Shown here piece after piece: positions 1 to 64,000 of a stretch of DNA of 64,000 nucleotides. Numbering within the stretch: position 1 is the stretch's first letter; every line of letters begins with the position of its first letter. The stretch comes from a virus. The translations under genes and the position numbers were made by a program. The stretch covers positions 1 through 64,000 of IMG/VR virus record IMGVR_UViG_3300000956_000011; one strand, given 5' to 3'. Under the pieces are notes generated by a model. The model was given only the letters and a program-made list of their open reading frames with translations, had not been told where the DNA came from and searched no databases.

Positions 1-91
1 CCGCGCCTAACGAAGCGGTCAGGGCCACCCCCAGCACCAGGGGAGCAGTTTCGGTCGGGGAAGAAACCGCAGTGCTGGGAATGACCCTCAC
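1..91 (-). CDS. Partial small protein, cut by the window edge
   Basis: A GTG at 89-91 opens a frame that runs off the left edge of the window, showing about 30 residues. It follows the stop of the preceding gene by 13 bases. The visible part has a Ser/Thr-rich start and then a hydrophobic Leu/Val/Ala stretch that could begin a membrane segment or signal anchor. The ribosome-binding site is weak (GGAAC). No function can be named, and it may be non-coding. Confidence 0.35.
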   Translation of the reverse strand, partial: MRVIPSTAVSSPTETAPLVLGVALTASLGA

Positions 92-104
92 CGTTCCGAA
101 CAGG

Positions 105-668
105 TCAGAACGGCTCCGCCTCGTTGGATGCCGCCGACGTGGCGCGACGCCGGGAGCGACGGGCGGGAGCTGCCGCTGGGGCCTCTTCGGCCTCCGTGGT
201 GGTCGCACGTCGACGAGTCCGCGCCTTGGGAGCTGCGGCTTCGGCCTTCTCGGTCTCGGCCCCCTCGGGCTTCTGGGCTGCCTTACCGCGTCGGGTGCGT
301 GCCGCAGGCTTCGCGGGAGCCTCTTCGGCTTCGTCCGGCTCGGTGTCCTCGTCCGCCTTGCGAGCGCGCTTCGGCTTGGCTGCCTTGGCTTCCTCGGCCG
401 CTGCCTGCTCCTGCTCCTTGACGTCCAGGTAGTCCGCGTACGCGTCCGACTGGCGGTACTTGTTGCGCTTGCTGATGACCACCTGCACCTGACGCGCGGT
501 CAGCTCGGCGTCCAGCTCGTCGGCGAACTCGGTGTTGTACCAGTCGGCCATCGACTCGTGAAGGCTGCCGACCTCACGCAGACCGCGCTCGCCGTTCTCC
601 TCCGTCTCGACCGGCTCCGGCTCGGGGGCAGGCGCTGCCTTCTGTCGCGTGCGGGTTGCTCGTGCCAT
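105..668 (-). CDS. Basic Ala/Arg/Glu-rich protein with SSB-like C-terminal tip
   Basis: The protein has 187 residues. Residues 30-85 look folded and mixed-charge, ending in a helix rich in Lys and Glu. The rest is low-complexity Ala-Pro-Glu with repeated Arg clusters (TRRR, RRSRRR), which suggests nucleic-acid binding. The last residues are SNEAEPF, an acidic tip ending in Pro-Phe like that of bacterial SSB proteins. A similar tip (SNEPPF) ends the ssDNA-binding-like protein at 61992-63020. The start is supported by AAGGAG upstream. The family is unknown; a DNA-binding accessory protein is an inference. Confidence 0.8.
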   Translation of the reverse strand: MARATRTRQKAAPAPEPEPVETEENGERGLREVGSLHESMADWYNTEFADELDAELTARQVQVVISKRNKYRQSDAYADYLDVKEQEQAAAEEAKAAKPKRARKADEDTEPDEAEEAPAKPAARTRRGKAAQKPEGAETEKAEAAAPKARTRRRATTTEAEEAPAAAPARRSRRRATSAASNEAEPF

Positions 669-735
669 GATCTTTTCTCCTTGGTTGGGCTGACCGGTTC
701 ACCTTTGCGCAAAGCTTAGTTGAAGTGCAAGAACC

Positions 736-990
736 TTATTCGTCGAAATTGACTTCTTCTCTTTCCATAATTTGACGACGCCATCCGCGCGTCGTGCGTC
801 GCTGGTACCGCACTGAGACCACGCGAGGGGTGTTGGCCTCCAACTCGTCGTAAGCCGCTCTATTCGCTTGCTGGGCGGCCGTTTGGGGTGGCTGCGGGGA
901 CATGGGGGTCGGTGGGTTGACCATGCGCCAACCAGCTTTGATGATGGACTGAATGAATAGCCCGACGGCCACGCCGATCAACAGTTCCAT
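736..990 (-). CDS. Small N-terminally membrane-anchored protein
   Basis: The protein has 84 residues. A hydrophobic segment covers residues 2-17 (ELLIGVAVGLFIQSII), followed by a Pro/Gln-rich linker and a charged cytoplasmic-type tail with an Arg cluster. Its ATG overlaps the TAA of the SNF2 helicase gene (TAATG), so translation is probably coupled to it. I do not recognise the family. Confidence 0.75.
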   Translation of the reverse strand: MELLIGVAVGLFIQSIIKAGWRMVNPPTPMSPQPPQTAAQQANRAAYDELEANTPRVVSVRYQRRTTRGWRRQIMEREEVNFDE

Positions 991-3104
991 TACTTCACGT
1001 TCTCCAATGCTTCGTTCATCATGAGCCGAAGGTCCTCAACACCTCGTCGTCCGTCCAGCACCGCGTGTTGAAGCCTTCGCCGATACTCGACGCTATGCGC
1101 GGCCAAGTAATCGATGGTGCCCTCGGTGCGGTAGTAATAGATCACTACTTTGTGATTACGACTGGCGCGGTGGATGCGGTCCTCGAGTTGTTCGTTGACG
1201 CCGGGATCCGGGTCCTCATCCATGATGTGCATCTCGTCAGCAGAGTCCAGGTTTATGGAAACACCACCCGCTTTGACGTTGACCAGCATCACACGTCCCC
1301 GATTGCGTGTAGTCGCCTGCCAAGCCTTTAGCATCGCATTGCGCTGGGCGTCGGAAGAACTTCCGTCTAGCCGAGCGTACTGCACCTTCTCTTCGGTAAG
1401 CATATCCCCGATGGCGTCCAGGAACTCGTTGTACCTACTGGCAATGACGAGCTTGTCTCCCGGTGCACTATCCAGAATTCCTCGAGCGTCCAGGTTATCC
1501 CACAACGCATCTAGCTTGCCGCTTTCCTGTGTGAAGCGAACCTTGCCGCCTGCCATGGTGATCGCCCCGTTGGCCAGTTGCTGACTGCGAGTGCGCAGTG
1601 CCAATAGTCCGTTCACAATGACCGGACCATTAGGCGTGCTGAGCTCGGCGTAATCGGCAAGTTCAGTGAACTGTCGCTGTTGTCGAGAACTCATCTCACA
1701 AACAACCTCGACGTACGTCTTGGGCGGTAGATCCTTGAGCATCTCCTGCTTGGTGCGACGGAGTACGCGCGGACCCAGCGAAGTCAAGAACCTCTCCCAA
1801 GCAGCTGCCTCTTCCTCGGCAGTAGCGTCCGGACGAAGTCCTTTAGGTCCGCGAATTTCTATAACCGTCTTTCCGAATCGGTTGACGACCTTCTCTTCAG
1901 TTTCGAATACGTCCTTGGCCCATTTCCAGAAGCTGGTGTACTCGTCCGACCAAAGCCAATGCAACGTCCCGAACATTCCTTGGATCTTGCCACCCTTGCC
2001 GAAGGGCGTGCCGCTGAGGGCATATCGGCGTGGGTCTTCGTGGTGGTATGGCAACAGTTTCAGCGCGCGGCCCATAAGGTTCGCCTTGGTGACAGTCAAA
2101 CTGCCGAGCAGTTTGTGCGACTCATCCAACACGACCCAGCGCCATCCGCCGAACTGGTATCGGTCGAATAAGATCGGATACTCGAAGTCCACCGGAACTT
2201 TGTCTTCCGCGAGTTCCTTGGCGCGCAAGGCAATCAGCTCTTCACTGTCGTCCTCATCCGCCTGGGCGCGGGCAATGGTTTCGGGGTCGCTGACGTGCAG
2301 TCGGCAAACTCCGTCCAAGCTCGTGAGCCGTTGCTTACACATGCCGCTGATTTTGTTTCCGATGAACATGTCTCGGCGCAAGCCGTCTTCGCCTATCTCT
2401 TCCCTGAAGGTGTAGCAAGGGTTTCCGAGCTTGACGCGTAGCATCTCGGCCACCACAACCACTATCCGCAGCCGACGGGGCTCGCGCGCTACGTCGTTGG
2501 CGAACCGAGCGAGCATGCGCTCACGCTTGGCGCGCTTGCCAGTGCACAGGTACGTAGGCACGTTGCGCACGTGCCTGCGGGCCTCGTAGCCCCACACACT
2601 CTTGACGCTGGCTTTTGGGCACACCACAAGTACGGGGCCATCGACGCCAGCTTCGAGCAAGGCTGCCAGTAACTGCGGTGTCTTGCCGAGACCGGGCTTG
2701 TCAGCAATCAGACCAGCGCCTCGGTAGCCCTCGGCAATCCATACCGCGCCTGCCCGCTGGTAGCCCCGTAGCCAGTTTACGAACTTGGCTGGCACCCATT
2801 CGGCCAGGGTGGCGTCCGTAGCCTCGCTGAGGCCTTTGTGGTCGACGGCTTGCGCCTGCTCATGCCGGTACCACGCGGCAAGGTCATCGCCCACTCGTAG
2901 CGCGCTGCCGAAGGCTTGTCGCAGTGCCACGCAGGTGTCGACGCTAAGCGGGTAATGCCAATGCTTGACCGGGCGCTCACGGAAGCGGCCACCATTCACC
3001 TTTTTGCTCGCAGCCAGCATGAATTCGAAATCATCCACACCAGGCGTCTGCGTAGTGCGCACCATGATGCGCCCCTGATGGATGGTGGCGTCCGCGTAAC
3101 CCAT
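990..3104 (-). CDS. SNF2-family DNA helicase/ATPase
   Basis: The protein has 704 residues and belongs to superfamily 2. The first RecA lobe carries Walker A (KPGLGKT) and Walker B as DESH, followed by SGTP (motif III). The second lobe has the LDGSSS, VKAGGVSINL and EDRIHRASR stretches of motifs IV-VI, with the Arg finger. Such proteins translocate on duplex DNA; phage members are linked to replication, recombination or defence evasion. The ATG at 3104 was chosen because upstream codons in this frame overlap the Cys-rich gene before it. The two genes share one base (TGATG). Confidence 0.93.
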   Translation of the reverse strand: MGYADATIHQGRIMVRTTQTPGVDDFEFMLAASKKVNGGRFRERPVKHWHYPLSVDTCVALRQAFGSALRVGDDLAAWYRHEQAQAVDHKGLSEATDATLAEWVPAKFVNWLRGYQRAGAVWIAEGYRGAGLIADKPGLGKTPQLLAALLEAGVDGPVLVVCPKASVKSVWGYEARRHVRNVPTYLCTGKRAKRERMLARFANDVAREPRRLRIVVVVAEMLRVKLGNPCYTFREEIGEDGLRRDMFIGNKISGMCKQRLTSLDGVCRLHVSDPETIARAQADEDDSEELIALRAKELAEDKVPVDFEYPILFDRYQFGGWRWVVLDESHKLLGSLTVTKANLMGRALKLLPYHHEDPRRYALSGTPFGKGGKIQGMFGTLHWLWSDEYTSFWKWAKDVFETEEKVVNRFGKTVIEIRGPKGLRPDATAEEEAAAWERFLTSLGPRVLRRTKQEMLKDLPPKTYVEVVCEMSSRQQRQFTELADYAELSTPNGPVIVNGLLALRTRSQQLANGAITMAGGKVRFTQESGKLDALWDNLDARGILDSAPGDKLVIASRYNEFLDAIGDMLTEEKVQYARLDGSSSDAQRNAMLKAWQATTRNRGRVMLVNVKAGGVSINLDSADEMHIMDEDPDPGVNEQLEDRIHRASRNHKVVIYYYRTEGTIDYLAAHSVEYRRRLQHAVLDGRRGVEDLRLMMNEALENVK

Positions 3105-3313
3105 CAAACTTCTCCGTGGTCTTCGCCCGGGTCCAGGTGCATCATGGCCACAACATGGTCGTCCATGTCCGGGATGCTGGTAGCTACGTAGTCCCCACAG
3201 CGGCACGAGAACTTGCCCCGGTGCTGACACGCGCATACGCGCTCCCCGGTGCATTCCCTATGACGATTGGGGTCGCTTTCGTCGGCTGCCTTGCGACAGG
3301 GCTTGCAGATCAT
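3104..3313 (-). CDS. Small Cys-rich protein, probable zinc-binding
   Basis: The protein has 69 residues with pairs CKPC and CAC, then CRCG, plus nearby His. This could form one or two zinc knuckles. It overlaps the SNF2 helicase start by one base and the preceding gene by four bases (ATGA), so it is inside a coupled cluster. A role as a helicase partner is possible only from position. No named family was recognised. Confidence 0.75.
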   Translation of the reverse strand: MICKPCRKAADESDPNRHRECTGERVCACQHRGKFSCRCGDYVATSIPDMDDHVVAMMHLDPGEDHGEV

Positions 3314-3510
3314 CCGCGTTCTCTCCAGTCGTACGTGTCGCCGTTGTCATCCAGGGAGCAATGCCGTTTGTCTTCCAGAGTTCTTCCGATGATGGCGTGG
3401 CCTATTTGCAGCATGCACGGATCCCCGCTGCGGCTTACGGCAGGGCAGGTCGTCAGTTCCGGATGGACCAGGTCCAGCATTTTGTTCGTGCTCATTTTCC
3501 TGTCACTCAT
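3310..3510 (-). CDS. Small hypothetical protein
   Basis: The protein has 66 residues with three Cys and several His (TTCPAV, CMLQIGHAIIG, RHCSL), a layout often seen in small phage zinc-binding proteins. The ATG at 3510 overlaps the stop of the preceding gene (TGATG); a GTG one codon earlier is an alternative. Function unknown. Confidence 0.72.
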   Translation of the reverse strand: MSDRKMSTNKMLDLVHPELTTCPAVSRSGDPCMLQIGHAIIGRTLEDKRHCSLDDNGDTYDWRERG

Positions 3511-4529
3511 CACACACCCACTCTCGTGATTCTGTCCACGTACACAGCACGGAGGGGACCGGACTTTGTGATTGCCCTACGCGGGTCGATTTTCAGCATA
3601 GCGGGGTCTAGCTGCTCGAAGAATTCGATGTATGGTCCCATTGGGCCTTGCTTGTACCTGACGAGCCTGGGGTCGTCGTGCACGTAGGCTTCCTGGGCGC
3701 TGGTGATGAGCCCGTGCTGCCCTTCGAGCCTGGCAACCCAGTGGATCATCTGCCCCGTGACCTTGCCGACCACTTCATCGCCAGTGGCTTCCGCGGAGAA
3801 GTACGGCCTACCAAGGTTTTCCATGGCACGAGCCTCCCGAGTGATCTTCGACTCGCGTTGCCCGCGCTCGCCCAGGTAGGTCTTGCCCCAGGCAGCACGC
3901 CAGAGCCTACGGGCGAAGGCGCTGCCCTTGCGCCCTTGCTTGTTGCTGGCCCCACTGCCGGGCAGGTGCAGCTCGTAAGCCACGCGCCACCAACTGTCGC
4001 CGCGCTCGCGCAGCTTGCGCACTTCGACGGCCAGGTCGTACACGTAGTCATCGGTACAAGCAAACAACCGCTCCTCGGCCCAGCGGTCGCCCTCGCCAAC
4101 ATTGTCGACACCGCGCTCAACGATGATCTTGTCAACGGCCTCCTCCACTTGGCGCAGCAACCTTTCGCGCGCTGCCGCTTGGCTGGCGCGAGCTGCGGCC
4201 GAGGTCGGGGGAGGGGAGGTCAGCGGGTCATCGTCCTCTTCATCGTCCATGTCGTCTTCGTCAACCGGCTCGGCCTGCGGCTCCGGTTCGGGATCATCCA
4301 CGTAACCCGTGCAGGCGCACAGTTCCACGTCCTCCATGGTCCACTCAAGCGGTGCTCCGAGGGCCTCGAGCAACTCTTCGTCGCTGTTTTCAAGATCAAC
4401 CTTAACGAGCTCTTTCGTTGCGCCTGCGGCCAACGAACGGATGGTCTCTTTACACCCTGGTTTGTGGATGACCCAATACTCATCGTCGCTCTGGGTCATC
4501 ATTACCAGGGTGTAGCGCTTCGCTGCCAT
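3510..4529 (-). CDS. Hypothetical protein with central acidic linker
   Basis: The protein has 339 residues. An N-terminal domain (about 1-75) holds two Cys near its end (CACTGY). A low-complexity Asp/Glu/Pro linker follows (about 76-115), then a helical, Arg/Lys-rich C-terminal domain with a conserved-looking ARRLWRAAWGKTYLG stretch. The leader AGGCAGCACA just before ATG matches leaders of other genes in this segment. I do not recognise the family; the basic C-terminal half could bind nucleic acid. Confidence 0.8.
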   Translation of the reverse strand: MAAKRYTLVMMTQSDDEYWVIHKPGCKETIRSLAAGATKELVKVDLENSDEELLEALGAPLEWTMEDVELCACTGYVDDPEPEPQAEPVDEDDMDDEEDDDPLTSPPPTSAAARASQAAARERLLRQVEEAVDKIIVERGVDNVGEGDRWAEERLFACTDDYVYDLAVEVRKLRERGDSWWRVAYELHLPGSGASNKQGRKGSAFARRLWRAAWGKTYLGERGQRESKITREARAMENLGRPYFSAEATGDEVVGKVTGQMIHWVARLEGQHGLITSAQEAYVHDDPRLVRYKQGPMGPYIEFFEQLDPAMLKIDPRRAITKSGPLRAVYVDRITRVGV

Positions 4530-4567
4530 TGTGCTGCCTCTCTGCCTGGCCTACTACACGAATCTTA

Positions 4568-4972
4568 CTACGCGGTGCGCGTCTCCCAGCGCTCCATTGC
4601 TTCCTTTTTGACCGCAGGCACATCGGCCGCGTAGGGGTTCGTCAGGATGGCGATGGCAAAGGCCAGCCCTTGCGCCTGCCCGCGCAGCTCACCCCATTCC
4701 TTCAGCACGCCATACCACTGCTTCGCGCGTGGCCTGCCCGATTCCTGGATTTCTTCCGAGAAGGTGTCGATGTCCGGTGCGCCCTGCTCCATCAGCTGGT
4801 CCATGCAGTCGTCCAGGTCCTGCCAAAGGATGTCAAGAACGCTCATGCCTGCGTATGGGTGTTTGGCTTCGGCTTCGGCTGCCATTGTGATCCTCTCCAA
4901 TTCTCGCCACGTGCGGGCGTCTTGGGTGAGCGGCTGGTGGTACCGCTGCCAGGTAAAAGCGACGACGGTCAC
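4568..4972 (-). CDS. Hypothetical protein
   Basis: The protein has 134 residues from a GTG at 4972 that overlaps the preceding stop by four bases (GTGA). A longer GTG start at 5044 would overlap the previous gene by 76 bases and is less likely. The protein is mostly helical with many Trp/Tyr/Met; a middle stretch LDILWQDLDDCMDQLMEQG suggests a helical bundle. Function unknown. Confidence 0.75.
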   Translation of the reverse strand: MTVVAFTWQRYHQPLTQDARTWRELERITMAAEAEAKHPYAGMSVLDILWQDLDDCMDQLMEQGAPDIDTFSEEIQESGRPRAKQWYGVLKEWGELRGQAQGLAFAIAILTNPYAADVPAVKKEAMERWETRTA

Positions 4973-5214
4973 CGCTTCTGGCCCTTGGCCACGGGTGGCT
5001 TGCCGCGTAGGTCGGGGCGTGGCGCGTGCGGTGCGTTGTGCCACTGGACGATACGTCGGTGTTGTTCGGCAGTTCCCTCGACGACCATGGTGTGCGCGCA
5101 GTTGAACTGGATGGGGCTGACGACCGCCACTACGCCAAAGCGCTCCTCGATCATGTCGCGTACCTGCTCGGGCGTCTCGTTGTCTTGCAGTAGCACGTCA
5201 TACTTTCGTTGCAT
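4969..5214 (-). CDS. Small hypothetical protein
   Basis: The protein has 81 residues. The ATG at 5214 has GAGAGGG nine bases upstream; earlier in-frame codons run through an intergenic hairpin and were rejected. The start resembles a ferredoxin-like or ACT-like alpha/beta fold with repeated Val, and the end is basic. It is translationally coupled to the next gene (GTGA). Function unknown. Confidence 0.75.
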   Translation of the reverse strand: MQRKYDVLLQDNETPEQVRDMIEERFGVVAVVSPIQFNCAHTMVVEGTAEQHRRIVQWHNAPHAPRPDLRGKPPVAKGQKR

Positions 5215-5374
5215 GATTTTCCCTCTCAGATCGATTGTGCGTCGATGTAGCTGGTTGGTTCGGGTTAGGGTACCCCGCGAGCCTTGCGTCGGCCCAGCGG
5301 GGCAGCCAGGGGCTAGCACGGTAGCTTCGTACCGACCCCGGGCGGCTTGGTGGCTACCCGGGGTCCGGCGAAGG
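5215..5374 (-). other. Intergenic region with hairpin
   Basis: No gene is seen. It holds a strong hairpin at 5334-5365 and, further along the minus strand, a GGGTACCCTAAC stretch that resembles the -10 part of other promoters in this segment. No convincing -35 box lies 18 bases away, so a promoter is only possible. Confidence 0.4.
5334..5365 (-). terminator. Candidate terminator hairpin
   Basis: GACCCCGGG at 5334-5342 pairs perfectly with CCCGGGGTC at 5357-5365 across a 14-base loop. It lies nine bases after the stop of the DUF6011-like gene. There is no T-run, as is common for hairpins in this genome. Confidence 0.6.
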
Positions 5375-6268
5375 CTAGTGCTTGGCCCAGCACTCCGGGC
5401 CGATGCCGCGTGCGCGGCTCTCATCGTTGGTAAGCGGACGGCCGCAGTCACTGCATTCGCCCAGCTCGTCCGCGTACCGCTTGGCCGCAGCCTGCGGGTC
5501 GACCAGCACTGCGCTCAGGTAGGTCGTCAGCGTCGCGGGTGCCTTGACTGGGTAGCCCGTGTCGCTACCCATGCTGTCCACGAACACACGACCAGCCCAG
5601 CGACCGCTCGTTACCTTCTTGATGCGCAGGAACTTGGTGACGCCATCGACCACAATGGCGAACCGACCCTCGACGCGCGGACTGCCACCCTGGCGCGTCT
5701 CGCGGTGCAAGTGCTCAGCCACGCGCTCACGCAGTCCGTCAACCTGCTTCCACGGGTCCTCGGGTGGGGCAGGAACGCGCACACCTGGCAGTCCGGGCAC
5801 GTCGACCATACCGTCATCGCGTGCTGCCTCGTGGCGCGCTGCGATGACCTTGCAATCCGCGCGGTGCCACTTCTCGCCCGCCCAGCCCTTGGCGCAGCCA
5901 CGGCAGTAGTTCGGGTCACCGTGCAGCGTCTCGCTGATCCGCTCGCGGGTGGTCAGGTCGCCCTGGGCAATGCGGTATTCGGCTGCCGCGTTCAGGTCGG
6001 TGAAGACCAGCTCAACCTCGGTCAGGTCGGGGGTGCGGCTGGTCTCGCCGGTACGGGTGTCCGCACGCACCTGCGTGACGCCAATCCAGGTACCGGCCGT
6101 AGGCACGTGCTCTACCGTCCAGTAGCCGTCTTCGTCGGCCAGCGTCACCACGTTGCCGACTGCCAACAAGGGCAGCTCCGGGGTGAGCGTGGTCACGGTA
6201 CCTTGCCCGCAGGTACGCACGTGCGCCACGGTCTGACCGGTCTTGTGGCAGTGTCCGCAGGTAGCCAT
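5375..6268 (-). CDS. Zinc-ribbon protein with C-terminal DUF6011-like motif
   Basis: The protein has 297 residues. The N-terminus carries CGHCHKTG and a further Cys, a zinc ribbon. A middle Cys pair (CRGCAKG) with nearby His and Cys could bind a second metal. The C-terminus has C-x2-CGRPLTNDESRARGIGPEC, the pattern known as DUF6011 in phage and plasmid proteins. Earlier in-frame codons overlap the 63-residue gene upstream, so the ATG at 6268 is preferred. Several separate zinc sites suggest a nucleic-acid or protein adaptor; the true role is unknown. Confidence 0.8.
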   Translation of the reverse strand: MATCGHCHKTGQTVAHVRTCGQGTVTTLTPELPLLAVGNVVTLADEDGYWTVEHVPTAGTWIGVTQVRADTRTGETSRTPDLTEVELVFTDLNAAAEYRIAQGDLTTRERISETLHGDPNYCRGCAKGWAGEKWHRADCKVIAARHEAARDDGMVDVPGLPGVRVPAPPEDPWKQVDGLRERVAEHLHRETRQGGSPRVEGRFAIVVDGVTKFLRIKKVTSGRWAGRVFVDSMGSDTGYPVKAPATLTTYLSAVLVDPQAAAKRYADELGECSDCGRPLTNDESRARGIGPECWAKH

Positions 6269-6270
6269 GA

Positions 6271-6462
6271 TCAGAACTCCAGGACGCTGTCGGCGGAAAC
6301 GGTGTACTCGCCACCACGGTAGATCACGCAGTACGCGGTCGTGGGGGACAGGTCGTTGGACGTGCGGCTGAACCCTTCGCGGACGACGCCCTCGCGGATG
6401 TTGCCGTTGTACTCGAACATGACCTTGGTGCCCTTGGCGATGGACGGGTGCGTGGTGCTCAT
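6271..6462 (-). CDS. Small beta-rich hypothetical protein
   Basis: The protein has 63 residues. It looks like a small SH3-like barrel: KGTKVMFEYNGNIREGVV, then YCVIYRGGEYTV. AGGAGGCAGCA precedes the ATG, and a promoter lies at 6495-6524. It is followed two bases later by the zinc-ribbon gene, so the two probably share a transcript. Function unknown. Confidence 0.78.
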   Translation of the reverse strand: MSTTHPSIAKGTKVMFEYNGNIREGVVREGFSRTSNDLSPTTAYCVIYRGGEYTVSADSVLEF

Positions 6463-6494
6463 TGCTGCCTCCTGGTTGCTGCCTGCCTACACGT

Positions 6495-6524
6495 AGGGTA
6501 TCGCACCCGATAGAGAGATCGCTA
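6495..6524 (-). promoter_or_regulatory. Promoter of the recurrent TNGCGA-N18-TANNCT type
   Basis: Reading the minus strand, TAGCGA (6519-6524) is followed after 18 bases by TACCCT (6495-6500). The same arrangement occurs at four other sites before small genes in this segment. A GGCAGGCAGCAACC leader follows. Confidence 0.6.
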
Positions 6525-6555
6525 CGGATTGGAGAGAATTTTCTCGTCTCGCCTG

Positions 6556-6936
6556 CTAGTTGCCGATCATCTCCGTGCCGACCAGCACCATCCCGTCCCA
6601 GTTCCACTTGCCGACCGGCTCGTCACGCCTGCACTCAGCCAGCGCGGCCCAGTAGTCGGCCAGCTCAGCGTCCGGGGTGTTGCCGTTCAGGTGCTGCCGC
6701 ACGTAGGCAAGCTCGCCCTTGCTGGCGTCCACGCTGTACGCAGGGATGCCGCGCTTCGTGCGCTCACGGTAGTAGCAAGGCGTCTCGTAGTGCTGCACCT
6801 GCGTAGGGGCTGCGGTCTCAGCGCGGTGGGCGGGAGTCGTCTCTTCCTGGACGTGCAGGTACAGCGGCAAGGCAACGGTCAGCATGACCACGGCCAGCAC
6901 ATCACGCGCTGGCTGCCAGGGCTTACGTCGGAACAT
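6556..6936 (-). CDS. Small protein with N-terminal signal anchor
   Basis: The protein has 126 residues. A basic start (RRKPWQPAR) is followed by a hydrophobic segment at about 12-29 (VLAVVMLTVALPLYL), typical of an uncleaved signal anchor. The remaining hundred residues are hydrophilic with two Cys, probably outside the membrane. AGGAGAAAGATC precedes the ATG. Function unknown. Confidence 0.75.
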   Translation of the reverse strand: MFRRKPWQPARDVLAVVMLTVALPLYLHVQEETTPAHRAETAAPTQVQHYETPCYYRERTKRGIPAYSVDASKGELAYVRQHLNGNTPDAELADYWAALAECRRDEPVGKWNWDGMVLVGTEMIGN

Positions 6937-6963
6937 GATCTTTCTCCTGTCTAGGTTTGACGA

Positions 6964-7161
6964 TCAGACTGTGGTGGCGATACGTTCGTTGGTCAGGATG
7001 TTGATGGCCGACTGCTTGGTGCGCAGCCCGGTCAGGTAGGCGTAGTTTCCCTTCTCAGTGGCCGCCAGGTACCAGCCTCGTTCGCCCTTAGCGACATAGC
7101 CCACCTCGTGCCCGTCGACGCTGACGTAAGTGCGACCCTGGCTGGTGATAGTGGTGATCAT
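6964..7161 (-). CDS. Small beta-rich hypothetical protein
   Basis: The protein has 65 residues. Alternating strands with Tyr and Gly and a C-terminal helix suggest a compact alpha/beta fold. The ATG at 7161 follows AAGGAG; upstream codons in frame lie in the promoter and leader. Promoter at 7199-7228. Function unknown. Confidence 0.75.
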   Translation of the reverse strand: MITTITSQGRTYVSVDGHEVGYVAKGERGWYLAATEKGNYAYLTGLRTKQSAINILTNERIATTV

Positions 7162-7198
7162 GGCTGGCTCCTTGATGCGTTGCTGCCTTACATGGAAG

Positions 7199-7228
7199 AG
7201 TCTAGCACGTCCTCTCGAGAACGCGCCA
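7199..7228 (-). promoter_or_regulatory. Promoter of the recurrent type
   Basis: On the minus strand TGGCGC (7223-7228), 18 bases, then TAGACT (7199-7204). A GGCAGCAACG leader follows before the 65-residue gene. Confidence 0.55.
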
Positions 7229-7252
7229 GACTTTTCTTCCACGAGTCTTGTT

Positions 7253-7888
7253 TCAGCTGGTCAGGGCCTCGAACTTGACGTCGGACAGCGCGTGCAGGGT
7301 GCGCCGCGTCGGGTGCCCGTCGTGCTGGACGACCAGCAACACCCGGTTCAGGCCACTGGCGTCCGGGGTGCGCACGCTGGCGTCGATCACCTTGCCGCGC
7401 ACCGTGCGGCCCATGCTGCGCACGATGGCCATCTGGTGCGACCACGCGGCCGTCGCCAGCTTTTGCGCTGCCGCGTTCGCGGCCAGTCCCGCCGTGTTCA
7501 GCGCGTCCGCCACACCGTGCACGCTCTCGGCCAGCACGCGCAGCGTGTCACCAATGGCCTGCGGGGTGGTGGCCTCGTGCATGGCCCCCTGGAACACCTG
7601 CGCGTCTTCCGGGTCCACGTCGGCCCCCTGCTCGGCCCAGTGGCCGGTCATGTCCTCGGCCTCGTCCACGCGTGCGTCCTGCCGCGCCATGTCGGCCTCG
7701 CGGGCGTCACCCTCGACCCCGTCCAGGTCGTGCGCCTCGCTGGTCAGGTACCACGCGCCCCGGTCGTCCCAGATCAGCTCGCGGCTGACCAGCGCCTTGA
7801 CCGTGGTGGCGCGCACGCCCTCCGTCAGGCCGGTCTTGGCGATGATGTTCAGCGCCGAGATCATGGTGGGGGTGATGTTGCTGGCCAT
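7253..7888 (-). CDS. Hypothetical protein with N-terminal winged-helix-like region
   Basis: The protein has 211 residues. Residues 1-55 resemble a small winged helix often seen in actinophage proteins: NITPTMISALNIIA, a turn, then GVRATTVKALVSRELIW and a Tyr-Leu-Thr wing. A long helical, Ala-rich region and a C-terminal beta segment (VLLVVQHDGHPTRRTLHAL) follow. AGGAGG lies just before the ATG at 7888. A transcriptional regulator is possible but unproven. Confidence 0.75.
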   Translation of the reverse strand: MASNITPTMISALNIIAKTGLTEGVRATTVKALVSRELIWDDRGAWYLTSEAHDLDGVEGDAREADMARQDARVDEAEDMTGHWAEQGADVDPEDAQVFQGAMHEATTPQAIGDTLRVLAESVHGVADALNTAGLAANAAAQKLATAAWSHQMAIVRSMGRTVRGKVIDASVRTPDASGLNRVLLVVQHDGHPTRRTLHALSDVKFEALTS

Positions 7889-7920
7889 TTGGTCCTCCTG
7901 GTTGTTGCTGCCGTACGTGA

Positions 7921-7950
7921 AGGGTATCGCACCCGTAACGAGAAGCGTTA
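7921..7950 (-). promoter_or_regulatory. Promoter of the recurrent type
   Basis: On the minus strand TAACGC (7945-7950), 18 bases, then TACCCT (7921-7926). The -10 and preceding bases (GGGTGCGATACCCT) are identical to those at 6495-6508. A GGCAGCAAC leader follows. Confidence 0.6.
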
Positions 7951-7969
7951 CAGGTTTCTCCAAGATCTT

Positions 7970-8281
7970 CTACTGGCTCGGTGCGATGGCGCGCAACCAG
8001 CACTCCAAGTCCCGCTTGCCACGTGCCTTCTTGCGGTCACCCGTGGCCCAGTAGATCTCGAACCGGTAGGTAGCGCTGCCCCACGCGCGGGTCCAGCAGA
8101 TACGGGTGTCGTACCAGCGGTTTCCCGGGTGCGTGAAGGTCATCTGCGCGCAGTGCTGGTCGGACTTGTCCGTGGGCACCAGGCCAACCTTCTCGGCTAG
8201 GGCTGCCATGTGCCGCAGCTCGCGGCAGGTGCGCCGCGCCTGCGGGGTCTGTGCGTGGGTGCACTTGCTGTGCGCGCTCAC
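7970..8281 (-). CDS. Small basic protein, paralogue of 8750-9058
   Basis: The protein has 103 residues. The first 30 share a clear pattern with the 102-residue protein at 8750-9058: CTHA-x-TPQARRTCRE, then AALA and GL. Later positions also match (W-T-R-x-W/Y, YRF, L-x-WL). A GTG start lies three bases after the stop of the 54-residue gene. Two Cys and several His in the conserved head could bind a metal. Function unknown. Confidence 0.8.
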   Translation of the reverse strand: MSAHSKCTHAQTPQARRTCRELRHMAALAEKVGLVPTDKSDQHCAQMTFTHPGNRWYDTRICWTRAWGSATYRFEIYWATGDRKKARGKRDLECWLRAIAPSQ

Positions 8282-8284
8282 TGG

Positions 8285-8449
8285 TCACGCCACCCGGTAC
8301 ACGTGCGCCGTACGCGCAGCCGCGTCCACCGCCACCACGCGGAAACGGTACGGCAACTCGGGGTAGATGTAGCCGACTACCACGTCCCCGATCTTGGGTT
8401 CCGACGCCCGCACTGCCACCTTCAACGTACCGTTGATGATCGAGAACAC
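8285..8449 (-). CDS. 54-residue beta-rich protein
   Basis: A GTG at 8449 with AGGAGG six bases upstream opens 54 codons to a TGA at 8285. The product is strongly alternating hydrophobic (VVVGYIYPELPYRFRVVAVD), as in a small beta barrel. A promoter of the recurrent type lies at 8488-8517, and the next gene starts three bases after the stop. These signals and the tight spacing support a real gene. Function unknown. Confidence 0.72.
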   Translation of the reverse strand: MFSIINGTLKVAVRASEPKIGDVVVGYIYPELPYRFRVVAVDAAARTAHVYRVA

Positions 8450-8487
8450 CGCTGCCTCCTGGATTGCTGCCTGGCCGTACCCCGCTC

Positions 8488-8517
8488 AGCTTCTCATGGA
8501 TGGACGAGAGATCGCAA
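8488..8517 (-). promoter_or_regulatory. Promoter of the recurrent type
   Basis: On the minus strand TTGCGA (8512-8517), 18 bases, then GAAGCT (8488-8493). It shares TCTCG after the -35 and TGAGAAGCTGA around the -10 with the site at 10569-10598. Confidence 0.58.
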
Positions 8518-8722
8518 GGACTTTGTTCGACAAGGCTGGTTGCCCGCCTCGGCTGACATGCCCCTGTTCGGCCCTCAGATGGCCGTAGGCTCGAGAAGTG
8601 GCTTGGTGGGTACTGGTACCCGACCGTTCGATTATGTCGATTTCCCCAGGTAGACAGCCGACTATGTCGATATCAAGATCTTCGACATATGTGTGCAAGT
8701 GCAAACTACCTCGACCTGGCAA
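8518..8722. other. Gene-free regulatory region with TATGTCGA repeats
   Basis: I see no gene in this stretch. It contains three copies of an eight-base motif (see the next entry) and several short palindromes. It lies between the terminator after the 102-residue gene and the promoter of the 54-residue gene. Confidence 0.5.
8633..8689. repeat. Three TATGTCGA half-sites, possible operator
   Basis: TATGTCGA occurs at 8633-8640 and 8663-8670, and its reverse complement TCGACATA at 8682-8689. The last two form an inverted repeat with an 11-base spacer. The first two are 30 bases apart, close to three helical turns. This is a typical layout for a dimeric regulator or iteron-binding protein. Function inferred. 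Confidence 0.6.
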
Positions 8723-8742
8723 AGCCCCGCCGTAGCGGGGCT
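8723..8742 (-). terminator. Terminator hairpin
   Basis: AGCCCCGC (8723-8730) and GCGGGGCT (8735-8742) enclose a four-base CGTA loop. TTT follows on the minus strand. It lies eight bases after the stop of the 102-residue gene. Confidence 0.75.
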
Positions 8743-8749
8743 GGCCTGC

Positions 8750-9058
8750 CTAAGCGCGCTTGGCCAACACGTTCAGCCAGGCGGTCAACATGTTGATGCC
8801 CTGGTACCGACGCGGCGCACCTTCCGGGGTGATGATGAAGAACCGGTACCCACCTTGATCGTAAGTGCGGGTCCACACAAGCCGTAGGCCCAGCTGGTCC
8901 CTCGGGTTCCATATGATCACTTGCGCGAAGTTGCCCTCACTGATTTCCTGTGCCTGCAAGCCCTTACTGCGGGCAAGGGCTGCGTACCTGCGGGTCTCCC
9001 GACAAGTGCGTCGCGCTTGTGGGGTATGTGCGTGTGTGCATTCGGTGTGAGATCTCAT
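8750..9058 (-). CDS. Small basic protein, paralogue of 7970-8281
   Basis: The protein has 102 residues and is homologous by eye to the 103-residue protein at 7970-8281 across its length. The shared head is CTHAxTPQARRTCRE with conserved AALA. A strong AGGAGG lies before the ATG, and a hairpin terminator follows the stop. Retention of two divergent copies so close together suggests that both are useful, perhaps against different host targets. Function unknown. Confidence 0.82.
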   Translation of the reverse strand: MRSHTECTHAHTPQARRTCRETRRYAALARSKGLQAQEISEGNFAQVIIWNPRDQLGLRLVWTRTYDQGGYRFFIITPEGAPRRYQGINMLTAWLNVLAKRA

Positions 9059-9191
9059 GCTGGCCTCCTGGCTTGCGGGCAGTGGTTCCGCCCTCGACCG
9101 AAACTACGGTCTGTAACCACTGGCGCTTAGCCGTACCCTCGAAAGTGTACTCGGGTAACCTAAAGGGGTTAGAGACCCAGCAACGTCAAAC

Positions 9192-9211
9192 AGCCCCGCC
9201 GGAGCGGGGCT
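9192..9211 (-). terminator. Terminator hairpin
   Basis: AGCCCCGC (9192-9199), loop CGGA, GCGGGGCT (9204-9211), then TGTTT on the minus strand. It follows the stop of the 63-residue gene by nine bases and nearly copies the stem at 8723-8742. Confidence 0.72.
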
Positions 9212-9220
9212 GCCTGGTGC

Positions 9221-9412
9221 CTAGAGCTGGACGATGACCTTGCAGGTATCCTCGGTGAGCTCCGCCTGCTTGCCTCGGGTGATCATTTCATCGTAGAACC
9301 CCGCTGCCCTGGTGCTGATCGGGAACTCGACCCGAACCTGACCCCAGTCTGACCGCGCGGTAACCGTACCGCCGTGCTGGGCGACGATGCTGTCGAACTT
9401 GGCTTGCTGCAT
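9221..9412 (-). CDS. Small hypothetical protein
   Basis: The protein has 63 residues with a helix-strand-strand-helix look (QQAKFDSIVAQHGG, then TVTARSDWGQVRVEFPI). The ATG at 9412 follows GGAGGCCAGGCA. A hairpin terminator follows the stop. Function unknown. Confidence 0.72.
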   Translation of the reverse strand: MQQAKFDSIVAQHGGTVTARSDWGQVRVEFPISTRAAGFYDEMITRGKQAELTEDTCKVIVQL

Positions 9413-9496
9413 TGCCTGGCCTCCACTGTGTAGTTTGCTATGACCATAATGCGTGGAAAACCGTTGGGGCACAAGGACTTTCCCTGGACGGTCTTC

Positions 9497-9527
9497 GGCC
9501 CGTCCCACCTACCAGGCGAGACGGGCC
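9497..9527 (-). terminator. Candidate terminator hairpin
   Basis: GGCCCGTC (9497-9504) pairs with GACGGGCC (9520-9527) across a 15-base loop, 17 bases after the stop of the 324-residue gene. Confidence 0.6.
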
Positions 9528-9543
9528 AGAAAATCTTGGACGG

Positions 9544-10518
9544 TTAGTGGCTGCGGGGCTTGCGTGCGACCGCAGGCGCAGCGTTGCCCGCGAACTTGCA
9601 GCTGGGCATACCGCCTGGGCGGTGCGAGCCCAGGCCATTGCAGAAGCAGACCGCCAGGGTGGCACCCTTGGCTACGGCCGCCACGCTTGCCGCAAGGTCG
9701 GCCTCCAAGTCGTCCGCTGTGGTGCCAACGGGCTCGCACTGCGCGCCAGGTGCCTCGCCCACCTGCACGTCCCGGGCAGCCTTCTCAGCCTTGATCTCGG
9801 CAATGGTGGCGGCCACCTCGTCCTCCGTGGGCTGCGGGGTGCTGGTGAAGCGCGCCCGGTTGCGCGCAAGCAGGATGGTGTCCTTGCACTGCGGGCAGTC
9901 AGTGTTCGGCTCGTCCGCGTGGTGCCCGTCGGCGTGCTCGTTTTCCAGGCCAGCCTGGTCGTAACACGTGACGCACATGTCCTCGTAGCCCCGTGACCCG
10001 TACACCTTGGCCGCGCTGTTGCGGGCAGTCACGCCCTTGCCACACACGGTGCACTTGCGGCCAGCGCGGGTGCTGGTCACGGGCTGCGGGTCAACCACCG
10101 GGGCAGGTGTCTCGTCCTCGTCACCGGCCAGCTCAACGACTTCCGCCTCGGTCTCGGTCCAGGCGGTGTCCCACACCGGGTTGCCCGCGCTGTCGAAGCT
10201 GAGCCCGTCCCAGTCACCGGACTCGATCTCTTCGGTCAGCTCCAGCCCTTCCAGGTACCGACGGATGGTGGCCGTGCTCACCCACAGCTCCCGCGCCACC
10301 GCCTGCACGCTGGCCCCGTCCATGTCCACCCGATCGCTGACGTACTCGGCGGCCTCGCGCAGCGTGCCGTCCAGCGGGTACAGCTCCAGGTGGCGCATGG
10401 TGCCGTTGGCGCGGACGCGGTAGGCGGTGAGCAGACCCTGCTCCAGCATGACGCGCGGGGTGCGGTACGGGCTGTCGGCCGTGAACTTGGCGTTGGGGGC
10501 CAGTGCGTACTCGGTCAT
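9544..10518 (-). CDS. HTH and zinc-ribbon protein
   Basis: The protein has 324 residues. Residues 60-95 read as a helix-turn-helix (ASVQAVARELWVSTATIRRY). An acidic, Pro-rich linker follows, then a zinc ribbon at about 155-190 (CTVCGKG and CVTCYD) and another Cys pair (CPQCKD). A C-terminal CFCNG with a later Cys could hold a further metal. It has its own promoter (10569-10598), a GGAAGGCAGCACA leader and a terminator, so it is a separate unit. A DNA-binding regulator is the likeliest role. Confidence 0.8.
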   Translation of the reverse strand: MTEYALAPNAKFTADSPYRTPRVMLEQGLLTAYRVRANGTMRHLELYPLDGTLREAAEYVSDRVDMDGASVQAVARELWVSTATIRRYLEGLELTEEIESGDWDGLSFDSAGNPVWDTAWTETEAEVVELAGDEDETPAPVVDPQPVTSTRAGRKCTVCGKGVTARNSAAKVYGSRGYEDMCVTCYDQAGLENEHADGHHADEPNTDCPQCKDTILLARNRARFTSTPQPTEDEVAATIAEIKAEKAARDVQVGEAPGAQCEPVGTTADDLEADLAASVAAVAKGATLAVCFCNGLGSHRPGGMPSCKFAGNAAPAVARKPRSH

Positions 10519-10568
10519 TGTGCTGCCTTCCGGTGTGGGGCTGGCCTGCCTGCCTGCCCTGCCCCATC

Positions 10569-10598
10569 AGCTTCTCACGCCTGGACGAGATCACGCAA
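10569..10598 (-). promoter_or_regulatory. Promoter of the recurrent type
   Basis: On the minus strand TTGCGT (10593-10598), 18 bases, then GAAGCT (10569-10574), upstream of the HTH and zinc-ribbon gene. Confidence 0.58.
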
Positions 10599-10622
10599 GG
10601 AATTTCTCGTTTCTCCAGGTCA

Positions 10623-10650
10623 GGGGCCGACTGCCGTAGCAGCCAGCCCC
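10623..10650 (-). terminator. Terminator hairpin
   Basis: GGGGCCGACTGC (10623-10634) pairs with GCAGCCAGCCCC (10639-10650), allowing wobble pairs, across a CGTA loop. It lies 12 bases after the stop of the 79-residue secreted protein. Confidence 0.65.
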
Positions 10651-10662
10651 CGCCCGCCTACG

Positions 10663-10902
10663 TCACGCCTGCTTGCAGCCTGGCCAGAAGGTACCCACCT
10701 GGCACTTCGGGTAAAGATCGCTGGGGTGGCGCTCCGTGTCAGTGCGCACAGTACCCTGCTCGTCCGTGCACTTCATGGTGATCGTTGTGGTGTCGCGCGC
10801 GGTGATGTTGCACGACTCGTTCTTTGCCTTGCCACCGCATTCGCTTGCCCCGGTTAAGACCAGGGCTGCGATGAAGGCGAGGGCGGGGACCGTGGATTTC
10901 AT
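10663..10902 (-). CDS. Small secreted Cys-rich protein
   Basis: The protein has 79 residues. It starts with a signal peptide (Lys, then PALAFIAALVLTGASE) and has five Cys after or near the cleavage region, so disulfides are possible. It lacks a perfect lipobox, though the Cys at 22 could still be lipidated. GGAGGACAAG upstream supports the ATG. It follows a 49-residue membrane protein by two bases. Extracytoplasmic role unknown; superinfection exclusion is one idea. Confidence 0.75.
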   Translation of the reverse strand: MKSTVPALAFIAALVLTGASECGGKAKNESCNITARDTTTITMKCTDEQGTVRTDTERHPSDLYPKCQVGTFWPGCKQA

Positions 10903-10904
10903 TT

Positions 10905-11054
10905 CTACTTGTCCTCCGGGCAGATGTATTCTGTTTTGTCCAGGTCGTACGTGCAGTCACTTACGTCCTTCGGTTGGCACGCAGGCACCCTCGCCATGAT
11001 CACTCCGATGACGACGCAGGCTGCGGCCAGCCAGAAGAACACGCGGAACCCCAT
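10905..11054 (-). CDS. 49-residue membrane or secreted peptide
   Basis: An ATG at 11054 opens 49 codons ending in TAG at 10905. The product has a hydrophobic segment at 4-20 (RVFFWLAAACVVIGVIM) and then a short Cys-containing polar tail. The TAG is two bases before the start of the secreted Cys-rich gene, whose ribosome-binding site lies within its last codons. Coupling and topology suggest that the two act together at the envelope. Confidence 0.7.
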   Translation of the reverse strand: MGFRVFFWLAAACVVIGVIMARVPACQPKDVSDCTYDLDKTEYICPEDK

Positions 11055-11085
11055 GAATTGCCTTTCGATTGGAAACTACTACACA

Positions 11086-11937
11086 TCAGCCGTTCAGCTG
11101 ACGGGTCTGTGTGGCCTGAACTTTCTTCCCGCCCAGGTCCGCGCGCTCGGCCGCAGCCTGTCCGGCTCGCCGACCAGCTTCGCTGTTGTCATCCCTGCGG
11201 TAACCGGCTTTGCCGACCTTGCCGACCTGTGCGGCCACATGGTCGTTAACCAGCGCGGTACGATCCCGCAGCACCAACGCAGTACCAGGCGTACCGGTCT
11301 CGGCCGCAGCCTCGTTGCGCTGACCTGCCTCCTTCAGTCGCGTGTACACGCGCCGGACCCAACCGTAGGCGTAGCTCACGCGCCAAGCCTGGATGCCCTC
11401 GACGTAAGAGCAGTACTTGTCTTCGTCCGCAGCCATCATCGTCTGCATCTGGAGTATCAGGCTGGTGTAGAGCTGGTTGATGAACCGCAAGTCGCCCTCG
11501 TGCGCGAACACCCGCACGTAGGCTCGTCGGTTCAGCTTGCTGCCCTTGCCATCCTTGCGCGGCTGCCACTCACCCATCAGGATAGCGCGACCTCGATACA
11601 AGTCAGCAAGCCCAGCGATCAGTTCGCGCTTGGCCTTGATCAACGGGGTGTTCGACTCCCGGCAGAAGTCCGCGGAGACGATTTCTTCCGCGCTTTCGTT
11701 GCCCGCCTTGGCAAGCATGGCGTCTTCGATAGCGTACTTGAGCTGAAGAGCTGCGGCTTTGGCAAGGGCCTCGTCACGGGCTGCTTCGTCACCACGCTTA
11801 GCCGCTTGCTCGGCACCATCTAGTAGACCCTGGATGATACTGGCCATGCGCTCCAGCTTGGACCTCTCTGTCTTGGCCTTGGCCGCGCCAGACTCGTACT
11901 GGTCGTTGATGAACTGCGCGTGGTCGTCGTTGCTCAT
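11086..11937 (-). CDS. DUF2786-domain protein
   Basis: The protein has 283 residues. Residues 20-70 match the DUF2786 pattern (ERMASIIQGLLDGAE, later EALAKAAALQLKY and the following acidic helix). DUF2786 proteins are common in actinophages and of unknown function. The rest is mostly helical with a basic tail. The ATG at 11937 follows a GGGCAGCAACCC leader; earlier in-frame codons lie in the leader. A possible promoter -10, TAGACT, is at 11978-11983. Confidence 0.82.
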   Translation of the reverse strand: MSNDDHAQFINDQYESGAAKAKTERSKLERMASIIQGLLDGAEQAAKRGDEAARDEALAKAAALQLKYAIEDAMLAKAGNESAEEIVSADFCRESNTPLIKAKRELIAGLADLYRGRAILMGEWQPRKDGKGSKLNRRAYVRVFAHEGDLRFINQLYTSLILQMQTMMAADEDKYCSYVEGIQAWRVSYAYGWVRRVYTRLKEAGQRNEAAAETGTPGTALVLRDRTALVNDHVAAQVGKVGKAGYRRDDNSEAGRRAGQAAAERADLGGKKVQATQTRQLNG

Positions 11938-12012
11938 GGGTTGCTGCCCTTCGTGTTGCTGCCTGGTCTTCGACCGCAGTCTACCGCATGGGACCCCTGT
12001 CGAACCTTCCAC

Positions 12013-12201
12013 GTTCTTGAAATGGAGGACTTACCAGTACATGCGAAGACCCCGGCACTGGGCGAGGCAGCAACAGAATCGCTCCAGTACCGGGGTCAAC
12101 CGGCGACGCCTCCCGAGGGGCGCTGCGGCAGGTGGGCCAGGCAGGGCACCAGATGCCAGTAACCAGTATGCCTACTGACCGGCCGTCATGCCACTAGTCG
12201 G
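12013..12201 (-). other. Intergenic region between late and left-arm genes
   Basis: No gene is seen. An imperfect inverted repeat (GACCCCGG-C-ACTGG at 12048-12061 with CCAGT-A-CCGGGGTC at 12084-12097) could form a long-loop stem. This is the natural place for the late transcript to end and for left-arm promoters to lie. Confidence 0.45.
12048..12097 (-). terminator. Candidate late-operon terminator
   Basis: Two arms of about 13 base pairs with one mismatch surround a loop of about 22 bases, roughly 100 bases past the holin stop. The long loop makes the role uncertain. Confidence 0.35.
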
Positions 12202-12585
12202 TCACAGTGGAGGCGCTTCTCCTCGGGTAACTTGCCCCACGGACACCTGTCGGGCGAATGGGTAACCCTTCTCCCCTTTGCCCACAACGAATCCGATGGC
12301 AGCCAGTCCGGCCAGAACCACCTCGATGGTCTCGGCCTGGGTCAGGCCGCCGGGAATCAAGACGTACAGAACGGGTAAACCGGCCGTCATGAAGGAGACG
12401 AAACCCTTGGCGTAATGGGAAACTCCTCCTTCCAGGTTGGGCACCAACCACACACCGAACGCCCCGACCGCCGTACCCGCGACGACGATCCATTCCTGGA
12501 CGTCGATGGATCCATCAGTGAGCGCTGCGTACACAGCTGTCAGAATGGCGACAGCCAACTGACCCCATGCCTTGATATTCTTCAT
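12202..12585 (-). CDS. Holin
   Basis: The protein has 127 residues with three hydrophobic segments: about 8-22, 32-48 (WIVVAGTAVGAFGVWLV) and 66-98. It has a short charged tail. It follows the endolysin gene, the usual order for actinophage lysis cassettes. Holins oligomerise in the inner membrane to time lysis. Other small membrane proteins nearby could share the role. Confidence 0.8.
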   Translation of the reverse strand: MKNIKAWGQLAVAILTAVYAALTDGSIDVQEWIVVAGTAVGAFGVWLVPNLEGGVSHYAKGFVSFMTAGLPVLYVLIPGGLTQAETIEVVLAGLAAIGFVVGKGEKGYPFARQVSVGQVTRGEAPPL

Positions 12586-12600
12586 GAAGAAACCTTTCTG

Positions 12601-13509
12601 CTACGACGGATCGCCCGGAATGGGTCCGCCGCCCGCATTCTCCCACGGCCAGAGCCCACCCACGAGGGGGATCTTGTCCACCCACGCTTGCGGGTGCTGC
12701 GTGACCTTCGCTCCGGTGGCCTCGGCCGCCTTCCACTCTTCCGCGTGAATGTGCCTGCGCTTCATGCCGTCGACAGTGGCCTCCACGAGGAACACTGCGT
12801 CGCCCCACGAAGTCGTTTGATGCGGAGCTGGCATCTTGGCCGTGTTGTCGCCCTTGATGTAGTACGTCTTCACTTCGTCTTCCTCCTGGATTGCTGGGGC
12901 TGTTGGTGAGGGCGTCGTGATCTGCATGAAGGAGAAGGCAGTGTCCATGAGGAATCCGCCCGGGTCCCAATGCTCATCACCGTAGGTCATGGCCCTGCCG
13001 GAATCGTCAACACCGGGTGCGTGTTGGTGACCCATCCATCCGCTGTAACTGCGCAGGGCTGCGGGTCGGAGGCGGATCGGGGAGGTTTTCTTCGCCAGCA
13101 CAATTCCTTCGTCAGCGCGATAGAATCGCAAGTGCTGGCGCGGAACACCAACCAACTGCTCCAGTGGCTTGACCACGTCCTCGGCGAAGTTCGCGTAAGC
13201 CGTCATCGGCCAGTTGTGCGTCTGACTGGCGAAGCCCACGACCTCTATCTGAATGATGAACTCGTCATCCGTCTCACCATTCCGGAACGCGTAGCTGTAT
13301 CGGTTGAGCGCCACGTACTGATGCCGGATGCGGCGGATGGGGTCGTAGCCCAGGTGCGGCGGATATGCCTTGTAAGCAGCTTCTGCGCCAGCGAGGCTCG
13401 TGCCCTCGGTTGTGTGCACGCAAGCCTTCGGATGACCCTGCTCGTCGTAGGAACCGCCGTCCGGGCCAAGATCGACGATGTCCCAATTCGGAATCCAAAT
13501 GTCTTTCAT
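12601..13509 (-). CDS. Endolysin, N-acetylmuramoyl-L-alanine amidase
   Basis: The protein has 302 residues. The N-terminal domain (about 10-190) looks like Amidase_2/PGRP: a zinc-ligand His near 32 (VHTTEG), an NRYSYAFRNG strand, then GHQHAPG and a HWDPGG near the end of the domain. These cleave the bond between muramic acid and the stem peptide. The last 90 residues probably bind the wall. Its ATG is one base past the preceding stop, and the holin gene follows. Confidence 0.92.
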   Translation of the reverse strand: MKDIWIPNWDIVDLGPDGGSYDEQGHPKACVHTTEGTSLAGAEAAYKAYPPHLGYDPIRRIRHQYVALNRYSYAFRNGETDDEFIIQIEVVGFASQTHNWPMTAYANFAEDVVKPLEQLVGVPRQHLRFYRADEGIVLAKKTSPIRLRPAALRSYSGWMGHQHAPGVDDSGRAMTYGDEHWDPGGFLMDTAFSFMQITTPSPTAPAIQEEDEVKTYYIKGDNTAKMPAPHQTTSWGDAVFLVEATVDGMKRRHIHAEEWKAAEATGAKVTQHPQAWVDKIPLVGGLWPWENAGGGPIPGDPS

Positions 13510-13510
13510 C

Positions 13511-14158
13511 TCAATCCCTAACGCAGATGAGCCAGTATTGGTCGTCCCCGCCTGGGTCTCCAGGCTCGTCTACTCCATTCGGTCCGTAGTACTGGAAGAC
13601 CTTCTGGCTGTAACCGGTCGGGCAAGCCGGTGAATTCTGTTGCTCCGGTTCCTGAACTTCTGGTTCTTGAATCTCTCCTTCCTGAACCTCGCTTTCCTGC
13701 TCCTCAGGGTCGTCCGGGTCCGGGTCGTCTATTTCGCTCTCCTGGATCTCCCCTTCCTGAAGTTCTGTTTCCTGAACCTCTGGGTCTTGAGACTCTGATT
13801 CCTGGGTCTCCCTATCTTGCTTTTCCGGGTCCTGGAGTTCCGGGTCGTTTGGGTCAGGATTGTCCACAACGCTCTGCAGAACTTCTGGAAGCTCGTTGCG
13901 CTTGGCAGCCTCGCAGTTCTGCCGAACGTCATTCGGAAGACGAGTGTTGCCCGCAGCTTCGCAGGCAGCCTTCATGGTCTGCTGAGCCTCTTGGACGTAC
14001 ACGTTGATGGCTCGCTGATCCCTGGCCAGAAATGCCCAGAGAACAAGTGCCATCAACACAGTCGCGGTAGACGTGAATATCAGTAGAGAATTTCTCCATA
14101 CCTCACCCCGCTTCCTTTTGTGCAGCCTTTCAATTGCCTGGCCTGTTTCTTCACTCAT
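13511..14158 (-). CDS. Membrane-anchored Gln-Glu repeat protein
   Basis: The protein has 215 residues from the ATG at 14158 (GGAG upstream, eight-base overlap with the previous gene). A membrane segment lies at about 23-43 (NSLLIFTSTATVLMALVLWAFL). Residues 105-185 are a striking repeat with period five, pattern Q-E-x-E-[IVL] (for example ELQEGEIQESEI), interrupted by DPDPDDP. A small Cys-containing C-terminal domain follows. The position directly before the endolysin suggests a lysis or envelope role, perhaps as a rigid spacer across the wall. Unknown family. Confidence 0.8.
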   Translation of the reverse strand: MSEETGQAIERLHKRKRGEVWRNSLLIFTSTATVLMALVLWAFLARDQRAINVYVQEAQQTMKAACEAAGNTRLPNDVRQNCEAAKRNELPEVLQSVVDNPDPNDPELQDPEKQDRETQESESQDPEVQETELQEGEIQESEIDDPDPDDPEEQESEVQEGEIQEPEVQEPEQQNSPACPTGYSQKVFQYYGPNGVDEPGDPGGDDQYWLICVRD

Positions 14159-14477
14159 TGCCATCTCCGAGCCTAGGCAGGTCGATTCCTTTCTGGAGAA
14201 CGAACCACCGTGTCCGAGCGAGCTCTTCCCGGGCTTTGTTGCGCTGCCTACGGTACTCCTCGGCCTCCTTCTCGGCCTCTTCAGCGCGCATCTCAGCGTT
14301 TCTAGTTCTTTCCTGCTGAGCTCTGTTATCGGCATCTAGCCGCTTTATCAATGTCTCTTCGGTTTCTATCTTTCCGCTTCGGACCGTTTTTATGACATTG
14401 ATTATTCCTGCAATAGCGCCACCCGCACCAGCTCCGAAGAGCAGGGTGACCAGAACATTGATGTCAAGACCGCCCAC
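14151..14477 (-). CDS. Small membrane protein with coiled coil
   Basis: The protein has 108 residues. A Gly-rich hydrophobic segment (about 5-29, VLVTLLFGAGAGGAIAGIINV) is followed by a highly charged heptad-rich helix at 36-93. The topology is like that of holin-partner proteins of actinophages. It overlaps both neighbours, so it belongs to the lysis cassette. Confidence 0.78.
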   Translation of the reverse strand: MGGLDINVLVTLLFGAGAGGAIAGIINVIKTVRSGKIETEETLIKRLDADNRAQQERTRNAEMRAEEAEKEAEEYRRQRNKAREELARTRWFVLQKGIDLPRLGDGNE

Positions 14478-14865
14478 TGTTCACCCCTTGGTTGTCTATG
14501 GCTAGCCTTCTCAGCTCTGTCCATCTACCGAAGAAAGCTGTTCCGACCCCGCAGAAAATGCCCCCGATGGCAATTGCCGCCGAACTAGTACCGGCCACAA
14601 ACAGAAGGATCCCGAAGATGTAACTCGACACGGACAACAGCGGGAGGCCGACAAGTTCGCCCGGCCATGTTCCCCGTACCTTTCCGAATAGACAAAGCCC
14701 ACCGCCAAGTGTGAGAAATGAAGCCCAGGCGTACACGAGAATCTCTAGCAAGGTTCTTTGCAGTACCTGAGAGGGAGTGAAGAAAGCCACTATCCCAGCT
14801 AGGAAAAAGAACAAATACGCTACAGACCAAGATATTCGTGCCGCTCTGCTACTTCGAGATATCAT
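14464..14865 (-). CDS. Four-helix membrane protein
   Basis: The protein has 133 residues with four hydrophobic segments at about 13-28, 37-58, 70-90 and 93-112. It overlaps the next gene by 14 bases. A second holin or an antiholin is plausible from its place beside the lysis genes, but nothing is diagnostic. Confidence 0.75.
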   Translation of the reverse strand: MISRSSRAARISWSVAYLFFFLAGIVAFFTPSQVLQRTLLEILVYAWASFLTLGGGLCLFGKVRGTWPGELVGLPLLSVSSYIFGILLFVAGTSSAAIAIGGIFCGVGTAFFGRWTELRRLAIDNQGVNSGRS

Positions 14866-14875
14866 CGTCCCCCCT

Positions 14876-16810
14876 CTACCCCTTCACTGAGAACCTACGA
14901 CATTTGTGAGTCGTCGTGCTCTGCGCGTTCAACTTCACTCCGGCGAATTTACCGCCTGAGAAAGTGCTGTAATCAGCTGCACTCATCATGGCGCTGGGGA
15001 AAACTTGCCCGGCTCCCGAACTAGCCACAATCCACTGATCGTTCAGGTAGACCCAGATATACCGCTCTCGGCATATGATTCGGTACTTGACGTACTGGTT
15101 GAAAGGCAACGTGCGGATCCCGACGTTGTAATCGAAGGGAGCTCCGGGGCTATCTCCGTTACGCTCCAGTACGGTCGCGACGCCACTGACCACTTTGTAC
15201 AAGCGATAGTTGACGCCTTGCCCCTCAATAGTGAAAATGAGATAAGTGCTAGCACTGACCATTCGGAAAATGATTCCGGCTCCCGACTGAATGGTGCCCG
15301 TGCCCCCACAATTGATCTCTGCTTCCACTTCCATGTCATTCGTGTTCGTGTGCATGGCGATGAGATCTACGACGTTGTCTGCGCTTGCAGACTGCACTTC
15401 CCCGTCCGTGACTGTAACTGCCCCAGCCAGCACATACCAGGGGTAGCCGAGAGACCCGTTATTCTGCTCGAAGTTCGTGGCGAAGATCTGAGTGTCCTCA
15501 TTGCCCCACAACGCACCTTGCTGATCCGGTAGCGCGCCGAAAGGTGTTACCGCACCAGCCTCCCCCACGTACGAAATAAATACCCGAGACTGAGTGCTGG
15601 CAGCTTCATTGCCCATGACCATGACCGCCGCGTCAGGGCTTACCTTGGCCATAGATGCGTATGTCATCCAACCGCCCGTATTCCACGCTGGCTCAACAAG
15701 ACGAGGCGGAGACCAGTTTGCCCCGTTGTCTCGGGAGGCTCGGATGAGCGCGTCGCCATTGGCGATGCTGCGGTACACGCAGGCGAGGGTGCCATCGTTC
15801 ACCCAACACGTCGCAGGACGGCCACTGCCCGCGAACTTGGCTACGCCACCACTCCAGTTGGTGGTGTTGTCGCTCGTGGTACTGACGCCTATCTGACTGG
15901 CATTACCGTGCCTATAGGTCATGACCCCCGTCTGACCTTTCATGGTGATGTACGGCTCTTGCCGATGATCGCCAGCCGCCACACCATCCAGGATCTTCAC
16001 CGGAGAGGCCCAGGTGGTTCCGCCATTGGTGGATTTCACTGTGTAGCAAGATTCCCAGGTCTCGCCAGAGTTTTGCTTGCCGTAGAAAGGAACAACTAAA
16101 GTTCCGTTGTCTAGCTCCACGCACGGCGCAGAACACGCAGCAAGGAAATAAAGCTCCACACGAACTTCAGCGCTCCAAGTGACGCCCTCGTCAGTGCTGT
16201 ACCGAAAGAACACGCCTGCGCCTGCGTTGCCGGAGACAGCCTTGAAGTACGTGATGTAGATCTTGGTGCCGTCCCGACTGACGGAGATCTGTGGGTCTCG
16301 AAAGTCAACCCCTGAGATACCGTTCCACAAAAGGAAGGAGGTCGACCACGTCTTGCCCATGTCCGTACTTGTGGCCGCCCGGAAAGCCCCATCAATGCTC
16401 GTGTGGCTTGTCCCTACCCGCCACACCATCAGCATCTTGTTGTTTGTCAGCACTACTACACCCGGGAACGCAGAGTGGTTAGTGTCGCCACTGTACGGCC
16501 TAATAGGACGATACGACCGAACCGTGCCAGCCCCAGCCGCGCCAGTGTTCTCATAGCGCCAGGCGGTGGCTGCGTTAACCCCGGAGGGGTTGATGATGTT
16601 CTGCTTGGTGTCCGTTTCGTAGGCCTGAATACCTGGAAACAAATTTGTGGTCGGACGAGTCGCAGAAGTGCAGATGATCCGACCGACGGCACTGTCGAAC
16701 GCGTTTAGCGCTGCGTTCATTTTTCCTTGCAGTGCAGTAGTTGGGGACGAACCGGCCAGTGTGTCCGTCCCCTCCACGTGAGTGAGACCGAGGCGGGAAG
16801 TGGTGGTCAT
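14876..16810 (-). CDS. Sialidase-like tail fibre or tail-tip receptor-binding protein
   Basis: The protein has 644 residues. A fibre-type N-terminus (about 1-95) precedes a six-bladed propeller-like region at about 100-440 with Asp-box repeats: STDMGKTW, SRDGTKIY, STDEGVTW, STNGGTTW and SRDNGANW. The last 190 residues resemble a jelly-roll carbohydrate module. Asp boxes are typical of sialidases and related glycosidases. The gene follows the tail hub genes, so it probably binds or trims a cell-surface glycan. Catalytic activity is not certain. Confidence 0.85.
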   Translation of the reverse strand: MTTTSRLGLTHVEGTDTLAGSSPTTALQGKMNAALNAFDSAVGRIICTSATRPTTNLFPGIQAYETDTKQNIINPSGVNAATAWRYENTGAAGAGTVRSYRPIRPYSGDTNHSAFPGVVVLTNNKMLMVWRVGTSHTSIDGAFRAATSTDMGKTWSTSFLLWNGISGVDFRDPQISVSRDGTKIYITYFKAVSGNAGAGVFFRYSTDEGVTWSAEVRVELYFLAACSAPCVELDNGTLVVPFYGKQNSGETWESCYTVKSTNGGTTWASPVKILDGVAAGDHRQEPYITMKGQTGVMTYRHGNASQIGVSTTSDNTTNWSGGVAKFAGSGRPATCWVNDGTLACVYRSIANGDALIRASRDNGANWSPPRLVEPAWNTGGWMTYASMAKVSPDAAVMVMGNEAASTQSRVFISYVGEAGAVTPFGALPDQQGALWGNEDTQIFATNFEQNNGSLGYPWYVLAGAVTVTDGEVQSASADNVVDLIAMHTNTNDMEVEAEINCGGTGTIQSGAGIIFRMVSASTYLIFTIEGQGVNYRLYKVVSGVATVLERNGDSPGAPFDYNVGIRTLPFNQYVKYRIICRERYIWVYLNDQWIVASSGAGQVFPSAMMSAADYSTFSGGKFAGVKLNAQSTTTHKCRRFSVKG

Positions 16811-17043
16811 TTGCTCTTCTCCTTCTGCTGGCCAGGTGCAGCCGCCGACCGGCCTCGTAGCTCGCGTGGTAATCCGGTATCGAAAATGAACGGGTCAAGT
16901 CTGGTGAACGTCATGAGCTCTTCGCCGACTTCATAGCCGTCATTGAGCAAGTGCGCATAGGTCTCGTCGTCCACGGCAATGCGAAATTCCTGACCCTGCT
17001 TGAAAAATTGAACGAGAGTCTCTGTCCCATCAGGAATGTACAT
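16807..17043 (-). CDS. Small tail-associated protein
   Basis: The protein has 78 residues and overlaps the fibre gene by four bases (ATGA). The first 60 residues look folded (ETLVQFFKQGQEFRIAVD). The tail is basic and Lys-rich. It may be a fibre chaperone or a small baseplate part, but no family was recognised. Confidence 0.72.
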   Translation of the reverse strand: MYIPDGTETLVQFFKQGQEFRIAVDDETYAHLLNDGYEVGEELMTFTRLDPFIFDTGLPRELRGRSAAAPGQQKEKSK

Positions 17044-17052
17044 TGTCCCTCC

Positions 17053-19827
17053 TCAGAAAGGAATAACGACGAGGTGGCGGTCGGAAAACTGAGCGGTGTC
17101 AGTGGCGTCCAGGGAAGTGTACTTCATGGTCACAAAGTACGTGCCCACAGCGGTTAGCCCGTCAATAAGAAAGAACTTGCTGGCTCCGGAAGCTGTGGCG
17201 CTTCCGCCCGGACCATGCACACCCACCGAGCGAAAGAAGCTGGCCGGAAGGAAATACCCCGAAGGACCGGCAATATCGAAGCTTGCGTAAGCGGCATTGT
17301 TTCCGGCGTTGTTGCACCAAGCTCCCACCCCAACGATCATCCGCAGCGTGTTGCCCACTTCAACGCTCAAGGTGGGGCCAACCGTGGCCAGATCCCCGTA
17401 CGTGGTACCGACCCTGTTCTGCACTGCGGTCACACTGCTTGCCGCTGTACCAAAGGCCAGCGTGCTTACACGGACAAGCTTGCCTAGATCGTTGACAACC
17501 TCAATGCCTTCGCTACCGGACTCGAGCTCGCCGATGCGCGTTACGCGTGCGCCGTTGTCCTTGTACACCTGAACACCATGGCGGCCGTCTAGACATTCTC
17601 CGATTTCCAGAATGACATTGCCATTAGAGTTCTTGACGGTGAGCGCGCCGTCGTTGATCTCAATTCCTCCTCGACCGTTCACTGTGAGCTTGCCGTCGAG
17701 GTTGCTCCAGCGCAACAGGTTCTGATTCAGGGCGCTGTACCCTTTGATGCCATCGCTTGTGATGTCCACCCGCGCGCCAGTACCGCCAGTTGTGATTTTG
17801 CCACCGATCAACCACTCCGCAGAAATGGTTCCAGCCGTCACTTTGTCAACGGTCAAATTGCGAATGTAGGCATCGTCCCACAGTTCTGCGGTAGCCACCG
17901 CACCCACGCTCGCATTACTGCGGTTGCCGCTCTGATCAACAGCCACAACCTTGAAGTGCATGGGCTGTTGCTGGAGAACTTGGAAGCTTGCTACAGCTGG
18001 GATCATGCCTGTGATGTGACCCCAGTCCGCAGTCATCTTGCCGATGAGCGTACTTTCTTCTGGCGTGAAAAGAGGGTCCACAGAACCGTGAACTTCCAGA
18101 TGGCTGAGATCCCTGTCCATATTGAATTGACCACCATCAGCCCTACCAAGACGATGCGTGATCAAAACAGCTGCCGGATTGGCTGCGACCTCCGGGGCTG
18201 CGGGAGTAGCTGGAGGGAAGATGTCTCGGCTAGCCTGCCATTGATGAACGTCAGACCATTCGCCGAAGTTTGGCGGCTTGCCATTGTCCACCGCTCGGAT
18301 TTGCGCTTCGTACGTCATTCCCGGCGTTAGCTCTTGCAGGCGGAAGCGCAGTACTTCGGCCGGAGCTACCGCGTATTGCCACTGCGCCTCAATGCTCAGG
18401 ACGATGGGATCGTCTACGGTATTCAGATCGGATAGTTGGTCCGAAAGCCCATCCAGTTCTTCCAGTGTGTAATCCGTCAGCGGAGACGCGGATTGCCGAT
18501 AACGAATGTCATAGTAAGCCAGATCTGTCATCGTGGAGGTGTCGGTATTGTTCGGCTTCGTCCACCGCATTTCAACTTCTGACTTAGTCTCCCCTGTGAT
18601 CGGGGACTGATATTGGGACTGCACCCAGGGCAGCACCCACACGGTCTTGCCAGGAATTGTGCTGTTAATGTCTGGGAGGGTGATTGGGAAAGTGCCACTA
18701 CCGCCCTCGGTCAAGCTGCGGTTGTACCCGCCCACAACGAGAGTCGTATCCCCAGTCTCCGGAATTACAAATCTACTGAGGTCCAGCCACTCCCCGTTTC
18801 CTGCGCGGTACAACACGCTCATACGATTGGTTACCGGCCAAGTGGTCTCTGTCAGGCGCAGTTTGAACGGGTTAATGCGCTGCCCTCGAAAGATCACTTC
18901 GTTATTGATGTCAACCAGATCCATCGTGGGGTCGTACGCCCAGATGTAGTCGCCTACCTGCGCCTTGCCCTTGATGTCGTAGTCCCCGGTGCTGAGCGTC
19001 AAGGCGTCGCGCGTGCCCTTGAATCGGTTAAGCTGCAGGAGGGCACGGGCGGGGGCGTTGGTCGCATCCGTGTCGCTCTCCTGAATGATGCGCGTGCGCT
19101 TCACTTTGTTCCCGTGCATGTCCACGAACGGGATTTCTCCGGCTGTCAGCTGCTGTTCTGCCGTGACGAACTGACCGTTGATGCCTTGCGCCAGCAACGC
19201 TACGTGTGTTGTGTAGTCTTCTACATCTCGGTCCGTTTCGGCTAGGCCAGCCAGACCCCGCAGGAACATGTCATCCAGGCCCTTGCGTGCAATGACGCAT
19301 TTCGGGTTGACCACGAACAAGTCCGATTCAAGACCGGCGTCCAGGGTAGCGTCGCCATTCACACGCCAGGCGTGGTCCCCGAGCGTCTGGCAAATGTAGT
19401 CGATTATGTCCCGAGACGTCTGATACTGGAAAGTGCTCGGACCGAAGGTTTCTCCCGTAACGAACAATGTGCCCTCAGTGACAGCGCCTGAAGGTGGCAG
19501 TACCGCACGGATCACATCATCAAAATCACCGCTCAGAGTTGTCGCGGTGAGAAATACGTCGCCCTTGCCCTCGGCGTCGCCAAGCCACAAGGCCATTCCC
19601 GCGCCACCGATGCTACGTTGGTCGGCTGAGCTATCCGATATTCGGGTAACTGGCCCTACGTAGCGCGCAGTCCGCAGCAAAGAGTCGTCGAGCGGTCCAG
19701 GTCGTTTACCCGGCACAATAGCGATGTGCCCGAAGTAATCAATGGTCTTCCACAGGGCGTCAGAGATGCTGTCTTTGAAGTTCAGCCCCCACGAACCGAG
19801 CGCTCGGAGTGTCTCTGTAATGGCCAT
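17053..19827 (-). CDS. Minor tail protein with fibronectin type III region (tail hub, Tal-like)
   Basis: The protein has 924 residues. The N-terminal third resembles a tail-hub fold that caps the tail tip. FN3-like modules lie in the middle (about 380-640; for example WTKPNNT and YEAQIRAVDNGKP). The C-terminal third contains a beta-repeat region (GGIEINDGALTVKNSNG). It shares one base with the Dit-like gene before it. Such proteins hold the fibres and contact the host surface. Confidence 0.85.
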   Translation of the reverse strand: MAITETLRALGSWGLNFKDSISDALWKTIDYFGHIAIVPGKRPGPLDDSLLRTARYVGPVTRISDSSADQRSIGGAGMALWLGDAEGKGDVFLTATTLSGDFDDVIRAVLPPSGAVTEGTLFVTGETFGPSTFQYQTSRDIIDYICQTLGDHAWRVNGDATLDAGLESDLFVVNPKCVIARKGLDDMFLRGLAGLAETDRDVEDYTTHVALLAQGINGQFVTAEQQLTAGEIPFVDMHGNKVKRTRIIQESDTDATNAPARALLQLNRFKGTRDALTLSTGDYDIKGKAQVGDYIWAYDPTMDLVDINNEVIFRGQRINPFKLRLTETTWPVTNRMSVLYRAGNGEWLDLSRFVIPETGDTTLVVGGYNRSLTEGGSGTFPITLPDINSTIPGKTVWVLPWVQSQYQSPITGETKSEVEMRWTKPNNTDTSTMTDLAYYDIRYRQSASPLTDYTLEELDGLSDQLSDLNTVDDPIVLSIEAQWQYAVAPAEVLRFRLQELTPGMTYEAQIRAVDNGKPPNFGEWSDVHQWQASRDIFPPATPAAPEVAANPAAVLITHRLGRADGGQFNMDRDLSHLEVHGSVDPLFTPEESTLIGKMTADWGHITGMIPAVASFQVLQQQPMHFKVVAVDQSGNRSNASVGAVATAELWDDAYIRNLTVDKVTAGTISAEWLIGGKITTGGTGARVDITSDGIKGYSALNQNLLRWSNLDGKLTVNGRGGIEINDGALTVKNSNGNVILEIGECLDGRHGVQVYKDNGARVTRIGELESGSEGIEVVNDLGKLVRVSTLAFGTAASSVTAVQNRVGTTYGDLATVGPTLSVEVGNTLRMIVGVGAWCNNAGNNAAYASFDIAGPSGYFLPASFFRSVGVHGPGGSATASGASKFFLIDGLTAVGTYFVTMKYTSLDATDTAQFSDRHLVVIPF

Positions 19828-21065
19828 CAGCGATGCACCCCTTGAACGAGCTCCGAGGGCAATCCCATGTATTGCTTCTGGAGGTCTACTGCCTGGTCCC
19901 CTGTCACCGCACCAGTTCCCCCGGCGACAACCCCGATGAAGGCGTCCAGGGTAGATGCTGCCGATTTGAAGAAACCACCATTGATAACGTCGGCGTTAGC
20001 CGTACGCGCTGTACCGATGATGTACTTGTTTCCATCAGCGTCATTCGCAGTAGCCACCACAGTTCCAGCAGGACTGTTCGTACCGGCTTCTGCCGGATTG
20101 CGAAGAAACTGAAGAGTGCCACCGAATTCGCTTTGGTAATAGAACTCTGCGAAACGGTGTCCGCGTCGCAAGGTGACGTCCAAGTACAATCGGCCATTCG
20201 TCATACTCTTCGCCAACCGAACTGTGACGATACCTGGCTCGTTGATGAGAATTGTGCAGTAGTCGAAACTACCCAAGGTGACCGTGTTGTATCGGACGTC
20301 CCAGCGCTTCGCTCGCCAGGCTCCCCCGGTGTAAGCACTGATTTCCAAAACGCCCAGGCTGGTCAGCGGCCGTATACGCACTAGGCCGTTGGAGAGGGTC
20401 CAACCCAAAGGACTCAGCCGAGCGCTGTCTCCCGCGCGCTCAAGACCCAGCTCGTCGGTGAACCGCACCCGACCAGTCAGGTAGCCGACGGGGGTAGTGG
20501 CCCAGCGAGGGCTCATGGTGGCACTGAATCCCCGGTACAGTTTCAGTACGCCATCCTCGCCCGTGCGACTAACCGCCGTCGTTACCGTGGCGTCTGTCCA
20601 GTAGGCACCGTGAGTAATAGCAGGAGAATGAGTACGCTCCCCGACCACAGAGAAATCGTTGACCCTAGTCAACGCCCCGCCCAGTCGAGACTCAATATCG
20701 ATGTCACTTTCAGTGCCGAGCCGCTTCAACGTTATCTGCCAGCTGAAAACGACCAGCCCGTCCTCCCAGTCCCGAACAGTGCCCTGGGCATCCTCAAGAA
20801 TGTAGAACCCGTCCAAATAGGTCTTCTTGGTGAAAATGACCGGCACAAGCTGGCCGACCATTGTCAGCAAGTCTTCTCGCTGACGCGCAACGGCTGCGGC
20901 AGAAAGCCGGGGGATGGATTCCTGGCCCGACAGCGTCATGTCCCGATCACCATTGCTAGAAGAGCGTTCTGGAGCCGTGTCGTCCTCTCTCAAAAACATA
21001 CGGCCGATCTGAAACGTTTTCGTGTTACCGGAGCTGGGTAGCCCAGCCGGAATGACAACAGGCAT
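19827..21065 (-). CDS. Distal tail protein (Dit-like)
   Basis: The protein has 412 residues and sits directly after the tape measure, the standard Dit position in siphoviruses. The N-terminal part with VPVIFTKKTYLDGFYILED and LVVFSWQITLKRLG looks like the ring-forming Dit core. The C-terminal two-thirds could be a carbohydrate-binding insertion. The assignment rests mainly on gene order. Confidence 0.75.
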   Translation of the reverse strand: MPVVIPAGLPSSGNTKTFQIGRMFLREDDTAPERSSSNGDRDMTLSGQESIPRLSAAAVARQREDLLTMVGQLVPVIFTKKTYLDGFYILEDAQGTVRDWEDGLVVFSWQITLKRLGTESDIDIESRLGGALTRVNDFSVVGERTHSPAITHGAYWTDATVTTAVSRTGEDGVLKLYRGFSATMSPRWATTPVGYLTGRVRFTDELGLERAGDSARLSPLGWTLSNGLVRIRPLTSLGVLEISAYTGGAWRAKRWDVRYNTVTLGSFDYCTILINEPGIVTVRLAKSMTNGRLYLDVTLRRGHRFAEFYYQSEFGGTLQFLRNPAEAGTNSPAGTVVATANDADGNKYIIGTARTANADVINGGFFKSAASTLDAFIGVVAGGTGAVTGDQAVDLQKQYMGLPSELVQGVHR

Positions 21066-24000
21066 CAGGCATACTCCTTATCCAGGTTACGCAAGCCATC
21101 CTTCAAACGAACCATGGTCTGCCGGAAGGCAACCGGGTTTGTCGGGTCCAGATTACCTTGGACATTGACGGTAACGTTTTCAATGATCACGGTACGACTG
21201 CTCGCGGTGCTTGCGCCATCTCCGCCACGTGTAGTGGCGCCGTTCACCAACGCGTTCACCGCACCACTAGCCGCGAACTGCGTGGGGATGCCGGACGTGT
21301 CCGCGCCCATGCTGACCGTGGCGGCCAAGGTACCAGTAGCTCCAGTAAGTTCATCACCCACTGCCTGCGCCATATTGGCCGCTGCCCGCACTGCGGAATC
21401 AGCCGTACTGTCCAGTCCGCGCACTAGACCGGCCACGATGTTTTCTCCGGCTTCGGCGGCCAGACGAGAGGGCGAGTGAATACCGAAGAAGCTCAGCACA
21501 TTGTCCCAGGCGTCACTGACGATCTGCTTGAGCTTCTGCCAGATCTTGTACGCCTGATTCCCAAGACCGCGAACGATACCGCCGATGAGATCTCCCGCCC
21601 AGTCAGCCAACCTACCGGGCAGGCTCTTCAGGAAGTCAATTACTTTGCCCGGAATGTCCTTGACAGTATCTAGAACTTTCCTGGACATACCGCCGACACC
21701 GTTCTTGATGTCGTCCCATATGCCGCTGAAGAAGTTCGCAATACCATTCCACAATGCGGAGGCCGTGGACTTAATCTCATTCCACTTCTGAGACAGGAAT
21801 CCGGTAATGCCATTCCAGGCCGCTGACACTTGCGAGGTAATATCGTTCCAAATACCGGCGAAGAAGTCCCTAATGCCCGTCCACAACGCTTCGGCAGTTT
21901 GCTTGATGTCTTCCCAGATACCGCTAAGATAAGCGGAGATGCTATCCCAGTTCTGAATAATCAGAATGACCAACGTAATGATGGCGGCCGCTATCACCAA
22001 GAATGGGTTCGCGCTCATCACGACATTGAGACCCTTCCAAATGATAATGGCGGCGTCAATGGCTTTGTTGGCTGCGTAGATACCAGCGATAACCGGGCCG
22101 AGTGCGGGGCCGAGGAATCCGATTAGGTCGGCTATAGGCTGCAGGATCGCACCCAAGACCTGAAGTGCCCCGGCGAGGTAAGTGCCCGCAGCATCGGCGA
22201 AAGCTGTAATGAACGGCTCAAGCGCCACAAGAAGGTCCGCCGCTATCTTCAGGAAACTGATGAACACCTTTCCATAGGCCCCACCAATGCTCGCCAGTAT
22301 CTTTCCTAGCGACTCCAGCGCCTCTTGCCCTTCCGCGCTGTGCAAGAATTCCGCAACCTGATCCGTCAACTTCGTGAGGGTGTTCAACGCTCCGCCACCT
22401 TGCTGATCCAGCGCGCTGAATACAGTCACGACAATGTCGGCAAGGTTCTTCAGCAGTTCCCAGAGCTTGCTAGCCGTGTCCATGGCCTCTTGCATCCAAC
22501 GACGCAAGTCACCGGACTCCTTGGCGGCATTCACAAACTCTCGGAACCGAGACGCGGCATTGGCTGCACCGGTCGCCATGTCAGGGAGGAAGTCACTGCC
22601 AACGCTGGCGATATCCAGGAATGCCGCAAGCAGGTCACGCACAATACCGCGAAGGTTGGTAAGCGCCTGACCCGTGTTGTTGAAAATGTTCTGAACGTTT
22701 TCCTGAGCCTCGGCAGTGTGCAGGTATGCCACGGTTTCTTTGACAATGCCGTTGAGCGCAGTAGCAACCTTGCCCATCCCGTCTTCTAGCAACGGGAACC
22801 ATTCCTTGGCCAGTGGCTCTACTTCGGCGGCCAAGCCTTCGAATAGTTTGTCCTGCACGCTCCGCCGAACATTGTCCCAGGCGTCCCGCATGCGCAGAAC
22901 TTCCTCTACGAAGGCGCGTGCGTTGGGGGAAAGGTTGGCGAGAGCGTCGTTGAGCTTCGCCCCTGCCGCACCGCCAGCATCCGCCGCATCTTCGTAGGCC
23001 TCAGAGAGGTTTCTCTGGGCGTCAACAACGGACTGCACCGCGTCCGCAATTTGCCGAGCCGAATCTACCTGCACCTGCCGTACGTTGTCCTGCGCTTCAG
23101 ATAGGGATTCCTGCGCGTCCGCAACTGACTGCGTCGCACTGCGGACACCTTCCTGGGCATTGACGACCTCCGCGCTACCCTGCACCCCCGCAGCCGCAGC
23201 CGCAGCCTGGTCCGTCTTGAGTCTTTCGTTTTCTTTTCTGGTCTGCTCCAGCGCTAGCTTTTGCTTTTCCAGATTGATGGTGGCTTGCTCAATGTCGTCC
23301 GAAGTAGCTGTCGGATCCCGAAGTACGGCATTGAGTTCTTCTTGTGCTTTTTTGACGTCCAGAATGGCCTGGCGCTCATCCAAGCTTCCGCCGGTCAGCG
23401 CGAACTTCATATCCTCTAAATCGCGCACAGCTTGTTGGCGCGCACGGTTGAGCGCTTCCTGGGCGCGGATGGCGTCTCGCTGCGCTTCGTCAAGGTCTCG
23501 CTGAGCGCTCACAACCTGCTTGAGCGCCTGCGCTACCGAACGTGCCGCGCCTTCTTGCGTGCGCCGCAGATTCTCCTCCGCGTCCGCCAGACTGCGCTTG
23601 GCGTCCTCAATGGACCTTGCCGCTGCCCGCTGGGCCTTGGCGCTGGCACCCGCAGCACCGCCTACCGCCTTGGATTGTTGCGCCGCAGCTTTGAACGCCC
23701 CAGCTACACCACTTACGCCTGTTGCCACGGTCGCACCCGCAGCGCCAAGGCTAGCCAGCGCTCCGGCGGCAACTCCAGCCAGCCCCGCCAGACTGGCCAA
23801 GCTAACGGCCAGTCCAGCAACTGCCGGAGTGGCAACAGCTACGCCACCGATCATCAGTCGCATACGGCCGCTGAAAGTGTTGAGCAGGCTGGAGCTACGA
23901 GCGGTGTTCTGCTGAATATCTCTCAGACTGTTTGCGAACTGCCGGAGCTGATTGTTGTCAATATCCGGCGTCATGTCTGGCGTCGGAATGCGGTTCAGCT

Positions 24001-24472
24001 GCTCTCGCGCACTAGCCAATGCGCGCGTGTTCTGCTGGAGCCGGGCGGTGCTCGTGATGGTAGCTTGCTGCGCGCGTCGCAAAGCGCTTTCTGCGTCGGA
24101 TACTTTCTTGGCACTGGCAGAGCTGTCATTACGAACAGCGTTCAGATTTTCCTCGGCCGCACGTAGCCTCTCTCTCGCTGCAAAGGCAGCGGCCGAAGCA
24201 TCCGTGACATCCTTCTCAAGCTTCTTTACAGCACCCGCCATGTGCTCGGCGGAAGTGCTGTCGAAGGTTAATGAATCAGCTGCCCTCCTGGCGGAAGCGG
24301 CAAGGCCCTCGTAGTCCCTGGAAGACTCTTTGGTTGATTTGTCGATCTTCTCGCTGGACCGTGTGGCCTCGTCGCCGACTTCCCGAATGTCTTCTCTAGC
24401 GTCTTCAGCACCCGATTTGTCGTAGTCAATGCGAATTGTGCCGTGAGCACGCCCAAGATTGTAGTCAGGCAT
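21065..24472 (-). CDS. Tape measure protein
   Basis: The protein has 1135 residues, the longest in the window. The first 170 residues and residues 250-470 are heptad-rich coiled coils with many Ala, Glu and Arg. Long hydrophobic, Ala/Gly-rich segments lie at about 200-255 and 740-820. A Trp-containing repeat follows (WNDI, WNGI, WNEI). Tape measure length sets tail length; about 1100 residues predicts a tail near 165-170 nm using the usual 0.15 nm per residue. It follows the chaperone genes. Confidence 0.95.
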   Translation of the reverse strand: MPDYNLGRAHGTIRIDYDKSGAEDAREDIREVGDEATRSSEKIDKSTKESSRDYEGLAASARRAADSLTFDSTSAEHMAGAVKKLEKDVTDASAAAFAARERLRAAEENLNAVRNDSSASAKKVSDAESALRRAQQATITSTARLQQNTRALASAREQLNRIPTPDMTPDIDNNQLRQFANSLRDIQQNTARSSSLLNTFSGRMRLMIGGVAVATPAVAGLAVSLASLAGLAGVAAGALASLGAAGATVATGVSGVAGAFKAAAQQSKAVGGAAGASAKAQRAAARSIEDAKRSLADAEENLRRTQEGAARSVAQALKQVVSAQRDLDEAQRDAIRAQEALNRARQQAVRDLEDMKFALTGGSLDERQAILDVKKAQEELNAVLRDPTATSDDIEQATINLEKQKLALEQTRKENERLKTDQAAAAAAGVQGSAEVVNAQEGVRSATQSVADAQESLSEAQDNVRQVQVDSARQIADAVQSVVDAQRNLSEAYEDAADAGGAAGAKLNDALANLSPNARAFVEEVLRMRDAWDNVRRSVQDKLFEGLAAEVEPLAKEWFPLLEDGMGKVATALNGIVKETVAYLHTAEAQENVQNIFNNTGQALTNLRGIVRDLLAAFLDIASVGSDFLPDMATGAANAASRFREFVNAAKESGDLRRWMQEAMDTASKLWELLKNLADIVVTVFSALDQQGGGALNTLTKLTDQVAEFLHSAEGQEALESLGKILASIGGAYGKVFISFLKIAADLLVALEPFITAFADAAGTYLAGALQVLGAILQPIADLIGFLGPALGPVIAGIYAANKAIDAAIIIWKGLNVVMSANPFLVIAAAIITLVILIIQNWDSISAYLSGIWEDIKQTAEALWTGIRDFFAGIWNDITSQVSAAWNGITGFLSQKWNEIKSTASALWNGIANFFSGIWDDIKNGVGGMSRKVLDTVKDIPGKVIDFLKSLPGRLADWAGDLIGGIVRGLGNQAYKIWQKLKQIVSDAWDNVLSFFGIHSPSRLAAEAGENIVAGLVRGLDSTADSAVRAAANMAQAVGDELTGATGTLAATVSMGADTSGIPTQFAASGAVNALVNGATTRGGDGASTASSRTVIIENVTVNVQGNLDPTNPVAFRQTMVRLKDGLRNLDKEYA

Positions 24473-24480
24473 TTCGCACC

Positions 24481-24774
24481 CTAGCCCTTCATCGGGTCCC
24501 GGAATTTCTGTTCTGGCTTCTCATCGAACCAACGCTCGAACACCTGCGCTCTACGCCGATTCTTTTCTGTCTCTGTGAGCGGCTTCTTTCGCTTACCGGG
24601 GTCCATACTCTTCTCTAGATCGTTTTCCAAACCCCGGCCGAAATGCATGACCGCTCTGTCAAGGTAGAAACTAGCTAGCCGATCGCTTTCGCGGAGCGCG
24701 AGCAGTTCGCTTGGCCGCTGGTTGTACGCCTGGCTCAGGTGCCACAACTCCCACAGCCTCTTCGGATCCTTCAC
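24481..24774 (-). CDS. Tail assembly chaperone, downstream frame (T-type)
   Basis: Up to 97 residues are open from a GTG at 24774, but that GTG has no ribosome-binding site. The frame is already open from just after a TGA near 24793 and overlaps the end of the G-type gene. Its content is typical of the T part of phage chaperone pairs: a WELWHLSQ helix and a charged tail. It is most likely made only as a fusion by ribosomal frameshifting. The frame offset is +1 (equal to -2), not the common -1. Confidence 0.8.
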   Translation of the reverse strand: MKDPKRLWELWHLSQAYNQRPSELLALRESDRLASFYLDRAVMHFGRGLENDLEKSMDPGKRKKPLTETEKNRRRAQVFERWFDEKPEQKFRDPMKG

Positions 24775-25285
24775 GAAACTGCTCGGTCGCCCTCACTCCC
24801 TTCATCAGCTCGTTGAACACGGCCATCTTGTCCGAGAACGGAACGGCGTCCGTGTAGAATCGTCCAGGGACGCGCGGGTATCCCTTCTCGGGTGGCAGAT
24901 GCATTTCCGGCTTGGCCACACCGACGACCATCATTTGGTTCATCACCTCGCGGAAGGCCGCAGAGTTCTCGGCGTTCTTCGCAATGTCTGCGATGGTACG
25001 CGTTTCCTCCTCGACGATTTCCGCCGGGTCTTTGCCCTGGGCTTGGGCCTCCCGCTTGGCGCGGTCCCGCTTCACGCGCTCCACGGGCGTCAGGTTGGCA
25101 TTCTTGGCGTGGGTGTTCATCACCACACTGGTCGCGAAATCCAGTTTGTCCAACAACCCGTGCTCGGCAAGCACGAACGGATCGATCTTGCGCAGGAGGC
25201 AGACGTCGCCGGAAGGGAGGGTGAAGTCGTATTCAGCCTCGGCCCAGGATTTCGGGGCGTACTTGTCTTCGTTTGTGGAAGGCAT
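24671..25285 (-). CDS. Tail assembly chaperone, upstream frame (G-type)
   Basis: The protein has 204 residues from the ATG at 25285, with AGGAG eight bases upstream. It lies between the major tail protein and the tape measure, as G-type chaperones do. It is helical, charged and ends in a basic Ala/Arg tail that would be replaced in the frameshifted product. Chaperones of this kind coat the tape measure during tail assembly. Confidence 0.87.
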   Translation of the reverse strand: MPSTNEDKYAPKSWAEAEYDFTLPSGDVCLLRKIDPFVLAEHGLLDKLDFATSVVMNTHAKNANLTPVERVKRDRAKREAQAQGKDPAEIVEEETRTIADIAKNAENSAAFREVMNQMMVVGVAKPEMHLPPEKGYPRVPGRFYTDAVPFSDKMAVFNELMKGVRATEQFREGSEEAVGVVAPEPGVQPAAKRTARAPRKRSAS

Positions 25286-25321
25286 CTTCGTGCTCCTAAA
25301 TTCCACTTTGTCGCAGAGGGA

Positions 25322-26185
25322 CTATGCAGTTGTGGCGTCGACCGGACCGACCCAGTTGGATCCGCCGTTGGCGGCCGTCATGGCGCGGACTCGGAACTGG
25401 TAGTTGGTTGCCGTGGTGAGACCAGTAACTGTCGCACCCGTGCTGGTCTCGCCCGTCGTGTTTGCCGGGTCCACCACTGCCCACTCACCGAATTCGGTGC
25501 GCATGCTGACCTGGTAGTTGTCGGCCGCGCTCGCGCCTGCCGCAGCGGTCCACGTGAGCGGAACCGTGGTGGTGGTCTCGGTACCAACGGTGAGGTTGGT
25601 CGGCGGAGCTTGCAGGGTAGGCAACGTACGCGCGGTGCTCGAGATGGCCGATGCCGTCTCGTTGATCTCGATGCTGTACAACAGGTCGTTGATGTCATCG
25701 AGAATCGGCAGACCCTGGCCGGAAGCGCTCGTGATGAAGAACTCGCCGTCAGCGAATTCACCCTCGATAGCTTCGTTGCACCGGCACCGGTACACGACCG
25801 CGTGCAGGTCGCCACCGCTATCCGAAATGACCTGTCCCTCAATCAGGAAGTAGCCGCGAGCGTCGCTGGAACGCTTGTCCAGACGCCACTTCCTGTTGGG
25901 AGCGATGCCGGTCTGCGTGACCGTACCGCCGGTCATGACCTCCCACACACGAAGCTTGTAACCACCAGCTTCGAGTTCCCAGCTGACCGTCGCGCCGGAG
26001 CCGCGAATGGCGACGACACGATCGTCACCGCGCAACTCCTGGAACTCCTCCTCCTCGGAGAAGCTGAAGGTCTGCATGTTGGGCAGGTCGATGACTTCGC
26101 TGCTGAGAACACTTCCTGCCGCATCCGCGTATGGCGTGATCTTGAGGTCACGCATACCGTACGGAAGAGCCGTTGGTGCCGTCAT
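25322..26185 (-). CDS. Major tail protein with C-terminal Ig/FN3 domain
   Basis: The protein has 287 residues. The first 180 residues form a beta-rich tail-tube domain (FSEEEEFQELRGDDRVVAIR, then WELEAGGYKL). Residues 195-287 look like a fibronectin type III module with repeated Thr strands (VPLTWTAAAG, YQFRVRAMT). Such surface modules are common on siphovirus tubes and bind weakly to cell-surface carbohydrates. Two adjacent ATGs are possible; the second (26185) is better spaced from GGAGG. Confidence 0.9.
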   Translation of the reverse strand: MTAPTALPYGMRDLKITPYADAAGSVLSSEVIDLPNMQTFSFSEEEEFQELRGDDRVVAIRGSGATVSWELEAGGYKLRVWEVMTGGTVTQTGIAPNRKWRLDKRSSDARGYFLIEGQVISDSGGDLHAVVYRCRCNEAIEGEFADGEFFITSASGQGLPILDDINDLLYSIEINETASAISSTARTLPTLQAPPTNLTVGTETTTTVPLTWTAAAGASAADNYQVSMRTEFGEWAVVDPANTTGETSTGATVTGLTTATNYQFRVRAMTAANGGSNWVGPVDATTA

Positions 26186-26387
26186 CATCCCTCCTTTGTT
26201 GCATTTCGATTGTCTTGTATTCTCTTGTGCTGAGCAGTTTTCCTGTACTGACTTCGAACCGGTGAAGAATAACCACCCCGGCCCGTTTTCCGCAGTACCG
26301 TGAATGGCAGCGAACTTCGAGGACGTCCGGAGCCACAATCACACCGTGAACCCTAGACGCGCACCGAAGCTCGTGTGCCTGCTCCAT
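26148..26387 (-). CDS. Small Cys-rich Com-like zinc protein
   Basis: The protein has 79 residues with C-x12-14-LEVRCHSRYCG and then VVILHRF, the layout of the small zinc-finger proteins of phages related to Com. Its ATG shares one base with the preceding stop (TGATG), and its 3' end overlaps the start of the major tail protein by 38 bases. Com-type proteins regulate translation of neighbouring genes; that role here is an inference. Confidence 0.72.
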   Translation of the reverse strand: MEQAHELRCASRVHGVIVAPDVLEVRCHSRYCGKRAGVVILHRFEVSTGKLLSTREYKTIEMQQRRDDDGTNGSSVRYA

Positions 26388-26806
26388 CACGGCACCCGGA
26401 AGCCCTGATCTTGACGCAGCACCTGTAGTGCCTGCGGGGTGAAGGCGCTGGCTGGCACCTTGAATCCGCTGGACCGCTCCCAGACCACGGTCGGCATGCC
26501 CTGAACCCCCGCCTGTTGCCATTGCTCAGCGGTGATTTCACGCTTTCCGAATTCACCTTGGTACACCACCATCGGCTCACCAGCTTCCTCGGCCAGCACT
26601 GCATCGTCCTCAGTGTCCGCGAGCTCCGGCGGCTCGTTGCTCCCCGTGTCCGAGATCTGCTCGCCTGCCACACCAGCCTTGAGCGTCTCGCCTAGGGTAG
26701 GCTCTGTTGTGGCGGTCCCGGGGACTGCCCCGCTGCCGGAAGGCTGCACAGAAGGCAGGGGAGGGGCGTCTGCGACGGGAGGCTGTTGCTTCCTCTTGAT
26801 GGTCAT
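26387..26806 (-). CDS. Hypothetical structural-region protein
   Basis: The protein has 139 residues. The first 70 are a disordered Pro/Ser/Thr/Glu stretch after a basic start; the last 60 form a folded part (EPMVVYQGEFGKREITAEQW). AAGGAG precedes the ATG at 26806. Between the tail terminator and major tail genes, it may be a tail-tube or connector accessory. Family unknown. Confidence 0.72.
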   Translation of the reverse strand: MTIKRKQQPPVADAPPLPSVQPSGSGAVPGTATTEPTLGETLKAGVAGEQISDTGSNEPPELADTEDDAVLAEEAGEPMVVYQGEFGKREITAEQWQQAGVQGMPTVVWERSSGFKVPASAFTPQALQVLRQDQGFRVP

Positions 26807-26814
26807 GATTCTCC

Positions 26815-27237
26815 TTACGGTGCAACGAAACTGCGTGCGGCAGTGTTGAAGGTCACGTACTTCACAATGGTGTTGAAGGCGTCGTCGGTCAGGTCCCGGC
26901 TGGTGTCCACCCACGTTCCCGCTGTGAGCGACCAGCCGTCGCTACCGGCCAAGTGCGTCACGTTCTCCATCAATGCTTTGATCTGCTCGATAGCCAGGTC
27001 AATCAGATTGTAGTCCCGACTGATCTCCTTCGGGATGTGAATCCAATAGCTGATGGTGTCGCGACCCGTGACGCCGAAAACCTTCTCTTGAAGATCCACG
27101 TTGATCACAATGAACGGACCGTTTCGGTCGGGAGTATCCAGGGCATTGCTGGCCCACACTCGTGCCTGCGTGAAGCCGAGACCTTGCATGGCCGCGTCTT
27201 CGTAAACCAAGCGCGCGTATGCCTCCCGAGCCGTCAT
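26815..27237 (-). CDS. Tail terminator protein
   Basis: The protein has 140 residues. It begins with a helix (REAYARLVYEDAAMQG) and has strands FIVINVDL and TISYWIHIP, followed by a helix. This and its position after the HK97-gp10-like gene and before the major tail protein fit the tail-terminator family. It would cap the tail tube before joining to the head. Confidence 0.75.
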   Translation of the reverse strand: MTAREAYARLVYEDAAMQGLGFTQARVWASNALDTPDRNGPFIVINVDLQEKVFGVTGRDTISYWIHIPKEISRDYNLIDLAIEQIKALMENVTHLAGSDGWSLTAGTWVDTSRDLTDDAFNTIVKYVTFNTAARSFVAP

Positions 27238-27602
27238 GCTGCTTTCTCCATTCGTGCAAACAACTTGCTAAGCAGTTGCATGACCTCTCGGTTGGCGCGC
27301 AACAGAGCGGGACGAACTATCGCGTACTTGCCGCTGTTAGCCACCTCAAGCCAGATGCCGTAGGAAACGCTGTGACTCAACACGAGCGTCCAAGTGTCAA
27401 CGACGCTGTCGTCTACGGTGGCGAACAATCCATTGCGCGCGTTGGTGGTGCGGTCTGTCCATCGGGCATTGGTACGCATCCAAGTTTCGGAGCGAGCTGC
27501 CTGATACAGCATGGTTGCCCCGATGGCCTTGCGCGCCCTAGTGTCGAAATTCTTCAAATTGTGATCCAGGGCGTCGAGGCGTATCTCAAACTTGCTAGAC
27601 AA
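27234..27602 (-). CDS. HK97 gp10-like neck or tail-completion protein
   Basis: The protein has 122 residues. A long N-terminal helical part (LDALDHNLKNFDTRARKAIG, ending in TWMRTNARWTDRT) with a Gly-Leu-Phe strand pair and a later basic helix match the HK97-gp10/Tp1 pattern. It overlaps the tail terminator by four bases (ATGA). Confidence 0.82.
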   Translation of the reverse strand: MSSKFEIRLDALDHNLKNFDTRARKAIGATMLYQAARSETWMRTNARWTDRTTNARNGLFATVDDSVVDTWTLVLSHSVSYGIWLEVANSGKYAIVRPALLRANREVMQLLSKLFARMEKAA

Positions 27603-28875
27603 TGGAACCCCTCCGCCCGTAGCTCATAATGAGACCCTTGACCTCGTAGCCGTTGTAAGGGATGACCGCATCAACAATGTACTTTTGGCCGTTGGCGTCT
27701 ACCCAGTAATCATTAGGCGCAATGAGCGCGTCCCAGTTCCCCAGCAGGGTCAGGTCGTACTTGCGTTGCGAACCGCCCGAACCGATGCCTGCCCCGGAAG
27801 TAGAGGATTGTGGACGCTCCGTATGGCTCATCGGGATCAATCGGAAGCGCTGCACTGGCCTTTGTGAACCGTCGACCATGCTGACCGCGCCGGAAGCAGT
27901 TCGTTGCTCTGTCTGTGGTGTCAGCGCAATGGCGACGGGGCTGGCCTCAATGAAAGCCAGAGTGTTCCGTCGCTGCATACGCAATTCCATGCTCGTGGTG
28001 ATCCCAGTTCCCGCAACGATCTTTGGCAGCGTCCCGTTCAGTACGGCATTCACTGCTTCTTGATCGCTCACCGTGAACTGCGCGATTGCTCGGGGCAAAG
28101 CCCCACCAAGGGTTGCGGTAGCCAGTGCGGTAGCAGTGGCATCCAGTACGGCACGCGGCATAGCGCCCAGTAGGTCGGCCACGGCCGAGACCGTGGCATC
28201 AGCCGCCATGGTGGCCTTAGGCAGGGTCCCGGCCAAGGTAGCCGTTTCTGTGCCGGGTAGATCAGGCCCCGCGACCCAGTCCACCGCAGTGCTGCCCGCG
28301 TTCAGATGGCGCGCGTTGCCGCTGATGTCCAGTAGGTCGCTGATCAGAGGCCAGTCAGCCCACGCGGCAAGGACAGCGGTCGGGCTGGCCCATTCTGCTT
28401 CCATCTGCGCTTGCGTGAGCTCGCTCGGGAGCACCCGCCAATACGCCAACGTGCCAACGAGATTTTCACTGGCGTCGGAATTATCTCTACCACCTAATGT
28501 GATGCCGCCCGGAGTGTTCGTGGATACCGTGCCAGAATCAACTTCAACCGTGCCTTCGGGAGTAGCCGCATACACCTTGCCGGTAGTGCCACTACAGGTG
28601 AATCCAACCCGACGCCATTCCGTAGCAACGAAGTTCGTAGAACTGCTGACAGAACCGCCACCGGTGAAATAGTTCGGCCCGGTCAGACCATCGTTGCCAG
28701 TGGCGAAGGTGGCTACCGTCCCGAGGGCTGCGGTCCAGACACGGGCGAGAGTGGCTGAAGCGTTGGTGTCGGTGTCAACGCGCGCCCATCCGAGAATCGT
28801 GAGACCAGTCGCGGGGTCTGGGACAGAATCAGAACGACTGACCCTGTCCGATGCTTGCCCGAACTGCGCTGCCAC
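27595..28875 (-). CDS. LamG-like domain joined to head-closure protein
   Basis: The protein has 426 residues from a GTG at 28875 with AGGAGG upstream. Residues 1-205 look like a LamG/concanavalin jelly roll (TILGWARVD, VGTLAYWRVL). Residues 215-290 carry four repeats of L-x-G-x-[LM]-P-[KR]. The last 131 residues, from Met 296 (27990), resemble a head-closure protein (RRNTLAFIEA, then a Val-Ile-Pro strand end). There is no stop or strong ribosome-binding site at the junction. A fusion, or an internal start yielding a free closure protein, are both possible. Confidence 0.78.
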   Translation of the reverse strand: MAAQFGQASDRVSRSDSVPDPATGLTILGWARVDTDTNASATLARVWTAALGTVATFATGNDGLTGPNYFTGGGSVSSSTNFVATEWRRVGFTCSGTTGKVYAATPEGTVEVDSGTVSTNTPGGITLGGRDNSDASENLVGTLAYWRVLPSELTQAQMEAEWASPTAVLAAWADWPLISDLLDISGNARHLNAGSTAVDWVAGPDLPGTETATLAGTLPKATMAADATVSAVADLLGAMPRAVLDATATALATATLGGALPRAIAQFTVSDQEAVNAVLNGTLPKIVAGTGITTSMELRMQRRNTLAFIEASPVAIALTPQTEQRTASGAVSMVDGSQRPVQRFRLIPMSHTERPQSSTSGAGIGSGGSQRKYDLTLLGNWDALIAPNDYWVDANGQKYIVDAVIPYNGYEVKGLIMSYGRRGSIV

Positions 28876-28883
28876 GACCCCTC

Positions 28884-29300
28884 CTATGCAGGCTGCGTGA
28901 ACGTACCGGCCGTCAGATTGACGTCCAGGCCGACGCTGACTGTAGTGGTGGACATTTCGATGTCTTCGCCGCTGCCTTCTGCGCCACACGAACCGTCGGT
29001 GACCGTGTTGCCGTCGCTGTCGGCACCGCGCCACCACGTAGCCGTTCCGGCGGCCACGCCTTCCGCTGCCAGGGGCAAACCGGCCAGACTGGCTACACCT
29101 GCCGTCGGGGACCCCAGCGCGGTAGTGGCCAATGTGAACGTGAGAAGGAGGGTGTTGCCTCCGCCTGGTGCGGTGTTCGCGTTTGCTGGCCGTGTACCGC
29201 TGTACACCTTGATCGTGCCTCCAGCGGCTCCAGCGTCCAATCGCGCGCCCAGATTCGTTACCTGTGCGTTCTGGGTGGCTGTGGAATACCCGAGCGTCAT
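28884..29300 (-). CDS. Small structural protein, probably beta-rich
   Basis: The protein has 138 residues, Ala/Thr/Gly-rich and strand-like (TLLLTFTLATTALG). Between the beta-helix and LamG genes, it is probably part of the same surface structure. It ends eight bases before the LamG gene. No family was recognised. Confidence 0.75.
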   Translation of the reverse strand: MTLGYSTATQNAQVTNLGARLDAGAAGGTIKVYSGTRPANANTAPGGGNTLLLTFTLATTALGSPTAGVASLAGLPLAAEGVAAGTATWWRGADSDGNTVTDGSCGAEGSGEDIEMSTTTVSVGLDVNLTAGTFTQPA

Positions 29301-29310
29301 TTCATTTCTC

Positions 29311-31914
29311 CTAGGCTGCGCGAAGCGCGACGACGGGGCTGGTTACTTGGTAATTGCTGACCGTTGGGAAGGTAGAGGGCAACGCACCGGAAACCCCAGT
29401 ACCTATCAGGCCTGTGTACGCGTTTGAGACCGCGCCACTGAGCGCTCCCCCACCGCACGGCTCTAGCTGCCCGTTACCGCCTTGCAGGCTTGGCGCTCCG
29501 CCCTGCGCCACCGCCACGAGCCAGTACAACCCAGCCGAGAGCGCTTGGGATACGGTCAGTTCCTTGGCACCTGTGGTTGTAGAGTCAATCGTGCTACCAG
29601 GTGCAAGCAGCAACGCGCCGGGGCTGCCCTTCCCATTGTCGCGATAAATACCCAGCCGGACCGCTGTCGCAGCCACTGCGGTGAGCACGGTCACGCCCAT
29701 GCGATCAATCGCACCATCCACCCCCATCCAGAAGGGATGGGCGAAGGCTGTTCCGTCCACCATGGCCAACGTAGCCCGACTCGCGAACGGAGCTGTGTAG
29801 TAACGCGTGGCCGTGAACAATTTCGCGGCTGCCGGGAATCCGACGCTCCAGGCTGCGCCCGTGGCTGCGGAGAAGGGGGAGATAAGGGTTCCGTCGGCGA
29901 CCCGGATGTTGTTGTCCTTCTGTTCCCCATTGACCACCGAGGTCGCTAGTGAAGTGTCTAGTCCACCGCCGATGAAGTGCGTTACTCGGTCATCGACAAT
30001 TTGGTTTCGGGAAACCTTGACGTCCTCATAGGATCCGACCAAGAGCATAGCGGACTTGAAGTTAGCCCCGAAGTTCGGAGAGTTACCTTCGCCGGGGTTG
30101 ATGATCCAGTTACGCGTGAAAGAAAAACGCTTGGACGGCCCCGAGTTCGGATTGATGTAAAAACCCGCTGCCGGAGGGCGCTCGATGATGTTGTCAGAAA
30201 AGTCTACGTTGACGTCCGAACCAGAGACCAACTGGTAAACACTGGTGTTGTCCGGGTTTACCGACCACGCGCTCGTCACGGTGATGACGGAGTTCGTCCC
30301 GATAGTATTGGATGCGATGGTGCGCTCCTGGCCCGATCCAGTGCCAGAAGTAATCTTGACAATTCCACCGACCATAGATCCGATGAGGTTGGTGGTCGTC
30401 GTGATGGTTGTACTCGTCCCCGCCGAGGCCGTTCCCGTCGCACCGGTAACTCGATACCACTGAATACCGGCCGACACATTGTCCGAAGCTGTCGGAACAG
30501 TGGTGAAGGCTTTGTAACGAATGATGTTTCCCCGAATGAAAACATTGTGAACAGGCAACGACGAGCCCACGTCCAGCGAAATGCCGCATCGGTACGAAGG
30601 CACCGCAGCCCATTGGTCAATGTCGATCTCGAGGGTGTTGCCTTGAATTACGAAGTCCTCCATGCCGTAGCCGGAGGTGTTGTTGGTGTAGACCCGCGAC
30701 CAAATGACGATGCCGGTACCAAGACCACGCCCGACATTACCGACAACTGAGCCACCGATGCTGGATGCCGAAACTCCGGTTACGTTGAGGAAGCAGAAGA
30801 AGTTCTCAATGCGGTTTCCGCGAACGGTTTGAATACCACCGTGCGTCTCAATTGCGGTCGTTGCGGAGATACCGCCACCAACGAAAGTGTTCCCGGTGAT
30901 ATCCACCTTGCTGCCGTGTGTGTACACCGCCGAGTGGTCATGCTTGGGAGAGTTGGCTCCGACATTATCGAAAACGCAATGGCGAACGGAAACGTGCTGA
31001 ACGGCCGAGCCATTCGCGTAGATGGTGTTGATGTTGTCGGTGTTCGTGAATCGGCAGTTTTCTACGACCAGTCGCTGGCCCACCTGCCAACGCAGAACGA
31101 ACCGAGGCTGCCCCGTGAACTGGTTGATGTTCGAAACAACATTGTTCGTGGAGTTCTGGTCGAATGTCAGGTCGCGAATGGTCAAACCGCTCAGGTCCGT
31201 CGTACCAAGCGCTGTATTGTCGGAGACCATAGCCGTGTAATCCCCGACGCTGTTGGCCAGTTTGATCGTGGTGGACCCTCGCCCCGCTCCGCGCAGTGTG
31301 ACACCGGTCTTCGTCAGGCGCAGGGCAAGCTTGTTGACGTTGTCCCCATTCGCAATACTGACGAGATAAGTCCCGGTTGGGAAGTAGACCGTTCCGCCTC
31401 CGGCCGGTACTGCGTCCAGCGCTGCCTGAATGGCGACCGTGTCATCAGTGCCGCCATTACCAACCGCGCCATAGTCTTTGACGTTGAGAAATAGATCACC
31501 TTCCGCGACCTTCGCGTCTAGCGTGGTCTGCAGGCTGGTGACGTTGGCGATCGTGTGCGTGTGCCCCGTGTCGGACTTACCCGACAGCGCAGTGGTCAAT
31601 CCCGTGACGTCTGCCTGCGCGTGATTGTGTGGTGCGTCTGGATCCAGTGGATGCCCGGAGACCACAATGGTCAGCGGGTCCTGCCCGCCAGACACTTCCA
31701 GGATGTACGTTCCTGGATCGGCGTAAAAGGCCAGGTTTCCTCGGCTGTCGGTATTGATGGGATTCGGAACGGTCGTGGCTTTGGTCTGATCTGTGTACAA
31801 AGTGGCCAGAGTCCCGCCTGGCGACACCTTCACAGACACAGGGGTGTTCCGAGCTGGCGCATTGCTCGTAGACCAGAAGATGGCTTCCGGACCCCAGTAC
31901 CCTGCGTACGTCAT
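29311..31914 (-). CDS. Beta-helix tailspike or surface fibre
   Basis: The protein has 867 residues. An attachment region (1-95) is followed by an HNHAQADVTGL linker repeated as HTHTIANVTSL, then a pectate-lyase-3-like beta helix from about 145 (DYGAVGNGGTDDTVAI, then PAGGGTVYFPTGTY). Many Asn/Asp coils follow, and a C-terminal jelly roll with a GGGALSG loop. Such spikes bind or cleave polysaccharide. It lies between the head-tail adaptor and closure genes rather than with the tail fibres, which is unusual. Confidence 0.88.
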   Translation of the reverse strand: MTYAGYWGPEAIFWSTSNAPARNTPVSVKVSPGGTLATLYTDQTKATTVPNPINTDSRGNLAFYADPGTYILEVSGGQDPLTIVVSGHPLDPDAPHNHAQADVTGLTTALSGKSDTGHTHTIANVTSLQTTLDAKVAEGDLFLNVKDYGAVGNGGTDDTVAIQAALDAVPAGGGTVYFPTGTYLVSIANGDNVNKLALRLTKTGVTLRGAGRGSTTIKLANSVGDYTAMVSDNTALGTTDLSGLTIRDLTFDQNSTNNVVSNINQFTGQPRFVLRWQVGQRLVVENCRFTNTDNINTIYANGSAVQHVSVRHCVFDNVGANSPKHDHSAVYTHGSKVDITGNTFVGGGISATTAIETHGGIQTVRGNRIENFFCFLNVTGVSASSIGGSVVGNVGRGLGTGIVIWSRVYTNNTSGYGMEDFVIQGNTLEIDIDQWAAVPSYRCGISLDVGSSLPVHNVFIRGNIIRYKAFTTVPTASDNVSAGIQWYRVTGATGTASAGTSTTITTTTNLIGSMVGGIVKITSGTGSGQERTIASNTIGTNSVITVTSAWSVNPDNTSVYQLVSGSDVNVDFSDNIIERPPAAGFYINPNSGPSKRFSFTRNWIINPGEGNSPNFGANFKSAMLLVGSYEDVKVSRNQIVDDRVTHFIGGGLDTSLATSVVNGEQKDNNIRVADGTLISPFSAATGAAWSVGFPAAAKLFTATRYYTAPFASRATLAMVDGTAFAHPFWMGVDGAIDRMGVTVLTAVAATAVRLGIYRDNGKGSPGALLLAPGSTIDSTTTGAKELTVSQALSAGLYWLVAVAQGGAPSLQGGNGQLEPCGGGALSGAVSNAYTGLIGTGVSGALPSTFPTVSNYQVTSPVVALRAA

Positions 31915-31915
31915 C

Positions 31916-32260
31916 TCAGGCTTCCCTCACTGGCCGAACAATGCGGGTGCTGCGGGGGTAGCTGGAGGTGGTTTCAATTCCAGCGCTGACTTCTTTGAAA
32001 AGCTTCGCCATTGTGACAGCGTGATCGAAGGCTTGCTGCATGGCGCGCGAGCTACCCGACTCACTGGTCTGAACCAGTTCCCAGGTTGCCGCTGCCTTCT
32101 GTTCCCACAGTTCCCCAGCCAATCCGCGAAGATTGTACGAGCCGTCGGTGAGAAAAGCTTCGGCCGCCGCGAGCAGAATAAGATCCGTGTATCCGTTCGA
32201 ATCATTTGGCTCAGAAATCATGCGCCGAACCTGCGCCAGTTGATCCGCCGTCAGTGCCAC
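31916..32260 (-). CDS. Head-tail adaptor (gp6/Ad1-like)
   Basis: The protein has 114 residues from a GTG at 32260. It is a helical bundle (TADQLAQVRRMI, then GYTDLILLAAAEAFL) like the small adaptors that dock under the portal. It follows the capsid genes, where the adaptor is usually found. Confidence 0.72.
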   Translation of the reverse strand: MALTADQLAQVRRMISEPNDSNGYTDLILLAAAEAFLTDGSYNLRGLAGELWEQKAAATWELVQTSESGSSRAMQQAFDHAVTMAKLFKEVSAGIETTSSYPRSTRIVRPVREA

Positions 32261-32280
32261 GATGCTTCCCTTTCTAGGAA

Positions 32281-32326
32281 CCGAGGAGAGGATCAGCCCC
32301 GCACGCCAAGCCAACCCTCCCCTCGG
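32281..32326 (-). terminator. Possible internal attenuator hairpin
   Basis: CCGAGGAGAGG (32281-32291) pairs with CCTCCCCTCGG (32316-32326) with one mismatch. It lies just past the stop of the SAP-like gene and could lower expression of the genes after the capsid. Confidence 0.4.
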
Positions 32327-32332
32327 AAATTG

Positions 32333-32788
32333 CTACTCGTCAGCCGCTTCGTCGTCGTCCTGAAGCATCTTGACGAGATCGTCCTTACGGGCGTCGTTGG
32401 CATAACTGACGTCCGCGACCGCCACACTGTCACCGGCGGCCTCGTAGTCCGCGCGTCGCTTGTCCAGCTCTTCCTTGAGCTGCGGCACGGTGAGCTTGGT
32501 GTAGTCCACCGCCTTCGGCTCGTCCGGCGTCACCGCTTCCTGTTGCGGCTCCGAGGTTTCCTCGGTCACCCCGACGCCCAACTGGCTCGCGATCTTGTCG
32601 AAGGCGTCCGAGTTGCGCAACTGCTTGCGCGGAACCTGCGCGCGGATGCCCCGGGCCGACGGCAAGTTCGGCTCCGGGAGTTTGAGATTGCGCGCGTTTT
32701 CCCGTAGGGCGTCCCACATGTCGCGGTCCACGAGGTAACGCAGCTCGTCCTCGTCGAGCCTCTTCGTGAGGTCGATTTCTCGGCTCAT
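32333..32788 (-). CDS. Capsid-adjacent protein with C-terminal SAP/Rho-N-like motif
   Basis: The protein has 151 residues. The last 55 residues (LTVPQLKEELDKR, later YANDARKDDLVKML) match the small helix-extended-helix motif common in phage genes next to the capsid. An acidic tail ends the protein. The ATG at 32788 overlaps the capsid stop (TGATG). Confidence 0.78.
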   Translation of the reverse strand: MSREIDLTKRLDEDELRYLVDRDMWDALRENARNLKLPEPNLPSARGIRAQVPRKQLRNSDAFDKIASQLGVGVTEETSEPQQEAVTPDEPKAVDYTKLTVPQLKEELDKRRADYEAAGDSVAVADVSYANDARKDDLVKMLQDDDEAADE

Positions 32789-34065
32789 CACGGCTCCTCG
32801 TCGTACTCGGTGGGCTGCGTGTACGTGCCCGACGCGGTCAGCTGGAGCACCGCTCCCGCACCGCGCTTGCGAACACCCGTGCCGACGCCGCGCTGGTAAT
32901 AGGCCTCGGTGAGCGGGTAGTCGCTGTCCCGACCCTTGACCAGCCGCAGACCGCGCAGTGCGGGATTCGCGTGCTGCCGGATGCCGACGGGGTTGTTGAC
33001 GGACTCCTCACCGCCCGTGGCGAAGGCCACGAGGTACTTCGGCGGGATGTAGTCTTCCTGGATGATGGTGAACTCGCCGTACCGGCCGATGACCTCCATG
33101 CCCGCCATGTTCGAGGGCGGTGCCTGCTGACCGGCTGGGAGAACGTAGTCACGCGGGATCAGGAATGCCGGAGTGCCCTGCGCGGGAATGAAGTCCCACT
33201 TGGCCGTTCCGCCGTTCTGCGTGGACTTGAACGTCCGGATGATGTCGCCCTGCTCCTTGTTGACCATCAGGATCAGGTTGTACCCGTTGGAACCCTTGTA
33301 ACCGTGCTCGGTGAGCTTGAGCTCCAGCCCATCCAGGTCGCCGCTGTCCACCGTTGTCGCGCCGGACGTGTAGTAGTGCGTGTGCGTACCGGCGAACGTG
33401 TTCGTGCGGTACGTCGGCGGGACCTGCCCGTCCGCGTTCCAGAACGCGTAGACGTTGTACGGCTTCTTGCGGATGACGGCCTCGCGGTTGGCCGGATTGA
33501 ACAGCGTCCACATGACCAGCTGGAACATGAGGATGCTGTCGGCCTCGAGTGCCTGCGTTGCGATGGCGTCGATCTGGGCCGCCGGAGCGTCGGCGAGGAA
33601 TTCCCACGTGAATCGCGCACCGAGGTCGTACCAGTTGAAGTCGTAACCGAAGAACTCGATCTCTCCGGCCGGACGGTACGAACGCGGCACACCGTATTCC
33701 GACGCTCGCTCGAACCGCGCGTCGCTGTCCGCAGTGGCGATTCCCTCGACCGGGTCCGTGACGAACCAGCTGAGGAAGTTGATGAGCGGCTCCCGCTCCC
33801 GGTTCCGCAGCGCGACCGCCTGCTGATAGGCGGACCACAGTTCGTTGGTGTCCACCCCATCGATGGTCTGCTCGATGACGTCGGCGGCCTCGTTGAAGCC
33901 CTGGTCGCCACCACCAAGAGCCAGCGCCAGCCCCAGCTTCTTGTAGAAGCTGCGCGCCAGCACATTCCGGGTGATGGTGCCGTCCGGAGAAATGGTCGGC
34001 GCAGTGGACCAGGTACCCCACGGCAGAACGATTCGCTGGTCGCGAACGATCAGAGGACTCTTCAT
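32788..34065 (-). CDS. Major capsid protein
   Basis: The protein has 425 residues from the ATG at 34065 (a GTG at 34074 is the alternative). It has an HK97-type layout without an obvious N-terminal delta domain: a long helix at about 65-100 (FNEAADVIEQTIDGVD), a central domain rich in Tyr/Trp (EFFGYDFNWYDLGARF) and a C-terminal part with loops. A separate scaffold gene lies upstream, consistent with this. The order scaffold, decoration, capsid is typical. Confidence 0.9.
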   Translation of the reverse strand: MKSPLIVRDQRIVLPWGTWSTAPTISPDGTITRNVLARSFYKKLGLALALGGGDQGFNEAADVIEQTIDGVDTNELWSAYQQAVALRNREREPLINFLSWFVTDPVEGIATADSDARFERASEYGVPRSYRPAGEIEFFGYDFNWYDLGARFTWEFLADAPAAQIDAIATQALEADSILMFQLVMWTLFNPANREAVIRKKPYNVYAFWNADGQVPPTYRTNTFAGTHTHYYTSGATTVDSGDLDGLELKLTEHGYKGSNGYNLILMVNKEQGDIIRTFKSTQNGGTAKWDFIPAQGTPAFLIPRDYVLPAGQQAPPSNMAGMEVIGRYGEFTIIQEDYIPPKYLVAFATGGEESVNNPVGIRQHANPALRGLRLVKGRDSDYPLTEAYYQRGVGTGVRKRGAGAVLQLTASGTYTQPTEYDEEP

Positions 34066-34070
34066 GTTGG

Positions 34071-34472
34071 TCACGCTCCCGCCGTGGTCGACTGAGCCAT
34101 GCGCACGACCAGGCGGTCGATTTCGACCATGTGCCCGACGTACACGTTGTTCGTGGCGGTCAGTGTGAGCGTGCCTGCGTTGGTGGTACCGAGCGCATAG
34201 ACGTTGCTGCCCGCTGCGAGCGTACCCGCCACGTCGTCGTCCACGACGTCCAGGATTTCACCCTGCGTCATGATGTCCACGGGGTGCCCCGCCTTGCGCG
34301 CCATGCCGAGAGCCACGACGCCCTTCAGGCCGATGCCTCCTGCCGGGTTGCCCTTGATGACGCGGCCGTTCGCGTTCAGCGTCACCGCGATGATCTTTCC
34401 CACATCGGCGTCGAGCCAATCGGCGTTGAGCCGGGCTCGGAACCCAATGTGCACCTGGTCGAAACGTGCCAC
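34071..34472 (-). CDS. Head decoration protein (DUF2190-like)
   Basis: The protein has 133 residues, almost all short beta strands with Gly turns (GGIGLKGVVALGMARKAG, VYALGTTNAGTLT). This is the look of DUF2190-type or lambda D-like proteins that cap capsid threefold positions. A GTG start is used, and the stop overlaps the capsid region by four bases. Confidence 0.75.
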   Translation of the reverse strand: MARFDQVHIGFRARLNADWLDADVGKIIAVTLNANGRVIKGNPAGGIGLKGVVALGMARKAGHPVDIMTQGEILDVVDDDVAGTLAAGSNVYALGTTNAGTLTLTATNNVYVGHMVEIDRLVVRMAQSTTAGA

Positions 34473-34485
34473 GGTTCAGTCCTTT

Positions 34486-35289
34486 CTACCTTCTCTTCGC
34501 CAGAGCTGGGAACCTCTTGCGCAGTTCGTCCTCGCTGATCTGGCCGCTGTTCTTCTTGGCTTTGCCGGTCTTGGTGCTCCCGACGCCGGAACCACTGGCA
34601 CCACGACGAACTGGGGGCTTTTCGTCTTCATCCCCATCGTCTTCTCCGGACCCCGAATTCACGAGGTACTTGTGTTTCTTGGCCAGTGCCTTCACGGCTT
34701 CGCGAATACCCTCGACGTTACCGTCGTCGTCGATTTCCAGATCGTCTAGATCAGCGGAGCGCTGGGCCACACTCGGGTCATGCCACGAAACCTTCTCCTG
34801 CGCGCTGGCAGTGAGAAAGGCGTTAACCAGAGCCAACTTCCTGAACTTGCCCTGAAGACTTTCGTGAGCCTTCGTGAGCTCGCCGTGGTCCTTCTGCAGG
34901 TTCTGAATTTCGGTGTTGCCCTTGCGTTCCTGCTCGTCCTTGAACTTCTGAAGATCCGCCGCTTTCTTCTCCGCCTCTGCACGACGCCGATCGGCCGCCG
35001 CGAGACGCTTTGTTTGGGCGTCGAAATCCTCCCTGGAAACCGGACCGGACTTCTTCTTGGTTTTGCTGGTGTCGACGTCGCCCTCGCCAGCGTCGTCCTC
35101 CTCAGCGTCACCATCTTCCTCGTCCGAATCTCCGTCGTCTTCGCTGCCGTCTTCTTCGCCGTCTGCGCCAAGGAGCGGCCACACCAAACTTCCATCCGCG
35201 CGCACGGCAACGGCTCGGAGCGGCTGACTGGTCCCGGGGTAACAGAGAAGCGGGTGCAGCGGCATCGGGTCGACGAGATTCACCTTCAC
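34486..35289 (-). CDS. Scaffolding protein
   Basis: The protein has 267 residues from a GTG at 35289 (AGGAGG upstream). An acidic low-complexity segment (about 45-75) is followed by a long Lys/Glu/Ala coiled coil at 85-165 and a basic C-terminus. It lies upstream of the decoration and capsid genes, as scaffolds do. No separate serine-type prohead protease was found near it. Confidence 0.85.
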   Translation of the reverse strand: MKVNLVDPMPLHPLLCYPGTSQPLRAVAVRADGSLVWPLLGADGEEDGSEDDGDSDEEDGDAEEDDAGEGDVDTSKTKKKSGPVSREDFDAQTKRLAAADRRRAEAEKKAADLQKFKDEQERKGNTEIQNLQKDHGELTKAHESLQGKFRKLALVNAFLTASAQEKVSWHDPSVAQRSADLDDLEIDDDGNVEGIREAVKALAKKHKYLVNSGSGEDDGDEDEKPPVRRGASGSGVGSTKTGKAKKNSGQISEDELRKRFPALAKRR

Positions 35290-35390
35290 AATTCCTCCTG
35301 GTTTTCGGTGTGCACTGTCACCGTGGACACGTGCGCGCAGGCACGTGGGGCTCACTGTAGCTGGCGAACCACACCAGGGGAAAGAAGGCG

Positions 35391-36302
35391 CTAGGCAGTA
35401 CGTCTGGCCTGCCCGTACTCGTCAATCAATCCGTCAAGATAGTCTGGATTCGAAACCACATCCAAGAAATCGTCTTCGCTCATCATTTCGTTCGTAGTGA
35501 AGCAAAGACATTGCGGATGAGGCTTACTAGGAAGATCACCAGGTAGGTACAGTCCAGAGGTCTTTCCACGACTGTGTCCGCGCGCCAGCTCGTCGCAGCG
35601 GTCCGGCTTGGTGTGGCTGCGGGAGAGGTTCCAGCGGAGGGAAACAACGAACGGATTGATCTCAGCGCTGGCCTTCTGCGTGGTGTGGAACGCGTTGTTG
35701 AGCTCGGTACGGGCAAGCCGCTTGGCCGCATAACTGACCCCGCCTTTTGTGGAGGGATCAATCATGGGCTTCACTTCCTTGGCAATGTCCTGCCAACTAC
35801 CACCCTGGAGAATGACACGGTTAACGGCTCTGTCGACGTATCCATCCGCGAGCTGGCGAGTTCGGTACACCCGTTGCGAAAGTCCGATGCCATTCTGGCC
35901 TCGGGCGAGGTATGTGGCAACAGTTCGTCGAGCGTAGGCTCGTTGGGCTGCGACCAGATCTGCGCTTTCGCTTGTTCCAGTTGCCCGAAATAGGATGCGC
36001 TGAAGAACGGCTTCAGCTTCGGCCGCTGCGTCAGCAACGGCATTTCCAGCTGAACGAATGCGCTTCCCGATATTGCGCCATAGCTCATTGGAGACACCGC
36101 GCAATTCCTTTCGGATAATGGCCAGTTGAGCCCGGCGCACTACCGCTCCGATGCCGTGTTTGGACTCCAGCCTGTTGATGCGCCGTTGGGCGTCCGCCAT
36201 GGCATCGCGCAAGTCGTCAACAATACCCACTTCTGCAATACGCTCGCCGCGAAGGTACAGCGTGAGTGGGTTGGCTCCCGGACCCGTGAATGGCCTAGTC
36301 AT
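35391..36302 (-). CDS. MuF-like minor head protein
   Basis: The protein has 303 residues. The C-terminal region has the MuF hallmarks: RTELNNAFHTTQ, CDELARGHSRGK, and PHPQCLC before an acidic end. The N-terminal two-thirds is helical. MuF proteins bind the portal and can be ejected with DNA. The start overlaps the preceding stop (TGATG). Confidence 0.9.
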   Translation of the reverse strand: MTRPFTGPGANPLTLYLRGERIAEVGIVDDLRDAMADAQRRINRLESKHGIGAVVRRAQLAIIRKELRGVSNELWRNIGKRIRSAGNAVADAAAEAEAVLQRILFRATGTSESADLVAAQRAYARRTVATYLARGQNGIGLSQRVYRTRQLADGYVDRAVNRVILQGGSWQDIAKEVKPMIDPSTKGGVSYAAKRLARTELNNAFHTTQKASAEINPFVVSLRWNLSRSHTKPDRCDELARGHSRGKTSGLYLPGDLPSKPHPQCLCFTTNEMMSEDDFLDVVSNPDYLDGLIDEYGQARRTA

Positions 36303-36541
36303 CAGTCGATGTTCTTTCGCATGGACCTAATGCTGTTCTGGTACTCGTCGACCATGTCGTGAGCCATGCCCAGCATTTCCATATCTCCCAGACCGTTGTC
36401 TCGCGTCGCCCAGTACTCCTCTCCATCTTTGTCCAGCAACTTCAGGTGAGCGACGTAGCCAACGACGACATGCCCCGGAGGAATGTGATGAACCTCGATG
36501 TTTATCGAGTTGCATTCCCTCATTTCGTCTGGGTCAATCAT
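36302..36541 (-). CDS. Small hypothetical protein between portal and MuF
   Basis: The protein has 79 residues with a beta-rich core (VVVGYVAHLKLLDKDGEEYWAT) and a helical end. It overlaps the portal stop by four bases and the MuF start by one base. No family was recognised; a minor head role is possible. Confidence 0.72.
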   Translation of the reverse strand: MIDPDEMRECNSINIEVHHIPPGHVVVGYVAHLKLLDKDGEEYWATRDNGLGDMEMLGMAHDMVDEYQNSIRSMRKNID

Positions 36542-38097
36542 GCCGTCACCTCTTCGTCTTCATTCTCCGCATCACGCCGAGCCTGCTCGCCCTCGTCGTC
36601 TTGCTCATTGTTTAGGTTACCCATGAACTGCTCGTTTTCCGCGAGCACCAACTCCAGCTCATTTTCCTCAAGGGGGAATCCAGCGTCGCGCAGAACCTTA
36701 ATGGAAGTCTGCATGCTGATGAGCGCAGGTGTCGCCATTCTCATGGTGATCACCTCGTCGAGAATCTGCTTGCGATTGATCGGTATCTTGTTCCCGATGG
36801 TGGGCTGCACAGTGACGGCGGGGGTGAGGGTACCTTCTTCTCCGCTCATCAACAAAGGCAGCTCTTCGTACACCGTCAACCAGAAGCACAGATCATGGAA
36901 CATCTGCGCATGCACGTCAACGATGTGCTGGTCCTTGGATTTGGTGTGCGCGATCATCGGGGCGAGCTGCAAGGCCAGCGCGATACCAGACTCCGCTGTC
37001 GCACTATCAACCTTGCCCACAGCGGCATCGCTGGCCCCCAGGGCTGCCCGTACCGAGTCAACAAGGCGCGTGTAGTGCTCTCCGTAGGCCGTCAGGTTCG
37101 TAGCGCCTGTGACGCGCCTGAGGTTTCCTGCCTGAATGAGAACACGTCCAGGCCCCATGATCCAGTCAACAGCGTTACCCTGCTCATCGCGCGGTGCGCC
37201 GCCATCCGTGGCGTAGACGCCAATGCCCTCGAGAGCCAGAGTAAGGTCCTCGTCGCTGATGGTCTGGTTGACGCCCAGCAACACCGACTCCAGCCCGCGC
37301 AGTTCACTTGAGCCGAAAGGCGCGGTCGGATCAATGTTCTTCAGGTGATACACCGGAATGGCGGGGATCTCCGGCGGCAATGGCTCCGGAGCGAGAACGG
37401 TGGCGTACGGTCCCGCTGCGGTACCTGACCACTCGTCCGGCTTGTAAATGGCGTGGCTACGAATGATCTCCGTCTGGTTACCGGCATCGTCGAAAATGCG
37501 CTCGTACGTCATGCGACTGACGTACTCCTGTTTGTTCATTGTGATGGGTTCGGCCAGGTGCACCTTGACGATCTTCTCGTCATCACCACCCTCGACCAGC
37601 ATCGCTTCTGTGACGGGAAAGTACGCGCTGGGGTCCACTGCCATGATCTTGATTCGTCGACCAAGAGGCTTCGCGTCGTTGGCGATGATGTGCCACAACC
37701 AGTCACCCCGGTAAAGCCCCTTCAGTTTGTTGCTGGCGAACTTGCTGAGGAACTGCTCCCGCGTAAACAGGGTATCGAAGGCCAGTTGAGCGATCTGCAC
37801 GGGACCACTGGCAGCCGTATCCGTAGCCTCCGCACCAGGCGCGGTAATGGTCCAACCGAAGTCCGGTGCGGTGTAGCGATCCACAGTGTTGATGAGCGTC
37901 CGCGCAGTCGGCATGAAGATGGGGTTGTCGTTATCACCCCGCATGACCTCCAGATAGCCCTCTTCGGACGACCAGTAAATCTCCTCGTATTTGCCGTACG
38001 CGCCAATACGAAGCTTGTCCGCCTCTGGCACCCATCCCGGTGCCTGACCGAGCCACGGTTCAATGGTGGACCACTGGGTGAAAATGCTCGCGGTCAT
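36538..38097 (-). CDS. Portal protein
   Basis: The protein has 519 residues, in range for siphovirus portals. It has a Trp-rich start (WSTIEPWLGQAPGWVPEAD), a clip and stem region, and an acidic helical end (EEVTA). The order terminase, JAMM, portal, MuF, scaffold supports the call. GAGGAG precedes the ATG. Confidence 0.92.
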   Translation of the reverse strand: MTASIFTQWSTIEPWLGQAPGWVPEADKLRIGAYGKYEEIYWSSEEGYLEVMRGDNDNPIFMPTARTLINTVDRYTAPDFGWTITAPGAEATDTAASGPVQIAQLAFDTLFTREQFLSKFASNKLKGLYRGDWLWHIIANDAKPLGRRIKIMAVDPSAYFPVTEAMLVEGGDDEKIVKVHLAEPITMNKQEYVSRMTYERIFDDAGNQTEIIRSHAIYKPDEWSGTAAGPYATVLAPEPLPPEIPAIPVYHLKNIDPTAPFGSSELRGLESVLLGVNQTISDEDLTLALEGIGVYATDGGAPRDEQGNAVDWIMGPGRVLIQAGNLRRVTGATNLTAYGEHYTRLVDSVRAALGASDAAVGKVDSATAESGIALALQLAPMIAHTKSKDQHIVDVHAQMFHDLCFWLTVYEELPLLMSGEEGTLTPAVTVQPTIGNKIPINRKQILDEVITMRMATPALISMQTSIKVLRDAGFPLEENELELVLAENEQFMGNLNNEQDDEGEQARRDAENEDEEVTA

Positions 38098-38453
38098 GAA
38101 CTCCTCATTTCATATTCGAAAACACCATTGATGGTGACCACGAAGAACCGTTGCCCCGGGATCATGTACTTGAAATCAGTTTCGGATGGTCCGTCCGGGC
38201 CGCTGGGATGGCTGTGCCAAATCCCGAAGATGTTTTCCTCATCCCGAAAGGCCATGGCCTGGTAATCCGGGTCCATTTGCCAGCTGTGCCTTCTGTTCTT
38301 GGCCACATTAGGAACAGCGAACACGAACTGCTCAGAATCCGGGTCCGCACTGTTCATAATGAATCCACATGCCTCGAACGGGAAGGCATATCTGGCTCGT
38401 TTCACCAATGCGTGCTTAACGCATTCCGCAAGAGGAGCTCGGGTGGTGGTCAT
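38094..38453 (-). CDS. JAMM/MPN metalloprotease, candidate prohead protease
   Basis: The protein has 119 residues. It matches the JAMM signature: Glu 27 (FEACGF), then H80-S-H82-P, six residues, Ser 90 and Asp 93 (HSHPSGPDGPSETD). JAB/MPN enzymes are zinc proteases that cut isopeptide or peptide bonds. In lambda-like phages the domain is usually fused to a tail protein. Here it stands alone between the terminase and portal, overlapping both by four bases. A role in head maturation is inferred from position and from the lack of another protease. Confidence 0.88.
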   Translation of the reverse strand: MTTTRAPLAECVKHALVKRARYAFPFEACGFIMNSADPDSEQFVFAVPNVAKNRRHSWQMDPDYQAMAFRDEENIFGIWHSHPSGPDGPSETDFKYMIPGQRFFVVTINGVFEYEMRSS

Positions 38454-39886
38454 CGCTTGTCCCTTCGCCTACGCGACACCGCACGTGGCCCCCGAGTGGA
38501 CCGTACTCGCCGAACAACCGGAGGAGCGTTTACTGCCTCGTCTCCGAAATGTCCTTTGAAGAAACGACCCAACGCTTCCGGTGCGTGATCGTCCTTCTTG
38601 AGTGGTTTCTCTGCCTCGTTGATTGCTTCGTCTTTTGTTTGCGGGTATCGATACGCATCCATCTCATGGATGAGCATCTTGCATCGCGGATTCACCAGTA
38701 GTCGCGGGCGGCGGTCCGGATGATTGTAATCTAGATGTTCGTTCTCGTCCTTGAGCCATTTACGAATAAGCTCGAGGCGCGTCTTGATTTCCCCGCCCGT
38801 GCTACCACGCACCTGCACCCGCAGGCGCTCGCTGAGTGTGTGGCTGGCTGCGGGATCCTCCGGGTCGGGGAACAACTGTGTGGCCACCCGTACGAGCCCC
38901 GGATGTGCCGCGCTCTGCGTGCCTTGCTGCAGGTCGTCAGCTACTTCCTCGGGACTGCGGTGCGACTGGTAATACTCGTCAATCACATGCACGTGGTCCC
39001 AGGGATCCACCTGAATGAATAGAACCACGTTCGGATTGGTCCAGCCGTAGTCCGTAGCGAGGAATACCGGCCATGCGGGATTGTATTCAGCGACCCTGGG
39101 ATTGACGTGCCACTCTTCGTCCCAGTCCTTGAACACCTGGCCGACATAGTTCGTGAACTGCGCTAGGACTTCCTGCTTGCCCATCTCTTCGGACATGCCC
39201 TTGAGCATAGACAAGATCTCAGGGTCATCAGCGCCCAGTGGGAATAGTCTCTCATTAGCGTAAGACGGAAAGCGAAAGCTTTCCCATTCCGGGTCAGTGC
39301 CGTGTAGGCCCAGTTGAAAGAACTCATAAAACCAATTCTTCCCCTCTGGAGTGGAATTGAACTTCCCCCAGCCCCGGTAGTCCGCCAATGTCGGGCGGAT
39401 GTACTGATCCCAAATCCTCTTCTTCATCTTGGCAGCTTCCGCCATGATCACACCAGAGAGACCCTCACCAACCAGGTTCTCTGGATACTTGGCAGACTGC
39501 GCCTTCAGTAGAAAGCGGCCACCCCATAGGGAAACCTGCATATCGCCGCCACGCGCGTCGTAATACGTGCCAGGCTTGTCGAAAGGCATCTTGAGGGCTT
39601 TGGCCTTGTTGTAGAAGGCACGGAACTCTTTCTCCGAGTCAGTGTACTGCGGTCCGGTAATCCAGTACTCGTGACGGATTCCCATCTCCGTCAGCATGTC
39701 CTTCGCCATGTAGGCGCGGTATGCCTCGGGTAGGAGTTCCATGCCTCCTGCGGTGGACTTGCCCGTACGACGACCAGCGGCGACTACTTGGAACCGTGCT
39801 GCAGACGCGTGAATACGACGCTGCGCCTTGTTCGGCACATAGCCGACCTTCGCAAACAGCTTGTTCTTCGCAATCACCAAGGCCAC
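38450..39886 (-). CDS. Terminase large subunit
   Basis: The protein has 478 residues from a GTG at 39886 (GGAAGG upstream). Walker A is AAGRRTGKST at 36-45. The Walker B position reads GVIMAEAA, with Ala 149 before Glu 150 instead of the usual Asp-Glu. The nuclease domain begins around FLATDYGWTNPN, with the first metal-binding Asp. It would pump DNA into the head and cut the concatemer. Confidence 0.95.
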   Translation of the reverse strand: MALVIAKNKLFAKVGYVPNKAQRRIHASAARFQVVAAGRRTGKSTAGGMELLPEAYRAYMAKDMLTEMGIRHEYWITGPQYTDSEKEFRAFYNKAKALKMPFDKPGTYYDARGGDMQVSLWGGRFLLKAQSAKYPENLVGEGLSGVIMAEAAKMKKRIWDQYIRPTLADYRGWGKFNSTPEGKNWFYEFFQLGLHGTDPEWESFRFPSYANERLFPLGADDPEILSMLKGMSEEMGKQEVLAQFTNYVGQVFKDWDEEWHVNPRVAEYNPAWPVFLATDYGWTNPNVVLFIQVDPWDHVHVIDEYYQSHRSPEEVADDLQQGTQSAAHPGLVRVATQLFPDPEDPAASHTLSERLRVQVRGSTGGEIKTRLELIRKWLKDENEHLDYNHPDRRPRLLVNPRCKMLIHEMDAYRYPQTKDEAINEAEKPLKKDDHAPEALGRFFKGHFGDEAVNAPPVVRRVRSTRGPRAVSRRRRDKR

Positions 39887-39898
39887 GGAATTACCTTC

Positions 39899-40069
39899 CT
39901 ACGGAAGCTCGTCCCACACATCCGTCGGGACGTAGTCGCGGTCCCCGCGCTTGCGTGCGGCTGCCTTGAACCACGGGAGCTTCTGGCCCCGCGCGGGGTT
40001 CCTGGTCTGCGTGCCCTTGGTACTGGGCACCAAGTTCACCTTCACGGCGACCTCGGGGCTGATGGGCAT
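39899..40069 (-). CDS. 56-residue basic protein
   Basis: An ATG at 40069 with a perfect AAAGGAGG seven bases upstream opens 56 codons ending in TAG at 39899, 12 bases before the terminase start. The product is rich in Lys, Arg and Pro with an aromatic end (DYVPTDVWDELP). A packaging accessory protein is possible. Confidence 0.75.
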   Translation of the reverse strand: MPISPEVAVKVNLVPSTKGTQTRNPARGQKLPWFKAAARKRGDRDYVPTDVWDELP

Positions 40070-40150
40070 TGCTACCTCCTTTGCTTGCCTGAATTGGCTA
40101 GTACCGGGCAGGATACCCGCGTACGCGCGAGCGGGGCTACCTGCGCTCGG

Positions 40151-40339
40151 TCAGTCGGTGATCGGCTCCCAATACCTGATGTTGGCCATCACGAAGGTCC
40201 GAAGGATTCCCTTGCCATGTTGGCTCGGGTCTTTCTCGAATACATAATTGTTGTCGATTGATGTCTGTAGATGGCACCAACTAGTTTCCACCTCAGTGCC
40301 GTCGACGAAGTGAATGAGGTACTTGCGCGGAAGTGGCAT
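40151..40339 (-). CDS. Small hypothetical protein
   Basis: The protein has 62 residues from the ATG at 40339, which shares a base with the preceding stop (TGATG). It is strand-rich with Trp and Tyr (YLIHFVDGTEVETSW). A GTG one codon upstream is the alternative. Function unknown. Confidence 0.68.
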   Translation of the reverse strand: MPLPRKYLIHFVDGTEVETSWCHLQTSIDNNYVFEKDPSQHGKGILRTFVMANIRYWEPITD

Positions 40340-40419
40340 CACCGATCACCGAACACAAAAAGTAGGAACACAGCGACAGCTACGATCACCCATATCAGAC
40401 TCCTCCTAAGGAAGTTCAT
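40339..40419 (-). CDS. 26-residue single-span membrane peptide
   Basis: The ATG overlaps the terminase small-subunit stop (TAATG), and its TGA overlaps the next ATG (TGATG). The product is a basic head and one hydrophobic helix (LIWVIVAVAVFLLFVF). Double stop-start coupling is the main evidence that it is translated. Function unknown. Confidence 0.55.
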   Translation of the reverse strand: MNFLRRSLIWVIVAVAVFLLFVFGDR

Positions 40420-41213
40420 TACGACCGCCTCCGGCGTCGGCTGCGGACAGGCTGAGGTTCGGGCTCTTCGTCCTCGAATTCAACGTCCAGCACTTCGCCC
40501 TCTACCGCGCCTGCCTGCGCTGCGGCGAGCGCGGTACGACCCTTGACAATGGCCTCGTCGTTCACGTCGGCCACGATGCCGTCTAGCGCCACCTGCCAGG
40601 GTTGTTCCTGGGTCACCACAAGCCGCTCAGGCACCTTGCCCTCAATACGTTCTACGACGAACTGGGCCGCTTTGATGCGCTCTCCTGGCGTGGCCACACT
40701 GCCTACCGGACCGCGCCCTGCCGCGATGTCTGTCATGGCCTGAATGGCTTCGGTGTAGTTGCCGAGCCACAACTCTTGACCGCGTGTCATCAGTTCCCGG
40801 AGGCACGCCTGCTGGAACTCACGGGGTACCCACTTCGGTGGACGACCTCTGAATCCACCAGCCGAGTCCCGGAGCCGCCCGCGCACCAATTCTTCAACGC
40901 TCAGTCCGGCCACGAACTCTTGAATCGTCATTCCCGTGTCTTTCATAATGCGCTCCATTCGCACCCACGCGCGGCTCATGCGCACCTTGCCCTTGAGGAC
41001 CGTGCGTTGCCTTTCCGTGAGCAAGTGGTGGGTCTGGGTAGGTACGCGAAAGCGCTGACGCAGCACGCCAGCGCGATCAACCGTCATTCCGCCTTCGTCG
41101 TTAGTCCCCCGGAAGTGATCTGCCATTTCCTGGGATCGCCTCTTGTTCCTGCGATACCGTTGCGTTGGGCCGATCTCCGAGTCCGGTTTCGGAACCGTGT
41201 ACTGATTGGCCAT
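40419..41213 (-). CDS. Terminase small subunit
   Basis: The protein has 264 residues. It has a basic start, then a helical DNA-binding region (TERQRTVLKGKVRMSRAWVR), a central oligomerisation part and a C-terminal acidic-then-basic tail. The position upstream of the large subunit supports the call. AAGGAGG precedes the ATG. The first 113 bases lie within the preceding gene. Confidence 0.72.
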   Translation of the reverse strand: MANQYTVPKPDSEIGPTQRYRRNKRRSQEMADHFRGTNDEGGMTVDRAGVLRQRFRVPTQTHHLLTERQRTVLKGKVRMSRAWVRMERIMKDTGMTIQEFVAGLSVEELVRGRLRDSAGGFRGRPPKWVPREFQQACLRELMTRGQELWLGNYTEAIQAMTDIAAGRGPVGSVATPGERIKAAQFVVERIEGKVPERLVVTQEQPWQVALDGIVADVNDEAIVKGRTALAAAQAGAVEGEVLDVEFEDEEPEPQPVRSRRRRRS

Positions 41214-41472
41214 CGTTCACCTCCTTCTTGATCTCGTTCAGGCGGTTGCGATACCACGTCACATCGGAATCCGGAGTGATGTCCCGCTCCAGCAGTTCCT
41301 CGAGAAGGCGAATGAGCCTGCCGATGATTGACGGGTCATTGTCATGAAAGGAAGGCATGCCGCGCTTTCGGTCGTCGGTGATCCCGCATTCCTCACCAAT
41401 GGTCCTCATTGGCCGTACTACCGCGCCCACGCCCAAGGGTTCCTCGGGCCATTGGTACCCGTTGATGTTCAT
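41101..41472 (-). CDS. Hypothetical protein overlapping the small terminase gene
   Basis: The protein has 123 residues from the ATG at 41472 (AAGGG upstream). The first 90 residues look folded (GEECGITDDRKRG, then IIGRLIRLLEELLERD). The last 37 overlap the terminase small-subunit gene in another frame and are low complexity. Function unknown. Confidence 0.7.
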   Translation of the reverse strand: MNINGYQWPEEPLGVGAVVRPMRTIGEECGITDDRKRGMPSFHDNDPSIIGRLIRLLEELLERDITPDSDVTWYRNRLNEIKKEVNDGQSVHGSETGLGDRPNATVSQEQEAIPGNGRSLPGD

Positions 41473-41534
41473 TAGCCCTTCACTGACCCTTCTGAACAGT
41501 TCACTGTGGTCTGCGCCCCCTCCGACCCCGCGCG

Positions 41535-41939
41535 CTATAGCAAGCCCCGGTGTCTGTCGCACCGCGCAATACCTACGCGTGCGCCCGTCACGTCCAGCGT
41601 CTTCGTTTCGGTGTGCTGCGCCTGCCCGTTGCACACGACGATCAGGGGCGTCTTGCCCATGCGCGGTTGTTTCATGCGGTAGGTGCACTTCGGCCACGTG
41701 AGGCTAAGTGCGTGCGTGGGGAAAAGAGCATTCAATAGCTCCAACGACTTCTGCGCGTCATACGTGAGCCTTTCGGAATCCCAGCATTCTTGAGCTCGCG
41801 CCCCGTATTTCTCCCACTGCGTTTCCGTCAAGCGTGGGGTGATGCGAATTGACCAGCCAACGTCCTGCCAGCGCCCCAGCCAGGAATGCATCAGCTCGCC
41901 CTTGTCCTGTGCGGGAACGGCTTCGCCCTTGCGGTACAT
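41535..41939 (-). CDS. Hypothetical protein
   Basis: The protein has 134 residues. Its ATG shares a base with the preceding stop (TGATG). It has a Trp-rich N-terminal half, then a Lys/Met-rich strand region with a few Cys. Its place before the terminase genes suggests a DNA-binding or packaging role, but nothing is diagnostic. Confidence 0.7.
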   Translation of the reverse strand: MYRKGEAVPAQDKGELMHSWLGRWQDVGWSIRITPRLTETQWEKYGARAQECWDSERLTYDAQKSLELLNALFPTHALSLTWPKCTYRMKQPRMGKTPLIVVCNGQAQHTETKTLDVTGARVGIARCDRHRGLL

Positions 41940-42322
41940 CAGAACAACCAATCATTGTCGTAGGAACGCGGACGACGCGCCTTACGCGGATTCAGTTTCG
42001 TTTCGTTCTCGAATGTCCGGTCACCCACCGAGACAGGTTCCTCTATTCGATACCTTTTGCCGAAGTTCGGAAATGGCTTGTCCATCTGAGTGACTGCCTG
42101 TCCGTCTCCGAAGTACTGAAAGAACTTGCAGTGCGCCCAGTGCTTATACCCGACCAGTGATTCGCAACACCATCGATAAGGCGTCAATCTCATGTTTATA
42201 GCCGAAACGATGCCCGTCGGTCCGTTCACTGCACACGGACGAGCGTGCCAGCAATTGAACTGCGAATTACAGCACGGCCGGTCTTCTTCCCACGCATGGA
42301 CGACCTCGTCGTTGTCACCCAT
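41939..42322 (-). CDS. Cys/His-rich hypothetical protein
   Basis: The protein has 127 residues. Clusters CCNSQFNCWHARPC and CCESLVGYKHWAHC could bind two zinc ions. A basic end follows (NPRKARRPRS). It overlaps the preceding gene by eight bases. A nucleic-acid-binding zinc protein is likely; target unknown. Confidence 0.72.
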   Translation of the reverse strand: MGDNDEVVHAWEEDRPCCNSQFNCWHARPCAVNGPTGIVSAINMRLTPYRWCCESLVGYKHWAHCKFFQYFGDGQAVTQMDKPFPNFGKRYRIEEPVSVGDRTFENETKLNPRKARRPRSYDNDWLF

Positions 42323-42518
42323 TCTGCTTCGGCCTATCCACTCGTGCCTGACGACGAATACGGTCAGCTGCCTGCTCGATGCCATCCGACGGGTCAGCTG
42401 ATTCCGTCAACTGCGCGAGCATCAACTGCTCCTTCGCCGACGTCCGCACATCATGAGGCTCCGGTTGCACGAGACCCGGATAACCACCGTATTCGCTACC
42501 ACCTCGAGGATATGTCAT
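42315..42518 (-). CDS. Small hypothetical protein
   Basis: The protein has 67 residues from the ATG at 42518 (AGGTGG upstream). It has a Gly/Tyr-rich start and a helical end (EQLMLAQLTESADPSDGIEQ). It is the first gene after the AT-rich gap, so it may head the late operon. Confidence 0.68.
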   Translation of the reverse strand: MTYPRGGSEYGGYPGLVQPEPHDVRTSAKEQLMLAQLTESADPSDGIEQAADRIRRQARVDRPKQNG

Positions 42519-42699
42519 GCTAACCACCTAACCCGTTTTGAAGGTTTTCGAGGGCATTCGGTTCTGACGATTGAATCCTACCAGAGAGAAGCCTCCGTCT
42601 TATTCGACGAACATTCAAACATTTGAACTAGGGGTCCCCTTAAGTAAGAACTATTGAGATGAGATGAGATGAGATGAATAGATACTTATGACCTAGTAA
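42519..42699 (-). other. AT-rich gap upstream of the late genes
   Basis: No gene is seen. It contains four tandem GAGAT units (42656-42677), a TTCAAA-CA-TTTGAA palindrome (42614-42627), AGGGG-T-CCCCT (42630-42640) and a TTAATTA run. A late promoter or operator is plausible here because the late genes start immediately to the left. Confidence 0.5.
42656..42677. repeat. (GAGAT)4 tandem repeat
   Basis: Four tandem copies of GAGAT. A related period-six repeat (GAGAGT)3 lies at 61450-61467, in the other gene-free region. Confidence 0.6.
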
Positions 42700-43365
42700 T
42701 TAACCAAGATCGTCTTTGCCTTGATCGTCTTCGGCCAGCCACGGCATGAGCCTCTCCACTTCCCTGATCCCCGACTCTGAAGCCAGCGACCGCATCACCA
42801 GTGCGCCATAACGGGTGGCGTCCCGTTGGTGTTCACCGTGAGCCCCATCAGGCCCGGACCACAGATTGAACATCCGCAACCGGTGATCCGTGAACACCTT
42901 CATGGCGTCCACAATGTTCGCCCGCACAAACGGAAAAGGCGCTCGCCAACTGAGCGCCCGAAACATTGACTGAATTCTGACCGGGGAGAGAATGGTGGCA
43001 TCGTCCCCCATCTCCCGTTGTTTCCACGCCTCCCCCACCACAATGAACAGGTCGGAATCCCTCCCGAGGCTGAACTCCCCGTCGCCGTACATCCAGGCAC
43101 CGCGCACGAGCGCCATCATCAGTTCCGCCTGCCACGGCTCGGGTCCGCGGAAGCGCCCCGCCTTCCAGGCCCAGACGGACGGGTCCGCGCCCTTCCCCGT
43201 CGTCACTCCCCGCAGCCCTCCGGCCAGCAACGCGTCAACCGCGACCCTGCCCACAAACCAACCAGTGGTGACGCCCTCATCGAACGCCACCACGAACAAC
43301 CGCTGCACATCAGTAAGCGGGGCAGGGAGCTCCGGTTTGATGGTCCGGATCTGTTCTGGGATCAT
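42700..43365 (-). CDS. RuvC-like resolvase or nuclease, candidate
   Basis: The protein has 221 residues. An RNase-H-like start (FVVAFDEGVTTGWFVGRV), a mid-protein LFIVVGEAW with a possible catalytic Glu, and HQRDATRYGALV near the end match the order of acidic motifs in RuvC-type Holliday-junction resolvases. These would clear branched DNA before packaging. The motif match is by eye. Its C-terminal codons carry AAGACGATC twice, a nucleotide repeat also found at 61800. The start overlaps the preceding stop. Confidence 0.6.
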   Translation of the reverse strand: MIPEQIRTIKPELPAPLTDVQRLFVVAFDEGVTTGWFVGRVAVDALLAGGLRGVTTGKGADPSVWAWKAGRFRGPEPWQAELMMALVRGAWMYGDGEFSLGRDSDLFIVVGEAWKQREMGDDATILSPVRIQSMFRALSWRAPFPFVRANIVDAMKVFTDHRLRMFNLWSGPDGAHGEHQRDATRYGALVMRSLASESGIREVERLMPWLAEDDQGKDDLG

Positions 43366-43553
43366 GGCCATACCGAAGTAATGAAGTCAATCAACCACGC
43401 GGAGACCACAAAGCACAGCACCATCCACACCGGTATCAGCAAAGCGAGAATAGACAAAAGAACCCACATGGGGCGCTCCGAAATCCAGTCCTCTATTCTG
43501 TCCCGGGTTCGCCAGGTCCAGCCAGGCCAGAACCAGCGACGAGGCATTCTCAT
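43362..43553 (-). CDS. Small membrane protein
   Basis: The protein has 63 residues: a basic Trp-rich head, then one long or two short hydrophobic segments at about 29-60 (WVLLSILALLIPVWMVL). It overlaps both neighbours. Function unknown. Confidence 0.7.
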   Translation of the reverse strand: MRMPRRWFWPGWTWRTRDRIEDWISERPMWVLLSILALLIPVWMVLCFVVSAWLIDFITSVWP

Positions 43554-43765
43554 TCCTCACCCCCGGGGAAGAACACCGGAGCGACTCCGGTGCAGGCAAG
43601 CTCCCAGTGGTACTGAACGGTCAGGTTGGCGCACGTCCAGGCAACAGCCGTCGCCATGGCTGCCCCACTTTGACGATAGGCCACCGTGACGGTAGCCCAG
43701 TAGACCCAGACTACTTGCAGGCTAAGCACGCCCGACCACCACCCATCCCCCGTCGTCGAGATCAC
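43550..43765 (-). CDS. Small membrane protein
   Basis: The protein has 71 residues with a hydrophobic Trp/Val/Ala-rich middle (VLSLQVVWVYWATVTVAY). It overlaps the upstream gene by 44 bases and the downstream one by four, so it is coupled. Function unknown. Confidence 0.62.
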   Translation of the reverse strand: MISTTGDGWWSGVLSLQVVWVYWATVTVAYRQSGAAMATAVAWTCANLTVQYHWELACTGVAPVFFPGGEE

Positions 43766-44225
43766 CGCGCGCCTGGTCGTACATAGCAGGTAGGTCGATG
43801 CTGCGCCACCAACCTAGATCGTTCATGTGGCGCACCTTGACCGCGCGCTCCCGAACACCCCCGTCCATGCGTTCGATGATGACGCCCGGTTCGTAGTCGC
43901 GGTCTGGATGGAAACCGTGCTGCGGACAGGGATTCGGGGAGGCCAGCATCCCAGGCGCGCAACACCAGTCGGCGGCTTTCGGGTCCACGATGGTCCCCGC
44001 CACCTCCCTCATCACCCGCAGCCAAGCCGAAAGAGCCATCTCCGCGCCCTTACCGGCCAACATCCCCCAGGATTCACGGGCCTCCTTTTTTGCCTGGGGC
44101 GCATAGCCTTCAAGAGCGGTGATGAGCACGCGATGCCAGTGCGCCACCAGCTCGCGACCCTCGGGAGTCATGGCCTGCACCAGTCGGCTGATCTGCGGGT
44201 ATTTGTCGAACCTCTTCTCAGCCAT
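43722..44225 (-). CDS. Hypothetical protein with Cys-His cluster
   Basis: The protein has 167 residues. A helical N-terminal half precedes CCAPGMLASPNPCPQHG, a likely metal site, then a C-terminal strand region (WVVVGRA). Function unknown. Confidence 0.72.
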   Translation of the reverse strand: MAEKRFDKYPQISRLVQAMTPEGRELVAHWHRVLITALEGYAPQAKKEARESWGMLAGKGAEMALSAWLRVMREVAGTIVDPKAADWCCAPGMLASPNPCPQHGFHPDRDYEPGVIIERMDGGVRERAVKVRHMNDLGWWRSIDLPAMYDQARGDLDDGGWVVVGRA

Positions 44226-44427
44226 CGATCAATCTCCTGATCTGTTCGACGGCCGGATTGGTCCCGTCCGAATTGCAAATGTTGCGAATGCGGAGGAGCA
44301 GAGCCTCCGCGTGCCGGTAGTACGTGACGAGACCGTGCACCTCAGCCAAGATCTCCTCCGTGAGGTACGGACCAGCCCCGAACCGACAAGCCGTCCGGAC
44401 CTTCTGCACAATTTCTTCACTGGCCAT
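44218..44427 (-). CDS. Small helical hypothetical protein
   Basis: The protein has 69 residues, nearly all helical with a few Cys. It overlaps both neighbours by 8-10 bases. Function unknown. Confidence 0.7.
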   Translation of the reverse strand: MASEEIVQKVRTACRFGAGPYLTEEILAEVHGLVTYYRHAEALLLRIRNICNSDGTNPAVEQIRRLIDG

Positions 44428-44890
44428 TGAAAGCCTCCGATAGCTTTTTGAGGATTTCGTGGAGCTCGCCGCCCGGTTGTGGCCAGCCCCGGTTCGTAGC
44501 CCAGTCGTGGAGCCCCGAAAGAATCTGCTGAAGCCGATCCACCTCCACGGCCAGCAAGTAGTTCTTCTGGTCGCTTTTGGCCTGCTCTACTCCAAGCTGA
44601 CGAGCGGTCGAAGCCCACTCCGCCAAACGATCGCCGTTGCTGCGCAACCATTTCTCTGTCCCGGGGTCAGTGGTTGCATTGGCCAGTCGATGAGTTTCCC
44701 GCGCTTGCGCCATCAACGCGATCGCTAGACGCTCCGCGGAAAGTCCCTGGGTTGCCTCCACGAGGACAGTGGCGGACACAGCCTCCAGAGTGATCTTCCT
44801 TATCTCTTGGACAGCCTGGGTCGCGCTCGTCGCGCCAGCTACCCAACGCTCGACCCAGTAGGAAATCCTGGTCAGGTGTTCAGTAGTCAC
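44417..44890 (-). CDS. Helical hypothetical protein
   Basis: The protein has 157 residues, a long helical bundle (QEIRKITLEAVSATVLVEAT) without recognisable motifs. It overlaps both neighbours, as part of a chain of small coupled genes. Function unknown. Confidence 0.7.
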   Translation of the reverse strand: MTTEHLTRISYWVERWVAGATSATQAVQEIRKITLEAVSATVLVEATQGLSAERLAIALMAQARETHRLANATTDPGTEKWLRSNGDRLAEWASTARQLGVEQAKSDQKNYLLAVEVDRLQQILSGLHDWATNRGWPQPGGELHEILKKLSEAFNGQ

Positions 44891-45212
44891 TAGCGTCTCC
44901 GTTCGTGTAGCGCTTGGCCAGTACTTCGGCTTCTCGCCTCAGATGGTCTGTACGGGCTTGAACTACGTCGGGGGTGCCCAACACCCGAACAACGTCGGCC
45001 AGTTGCGCAGGCGCTGCGCCAGCCTCGTACGCGGCCACGACCAGCCGACGCACGCGGGCGTCTCGCGCGATTACCTGTCGTGCCATCACGACGACGATGG
45101 TTGCCCCTGCCGCTGCACAGTTCACCGCAGGGAGGAAACCCCACAGGACAATGGACACTGTGATCGTAGAGAGGGCCAGCGCCACGGCCAGGCAAATCGC
45201 GATCTGCTTCAC
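44880..45212 (-). CDS. Two-span membrane protein
   Basis: The protein has 110 residues from the second of two adjacent GTGs (45212), which gives a GTGA overlap. Membrane segments lie at about 2-24 and 30-46 (GATIVVVMA). A charged helical tail follows. The long reading frame beyond 45215 overlaps the next gene and was rejected. Confidence 0.72.
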   Translation of the reverse strand: MKQIAICLAVALALSTITVSIVLWGFLPAVNCAAAGATIVVVMARQVIARDARVRRLVVAAYEAGAAPAQLADVVRVLGTPDVVQARTDHLRREAEVLAKRYTNGDASDY

Positions 45213-45436
45213 CACGGCACCTCCTGGTATCGGAGCGGCAAAACCGTCAGCCGCGAGCAGAAGTGCCGTAGCTGCAACCACAACTCCTCCGGGGGCCAGA
45301 TGACCGCTTCCAACGCAATGCGTGCCTTGGCCGCGACCCCTCGGGTGAGCGTGCGCTTGCAGGCCAGGTTCTCCGCCAACGCGAATGACGCGGCCAACAG
45401 GTATGTAAGTGCGAACGCGCAAAGTATCCCCAGCAT
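45209..45436 (-). CDS. Small membrane-anchored protein
   Basis: The protein has 75 residues with one hydrophobic N-terminal segment (MLGILCAFALTYLLAASFAL) and a basic tail. AGGAGG precedes the ATG at 45436. It is coupled on both sides. Function unknown. Confidence 0.74.
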   Translation of the reverse strand: MLGILCAFALTYLLAASFALAENLACKRTLTRGVAAKARIALEAVIWPPEELWLQLRHFCSRLTVLPLRYQEVPW

Positions 45437-45438
45437 GA

Positions 45439-46296
45439 TCAGTCCTCCTGCTTGCCAATGAACTTGAGCAGACCGAGGTCGTCTGCAGTTACCGGGAAAC
45501 GCCCCGGTTTCAGCTCTCCGTCGTAAACACGGTCGGTTGTCTGAATGAATTTGGAGAAGGCCGTATCCACCGGACAGCTCTTCTCGCAGTCCGGAGAGGG
45601 ATGCGTCAAGAAGTACATCCCGCCTTCCTCGACGACGAACATGTGCGCTTCCGTCGTGTGGTACTGCCGCATTATCTCGCCGCAAAGTTCGTCGTACACC
45701 TGGAGCAGAATGGGCTCTGGGCACCAGTCCTCGATCTGCCTGCGCTGACGCTGGTACAGCGCCACGAACGCATCCTGGCTCATACCAACACGAAGCAAGT
45801 CTTCGGAAGCGTTGAGAACGTGCACGATCTTCGGCATGATCTTGTCTACCGACCGCACGAACTTCGCCACGTGATCCAGTTGGCGCTCGTACTTCTTGAC
45901 AGTGCGAGCGAACCAAGGGAGGCGACCCGTGAACTGTACGTAGATGCGCATCGTTGCCAGCTCTTCGCGCTTTTCCTTGGCCGCGTATTCCTCTGGCGTG
46001 ATGTCGTGCGTCGGAGTATCCCCGGCATACACCTCCGCAGCGTCGTGCACGAGGGCGTACTGCGCCACCTGTCCCAGCGGGTAGCGTTCATAACCGGCGC
46101 GCAGGTTGACGAGCTCAGCCAGTGCTGGCGCTATCCAGCCGATCATGACCGTGTGGTCACTATCCGATTCGGGGGTGCCGTCGGGGTGCGCCACGCACGT
46201 TCTGTCGATACGCCCGAAGCGCATCGCAAGTTCTCCGAGCTCAATAACTGCCTTGGTAGTACTGACGATCTCTACTTCGCCGAATGTCGGTCCCAT
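45439..46296 (-). CDS. HD-domain nucleotidase (YfbR/HDDC2-like)
   Basis: The protein has 285 residues. An H-x-HD layout is visible: SDSDHTVMIGW, then YALVHDAAEVYAGD, and a later Asp-rich helix. Such HD enzymes remove phosphate from deoxynucleoside monophosphates or hydrolyse related compounds. Together with ThyX, MazG and the HAD protein it forms a nucleotide-pool set. The ATG at 46296 follows an AAAGGCAGCACC leader, like other genes here. Confidence 0.82.
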   Translation of the reverse strand: MGPTFGEVEIVSTTKAVIELGELAMRFGRIDRTCVAHPDGTPESDSDHTVMIGWIAPALAELVNLRAGYERYPLGQVAQYALVHDAAEVYAGDTPTHDITPEEYAAKEKREELATMRIYVQFTGRLPWFARTVKKYERQLDHVAKFVRSVDKIMPKIVHVLNASEDLLRVGMSQDAFVALYQRQRRQIEDWCPEPILLQVYDELCGEIMRQYHTTEAHMFVVEEGGMYFLTHPSPDCEKSCPVDTAFSKFIQTTDRVYDGELKPGRFPVTADDLGLLKFIGKQED

Positions 46297-46373
46297 GGTG
46301 CTGCCTTTCAGCATGAGGTGCCCTGCCTGATCCTTCATACGCCAGCCAACCAGGCCAGCGATAGTTGACCCGC

Positions 46374-46697
46374 CTAGCTAGCCGTATCCGATTCTTCGGC
46401 AGGATGCAAGCTCCACCTCAATTCGGTTACACAGACGGCGAGAGCCGCCAGTACCCTTTCCAGGGCCTTGCGGTCTCCACGAGCGAACTTGGCCGCCATG
46501 GCTGGCGCGATGCCTGCCTCCGTCAGTGCGCCCATGCGCTGAACCACTTTGGCCTCGCTCATCGACCAGTCGTATTGCATGCCACCGAAGCCTCGTCCCG
46601 GTGCAGGCACGGGCTTGATGTAGCCCTTGACGATCCAGTTGTCCAACTGGCGTCGGGTGATCTTGGCCCAGCTGATCACCTGGTCGCTGTTCGGCAT
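46374..46697 (-). CDS. MerR-like DNA-binding protein
   Basis: The protein has 107 residues. It reads as a winged helix with ITRRQLDNWIVKGYIKPVP, then a Gly-rich wing and a helix ending in GIAPAMAAKFA. Excisionase and MerR-type regulators share this pattern. The position next to a secreted protease and ThyX suggests a regulator of accessory genes. Confidence 0.75.
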   Translation of the reverse strand: MPNSDQVISWAKITRRQLDNWIVKGYIKPVPAPGRGFGGMQYDWSMSEAKVVQRMGALTEAGIAPAMAAKFARGDRKALERVLAALAVCVTELRWSLHPAEESDTAS

Positions 46698-46709
46698 CCT
46701 TATTCCCCT

Positions 46710-47345
46710 TCAGTACAACCGATGCAGACCGGCCATGTCTCCGGCTTGGAAGACCCGCTTGCCGGTACTGCATGGCAACGTCTTCGCCGCCATTACCTGA
46801 GACGGGTCACTGGCATGACCCAGTCCCAATATGTGACCGGTCTCGTGAACTAGGACGCCCCACACGTCGAACTTGTCCGTACAACCTGTCGGAACGTTAC
46901 CCACGAAGTACTTCCGACCAGTACTCAGGAGTACGTCCGATTCGACCATACGAGAACGCCTTGTCCACGTGCAGGTGCGCGCCACCGCCGAGAGGCTTCC
47001 CCAGCCGATCACGCTCACCTTGTCGCTACGGCCACACTGGGTCGCACTGGGCACGCCAGGGCGCGCGGTCGTCGTACCCCGGTACACCTGCCGCACCTGG
47101 ACTCCAGACAGCCCGCAAGCGTTCTGACCGCTGAAGGCGTTGGCCACCGCTCGGCGTGCCGCAGCCAGCCCGTCCACGGGCTGCCCCGTCGGATTGTAGT
47201 ACCAGTTGAAGGTGTCCGTCACGCGCCAACCGGTCAACGAGTAGGCTGCGGAATCACAGCCAGGGGAGGCCATTGCCGGACTCATCGGTGTGATCACGAT
47301 CATTCCCACGATCAACGTGAGGGCGAGCACCAATGGTTTGTTCAT
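46710..47345 (-). CDS. Secreted matrixin-type zinc metalloprotease
   Basis: The protein has 211 residues. A signal peptide covers about 1-26 (hydrophobic core LVLALTLIVGMIVI, cleavage near MAS). The mature part has the metzincin zinc motif HETGHILGLGH (His 167, Glu 168, His 171, His 177), followed by a Met-turn candidate at 185. The mature part is small and Cys-rich (about eight Cys), so disulfide-stabilised. Matrixins digest extracellular proteins. AAAGGGAACACA precedes the ATG. A host-derived acquisition is possible; the target is unknown. Confidence 0.85.
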   Translation of the reverse strand: MNKPLVLALTLIVGMIVITPMSPAMASPGCDSAAYSLTGWRVTDTFNWYYNPTGQPVDGLAAARRAVANAFSGQNACGLSGVQVRQVYRGTTTARPGVPSATQCGRSDKVSVIGWGSLSAVARTCTWTRRSRMVESDVLLSTGRKYFVGNVPTGCTDKFDVWGVLVHETGHILGLGHASDPSQVMAAKTLPCSTGKRVFQAGDMAGLHRLY

Positions 47346-47382
47346 TGTGTTCCCTTTCATTCGTCGCCCCCGACGTTTTCGG

Positions 47383-48627
47383 TTAACGGGCAGCGCCCGG
47401 GTCCAGCAGCCACTCGGCGGGGCGAATGGCAGGGATAATGTCGTGCCTGGTTTCCTTGTCGGCCCACATGAACAGCTCTGGGTGCGGCTGGTCCCACTTG
47501 CGTTTTCCAAGATCGGCCTGAACCGACCACTGTGAACTGTCCCGGCCGATGGCTGCGTTCGCGTCCACCCGATCGCGAATGCTGCACTTACGGTCGAAAT
47601 TGGCCTTGAACTCGCACTTGCCCGTCAGGTAGCACACCGGTCGAAACAAGTCCGCGATGGCCTCGTACTGCCAGCGATCGCTATCCCATGCCAGGTCGAG
47701 GAAACTCTCAACGTGCTCGTCGCCGAGATTGCGCGCTGCCGTCTTGAGACCAGCATACGGGCTGTACTCGCGAATGGCCTGTGCGATCTGCGCGAACACC
47801 AGCCGCCACTCGAACTGAGCCTGCGTGCACAACCGGTTCCCTGCGTGGTCCAGCAGGGCACGCAGGTCCGTGCAGTAGTGCAGGCGCGTGAGAGTGTTGT
47901 GCGGCAACAGACCCCGCGCGTCCTCGGCGGGCATCCCCATGTCCACCAGCTTCTTGTATTCGCGGCCGATGACCTTGACCGCATTGTCCCAGTGCTCGCG
48001 CTGCCGCTCGGCGTCGCTGGCCAAGTCTTCCTCCTCCCAGCTCACCCGACTGCCCTCCGTGCCCGCCAGGGACGGAGGCAGCCCAACGGGCATGTCCTCC
48101 TTCACCGCGAAGCGAAGGCTTTCCTGCGCGTACACCGCCGTGCGCTGCCGGACCATCTGGTGCGTGAAGGCACGCGTGACACCCTCGATCATGAAGTGGA
48201 ACTTGACGAACTCGTACGGGGCCTTGAGCTTCGTGGCTTTCAACTGCTCCACGTATTCCTGACGCTCCGCGTGCGTCACATCCCGCAAGCTACGCGCCAC
48301 CTCGCCCTTGTACATCTTGGAAGGAGCTGCGATCACGGCCAGGGGGTCGGTCGTCATCCACAGGAGATGTACCTTGGGACCCTGCGTAGCGTCGATGGGC
48401 TCCGCCGTGAACATGGCGCTGTCCGCCCACTTCTGCACGGTCTTTCCGGGCACCACACGGTCTGCTTCGTTCTCCAGATTCGCGTAATACTGGCGCTCCG
48501 CGAAGGACTGCTCCCGACCAGGTCTCTCGTTTTCCACCACTTCTCCGTTCAGTTCAGCCATGATCTGCGTCACGGCCTCGTCCATGTACTTGCGAGCCAA
48601 CCGAAGCCCGTCTGACCCCGGTCTCAC
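47383..48627 (-). CDS. thyX: FAD-dependent thymidylate synthase
   Basis: The protein has 414 residues. It carries a ThyX-type motif at 160-172: R-Q-R-x7-S-x-R, with Gln, Val and Ala replacing the usual His, Ser and Asn of RHRxxSxNxxSxR. It also has TRAFTHQMVR before it and LLPHNTLTRLHYCTDLRALL later. It would methylate dUMP using FAD and folate. It is longer than usual (about 250). The GTG start overlaps the preceding stop (GTGA). Confidence 0.9.
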   Translation of the reverse strand: MRPGSDGLRLARKYMDEAVTQIMAELNGEVVENERPGREQSFAERQYYANLENEADRVVPGKTVQKWADSAMFTAEPIDATQGPKVHLLWMTTDPLAVIAAPSKMYKGEVARSLRDVTHAERQEYVEQLKATKLKAPYEFVKFHFMIEGVTRAFTHQMVRQRTAVYAQESLRFAVKEDMPVGLPPSLAGTEGSRVSWEEEDLASDAERQREHWDNAVKVIGREYKKLVDMGMPAEDARGLLPHNTLTRLHYCTDLRALLDHAGNRLCTQAQFEWRLVFAQIAQAIREYSPYAGLKTAARNLGDEHVESFLDLAWDSDRWQYEAIADLFRPVCYLTGKCEFKANFDRKCSIRDRVDANAAIGRDSSQWSVQADLGKRKWDQPHPELFMWADKETRHDIIPAIRPAEWLLDPGAAR

Positions 48628-48884
48628 TTGGCACCAACGCGAGGGCGTCTGCCACTACCCGCACAATGCCGACAGGTCGCGCGGCCACCTAGCGCTCCGA
48701 CGCGCCACCCCTGGCCCTTGCAGTGCCAGCACTTCTTCTCTGGCCCGAAAATCAGGCTCAGCTTCCACACAGCGGCGGCTATCCCCAGGAGCAAGACGAT
48801 GGACCACGGCGCAGGAGTGGGTGCCCCCAGCACCACGAACAACGCGATGATGCCGCCGACGACGAGAACAGGTCCGACGATCAT
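48624..48884 (-). CDS. Membrane protein with DnaJ-type zinc finger
   Basis: The protein has 86 residues: two hydrophobic segments (about 2-22 and 28-46), then CWHCKGQG and CRHCAGSG, two CxxCxGxG units as in DnaJ. This combination is rare. It overlaps both neighbours by four bases. Function unknown. Confidence 0.75.
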   Translation of the reverse strand: MIVGPVLVVGGIIALFVVLGAPTPAPWSIVLLLGIAAAVWKLSLIFGPEKKCWHCKGQGWRVGALGGRATCRHCAGSGRRPRVGAK

Positions 48885-49144
48885 TTGGCCACCTTCATTT
48901 CTGGGAGCGTAACGCCCCACTCGTCCGCGATGGCGTTCACAATGTCCAGCAGGCAGGTCTCGTATCCCTCGCGGAACAACCCGTCGTCCTCGGTGTGGTC
49001 ATCCCACGGCAGGTCGATTAGTTCGAACGTTGCTTCGTAGCCCCGCTCCAACTCCTCGTCACCCGGTTCATCATTCTTCAACCACGCGGCCAACTGCTTC
49101 ACACACGCATGGACGTGTTTGGTCACTGGTGTATTTTCACTCAT
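48881..49144 (-). CDS. Small acidic hypothetical protein
   Basis: The protein has 87 residues, mostly helical and acidic with several His and Cys. It overlaps both neighbours. Function unknown. Confidence 0.7.
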   Translation of the reverse strand: MSENTPVTKHVHACVKQLAAWLKNDEPGDEELERGYEATFELIDLPWDDHTEDDGLFREGYETCLLDIVNAIADEWGVTLPEMKVAK

Positions 49145-49373
49145 CGTTCATGGCCTCCCGACTATTGCAATTCACTTCCCGCGCTACGACGGCCGCCACG
49201 TGCAGAGCGCGGGGAACGGGGCGACCATGCGCGACGAGCAGTTCGGCAAGCCCTGCGGCCAAACTGGGCCAGGTGAGAGCCAGCCTGCGGCATTGCTCTT
49301 CGCGGTAAATGCCTGACCGCTCGGTGAGGTCCAGCAGTTTGCCCAGCGCTGCGAACTGCTCGTCGCCGTCCAT
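49137..49373 (-). CDS. Small helical hypothetical protein
   Basis: The protein has 78 residues, helical, with no motif recognised. Its ATG overlaps the preceding stop (TGATG). Function unknown. Confidence 0.68.
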   Translation of the reverse strand: MDGDEQFAALGKLLDLTERSGIYREEQCRRLALTWPSLAAGLAELLVAHGRPVPRALHVAAVVAREVNCNSREAMNDE

Positions 49374-49834
49374 CAGACCGGCACCACCTTGAACACGTTG
49401 CCCGTGTCCTCGTCCTTGCCGATGGCGTAACCCTCTGTCGACGTGCCGACGACCGTCAGCGTGATAACCGAGGACTGCTCCGCGCGCTCCGCTGCGGTCC
49501 AGTCGTTCTCACCGAGCTTGGCAGCCAACTTGCGCAGGCGGTCGGCTGCCTGCTCGTCGCTCTCCAGGGGCTTGCTCTCTGGTAGGAGCTCGTTCGGGAA
49601 GTCGTGAGGCTGGCTCTCTGGGCGGTAAATCCAGAGTTGGCCACGGGTCAGGGTGTCTACGTAGATGCCACCCTGGCCGGAACGCGCCTTCTTGCGCAAG
49701 TACGAAATAGCCGACGAGACCTGCGCCGCGCTGGTCTTGGCCTCTCTCATGATATTGCTAATGTGGACGGCTTTGTTCGGATTATCCCGGAAGTACTTCT
49801 CGATGGTCTTCGAGTGGGTGCCGTTTCTTGCCAT
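49373..49834 (-). CDS. Winged-helix DNA-binding protein
   Basis: The protein has 153 residues. Residues 5-70 read as a winged helix (KAVHISNIMREAKTSAAQVS, then an Arg/Lys wing). The C-terminal half is acidic, then strand-rich. The ATG at 49834 follows an AAAGGCAGCATC leader. A hairpin lies upstream at 49857-49888. A regulator of the small-gene cluster is likely. Confidence 0.75.
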   Translation of the reverse strand: MARNGTHSKTIEKYFRDNPNKAVHISNIMREAKTSAAQVSSAISYLRKKARSGQGGIYVDTLTRGQLWIYRPESQPHDFPNELLPESKPLESDEQAADRLRKLAAKLGENDWTAAERAEQSSVITLTVVGTSTEGYAIGKDEDTGNVFKVVPV

Positions 49835-49856
49835 GATGCTGCCTTTCACTGCCTGG

Positions 49857-49888
49857 TGAGCCGGTACGTGATGCACAGTACCGGCTCA
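49857..49888 (-). terminator. Perfect hairpin between the SDR and winged-helix genes
   Basis: TGAGCCGGTAC (49857-49867) and GTACCGGCTCA (49878-49888) form an 11-base-pair stem with a 10-base loop. It could end the SDR transcript or act as a leader structure for the next gene. Confidence 0.6.
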
Positions 49889-49923
49889 GCTACAGGCTTG
49901 CGGTAGAACGAAAGAAGTGGAAC

Positions 49924-50631
49924 TTACTGCTCGCCAGCGTCGAACGGGATGATGAGTCCGTTGTGCGCGTAGCTGAACGTGGCGAGATCCTGGACGATCC
50001 GTCGGGCAAGGTCTGCAGGTGGGAGGCCTTCGGGCGGGACACCTGGCATGCGGTGCAGTTCTCCACTGAACTGCCTGCGCGTCTCCTCGGTCATTGGCGT
50101 GCCATCCAGCAGACCAGGTTCGTAGCCCCATACCGCGACCCTGCCGTCCCCGGCCAGTTCCCGTGCAGCCACTCTCAAGGCCATGCTGAGGGCTGCCTTG
50201 CTGGCGCAGTAGGCAACGCTGTTGCGCCGGGCGATGCGAGCGCTGTTGCTGCTGATGGCCACGAACTTCTTGGTATTGCCCTCGCGTTCAGGCCGAACCG
50301 GACTGGCGAGGAAGTGCCGCAACAGTTCCATGGGGCCAGTGACGTTGACGCCGAACGAAGTAGACATCTTGGCGGCGAGATACGCGTCCATTATCTCAGT
50401 GGTCATGTTCATGCCAACTGTGCACACGACAATATCCGGCTTGACTTCGGTCAACACCTCGCCGATCCTGGCGCTGTGCAACAGATCCAGCTTGATGAAC
50501 TCCTCGTTGATACCTGCGGTGTGAATGGTTCCGAACTCCCAGTCGCACGCAAACATCTCGTCCACGATAGCGCTCCCGAGACTGTCGGTTGCAGCCCCGA
50601 CGACGAGCACGTCTGGTTCGACCTCAGGCAT
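49924..50631 (-). CDS. Short-chain dehydrogenase/reductase (SDR)
   Basis: The protein has 235 residues. A Rossmann start (VVGAATDSLGSAI), a NAG-like NMT segment, a catalytic Ser in SSNSA and Tyr-x3-Lys in YCASKAAL match classical SDRs, which oxidise or reduce alcohols using NAD(P). It overlaps the 209-residue gene by eight bases. SDRs are rare in phages; a role in nucleotide-sugar or base modification is speculative. Confidence 0.87.
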   Translation of the reverse strand: MPEVEPDVLVVGAATDSLGSAIVDEMFACDWEFGTIHTAGINEEFIKLDLLHSARIGEVLTEVKPDIVVCTVGMNMTTEIMDAYLAAKMSTSFGVNVTGPMELLRHFLASPVRPEREGNTKKFVAISSNSARIARRNSVAYCASKAALSMALRVAARELAGDGRVAVWGYEPGLLDGTPMTEETRRQFSGELHRMPGVPPEGLPPADLARRIVQDLATFSYAHNGLIIPFDAGEQ

Positions 50632-51253
50632 TGTTCTTCGCATCCCGAATGTTGATTCGCGGCTTGATGGCTGGCATGCCTTCTTTGTCGTTGTTGTTGT
50701 AGTAGCTGAACCGGCCGTACGAGGAAGAGCAGTGCTGCATGACCTCGAACCCGTTTTTGCGCAAGGCAACACCGACCGACGCGTAGGTCTGCTCGTCCGG
50801 CACCTTGAAAGACGCGTGCGCCATCACAGCGGCTTGGCGTCCGTGCGCGCAGGCATCGGCGAGGCTGCCGTGGTACGGGCTGAAGCCACTGTGGACACGC
50901 ATGAGCTCGAGCCGGTAGTCGAGCTTCTCGTTGCCCAGGAACCAGTACGACACCGAGTAGGCCGACTCGATGGGCAAGGTGGTCACCTCGTCCTCGGCCT
51001 GATTGAAGGCCACCCACCCGCGTCGCAGCGCACGCGCCATGAAGCCGAACAACGCTTCATCACTGGCGAAGTACAACGCCATCTCATCGATGAAGTACGT
51101 GGGGCCGAACAACCCACGCACGCGCTCGTTGGCCATATGCCACCTGTCGTCAACCTTCTCCAGAATGTGGTCGACATTTCGGATAGTCACCTTGTCGGGC
51201 GTCATCGCCTCCCGACCCATCATCTGTTGAATGGAGTCCAGAAAATTCGACAT
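50624..51253 (-). CDS. Hypothetical protein paired with the SDR
   Basis: The protein has 209 residues from the ATG at 51253. It is mixed alpha/beta with many Tyr, His and Met (FGPTYFIDEMALYFA, CSSSYGRFSYYNNND). It overlaps the SDR start, so the two are likely partners. I do not recognise the family. Confidence 0.75.
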   Translation of the reverse strand: MSNFLDSIQQMMGREAMTPDKVTIRNVDHILEKVDDRWHMANERVRGLFGPTYFIDEMALYFASDEALFGFMARALRRGWVAFNQAEDEVTTLPIESAYSVSYWFLGNEKLDYRLELMRVHSGFSPYHGSLADACAHGRQAAVMAHASFKVPDEQTYASVGVALRKNGFEVMQHCSSSYGRFSYYNNNDKEGMPAIKPRINIRDAKNNA

Positions 51254-51267
51254 GTTGTCCACTTTGC

Positions 51268-54200
51268 CTAACCCTTCAACTTGTCCGGATCTAGGACCCA
51301 GAGCTCCGTCGCGTAAATCGCCCGCCTGTATTCTCGCCGCTTGAACCCACGCACCAACAAGAGATGACGCTTCGGGTCTAGTTCCCATATCAGGTTCTTG
51401 TACTTCTCATACAGACCCCCGTACCTGTGTACCGTAATGGTCAGGGGTCCGGTTTCGTCTTCACCGAGAATTACCGTCCAGTTCACATACTGCGGCTCTT
51501 TCACCGTGGACGGATCAAGCTCGTCGCCAGTGCGAGAGCGGTGCAGCTCGTATAGGTCCTTCAGGTTGCGCTCGCGCACCGCCACCAAAGCCACGTGTTC
51601 ACCCGTCAGCGGCTCGTACGGCACGTCTTCGGCCCTACTGGTGGGCCTGCGCATGCCTTCCGGCTCGGCGTTGCGGTTGAGCCAACCACGCGCCTTGCTG
51701 AGCTTGCGCGCCAACAGCTTGATCTCGAAAGGATCATCGAGGTCACAGAAGTCCCGCACCTTCTCCATGGTGGCCGGTCCGATGCCTTTCACAGCAACGA
51801 AGTCATCCCAGCCGAGCCCGGTCAGACGCGTAGCTTCGTTGCCCACGAGCGTGCGCCACTCCACCATAGCTAATGCTGTCTTGTCGCCAATGCCAGGGAT
51901 CTGAACCAGACCGGCCAAGAGCCCGTCCCCGACCACCGACCACGATACCTGGCTGCGGGCAGGATCCGGAGGGAGGATAGCAATGCCTTTCGCAGCCGCT
52001 TCCTTAAGCATGTCGAAACCACGCTCGCCAGGCTTGCAATCGAACTTCTGCAGAGACGCGCAGTAGAACTCCAGCGGGTATTTCACCTTCAGCCACATTG
52101 TCCAGTACGCGATCATGGCGTACGAAATGGAGTGCGCTGAGTTGAACGCGTACGCGCCAGCGGTTACGAGCTGCTTCCATATCTTGCCTGCGAACAATTC
52201 CTTGACGCCGTTGGCCTTGCAGCCGTCCATGAACAGTTCGCGCATGCGGTTGAACGCCTGCTCGCCTTGCTTCTTGGAAATGAGCTTGCGGATCTTAGCC
52301 GCGTTCTCCCAGCTGAAGTTCGCGAGCTTGCGCACCACCTGTAGGATCTGCTCCTGGTACACGATCTGATAGTTGGTCCACTGGGTAATCTCGTCAACCA
52401 CCGGATGAAGTCGCTCCGCCTTCTTACGGCCGTGTTTGACCTGAATGTACTCGGCCGCTGCACCGCTGTGCAACGGACCCGGCCTACTCAGCGCGTTGAT
52501 GTCGCCCAATTCCATGAAGTTGTCTGGCTTCACCTCTCGATTTACGGAGCGCATGGCGCGGCCGTCAAACTGAAAGACACCAACTACTTCGTTGCGCTTG
52601 AAGGCTTCGTACACTTCCTCCTCGTCGAGCGGAACCGTATACAATTCCTCGAGGGTCATGTCGATCATCTTCAGGCACCGAGCGATGACGTTCATTGTGG
52701 TCAGACCCAGGGCATCAATCTTCAGCGCGTTGATGTGCTCAGCGTCATACTTGTCGAAACTGACCACATTGCGCACCAGCCCGGTCTTGGCGTCCTCGCG
52801 AGTGTACACGGCCGCGCCCTCGGTCAGGGGCTGGTTGGCCACCACGAGCCCAGCCGCGTGCACGCTGAACGTCTTCAGGCTGCCCTCCAACAGTTCCGCC
52901 TTACGCAGGTCCGGGAACTGCCTCATGATGGCAGCCACTTTCGGGAACATGGCGATGCTGTCCTCAATGGTTGCGTTACCGCGCAGGTCACCCGAGGACC
53001 GTTCAATGATCATTTCTTTCACGGTCTTGACCGCGTACTCCGGGATGCGGTGCACGCGCGCAATGTCATCGAGGCTATTCTTGCCCTTGTAGTTCGTGAA
53101 GGTACCAATGTTGCCCACGCGCTCTTCGCCATACAGCTCAACGAGATGCTGGCGGATCTCCCACCTGCGCTCGTCGTCGAAGTCCAGGTCGATATCAGGC
53201 AGGTCATGGCGGTTGGCGTCGATGAATCTCTCGAACAGCAAAGTGGGGAACAGCATGGGGTTGACCTCGGTGATGCGCAGTAGGTAGCACACGAGGCTGG
53301 CTGCACCAGAACCACGGGCGGGGCCAACGGCAATGTCGTTGTTCTTAGCCCAGCGAACCAATTCCGCGATGACCAGGAAGTAGTCCTCGAACTTCTTGGA
53401 CAGAATGAGGTCCATCTCGTACTTGACGCGCTCGCCGTAAATGCGCCGTTCTTTTTCGGTCAGCGAACTGAAACCCCGATACCCCCATCCTTCCCGACAC
53501 CACTCCCACAGCAACTCGTCCGACGGGCGCTCGCCCGGGAACTTGAGCTCCTGGAACTTAGGGATGGTGACGTTGCACCGCTCGGCTATTTCCAGGGTGT
53601 TGTCCATGGCCTCATCGGCAAAGGAGCGGTCCAGCCCCGTCCGCATCAGATCCCGATGAATTTCCCCAACTGGGCGCGGAGCTAGCACAATGTCATACTC
53701 CCAGCTTTGCGACTGGGCCTCCACGGTGTTGCCTTTGCCGCCACGGCCGATTGCGTGCAACACCGGATACATCGACTTAAGCTTCGGATCGGGGTAGTGG
53801 CAATCCAGCGTGGCCACTAGCGGCAGGTCCATGCGCGCGCCCAACTCCGCTAGAACTCCGTTGTACAACCGCTGACGCTTGAGCTGCGGGTGCGGCATGA
53901 CTTCCAGGTAGTAACGGTCGGGAAAGGTGTCCGCGAACCACCCTGCTACCCGTTGGGCCGCAGCCATGTCTGCTCGGTCACGCTCGGGGTTCAGCTTGCC
54001 ACCAATAGCCTTGTCCGCCAGCAAGCCACCCATGCACCCGCTCAGTACGATCAAGCCCTCGTTGTACTGCTGGAGCATCTCACTGGTAACCGTTGGCTTG
54101 TACTTGAAGTTGCGCCAAGTAGCGGAGACAAGGCGATTCAGGTTTCGATAACCCTCTTCACTTTCTGCAATCACGGTCAGGTGGTGCTTGAGCTGCCCCC

Positions 54201-54426
54201 GTTCGTCGCCCGTCTCGCAGTAGGCCTCCACGCCGAATATCATCTTGATACCCGCCTGTTGGCAGGCTTTCTCTCCTTTGACGTGTCCGCTGACGTTACC
54301 ATGATCTGTTAGAGAGAAAGCGGGATATCCAAGCGCGGCCACCGCATTCACATGCTCCTCCACCGGACGGAACCCGTCTAGATAGCTATTGGTGGCATGG
54401 TGGTGAAGGTTGACGAACTGTCTCAA
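51268..54426 (-). CDS. dnaE: DNA polymerase III alpha subunit
   Basis: The protein has 1052 residues. The N-terminal PHP domain shows LHHHATNSYLDG and LTDHGNVSGH. The palm carries GSGAASLVCYLL and the catalytic PDIDLDFDDE. Later come ALSRPGPLHSG, the NSAHSISYAMIAYW stretch and a helix-hairpin-helix GIGPATMEKV. A TTG at 54426 with GGAGG five bases upstream is the most plausible start; the earlier ATG at 54483 lacks one. Phages with a DnaE-type polymerase usually replicate without the host alpha subunit. No clamp or proofreading gene was seen here. Confidence 0.95.
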   Translation of the reverse strand: MRQFVNLHHHATNSYLDGFRPVEEHVNAVAALGYPAFSLTDHGNVSGHVKGEKACQQAGIKMIFGVEAYCETGDERGQLKHHLTVIAESEEGYRNLNRLVSATWRNFKYKPTVTSEMLQQYNEGLIVLSGCMGGLLADKAIGGKLNPERDRADMAAAQRVAGWFADTFPDRYYLEVMPHPQLKRQRLYNGVLAELGARMDLPLVATLDCHYPDPKLKSMYPVLHAIGRGGKGNTVEAQSQSWEYDIVLAPRPVGEIHRDLMRTGLDRSFADEAMDNTLEIAERCNVTIPKFQELKFPGERPSDELLWEWCREGWGYRGFSSLTEKERRIYGERVKYEMDLILSKKFEDYFLVIAELVRWAKNNDIAVGPARGSGAASLVCYLLRITEVNPMLFPTLLFERFIDANRHDLPDIDLDFDDERRWEIRQHLVELYGEERVGNIGTFTNYKGKNSLDDIARVHRIPEYAVKTVKEMIIERSSGDLRGNATIEDSIAMFPKVAAIMRQFPDLRKAELLEGSLKTFSVHAAGLVVANQPLTEGAAVYTREDAKTGLVRNVVSFDKYDAEHINALKIDALGLTTMNVIARCLKMIDMTLEELYTVPLDEEEVYEAFKRNEVVGVFQFDGRAMRSVNREVKPDNFMELGDINALSRPGPLHSGAAAEYIQVKHGRKKAERLHPVVDEITQWTNYQIVYQEQILQVVRKLANFSWENAAKIRKLISKKQGEQAFNRMRELFMDGCKANGVKELFAGKIWKQLVTAGAYAFNSAHSISYAMIAYWTMWLKVKYPLEFYCASLQKFDCKPGERGFDMLKEAAAKGIAILPPDPARSQVSWSVVGDGLLAGLVQIPGIGDKTALAMVEWRTLVGNEATRLTGLGWDDFVAVKGIGPATMEKVRDFCDLDDPFEIKLLARKLSKARGWLNRNAEPEGMRRPTSRAEDVPYEPLTGEHVALVAVRERNLKDLYELHRSRTGDELDPSTVKEPQYVNWTVILGEDETGPLTITVHRYGGLYEKYKNLIWELDPKRHLLLVRGFKRREYRRAIYATELWVLDPDKLKG

Positions 54427-54508
54427 GTGAACCTCCGTTGGGGGAGGGCGAGGGCTCGCACACATGCAGCTGGGGGAATACATGGTGCGGTAGCCCTCGC
54501 CCGGATCT

Positions 54509-55060
54509 TTACGGCTTCGGGTGCTCGATCACGGGCCGTGGTCCGCTGCCCTGCCCGCGCTTGCGCGGAGTGGGCTTGGACCTCTCCTCACCAGGTACCG
54601 GCACCTCGCCGACGACGGGTAGGTTCGTCGCTGTCTGCTCCTCCTGGGGTAGGGGGTCGCCGTAGTGCATTTCGGCCAACCTCCGAGCCTGCTCTGGGTT
54701 GAGCGGACCCAGCTCGAGGCTGTTGACCTGCCCCACGTACGCCAGCCCAGGAGCCTGCACCGTAGATGCCTGGGGTTCGTCGCCCCACTCGACGCCGTCG
54801 TCCATGTTGATGATCGCGAAGGCCAGCGTATTGATCATATCGAGCATGGTCTCGCGCGGGTGTTCTTTGGTGCCGTTCAACAGGATGTTCCCCCCGCGCC
54901 ACACCATGTTCCGAACGCGCTTGGCCTTCTCCAGCACCCGACTGACGTTACCGCGCCAGCCCTGGTCTCTCCAGGAATCGCCGTAATGCAGGTTCTTACT
55001 TGCGAAGAGCCGGGCGGCCTCCGCGAAAACTTCCTCTACACGTGCCTGGCTGTTGCTCAC
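54509..55060 (-). CDS. DUF1599/MazG-like nucleotide-modification-associated protein, candidate
   Basis: The protein has 183 residues from a GTG overlapping the preceding stop (GTGA). Residues 15-75 read AARLFASKNLHYGDSW, NVSRVLEKAKRVR and ETMLDMINTLAFAI, the order found in DUF1599 (nucleotide-modification-associated domain 1). The C-terminal third is a disordered Pro/Lys/Arg tail. The match is by eye and moderate. Confidence 0.72.
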   Translation of the reverse strand: MSNSQARVEEVFAEAARLFASKNLHYGDSWRDQGWRGNVSRVLEKAKRVRNMVWRGGNILLNGTKEHPRETMLDMINTLAFAIINMDDGVEWGDEPQASTVQAPGLAYVGQVNSLELGPLNPEQARRLAEMHYGDPLPQEEQTATNLPVVGEVPVPGEERSKPTPRKRGQGSGPRPVIEHPKP

Positions 55061-55290
55061 TTCTCGGTCTCCTCTTCCTCGTCTAGCTTCAGGGCTGTCA
55101 AGGGTGGGTTGAATTCGACCTGCTCCCAGCTGTCCCGGTTGAATTCCGTGAGGACGTATTCGGGGTCCACGACCCCGTGCTCGTTGACCTGCGCCACGTA
55201 TAGCTGGAGCACCCGCTCGTCCGTCACGTACCAATCCCGCGCTTGCGGGTAGTCACGCTCGCCATAGTGCGTACGAACCCGAACACCCAT
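55057..55290 (-). CDS. Small hypothetical protein
   Basis: The protein has 77 residues with an acidic tail. It is strand-rich with aromatic residues (DWYVTDERVLQLYVAQVNEHG). The ATG at 55290 overlaps the preceding stop (TGATG). Function unknown. Confidence 0.7.
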   Translation of the reverse strand: MGVRVRTHYGERDYPQARDWYVTDERVLQLYVAQVNEHGVVDPEYVLTEFNRDSWEQVEFNPPLTALKLDEEEETEK

Positions 55291-55946
55291 CACACATTCC
55301 TCTCTTCTCTCCAGGAGAGAATCCTGTCAGCGAAGTATTCCCGAGCCTGCTCTAGGTCGGAGATACGAAGGCTCTCGCCATCTTTGTTGTACGGCCTATC
55401 GATGATGTGCGCAGGCAAGCCCACACGATCCGCCAGCGCACATTGCTCCGGCTCGTCATCAAGCACACCGACCACACGCTCTATGCCTACCAGACTGGCC
55501 AGGTTGCGGTACTTCTGAGACCCGAATAGGACACCGTCGTACTGAATGCCGTTGTTGCGCAACCAAAAGCGCGTGTCTGGGTCGATGTTGTCAAGCCGCA
55601 GCCACGGCCGCGTCGTACACACCCACACTTCGGCCCCAGCTTGCCGCAAGACCCACGTAAGCCCCTTGGCCCCATGACGTACCGGCATCCCCCTCTTGAA
55701 GCGCCCTTGGCGGTAACCAAGCTTCATCTGGCGGTACGTGATCTTACTGACGCCAAAGCACTTCCAGTACGGCATGCTGCCGTCCCAATGGCGAATGACG
55801 GGGCGCTGCAAGTACATCTCCGCATACTCCGCGAAGTGCTCATGGTACTCCCCGAGTGTGCCGTCAATGTCCAGCCCGACCACTGGCCGCAGCACCTGCC
55901 CCGGTGCGGCATACATCGTCTTGCGCGGGGCTAGTTTGAGCTTCAT
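55290..55946 (-). CDS. HAD-superfamily phosphatase
   Basis: The protein has 218 residues. Motif I is LDIDGTLGE, motif II is CTTRP and motif IV is VGVLDDEPEQ. It is a haloacid-dehalogenase-type phosphatase, perhaps acting on nucleotides given its neighbours. GGAGGGGGA precedes the ATG, with ATGA overlap. Confidence 0.85.
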   Translation of the reverse strand: MKLKLAPRKTMYAAPGQVLRPVVGLDIDGTLGEYHEHFAEYAEMYLQRPVIRHWDGSMPYWKCFGVSKITYRQMKLGYRQGRFKRGMPVRHGAKGLTWVLRQAGAEVWVCTTRPWLRLDNIDPDTRFWLRNNGIQYDGVLFGSQKYRNLASLVGIERVVGVLDDEPEQCALADRVGLPAHIIDRPYNKDGESLRISDLEQAREYFADRILSWREERNV

Positions 55947-56215
55947 TCCCCCTCCGGCGCGCAACACATGGCAACCCAGTTCGGACTTTCCTCCGGGCAG
56001 TGGTCCAGCGCGATCTTCTTGCGAATGGGAGTATCCGGGACGTACCGCGTGCGGCAACGAGCGCATCGACCGCCGAACATAGCCTTGCGCCAACCAGGGG
56101 TCGCCAAAAGCTCTTCAACCGCTTGTTGATACTCCTCCCGTGTGCGATCTACAGTGCCGTTGCATATCCCACAAAAGGCACGTGTTAGCTCGTGGATGCA
56201 TTGCTCATCACTCAC
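55943..56215 (-). CDS. Small zinc-finger protein
   Basis: The protein has 90 residues with CIH, CGIC, CARC and CC motifs, likely two zinc sites. The GTG start overlaps the MazG stop (GTGA). It is coupled to the HAD phosphatase downstream. Function unknown. Confidence 0.75.
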   Translation of the reverse strand: MSDEQCIHELTRAFCGICNGTVDRTREEYQQAVEELLATPGWRKAMFGGRCARCRTRYVPDTPIRKKIALDHCPEESPNWVAMCCAPEGE

Positions 56216-56598
56216 GGCAACACAACCCCCTCCACCGTTGCGGGTGGTTGGTAGTTGGGACCTTTCAGGACCTTACCGTCCTCGCGCATTATTGGTTTGC
56301 CGTCGACGAGTTTGGACATATTGGAGGCGTGAACACGGCGCAATGCCTCGTCAATGTCAAGACCCAAGGCCACTCCCGTTCCGTATAAGACGTAGACGGC
56401 ATCTGCGATCTCCTTGGCCACACGACCCAGGCAACTCACGTTTTCTGGGTCGAGCATCAGCTCTGCCAATTCGTCACCGAGCTCGGCGTATTCCTCGGCC
56501 ATCAACCTCCAGCGTAGCTGAACAACATCGAGGGATCTTTCATTGATGTGGCTACCGAAGATTTCGTGGAACTCACGAACCATCTCCTGTGGCGTCAT
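56212..56598 (-). CDS. MazG-like nucleotide pyrophosphohydrolase
   Basis: The protein has 128 residues. The alpha-helical motif E-E-x2-E (AEEYAELGDEL) and the later KEIADAVYVLYG supply the metal-binding Glu and Asp residues of MazG enzymes. It hydrolyses nucleoside triphosphates to monophosphates, which fits removal of unwanted nucleotides. It overlaps both neighbours. Confidence 0.86.
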   Translation of the reverse strand: MTPQEMVREFHEIFGSHINERSLDVVQLRWRLMAEEYAELGDELAELMLDPENVSCLGRVAKEIADAVYVLYGTGVALGLDIDEALRRVHASNMSKLVDGKPIMREDGKVLKGPNYQPPATVEGVVLP

Positions 56599-57392
56599 GA
56601 AAACTCCTTCACTTTGCGCGCAGTGGCTTCGTAGGCCTCATGGCTCAGTACACCCTTTTGCCAGCGCCCGTAGCGGCCGACTCGCAGAATGGAGGGTAGG
56701 CAGTCACAGTCCGCGCTGAGCGGCTTATGAAATTCAGCCACGTCTTTCAGCGGTGGCTTGCGCCTATGCCCAGGCCATTCAACTGTTGTGTAACCGAAGA
56801 CATTGCACGCGCGGTACCAACTGACGTCGTTACCACCCTGGCACCACACAGTGAAAGGTGGAACGCGGTACCCGTAGTCTTGTTCGACACTTTGCCGCCC
56901 AGGCGCGTCCCCGATGGCCCAGCACTTAACAGACGAGAAAGTGTGCTGGTCGCCTGCCTGGCACAACACTGGAGCGGGCAGGCTGCTGATGCACGCGTCG
57001 GGCATGAAGTCACTCAGCATCGGCACAATGTCGCCTGGCGACAACCGCACGTCTACGATCCGGTCAGTAAACCGATGCCAGAGACGATCGTAGGTTGCTC
57101 GCAAATCCCAGGCGAGATGGTTGCCCGCGTATTGCTGCGGACTCACCGGGAGGGAGAGGCTTCCGTATACCTTACGCCGATATTCTTCAACTTCACCGTA
57201 CAGCCGGTACTGAACCTCCTCGCCATTTCCCTCTGTGACACCGGGAATAGGCGCGTGCAGGTACTGGCATCCGTACAAATGAGACGGACGTGAAACGCTC
57301 AGGATCTTCACCTCCGCCCCGGTGTTCTCCGCAGCTTGTGCGCTGATGAGCCCAGCTGGACCGCAGCCCAGCACCAATACCCGCGCGGTCAT
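56595..57392 (-). CDS. FAD/NAD(P)-binding oxidoreductase
   Basis: The protein has 265 residues. It starts with a Rossmann fold (VLVLGCGPAGLISAQAAENTG). The middle and end contain several Cys and Trp but no second obvious motif. It overlaps the MazG gene by four bases, so it may act in a nucleotide or base-modification path. Substrate unknown. Earlier in-frame codons overlap the 89-residue gene, so the ATG at 57392 was chosen. Confidence 0.8.
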   Translation of the reverse strand: MTARVLVLGCGPAGLISAQAAENTGAEVKILSVSRPSHLYGCQYLHAPIPGVTEGNGEEVQYRLYGEVEEYRRKVYGSLSLPVSPQQYAGNHLAWDLRATYDRLWHRFTDRIVDVRLSPGDIVPMLSDFMPDACISSLPAPVLCQAGDQHTFSSVKCWAIGDAPGRQSVEQDYGYRVPPFTVWCQGGNDVSWYRACNVFGYTTVEWPGHRRKPPLKDVAEFHKPLSADCDCLPSILRVGRYGRWQKGVLSHEAYEATARKVKEFS

Positions 57393-57658
57393 GCGGACTG
57401 CCCGTATTCTCGAGCTTGATTGGCGGTCATGTGAACCATGACGCCCATTCCCCCTCGGACTTGTTCTGGCAGAAAGGCGAGGAGGGCTTTTCGCGTGTCC
57501 GCGTAGGTCTTGTCTAGTGCGTCGATGGCGTTCTGGATGCGACGCCAGTCTGTTTCGAACAGTTCGTCGTCTACGAGTACTTCGTGGGCCTCCCTCTCTC
57601 TGGATACGCTGACCTCCTCGTAGCCGTCTCGCCACTGAACGTTGATCTCGCACTTCAC
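57389..57658 (-). CDS. Small hypothetical protein
   Basis: The protein has 89 residues. The first 30 form a beta hairpin; the rest is helical with a basic end. It overlaps both neighbours by four bases (ATGA). Function unknown. Confidence 0.72.
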   Translation of the reverse strand: MKCEINVQWRDGYEEVSVSREREAHEVLVDDELFETDWRRIQNAIDALDKTYADTRKALLAFLPEQVRGGMGVMVHMTANQAREYGQSA

Positions 57659-58086
57659 GTCAATCCCCTTTCAGTAGGCCACATCAACGGAATCTCCAGC
57701 GGAGTCGTTGGTGGCATTCGTCGTGCGTAGTATTCCGGGTTTACCCGAATGAGATTGCTTCTCTGAGACAAATGGAACCGGGGGTTGCCGCACCACCGTG
57801 GCGGGACCGGCGCGAGCGGCCAGCCCGCGCGGCTCAGGGCAACATGAGCACGAATTACCCGTTGTTCGGGATTGTACCCTCGTCGCACCATCTCTCTCTC
57901 GGCAGAAGCTACGTAGTGCAGCAGAGCGGCGGGGTGTTCTCCCCATGCCCGCGCGTCCCGCCAGCTCAGGTCCCCGACGTAGATGTTGCGCAGGCATTGC
58001 AATCCTTCGAAGACAATTTCGAAAATATGCTCGTTGGCAAGCACTTCCAGGTTCTTGTGCGTGCTGGAAAATGGTAGCCAGATCAT
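57655..58086 (-). CDS. MSMEG_6728-like (pyrimidine-dimer glycosylase-related) protein
   Basis: The protein has 143 residues. The start (WLPFSSTHKNLEVL), a W-GEHPAALLHYV middle, MVRRGY, and the final SNLIRVNPEYYARR with MWPT match the pattern of MSMEG_6728-type proteins, related to DNA glycosylases that remove UV dimers. Its ATG overlaps the primase stop. A DNA-repair role is inferred; the match is by eye. Confidence 0.68.
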   Translation of the reverse strand: MIWLPFSSTHKNLEVLANEHIFEIVFEGLQCLRNIYVGDLSWRDARAWGEHPAALLHYVASAEREMVRRGYNPEQRVIRAHVALSRAGWPLAPVPPRWCGNPRFHLSQRSNLIRVNPEYYARRMPPTTPLEIPLMWPTERGLT

Positions 58087-60902
58087 TGTCGGTCCAGTTC
58101 TTTGACCACTTTGGTCAGCGTCGGCTCCGCGCGCAGGTAGCCCTTGCTCAGTCGACGAACCACCCGCCACCCCAACAAGTTCTTCACGACCTCCTGGGCT
58201 TCTACTTGGTGCAGGCCACCGAACTCCTGGAAGTCTCGCATCTTGAACGGTCCGCTGATGCATTGCTTGAGCACGCCCAGCACGTCATCGTTAGCCGCCA
58301 AGTATTGCCGCACGGACTTTTCGTTCTTCTCAGCTACCTTACGTTCATGAATTACTGTGGCGCTGTGTTCGAGATAACCGAAGGAGTCCATGCCATAGAA
58401 AGCATTCAGAAGTCGCTCGGCGGCCTCAACGTGCTCGTAGTCCACCACCAGAAGCTCACCCGTTTGATCGGTGCTGAACAGTCGACCCGCAACCGCCACC
58501 GCCAGTCTCGCCAGCTTAATTCGTACATTCTCAGCTTGGACGAGCGGTGGATCCGGTACGTAACGCCTGCCCATTTCCTGGGCTCTCTCCAGGACATAGT
58601 TTTCAACCCCTGATTCCCAAACTATCTGATCCGATTTACGAGACCATACCCAGTTGATGAGCTGGCTGCACAAGTGCGCCGTGTACCGGTGACGCACGCG
58701 CGGAGGCCTGCGACTGTTGATCTCATCTGCGCGCACGTCCTGGCTAGCCACGGCTAGCGCAAAGTCAAATCGGGCTATGTCCTCCGGGTTGTTGGCCAAG
58801 CCCTTCACCGCGTCCATGGCCCCGTTGGTATAGCTGTTGATCGTGACGCCTTCCACCGGATTGGCGACGTAGATCAATCTGGTACGTGCCTGCGTTTCAC
58901 TGCTCACAATCTTGTTCACTTGGGCCACCCCGGAGGAGCGCACGCTCGACATCTGTTCTAGAATTCCTTTACCGGCCAAACCACCGAATTCATCTAGAAC
59001 AACCAACCTGCGGTCATTGAGCGGTATGACACCCCAACTGATGATCCAGTTGCCACTCATCTGTTGCACACCACCAACAAGACCGGCGAAGGTCGCACCC
59101 TCACATGTGGTCAGCACGCCAGCGCGGTAGTGCTGGCACAAGCGTTTGGCGGCCTCGCTCTTGCCGGTACGAGTGTCGCCGATCACCAAAAGTTCCAGCC
59201 AGCCCTTACCGACGTCCTGACCCTTCAATTGAAAGTCAAGGACGCTGTGCCACACCAGGTCATAGGCGATATGCAGCGCGGGACGGTGATAGATCTTGGT
59301 GACGTTCGCCTCCAGGTCGGCTGCTATCTCCTTCATCTTGTCGATGCAGGATTGTTCCTCCCCCGGCCAGAAAGCAGTGAGGTTCTTATATATCCCATCT
59401 GTCATTGTGAACTGGTCGATGTTCGCCGAGGTCTCTTCACTTTGCCAGGCCTGCAATACCGAGCGACCCGTCTCGGTATCGAGAGTGTTCATACCCGTGA
59501 ACTGGACCTTGATGTTCGTCGGCGTGCGGTACTTGCCCACATTGAACAGACGCCTGCTTAGGTTCGTCACCTGACCGAAGGCCTCGTCCGCAGGCGGTAT
59601 GAGGATCATCTCCTCGATAGAGTACCGCTGTGTTTCGTCAACCTCAACGTCCGGGCAGCTCGTCGGTATCTTTACGTGACCTAGCAACACCTTCTTACGC
59701 GCAGCACTGTTCTTGTTCAGCGCCTCCAGCACGACCGGATCGTGCTCCGGTATGTCAATCTCAATATGGTTACGACCACTGATAGGGCACCGCGCACACC
59801 GCGCGCCACCACCTTCATTGCAGTTGAACTCCACCCGCTTAGGTCCGACGTAAGCAGGTTGAACTTTGCCCGCAACCGTGGCATTGAAAGTGAGTGGCCG
59901 TTCCATGATTTCGGCGTCCATGGTGGCCTCTAGACCAACCACTTGCGCCTGTTGGCTGCGGAGACCGGACAGGTGGGAGGTCCGATTGGCGTTCTCGCTG
60001 GACGTCTTCATCAGGGTGTAGAAGTCGCTTGCGGTGTAACCCTGATCCACGAAGTAGTTCGTCAGGTCATCGCCGTTGCCCTTGAGCGGCAAGGCGATGA
60101 TATGTACCTGCTTGGCGAACAGCTCGAGGCTGCGAGCTACGCGTCTGGCCCCGCGTCTACCTGCGTCGTCGCAGTCGTAACAGACGTACACGATCTTGCC
60201 TTCGAAGCGTTCGTTCCAACGCTCGTCCCATGCGCCAGCCCCTGCGGTATGACTCACGGTCGGCAATCCGTGTTGCCTGCCGATGATGCAGTCCATCTCA
60301 CCTTCGGTGATGATGACGGTATCGCTTTCGGCGAGAATGTCTACCCCGAAAAGCTGGCGACTACCGGTACCGACCGCCCAGCTTTTCATCTTGTCTTTCG
60401 CTTGGCGCGCTGCCGGATTGTACCGGCGCACGTTCAGCAATTCACCGTCCGCGTCCCGTACCGGAATAGTGAAGCGCTCGCCGTCCCAGCCTATCTGGAA
60501 CTGCTCGATGGTTTCCCTTGTCAGGCCGCGCTTTTCACGCATGACGCGCAAGTGCTGACGACTGGCCAACAGTGCGTCAACGTAACCCTCTAGCAGTGCC
60601 TCTCGGGGCAGTTTGCCCGCAGCAACAGGCTTTTCCGGACTCGCTTGCTTGGCAGGCTTTTCTTTCTTGAAGTCCCCAGACTGCCGCATGACGCTGACAA
60701 GACTGCGAATGCTCATTCCGCCACATTGGCTGAAACACGTGAAGACACTGTCCTGGAAGTTATAGCTGGCACTCGGGGACTTTGAAGTGTCTACGTCTTC
60801 GCAAATGGGGCAGTAGCCACGCTGTTCGTCGTCGTCGTTGACGCGACCGACCAACCAAGGCTTCAGCTGGTCTCGCACCGATTGTGGTGTCGGCTTGCCC
60901 AT
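58083..60902 (-). CDS. TOPRIM primase fused to MCM-like helicase
   Basis: The protein has 939 residues. A zinc site (C31, C34, C56, C60) comes first, then a TOPRIM core (VIITEGEMDC, later CYDCDDAG) at 195-275. A second Cys group (C361, C369, C372, C416) follows. The AAA+ part has GDTRTGKS (575-582), VVLDEFGG (Asp 637, Glu 638) and an ARFDF Arg finger (Arg 711). That resembles MCM proteins (SRFD) rather than the usual RecA-like phage helicases. The last 120 residues are winged-helix-like. It would prime and unwind the replication fork. Confidence 0.9.
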   Translation of the reverse strand: MGKPTPQSVRDQLKPWLVGRVNDDDEQRGYCPICEDVDTSKSPSASYNFQDSVFTCFSQCGGMSIRSLVSVMRQSGDFKKEKPAKQASPEKPVAAGKLPREALLEGYVDALLASRQHLRVMREKRGLTRETIEQFQIGWDGERFTIPVRDADGELLNVRRYNPAARQAKDKMKSWAVGTGSRQLFGVDILAESDTVIITEGEMDCIIGRQHGLPTVSHTAGAGAWDERWNERFEGKIVYVCYDCDDAGRRGARRVARSLELFAKQVHIIALPLKGNGDDLTNYFVDQGYTASDFYTLMKTSSENANRTSHLSGLRSQQAQVVGLEATMDAEIMERPLTFNATVAGKVQPAYVGPKRVEFNCNEGGGARCARCPISGRNHIEIDIPEHDPVVLEALNKNSAARKKVLLGHVKIPTSCPDVEVDETQRYSIEEMILIPPADEAFGQVTNLSRRLFNVGKYRTPTNIKVQFTGMNTLDTETGRSVLQAWQSEETSANIDQFTMTDGIYKNLTAFWPGEEQSCIDKMKEIAADLEANVTKIYHRPALHIAYDLVWHSVLDFQLKGQDVGKGWLELLVIGDTRTGKSEAAKRLCQHYRAGVLTTCEGATFAGLVGGVQQMSGNWIISWGVIPLNDRRLVVLDEFGGLAGKGILEQMSSVRSSGVAQVNKIVSSETQARTRLIYVANPVEGVTINSYTNGAMDAVKGLANNPEDIARFDFALAVASQDVRADEINSRRPPRVRHRYTAHLCSQLINWVWSRKSDQIVWESGVENYVLERAQEMGRRYVPDPPLVQAENVRIKLARLAVAVAGRLFSTDQTGELLVVDYEHVEAAERLLNAFYGMDSFGYLEHSATVIHERKVAEKNEKSVRQYLAANDDVLGVLKQCISGPFKMRDFQEFGGLHQVEAQEVVKNLLGWRVVRRLSKGYLRAEPTLTKVVKELDRQ

Positions 60903-61154
60903 TCACGCATCCCCTTCTCCTTCTTGGAACAACCGCAGGGCAGCCTCTTCGTCGCATTCCCCAGCCGGATATTCACCATGGACATGCCCCAGTTTTTCGC
61001 CTGCCTGCGCAGCCTCCCAATGAAGATTTTCGTGATGGTCTAACTTTTCCGCCAAAGTACCCGCTCCCATTTGCCCGTCGTGGCAGCGGAACAGGTGCTG
61101 GTTGATTTGCTGGCGCGCTGCGAAGTATGAGCGTGGCCGCTTAGGGCCAGGCAT
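60903..61154 (-). CDS. Small hypothetical protein
   Basis: The protein has 83 residues, rich in His, Glu and Ala and mostly helical. The ATG overlaps the preceding stop (TGATG). It is one base from the primase start. Function unknown. Confidence 0.72.
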   Translation of the reverse strand: MPGPKRPRSYFAARQQINQHLFRCHDGQMGAGTLAEKLDHHENLHWEAAQAGEKLGHVHGEYPAGECDEEAALRLFQEGEGDA

Positions 61155-61420
61155 CAGCGCTTGAGAAGTAGCTGCGTCAACCGCTTCGCGCTAGGGGCTG
61201 CGGTACCACGGGGGAGGGAGGTCACTGGAGTAGCGTCTATCTCCTCTGGGGTGACGCCCAGGTGCGCCGCAATACCGGCTCGCCATATCTCGTGGTGAAG
61301 GTCCTTCTTGGTGCAACCCGAATGCCGCGCCACCTGGCTAAGCAGGAACTGCATCTCCGCGGACACACGCACAACAACGCGTGGTCCTGGTCCATCTGGT
61401 TTTTGGGCGTCGTCTGCCAT
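61154..61420 (-). CDS. Possible ribbon-helix-helix protein
   Basis: The protein has 88 residues. A VVVRVSAEMQFLLSQVARHS start followed by a helix (KKDLHHEIWRAGIAAHLG) looks like a ribbon-helix-helix fold. It leads the replication operon after the non-coding island. GAGGAGG lies upstream of the ATG. An operator-binding regulator is likely. Confidence 0.7.
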   Translation of the reverse strand: MADDAQKPDGPGPRVVVRVSAEMQFLLSQVARHSGCTKKDLHHEIWRAGIAAHLGVTPEEIDATPVTSLPRGTAAPSAKRLTQLLLKR

Positions 61421-61449
61421 ACCAATTTCCTCCTCGGTAATTAGTAATT

Positions 61450-61472
61450 GAGAGTGAGAGTGAGAGTGAGAT
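61450..61472. repeat. (GAGAGT)3 tandem repeat
   Basis: Three copies of GAGAGT then GAGAT, flanked by TAATTAGTAATT. It resembles the (GAGAT)4 repeat at 42656-42677. Possibly a regulatory element upstream of the 88-residue gene. Confidence 0.55.
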
Positions 61473-61676
61473 ATCTATTAGAGATCTTCTCTACATGCAT
61501 TCTCTATTTTAAGTTTTGGGTTTGGGCTTTTGCTGCCGTTACGCACACCTTGCCACACCACACCGATCACCGCCAAGTTCACCGGTTCACTCTGTACGCT
61601 CTAGTTGAAATGTTCGCGCATCTCCGTCCTCCCCGGGGTGGGCGGTGCCCCGGCAGAATCTATCTGGGAGCCTGCG

Positions 61677-61706
61677 TGCCTTACGCGCGCGTATACGCGT
61701 AAGGCA
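61677..61706. repeat. Perfect 11-base inverted repeat
   Basis: TGCCTTACGCG (61677-61687) and CGCGTAAGGCA (61696-61706) enclose an eight-base centre, CGCGTATA. It could be a protein-binding site or a cruciform. It lies just past the T-rich terminator. Confidence 0.7.
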
Positions 61707-61715
61707 TGGGACCGC

Positions 61716-61748
61716 AAAAATAAAAAATTGCCGGTATAGCCCCGGCAA
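61716..61748 (-). terminator. Rho-independent terminator with T-run
   Basis: On the minus strand a stem formed by TTGCCGG and CCGGCAA (61728-61734 and 61742-61748, seven-base loop) is followed by TTTTTTATTTTT. It is the only terminator in the window with a classic T-run. No protein gene lies between it and the terminator at 61946. Confidence 0.8.
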
Positions 61749-61945
61749 GCCCGGGGGACGGACCCCTGTTTTCTGGGCTACGCCGGTCTAATCGGGACCA
61801 AGATCGTCTTCGGAAAGATCGTCTTTGTGGCCTCGGGGCTCAGACAGCCCCTACGACGCCGACCACCCGACCACTGCCCGACTCCGCAGCCAACCGGGTT
61901 TCGGGCTGCAGAGACGCAACCAGGCGGTAAAGACAGGCATGCAGA
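61749..61945 (-). ncRNA. Candidate small structured RNA
   Basis: On the minus strand, between two terminators, the sequence folds into several short hairpins: GGGGCT-GTCTG-AGCCCC, and AAAGA-CGA-TCTTT followed by AAGA-CGA-TCTT, before the T-run terminator. A TTGCGT-CTCT stretch at about 61897 matches the -35 part of the phage's recurrent promoters, though no clear -10 was found. No open frame of note survives (29 codons then a stop). An RNA gene is inferred from this layout. Confidence 0.4.
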
Positions 61946-61967
61946 AGCCCCCACCGAGGTGGGGGCT
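61946..61967 (-). terminator. Terminator hairpin
   Basis: AGCCCCCAC and GTGGGGGCT enclose a CGAG loop (minus strand CTCG), then TTCTGC. It follows the ssDNA-binding-like gene by 24 bases. Confidence 0.75.
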
Positions 61968-61991
61968 GCCGCTATTCAGTTGGTGCGCCGG

Positions 61992-63020
61992 TCAGAACGG
62001 AGGCTCGTTGCTGCCGCGCTTGCGCCGCGTGCCGGTTGTCTTGGTGCCGCTGGTCTTGCGCGCTGCCCGCTTCGGCGGCTCCGGCTCCTCCTCCGGTTCG
62101 TCCTCGTCCTCGTCCTCGTCCTCGTCTTCGTCACCCTCGTCCCCGAGCGTTTCGAGTACCGCGTCGATGATGGCGTCGGCGTCCATGCCGCGTGCGATCT
62201 TGACCCCGAACTCGTCACGAGCCCGCTTCTTCAGCGCTGCCAGCGAAAGCTCCTCGAGCTCGGCCGCGAGGGCGTCGGGGTCGTAGTCCTCTTCGTCGTC
62301 GTCCTCGTCGTCCTCTTCGTCCTCATCCTCCGGTTCGGGCTCGGGTTCGGCCTTCCGCCGGGAACGACTGGTGCTGCGACGAGACCGGGTCGGTGGGGCC
62401 TCCTCGTCTTCGTCATCATCGTTGTCGTCATCGGCGTCGTCCGAGTCCTCGAAGGCGTCTTCACCTTCGTCTTCGTCCTTGGGGCGCCGGGGCTTCGCAG
62501 CACTGGTCGCCTCGCGCAGCGGTAGGAAGGCCTGCATACGGCCACGCCACTCCGGGTCGCCCTCCTCAGGGATGTACCGCTCCAGACCGACCTTGACCGT
62601 GCACTGCTTGGCCTTCTTGACGATCTGGTCGTAGGTGAGATTCACCTTGCCGTTCGGCTTGATCACGCCGAGCGCGACGAGCATCTGCTGCTCGCGCCAA
62701 ACAGTGTTGTCCGTGGTGTAGATGGAATCCGGCCACCCGCTGACGTCGTCGCCGTCCCGGTTGAAGCTGTCCTTGGCCAGACGGAACAGCCACTTGACGG
62801 AGCTGGGCTCGTCCTCGTCCTTCTTGGTGTGGTCGCTGATGCTGACCAACTCGCAGGTGTAGAGGCCCTTCGACGGCTGTTCGCCGTTGTAGCCTTCGCC
62901 TGGCTCGCGGTACTCCTCGTCACCATAGTCCCGGTTCAGACGGCCGCCGCTGTCGGCCCCGCTGCGGGTGCTACGGCGGGAGCTACCGCTCGCCGACCGC
63001 CTGCGCGTGCGTTCTGCCAC
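61992..63020 (-). CDS. ssDNA-binding-like protein with acidic tail
   Basis: The protein has 342 residues. A basic start is followed by an OB-fold-like core at about 45-170 (GLYTCELVSISDH, IYTTDNTVWREQQML). Long acidic stretches of Asp/Glu alternate with Arg clusters. A small helical motif (LAALKKRARDEFGVKI) lies near 255-290. The tip is SNEPPF, like the SSB tail that recruits partners. Next to a Sak4-like ATPase it fits a recombination role. Confidence 0.78.
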   Translation of the reverse strand: MAERTRRRSASGSSRRSTRSGADSGGRLNRDYGDEEYREPGEGYNGEQPSKGLYTCELVSISDHTKKDEDEPSSVKWLFRLAKDSFNRDGDDVSGWPDSIYTTDNTVWREQQMLVALGVIKPNGKVNLTYDQIVKKAKQCTVKVGLERYIPEEGDPEWRGRMQAFLPLREATSAAKPRRPKDEDEGEDAFEDSDDADDDNDDDEDEEAPPTRSRRSTSRSRRKAEPEPEPEDEDEEDDEDDDEEDYDPDALAAELEELSLAALKKRARDEFGVKIARGMDADAIIDAVLETLGDEGDEDEDEDEDEDEPEEEPEPPKRAARKTSGTKTTGTRRKRGSNEPPF

Positions 63021-63033
63021 TTGCGTGTCTCCT

Positions 63034-63885
63034 TCACTTGCTGGCGCGAGTGCGCCGTGGTTTCTGTTGCCCTGCCAGTGCGCGATCCGCTGCCGCTACC
63101 ATCTTCAGCAATGACGGATTATCTGCGTGCGCAGGCCAACCGTACCGGTTTTTGGCCAAGAAACTTTTCCGCTTGACCATGTAAAGACGACGAAATTCTT
63201 CGATGTCGGATTCATCGTCGTCTTCCTCCGCCTGGCGCAGGACGTCGTAGTATCCGACGAGACTGACCATGCCGCACAGTTTGCGTGCCAGGATGCCGTT
63301 CTTGGCGCTTCCGACCATCGGAACGAGCTGGTTGTACTCCTCCTCCGTCTCATCGTCGTACATCTCCAGCGGCATCACCTGCGCGGTGTAGAACGTGTTG
63401 ATGGGCAACGCGTTCCAGTCATCAACGGCACCCTTGACTTGATTCCAGACCCAGGGGTAGTCGTCGAGAGCAGGTTTGTACAGATGACGCGTGCTGGGCT
63501 TCTCCAGCTTCATGCGCCTGAGCTGACTGCGCCAGAAGCACTCCTCCATTTCACTGAGAGAGTCGATGGTGGCCCATTTGTAGTCGTCGCACCCGCTACC
63601 GTATGCGAAGTACTCGTAAACCTCGAGATAGTCCTCTCGGGTACGGACCACGATTTCGTCGGCCTTGCTGCCCGCAACCTTCGCGGACTCGGTGCCCTCA
63701 ACCTCGAATGTCACGAACAGATTGTCCGGCAACTCGGCGGCCATAGTGGTCTTGCCGACGCCAGTGTCGCCGTATATCAACCAGTTTTTGTGGGTAACGC
63801 GCTCGCTGAGAGCCGTGATGGCAGTTGGCCGCGTACCGCGCTTCGGTTGCGCTGCCTTGGTTGTACTGCGTGCCCGTGGCGGCAT
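63034..63885 (-). CDS. Sak4-like recombination ATPase
   Basis: The protein has 283 residues. Walker A is YGDTGVGKTTMAAELP (Gly 39 to Thr 46), and ATIDSLSEMEE supplies a Walker B-like Asp. The size and core match Sak4 single-strand annealing proteins, RecA-like ATPases common in actinophages. It probably works with the ssDNA-binding-like protein that follows by 13 bases. Confidence 0.85.
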   Translation of the reverse strand: MPPRARSTTKAAQPKRGTRPTAITALSERVTHKNWLIYGDTGVGKTTMAAELPDNLFVTFEVEGTESAKVAGSKADEIVVRTREDYLEVYEYFAYGSGCDDYKWATIDSLSEMEECFWRSQLRRMKLEKPSTRHLYKPALDDYPWVWNQVKGAVDDWNALPINTFYTAQVMPLEMYDDETEEEYNQLVPMVGSAKNGILARKLCGMVSLVGYYDVLRQAEEDDDESDIEEFRRLYMVKRKSFLAKNRYGWPAHADNPSLLKMVAAADRALAGQQKPRRTRASK

Positions 63886-64000
63886 CTACCGCCTCCTTAT
63901 CTCAATTCCGTTACGCTCCATGTCCGCACGGTGGTCGCGGTACGGATCGCGGAACTTGTACATTTCGTCTCGATAGAACTCCCAGTCGTCGCCTTGCTCC
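63886..64000 (-). CDS. Partial gene, C-terminal 37 residues
   Basis: An open frame enters from the right edge and ends in TAG at 63886. Its last codons contain AGGAGG, the ribosome-binding site of the Sak4-like gene. The visible tail is charged (DEMYKFRDPYRDHRADMERN). Function unknown. Confidence 0.7.
   Translation of the reverse strand, partial: EQGDDWEFYRDEMYKFRDPYRDHRADMERNGIEIRRR

Follow-up and report, generated by a model that had tools for sequence, protein, structure and literature searches.

A matrixin-family secreted metalloprotease gene in a phage with a putative actinobacterial host

Among the closest described systems, the metzincin Mtz and the lipoprotein Tim of Listeria are encoded by prophage accessory genes and sensitise cells to phage lysis (PMC8235301). 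Mtz cleaves Tim, the wall is altered and the effect spreads to neighbouring cells; this sensitisation depends on the partner lipoprotein Tim (PMC8235301). Matrixins are also annotated in eight Maribacter phage records, including the isolated tailed phages Colly_1 and Molly, where the protein carries an export signal. Karilysin, a matrixin of Tannerella forsythia, is a cellular enzyme.

Here we describe a putative secreted matrixin encoded by the IMG/VR record IMGVR_UViG_3300000956_000011, a 65.4-kb linear virus contig of which positions 1 to 64,000 were analysed (64,000 nucleotides, hereafter the window). Compared by features, the protein resembles Mtz as a secreted metzincin with an extended zinc site and a Met-turn, encoded by an apparently accessory phage gene. 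In contrast to the Mtz-Tim system of phage origin, which combines a metzincin with a TIMP-like lipoprotein (PMC8235301), no lipoprotein partner was found beside the gene described here, and lysis genes are lacking from its neighbourhood. No lipobox protein, and with it no Mtz-Tim-like pair, was identified among the called genes of the window. Colly_1 and Molly likewise encode a matrixin with an export signal, but theirs is of the lipoprotein type, unlike the signal predicted here, and similarity between the two proteins is confined to the zinc-site region (22 residues, 45% identity).

Of 50 IMG/VR contigs taken from the matches listed for the zinc-site pattern, 22 exceed the PF00413 cut-off, a number that may include viruses of eukaryotes, which IMG/VR mixes with phages. 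Again among the matches listed, these contigs resemble the phage protein only around that site or in its C-terminal part. One record (L069 in G027, 472,749 bases) contains six matrixin-like matches and represents either a giant virus or cellular DNA that was classified wrongly. The initial annotation had described metzincins as mainly cellular enzymes; the case is a real one, yet the surprise at finding one in a phage was overstated, since the Maribacter phages, the IMG/VR contigs and Listeria Mtz precede it. Protein searches with the phage protein or a Streptomyces homologue identified no relatives in sequenced phages. In IMG/VR, two profile-guided scans recovered no relatives of the actinobacterial subfamily to which the protein is compared below, and a search recovered none beyond a stretch that is probably the record itself or a near one. 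Within the collections searched, we thus found no earlier phage example of this subfamily.

The protease gene and its catalytic domain

The gene and its product contain the following features:

46710..47345, minus strand: matrixin-family secreted metalloprotease gene, 211 amino acids (open reading frame, Pfam profile, codon usage)
47351..47357, minus strand: Shine-Dalgarno-like AAAGGGA, 5 bases before the ATG at 47345 (sequence)
47268..47345, minus strand: predicted Sec-type signal peptide, residues 1-26 (MNKPLVLALTLIVGMIVITPMSPAMA), cleavage between AMA and SP (sequence, hydrophobic stretch)
46713..47246, minus strand: catalytic domain, residues 34-211, matrixin fold (AlphaFold2 model, karilysin fold match)
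46815..46847, minus strand: zinc site HETGHILGLGH, residues 167-177 (sequence; kept in homologues)
46788..46802, minus strand: Met-turn region SQVMA, residues 182-186, the sequence running on as SQVMAA (Met185 invariant in alignments)

The reading frame of 211 residues lies exactly where the initial annotation had placed it, and its strand, which was not given there, is minus. The corresponding reading of the plus strand contains an in-frame stop, and codon usage scores 0.11 per codon in the protease frame versus negative scores in the other five frames. An in-frame ATG at 47360, five codons upstream, provides an alternative start. The AAAGGGA motif agrees with the earlier claim that the gene has its own ribosome-binding site, and a promoter scan revealed no convincing promoter of its own.

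The protein matches the Pfam profile PF00413 (matrixin, peptidase M10) with 36.4 bits against a cut-off of 24, and with 37.4 bits in the genome search. Membership of M12, M66 or M6 was ruled out, as the profile scores stay under the cut-offs (Reprolysin, M12, 18.8 vs 27; M66, 13.7 vs 20.6, both Pfam). NCBIfam yielded weak partial matches only, and sequence matches in the PDB are mainly to human matrix metalloproteinases (MMPs), around the zinc site and the C-terminal part. Met185 is located eight residues past the third histidine of the zinc site; this Met-turn position and its invariance in homologues bear out the Met-turn candidate proposed earlier. All six cysteines (C30, C77, C104, C125, C155 and C192) are within the mature part, a pattern that, to our knowledge, karilysin does not share.

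An AlphaFold2 model built with 26 homologues reached a pLDDT of 82 and a pTM of 0.80, with low confidence confined to the segment 1-25, which coincides with the predicted signal peptide. Structural comparison (Foldseek, VIA-align), which had been suggested as a check, placed karilysin and MMPs first over the whole domain (Z 14.6-16.7), in agreement with a matrixin fold; the best match was karilysin 2xs4 (Z 16.7, rmsd 2.5, 144 residues, ~20% identity). Fold matches among viral models comprised MMPs of baculoviruses, ascoviruses and entomopoxviruses, as well as Lactobacillus phage 3-521 and Maribacter phage Colly_1. Profile, homologues and fold together back the original description of a secreted matrixin-type metzincin with complete catalytic residues. 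The gene is a genuine matrixin (M10-type) gene and, judging by sequence and model, its product is very probably active as an enzyme. The cysteine-switch motif PRCGxPD in the pro-domain of animal-type MMPs is absent, and only about eight residues separate the predicted signal-peptide cleavage site from the catalytic domain, unlike in karilysin, which has a short pro-peptide.

Actinobacterial relatives and the DUF6281 gene

Closest to the phage protein are secreted "peptidase M10" proteins of Streptomyces, Kribbella, Kineosporia and Nostocoides, which share 28-36% identity with it over the domain. All full-length relatives found come from actinobacteria, namely from Streptomyces plasmids and the genomes of these four genera. 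In an alignment of 31 rows (the phage protein and 30 cellular homologues), H167, E168, H171, M185, C77, C104, C125, C155 and C192 are invariant. At the third zinc ligand, four of the 28 full-length rows have D and the others H, and the sixth cysteine, C30, is present in 27 of the 28. By alignment, the phage protein has the cysteines of the actinobacterial six-cysteine matrixins, with which it also shares the catalytic domain, the zinc site and the Met-turn.

The cellular proteins differ in that some 100-150 additional residues separate their signal peptide from the catalytic domain. C30 is preceded by 29 residues in the phage protein versus 135 or more in the cellular ones, some of the latter counts being inflated because cellular starts were taken from the longest open reading frame; the phage form therefore consists of a predicted signal peptide and the catalytic domain. 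In the tree, the phage protein branches outside its cellular homologues and has a very long end branch (3.9), which makes its placement uncertain, and for this reason no donor can be named. Nonetheless, we infer that the phage took up the gene from secreted actinobacterial matrixins.

A DUF6281 gene, which encodes a small secreted protein with a lipobox in most loci, is located just downstream on the same strand in 29 of 36 actinobacterial matrixin loci, just upstream in one further locus and ~3.4 kb upstream in another. The gene pair was observed in Streptomyces and other actinobacteria (L002-L005, L008-L038 and L040). In the phage record, by contrast, the Pfam profile found no DUF6281, although it did detect the family in two Streptomyces plasmids that served as positive controls. 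The DUF6281 model shows a weak likeness to the immunity lipoproteins NisI and SpaI (Z 5.1), and the list of its fold matches contains no TIMP or potempin, which excludes neither. No mention of DUF6281 was found in the literature searched. The pair is reminiscent of an enzyme encoded together with a protein that controls it. Both the N-terminal extension and the DUF6281 neighbour are common in the subfamily, albeit not universal, and the phage protein has neither. This absence of pro-region and partner suggests that the phage enzyme is less restrained than its cellular relatives.

Gene neighbourhood and related phages

The phage encodes a terminase, portal and tape measure proteins, a helicase, a primase and DnaE. 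DnaE shares ~45% identity with its counterparts in Arthrobacter, Streptomyces, Nocardia and Microbacterium phages and, together with the kin of the protease, points to an actinobacterial host; the gene content is that of a tailed phage. A temperate lifestyle was set aside on finding no match to a tyrosine or serine recombinase in the phage, an absence that does not prove it lytic. The protease gene lies in the genome region devoted to replication and nucleotide metabolism, where it is flanked by two genes:

47383..48585, minus strand: thyX, encoding thymidylate synthase, directly upstream with a 37-base gap (PF02511, E 8e-32)
46374..46697, minus strand: helix-turn-helix-like gene, 107 amino acids, directly downstream with a 12-base gap (conserved in relatives without the protease)

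The protease gene is probably transcribed together with the surrounding replication and nucleotide-metabolism genes. The likely lysis genes, identified by position and hydrophobicity, are at 12.2-14.5 kb, ~33 kb from the protease, and no Pfam match is named among them. Elsewhere in the window, the minus strand encodes a short-chain dehydrogenase (FabG-like, 49924-50610), of which related phages have versions with about 38-62% identity, and a protein whose start, VLVLGCGPAGL, resembles that of a nucleotide-binding oxidoreductase (56595-57392). The latter gene ranks last in codon fit among the larger genes and is perhaps recent cargo as well.

The PF02511 match confirms ThyX as the adjoining gene, as initially annotated. 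The label of MerR-like regulator given to the other neighbour is unproven, as neither Pfam nor PHROGs returned a match for the 107-residue protein, and the PDB gave a marginal one to MarR (E 0.09). Ten related phages were found via thyX. None of them, several being fragmentary records, contains a matrixin above the cut-off, and one has a sub-threshold match elsewhere. In two of these phages, L163 and L168, the gene order around thyX and the 107-residue gene is kept with other small genes in between. Judged by their translations, those of L163 encode a membrane protein, a zinc-finger-like protein and a coiled-coil-like one, and those of L168 an HNH-like protein and a coiled-coil-like one. In L168 (1-3223), the DnaE match is broken by ~910 bases (1441 to 2351), possibly an intein, an intron or an inserted gene.

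The 107-residue protein has homologues of 38-46% identity in L163 and L168 and is therefore not tied to the protease; a role as dedicated protease regulator was ruled out, as the gene is conserved in phages without the protease. Since thyX is conserved without the protease as well, adjacency signals no functional link. Because the syntenic phages carry other genes at this position, the protease, judged by gene order, is accessory cargo. It is not part of the lysis cassette. Three roles had been put forward in the initial annotation, namely cutting host surface or secreted proteins during release, aiding spread through mycelium, and cargo; the last is now the best supported, given that relatives sharing the gene order do not carry the protease.

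Proposed role of the exported protease

With family, fold, catalytic residues, cellular kin and insertion relative to related phages established by computation, the best overall explanation, to which we assign a probability of roughly 0.7, is that an actinobacterial matrixin serves as exported phage cargo that cuts envelope proteins. The protease would be exported by the host Sec system via its own signal peptide and would fold under oxidative conditions outside the membrane around structural disulfides; an action on that side of the membrane is highly likely from these predicted features. Since the gene has no long pro-region, activity may begin directly upon export. There it would cut wall-associated proteins, lipoproteins or exported proteins of the host in a zinc-dependent manner, and the weakened or altered envelope would aid release or spread of progeny, as with the prophage-linked Listeria metzincin. 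That envelope-protein cleavage helps release or spread is a tentative proposal; by analogy with Listeria, such a role in mycelium leads, and surface alteration comes next.

In the latter case, the exported protease would remove or cleave host surface proteins, such as receptors or binding sites of rival phages, and thereby exclude superinfecting phages or stop re-adsorption of released virions to debris. The location of the gene is compatible with this, as it encodes a secreted protein and sits with replication and nucleotide-metabolism functions instead of in the lysis cassette, and so is the accessory distribution typical for such genes; however, the papers found show this action for no phage matrixin, and we consider it rather unlikely. 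It is improbable that the protease counters a host defence or a competitor protein by degrading extracellular proteases, inhibitors or other exported host proteins harmful to the phage, or that it harms the host itself for want of its DUF6281 partner. The DUF6281 genes, mostly with lipobox, that adjoin the bacterial relatives and are missing from the phage would fit such a function, but the likeness of DUF6281 to NisI and SpaI is only weak.

Similarly improbable is a recent passenger without benefit that is on its way to loss. Its codon fit is the fourth lowest among 40 genes of at least 450 bases and it is absent from the syntenic relatives, but reading frame, active site and six cysteines are intact even though known relatives share only ~30% identity with it, which points to selection over a long period. 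Very improbably, the phage uses its matrixin, free of pro-region and DUF6281, against a host protein normally kept in check by the bacterial pair, in which case DUF6281 would be a bacterial matrixin inhibitor or immunity lipoprotein, the phage lytic and its enzyme a stripped-down form.

The gene adds a clear actinophage case to the small number of secreted metzincins carried by phages, and links it with one particular subfamily of cellular enzymes. Furthermore, the Streptomyces matrixin and DUF6281 form an apparently unstudied gene pair that resembles an enzyme with a control protein. Should the phage protease weaken the envelope of filamentous actinobacteria, proteolysis would emerge as a further aid to release or spread, next to the wall lysins that phages usually employ.
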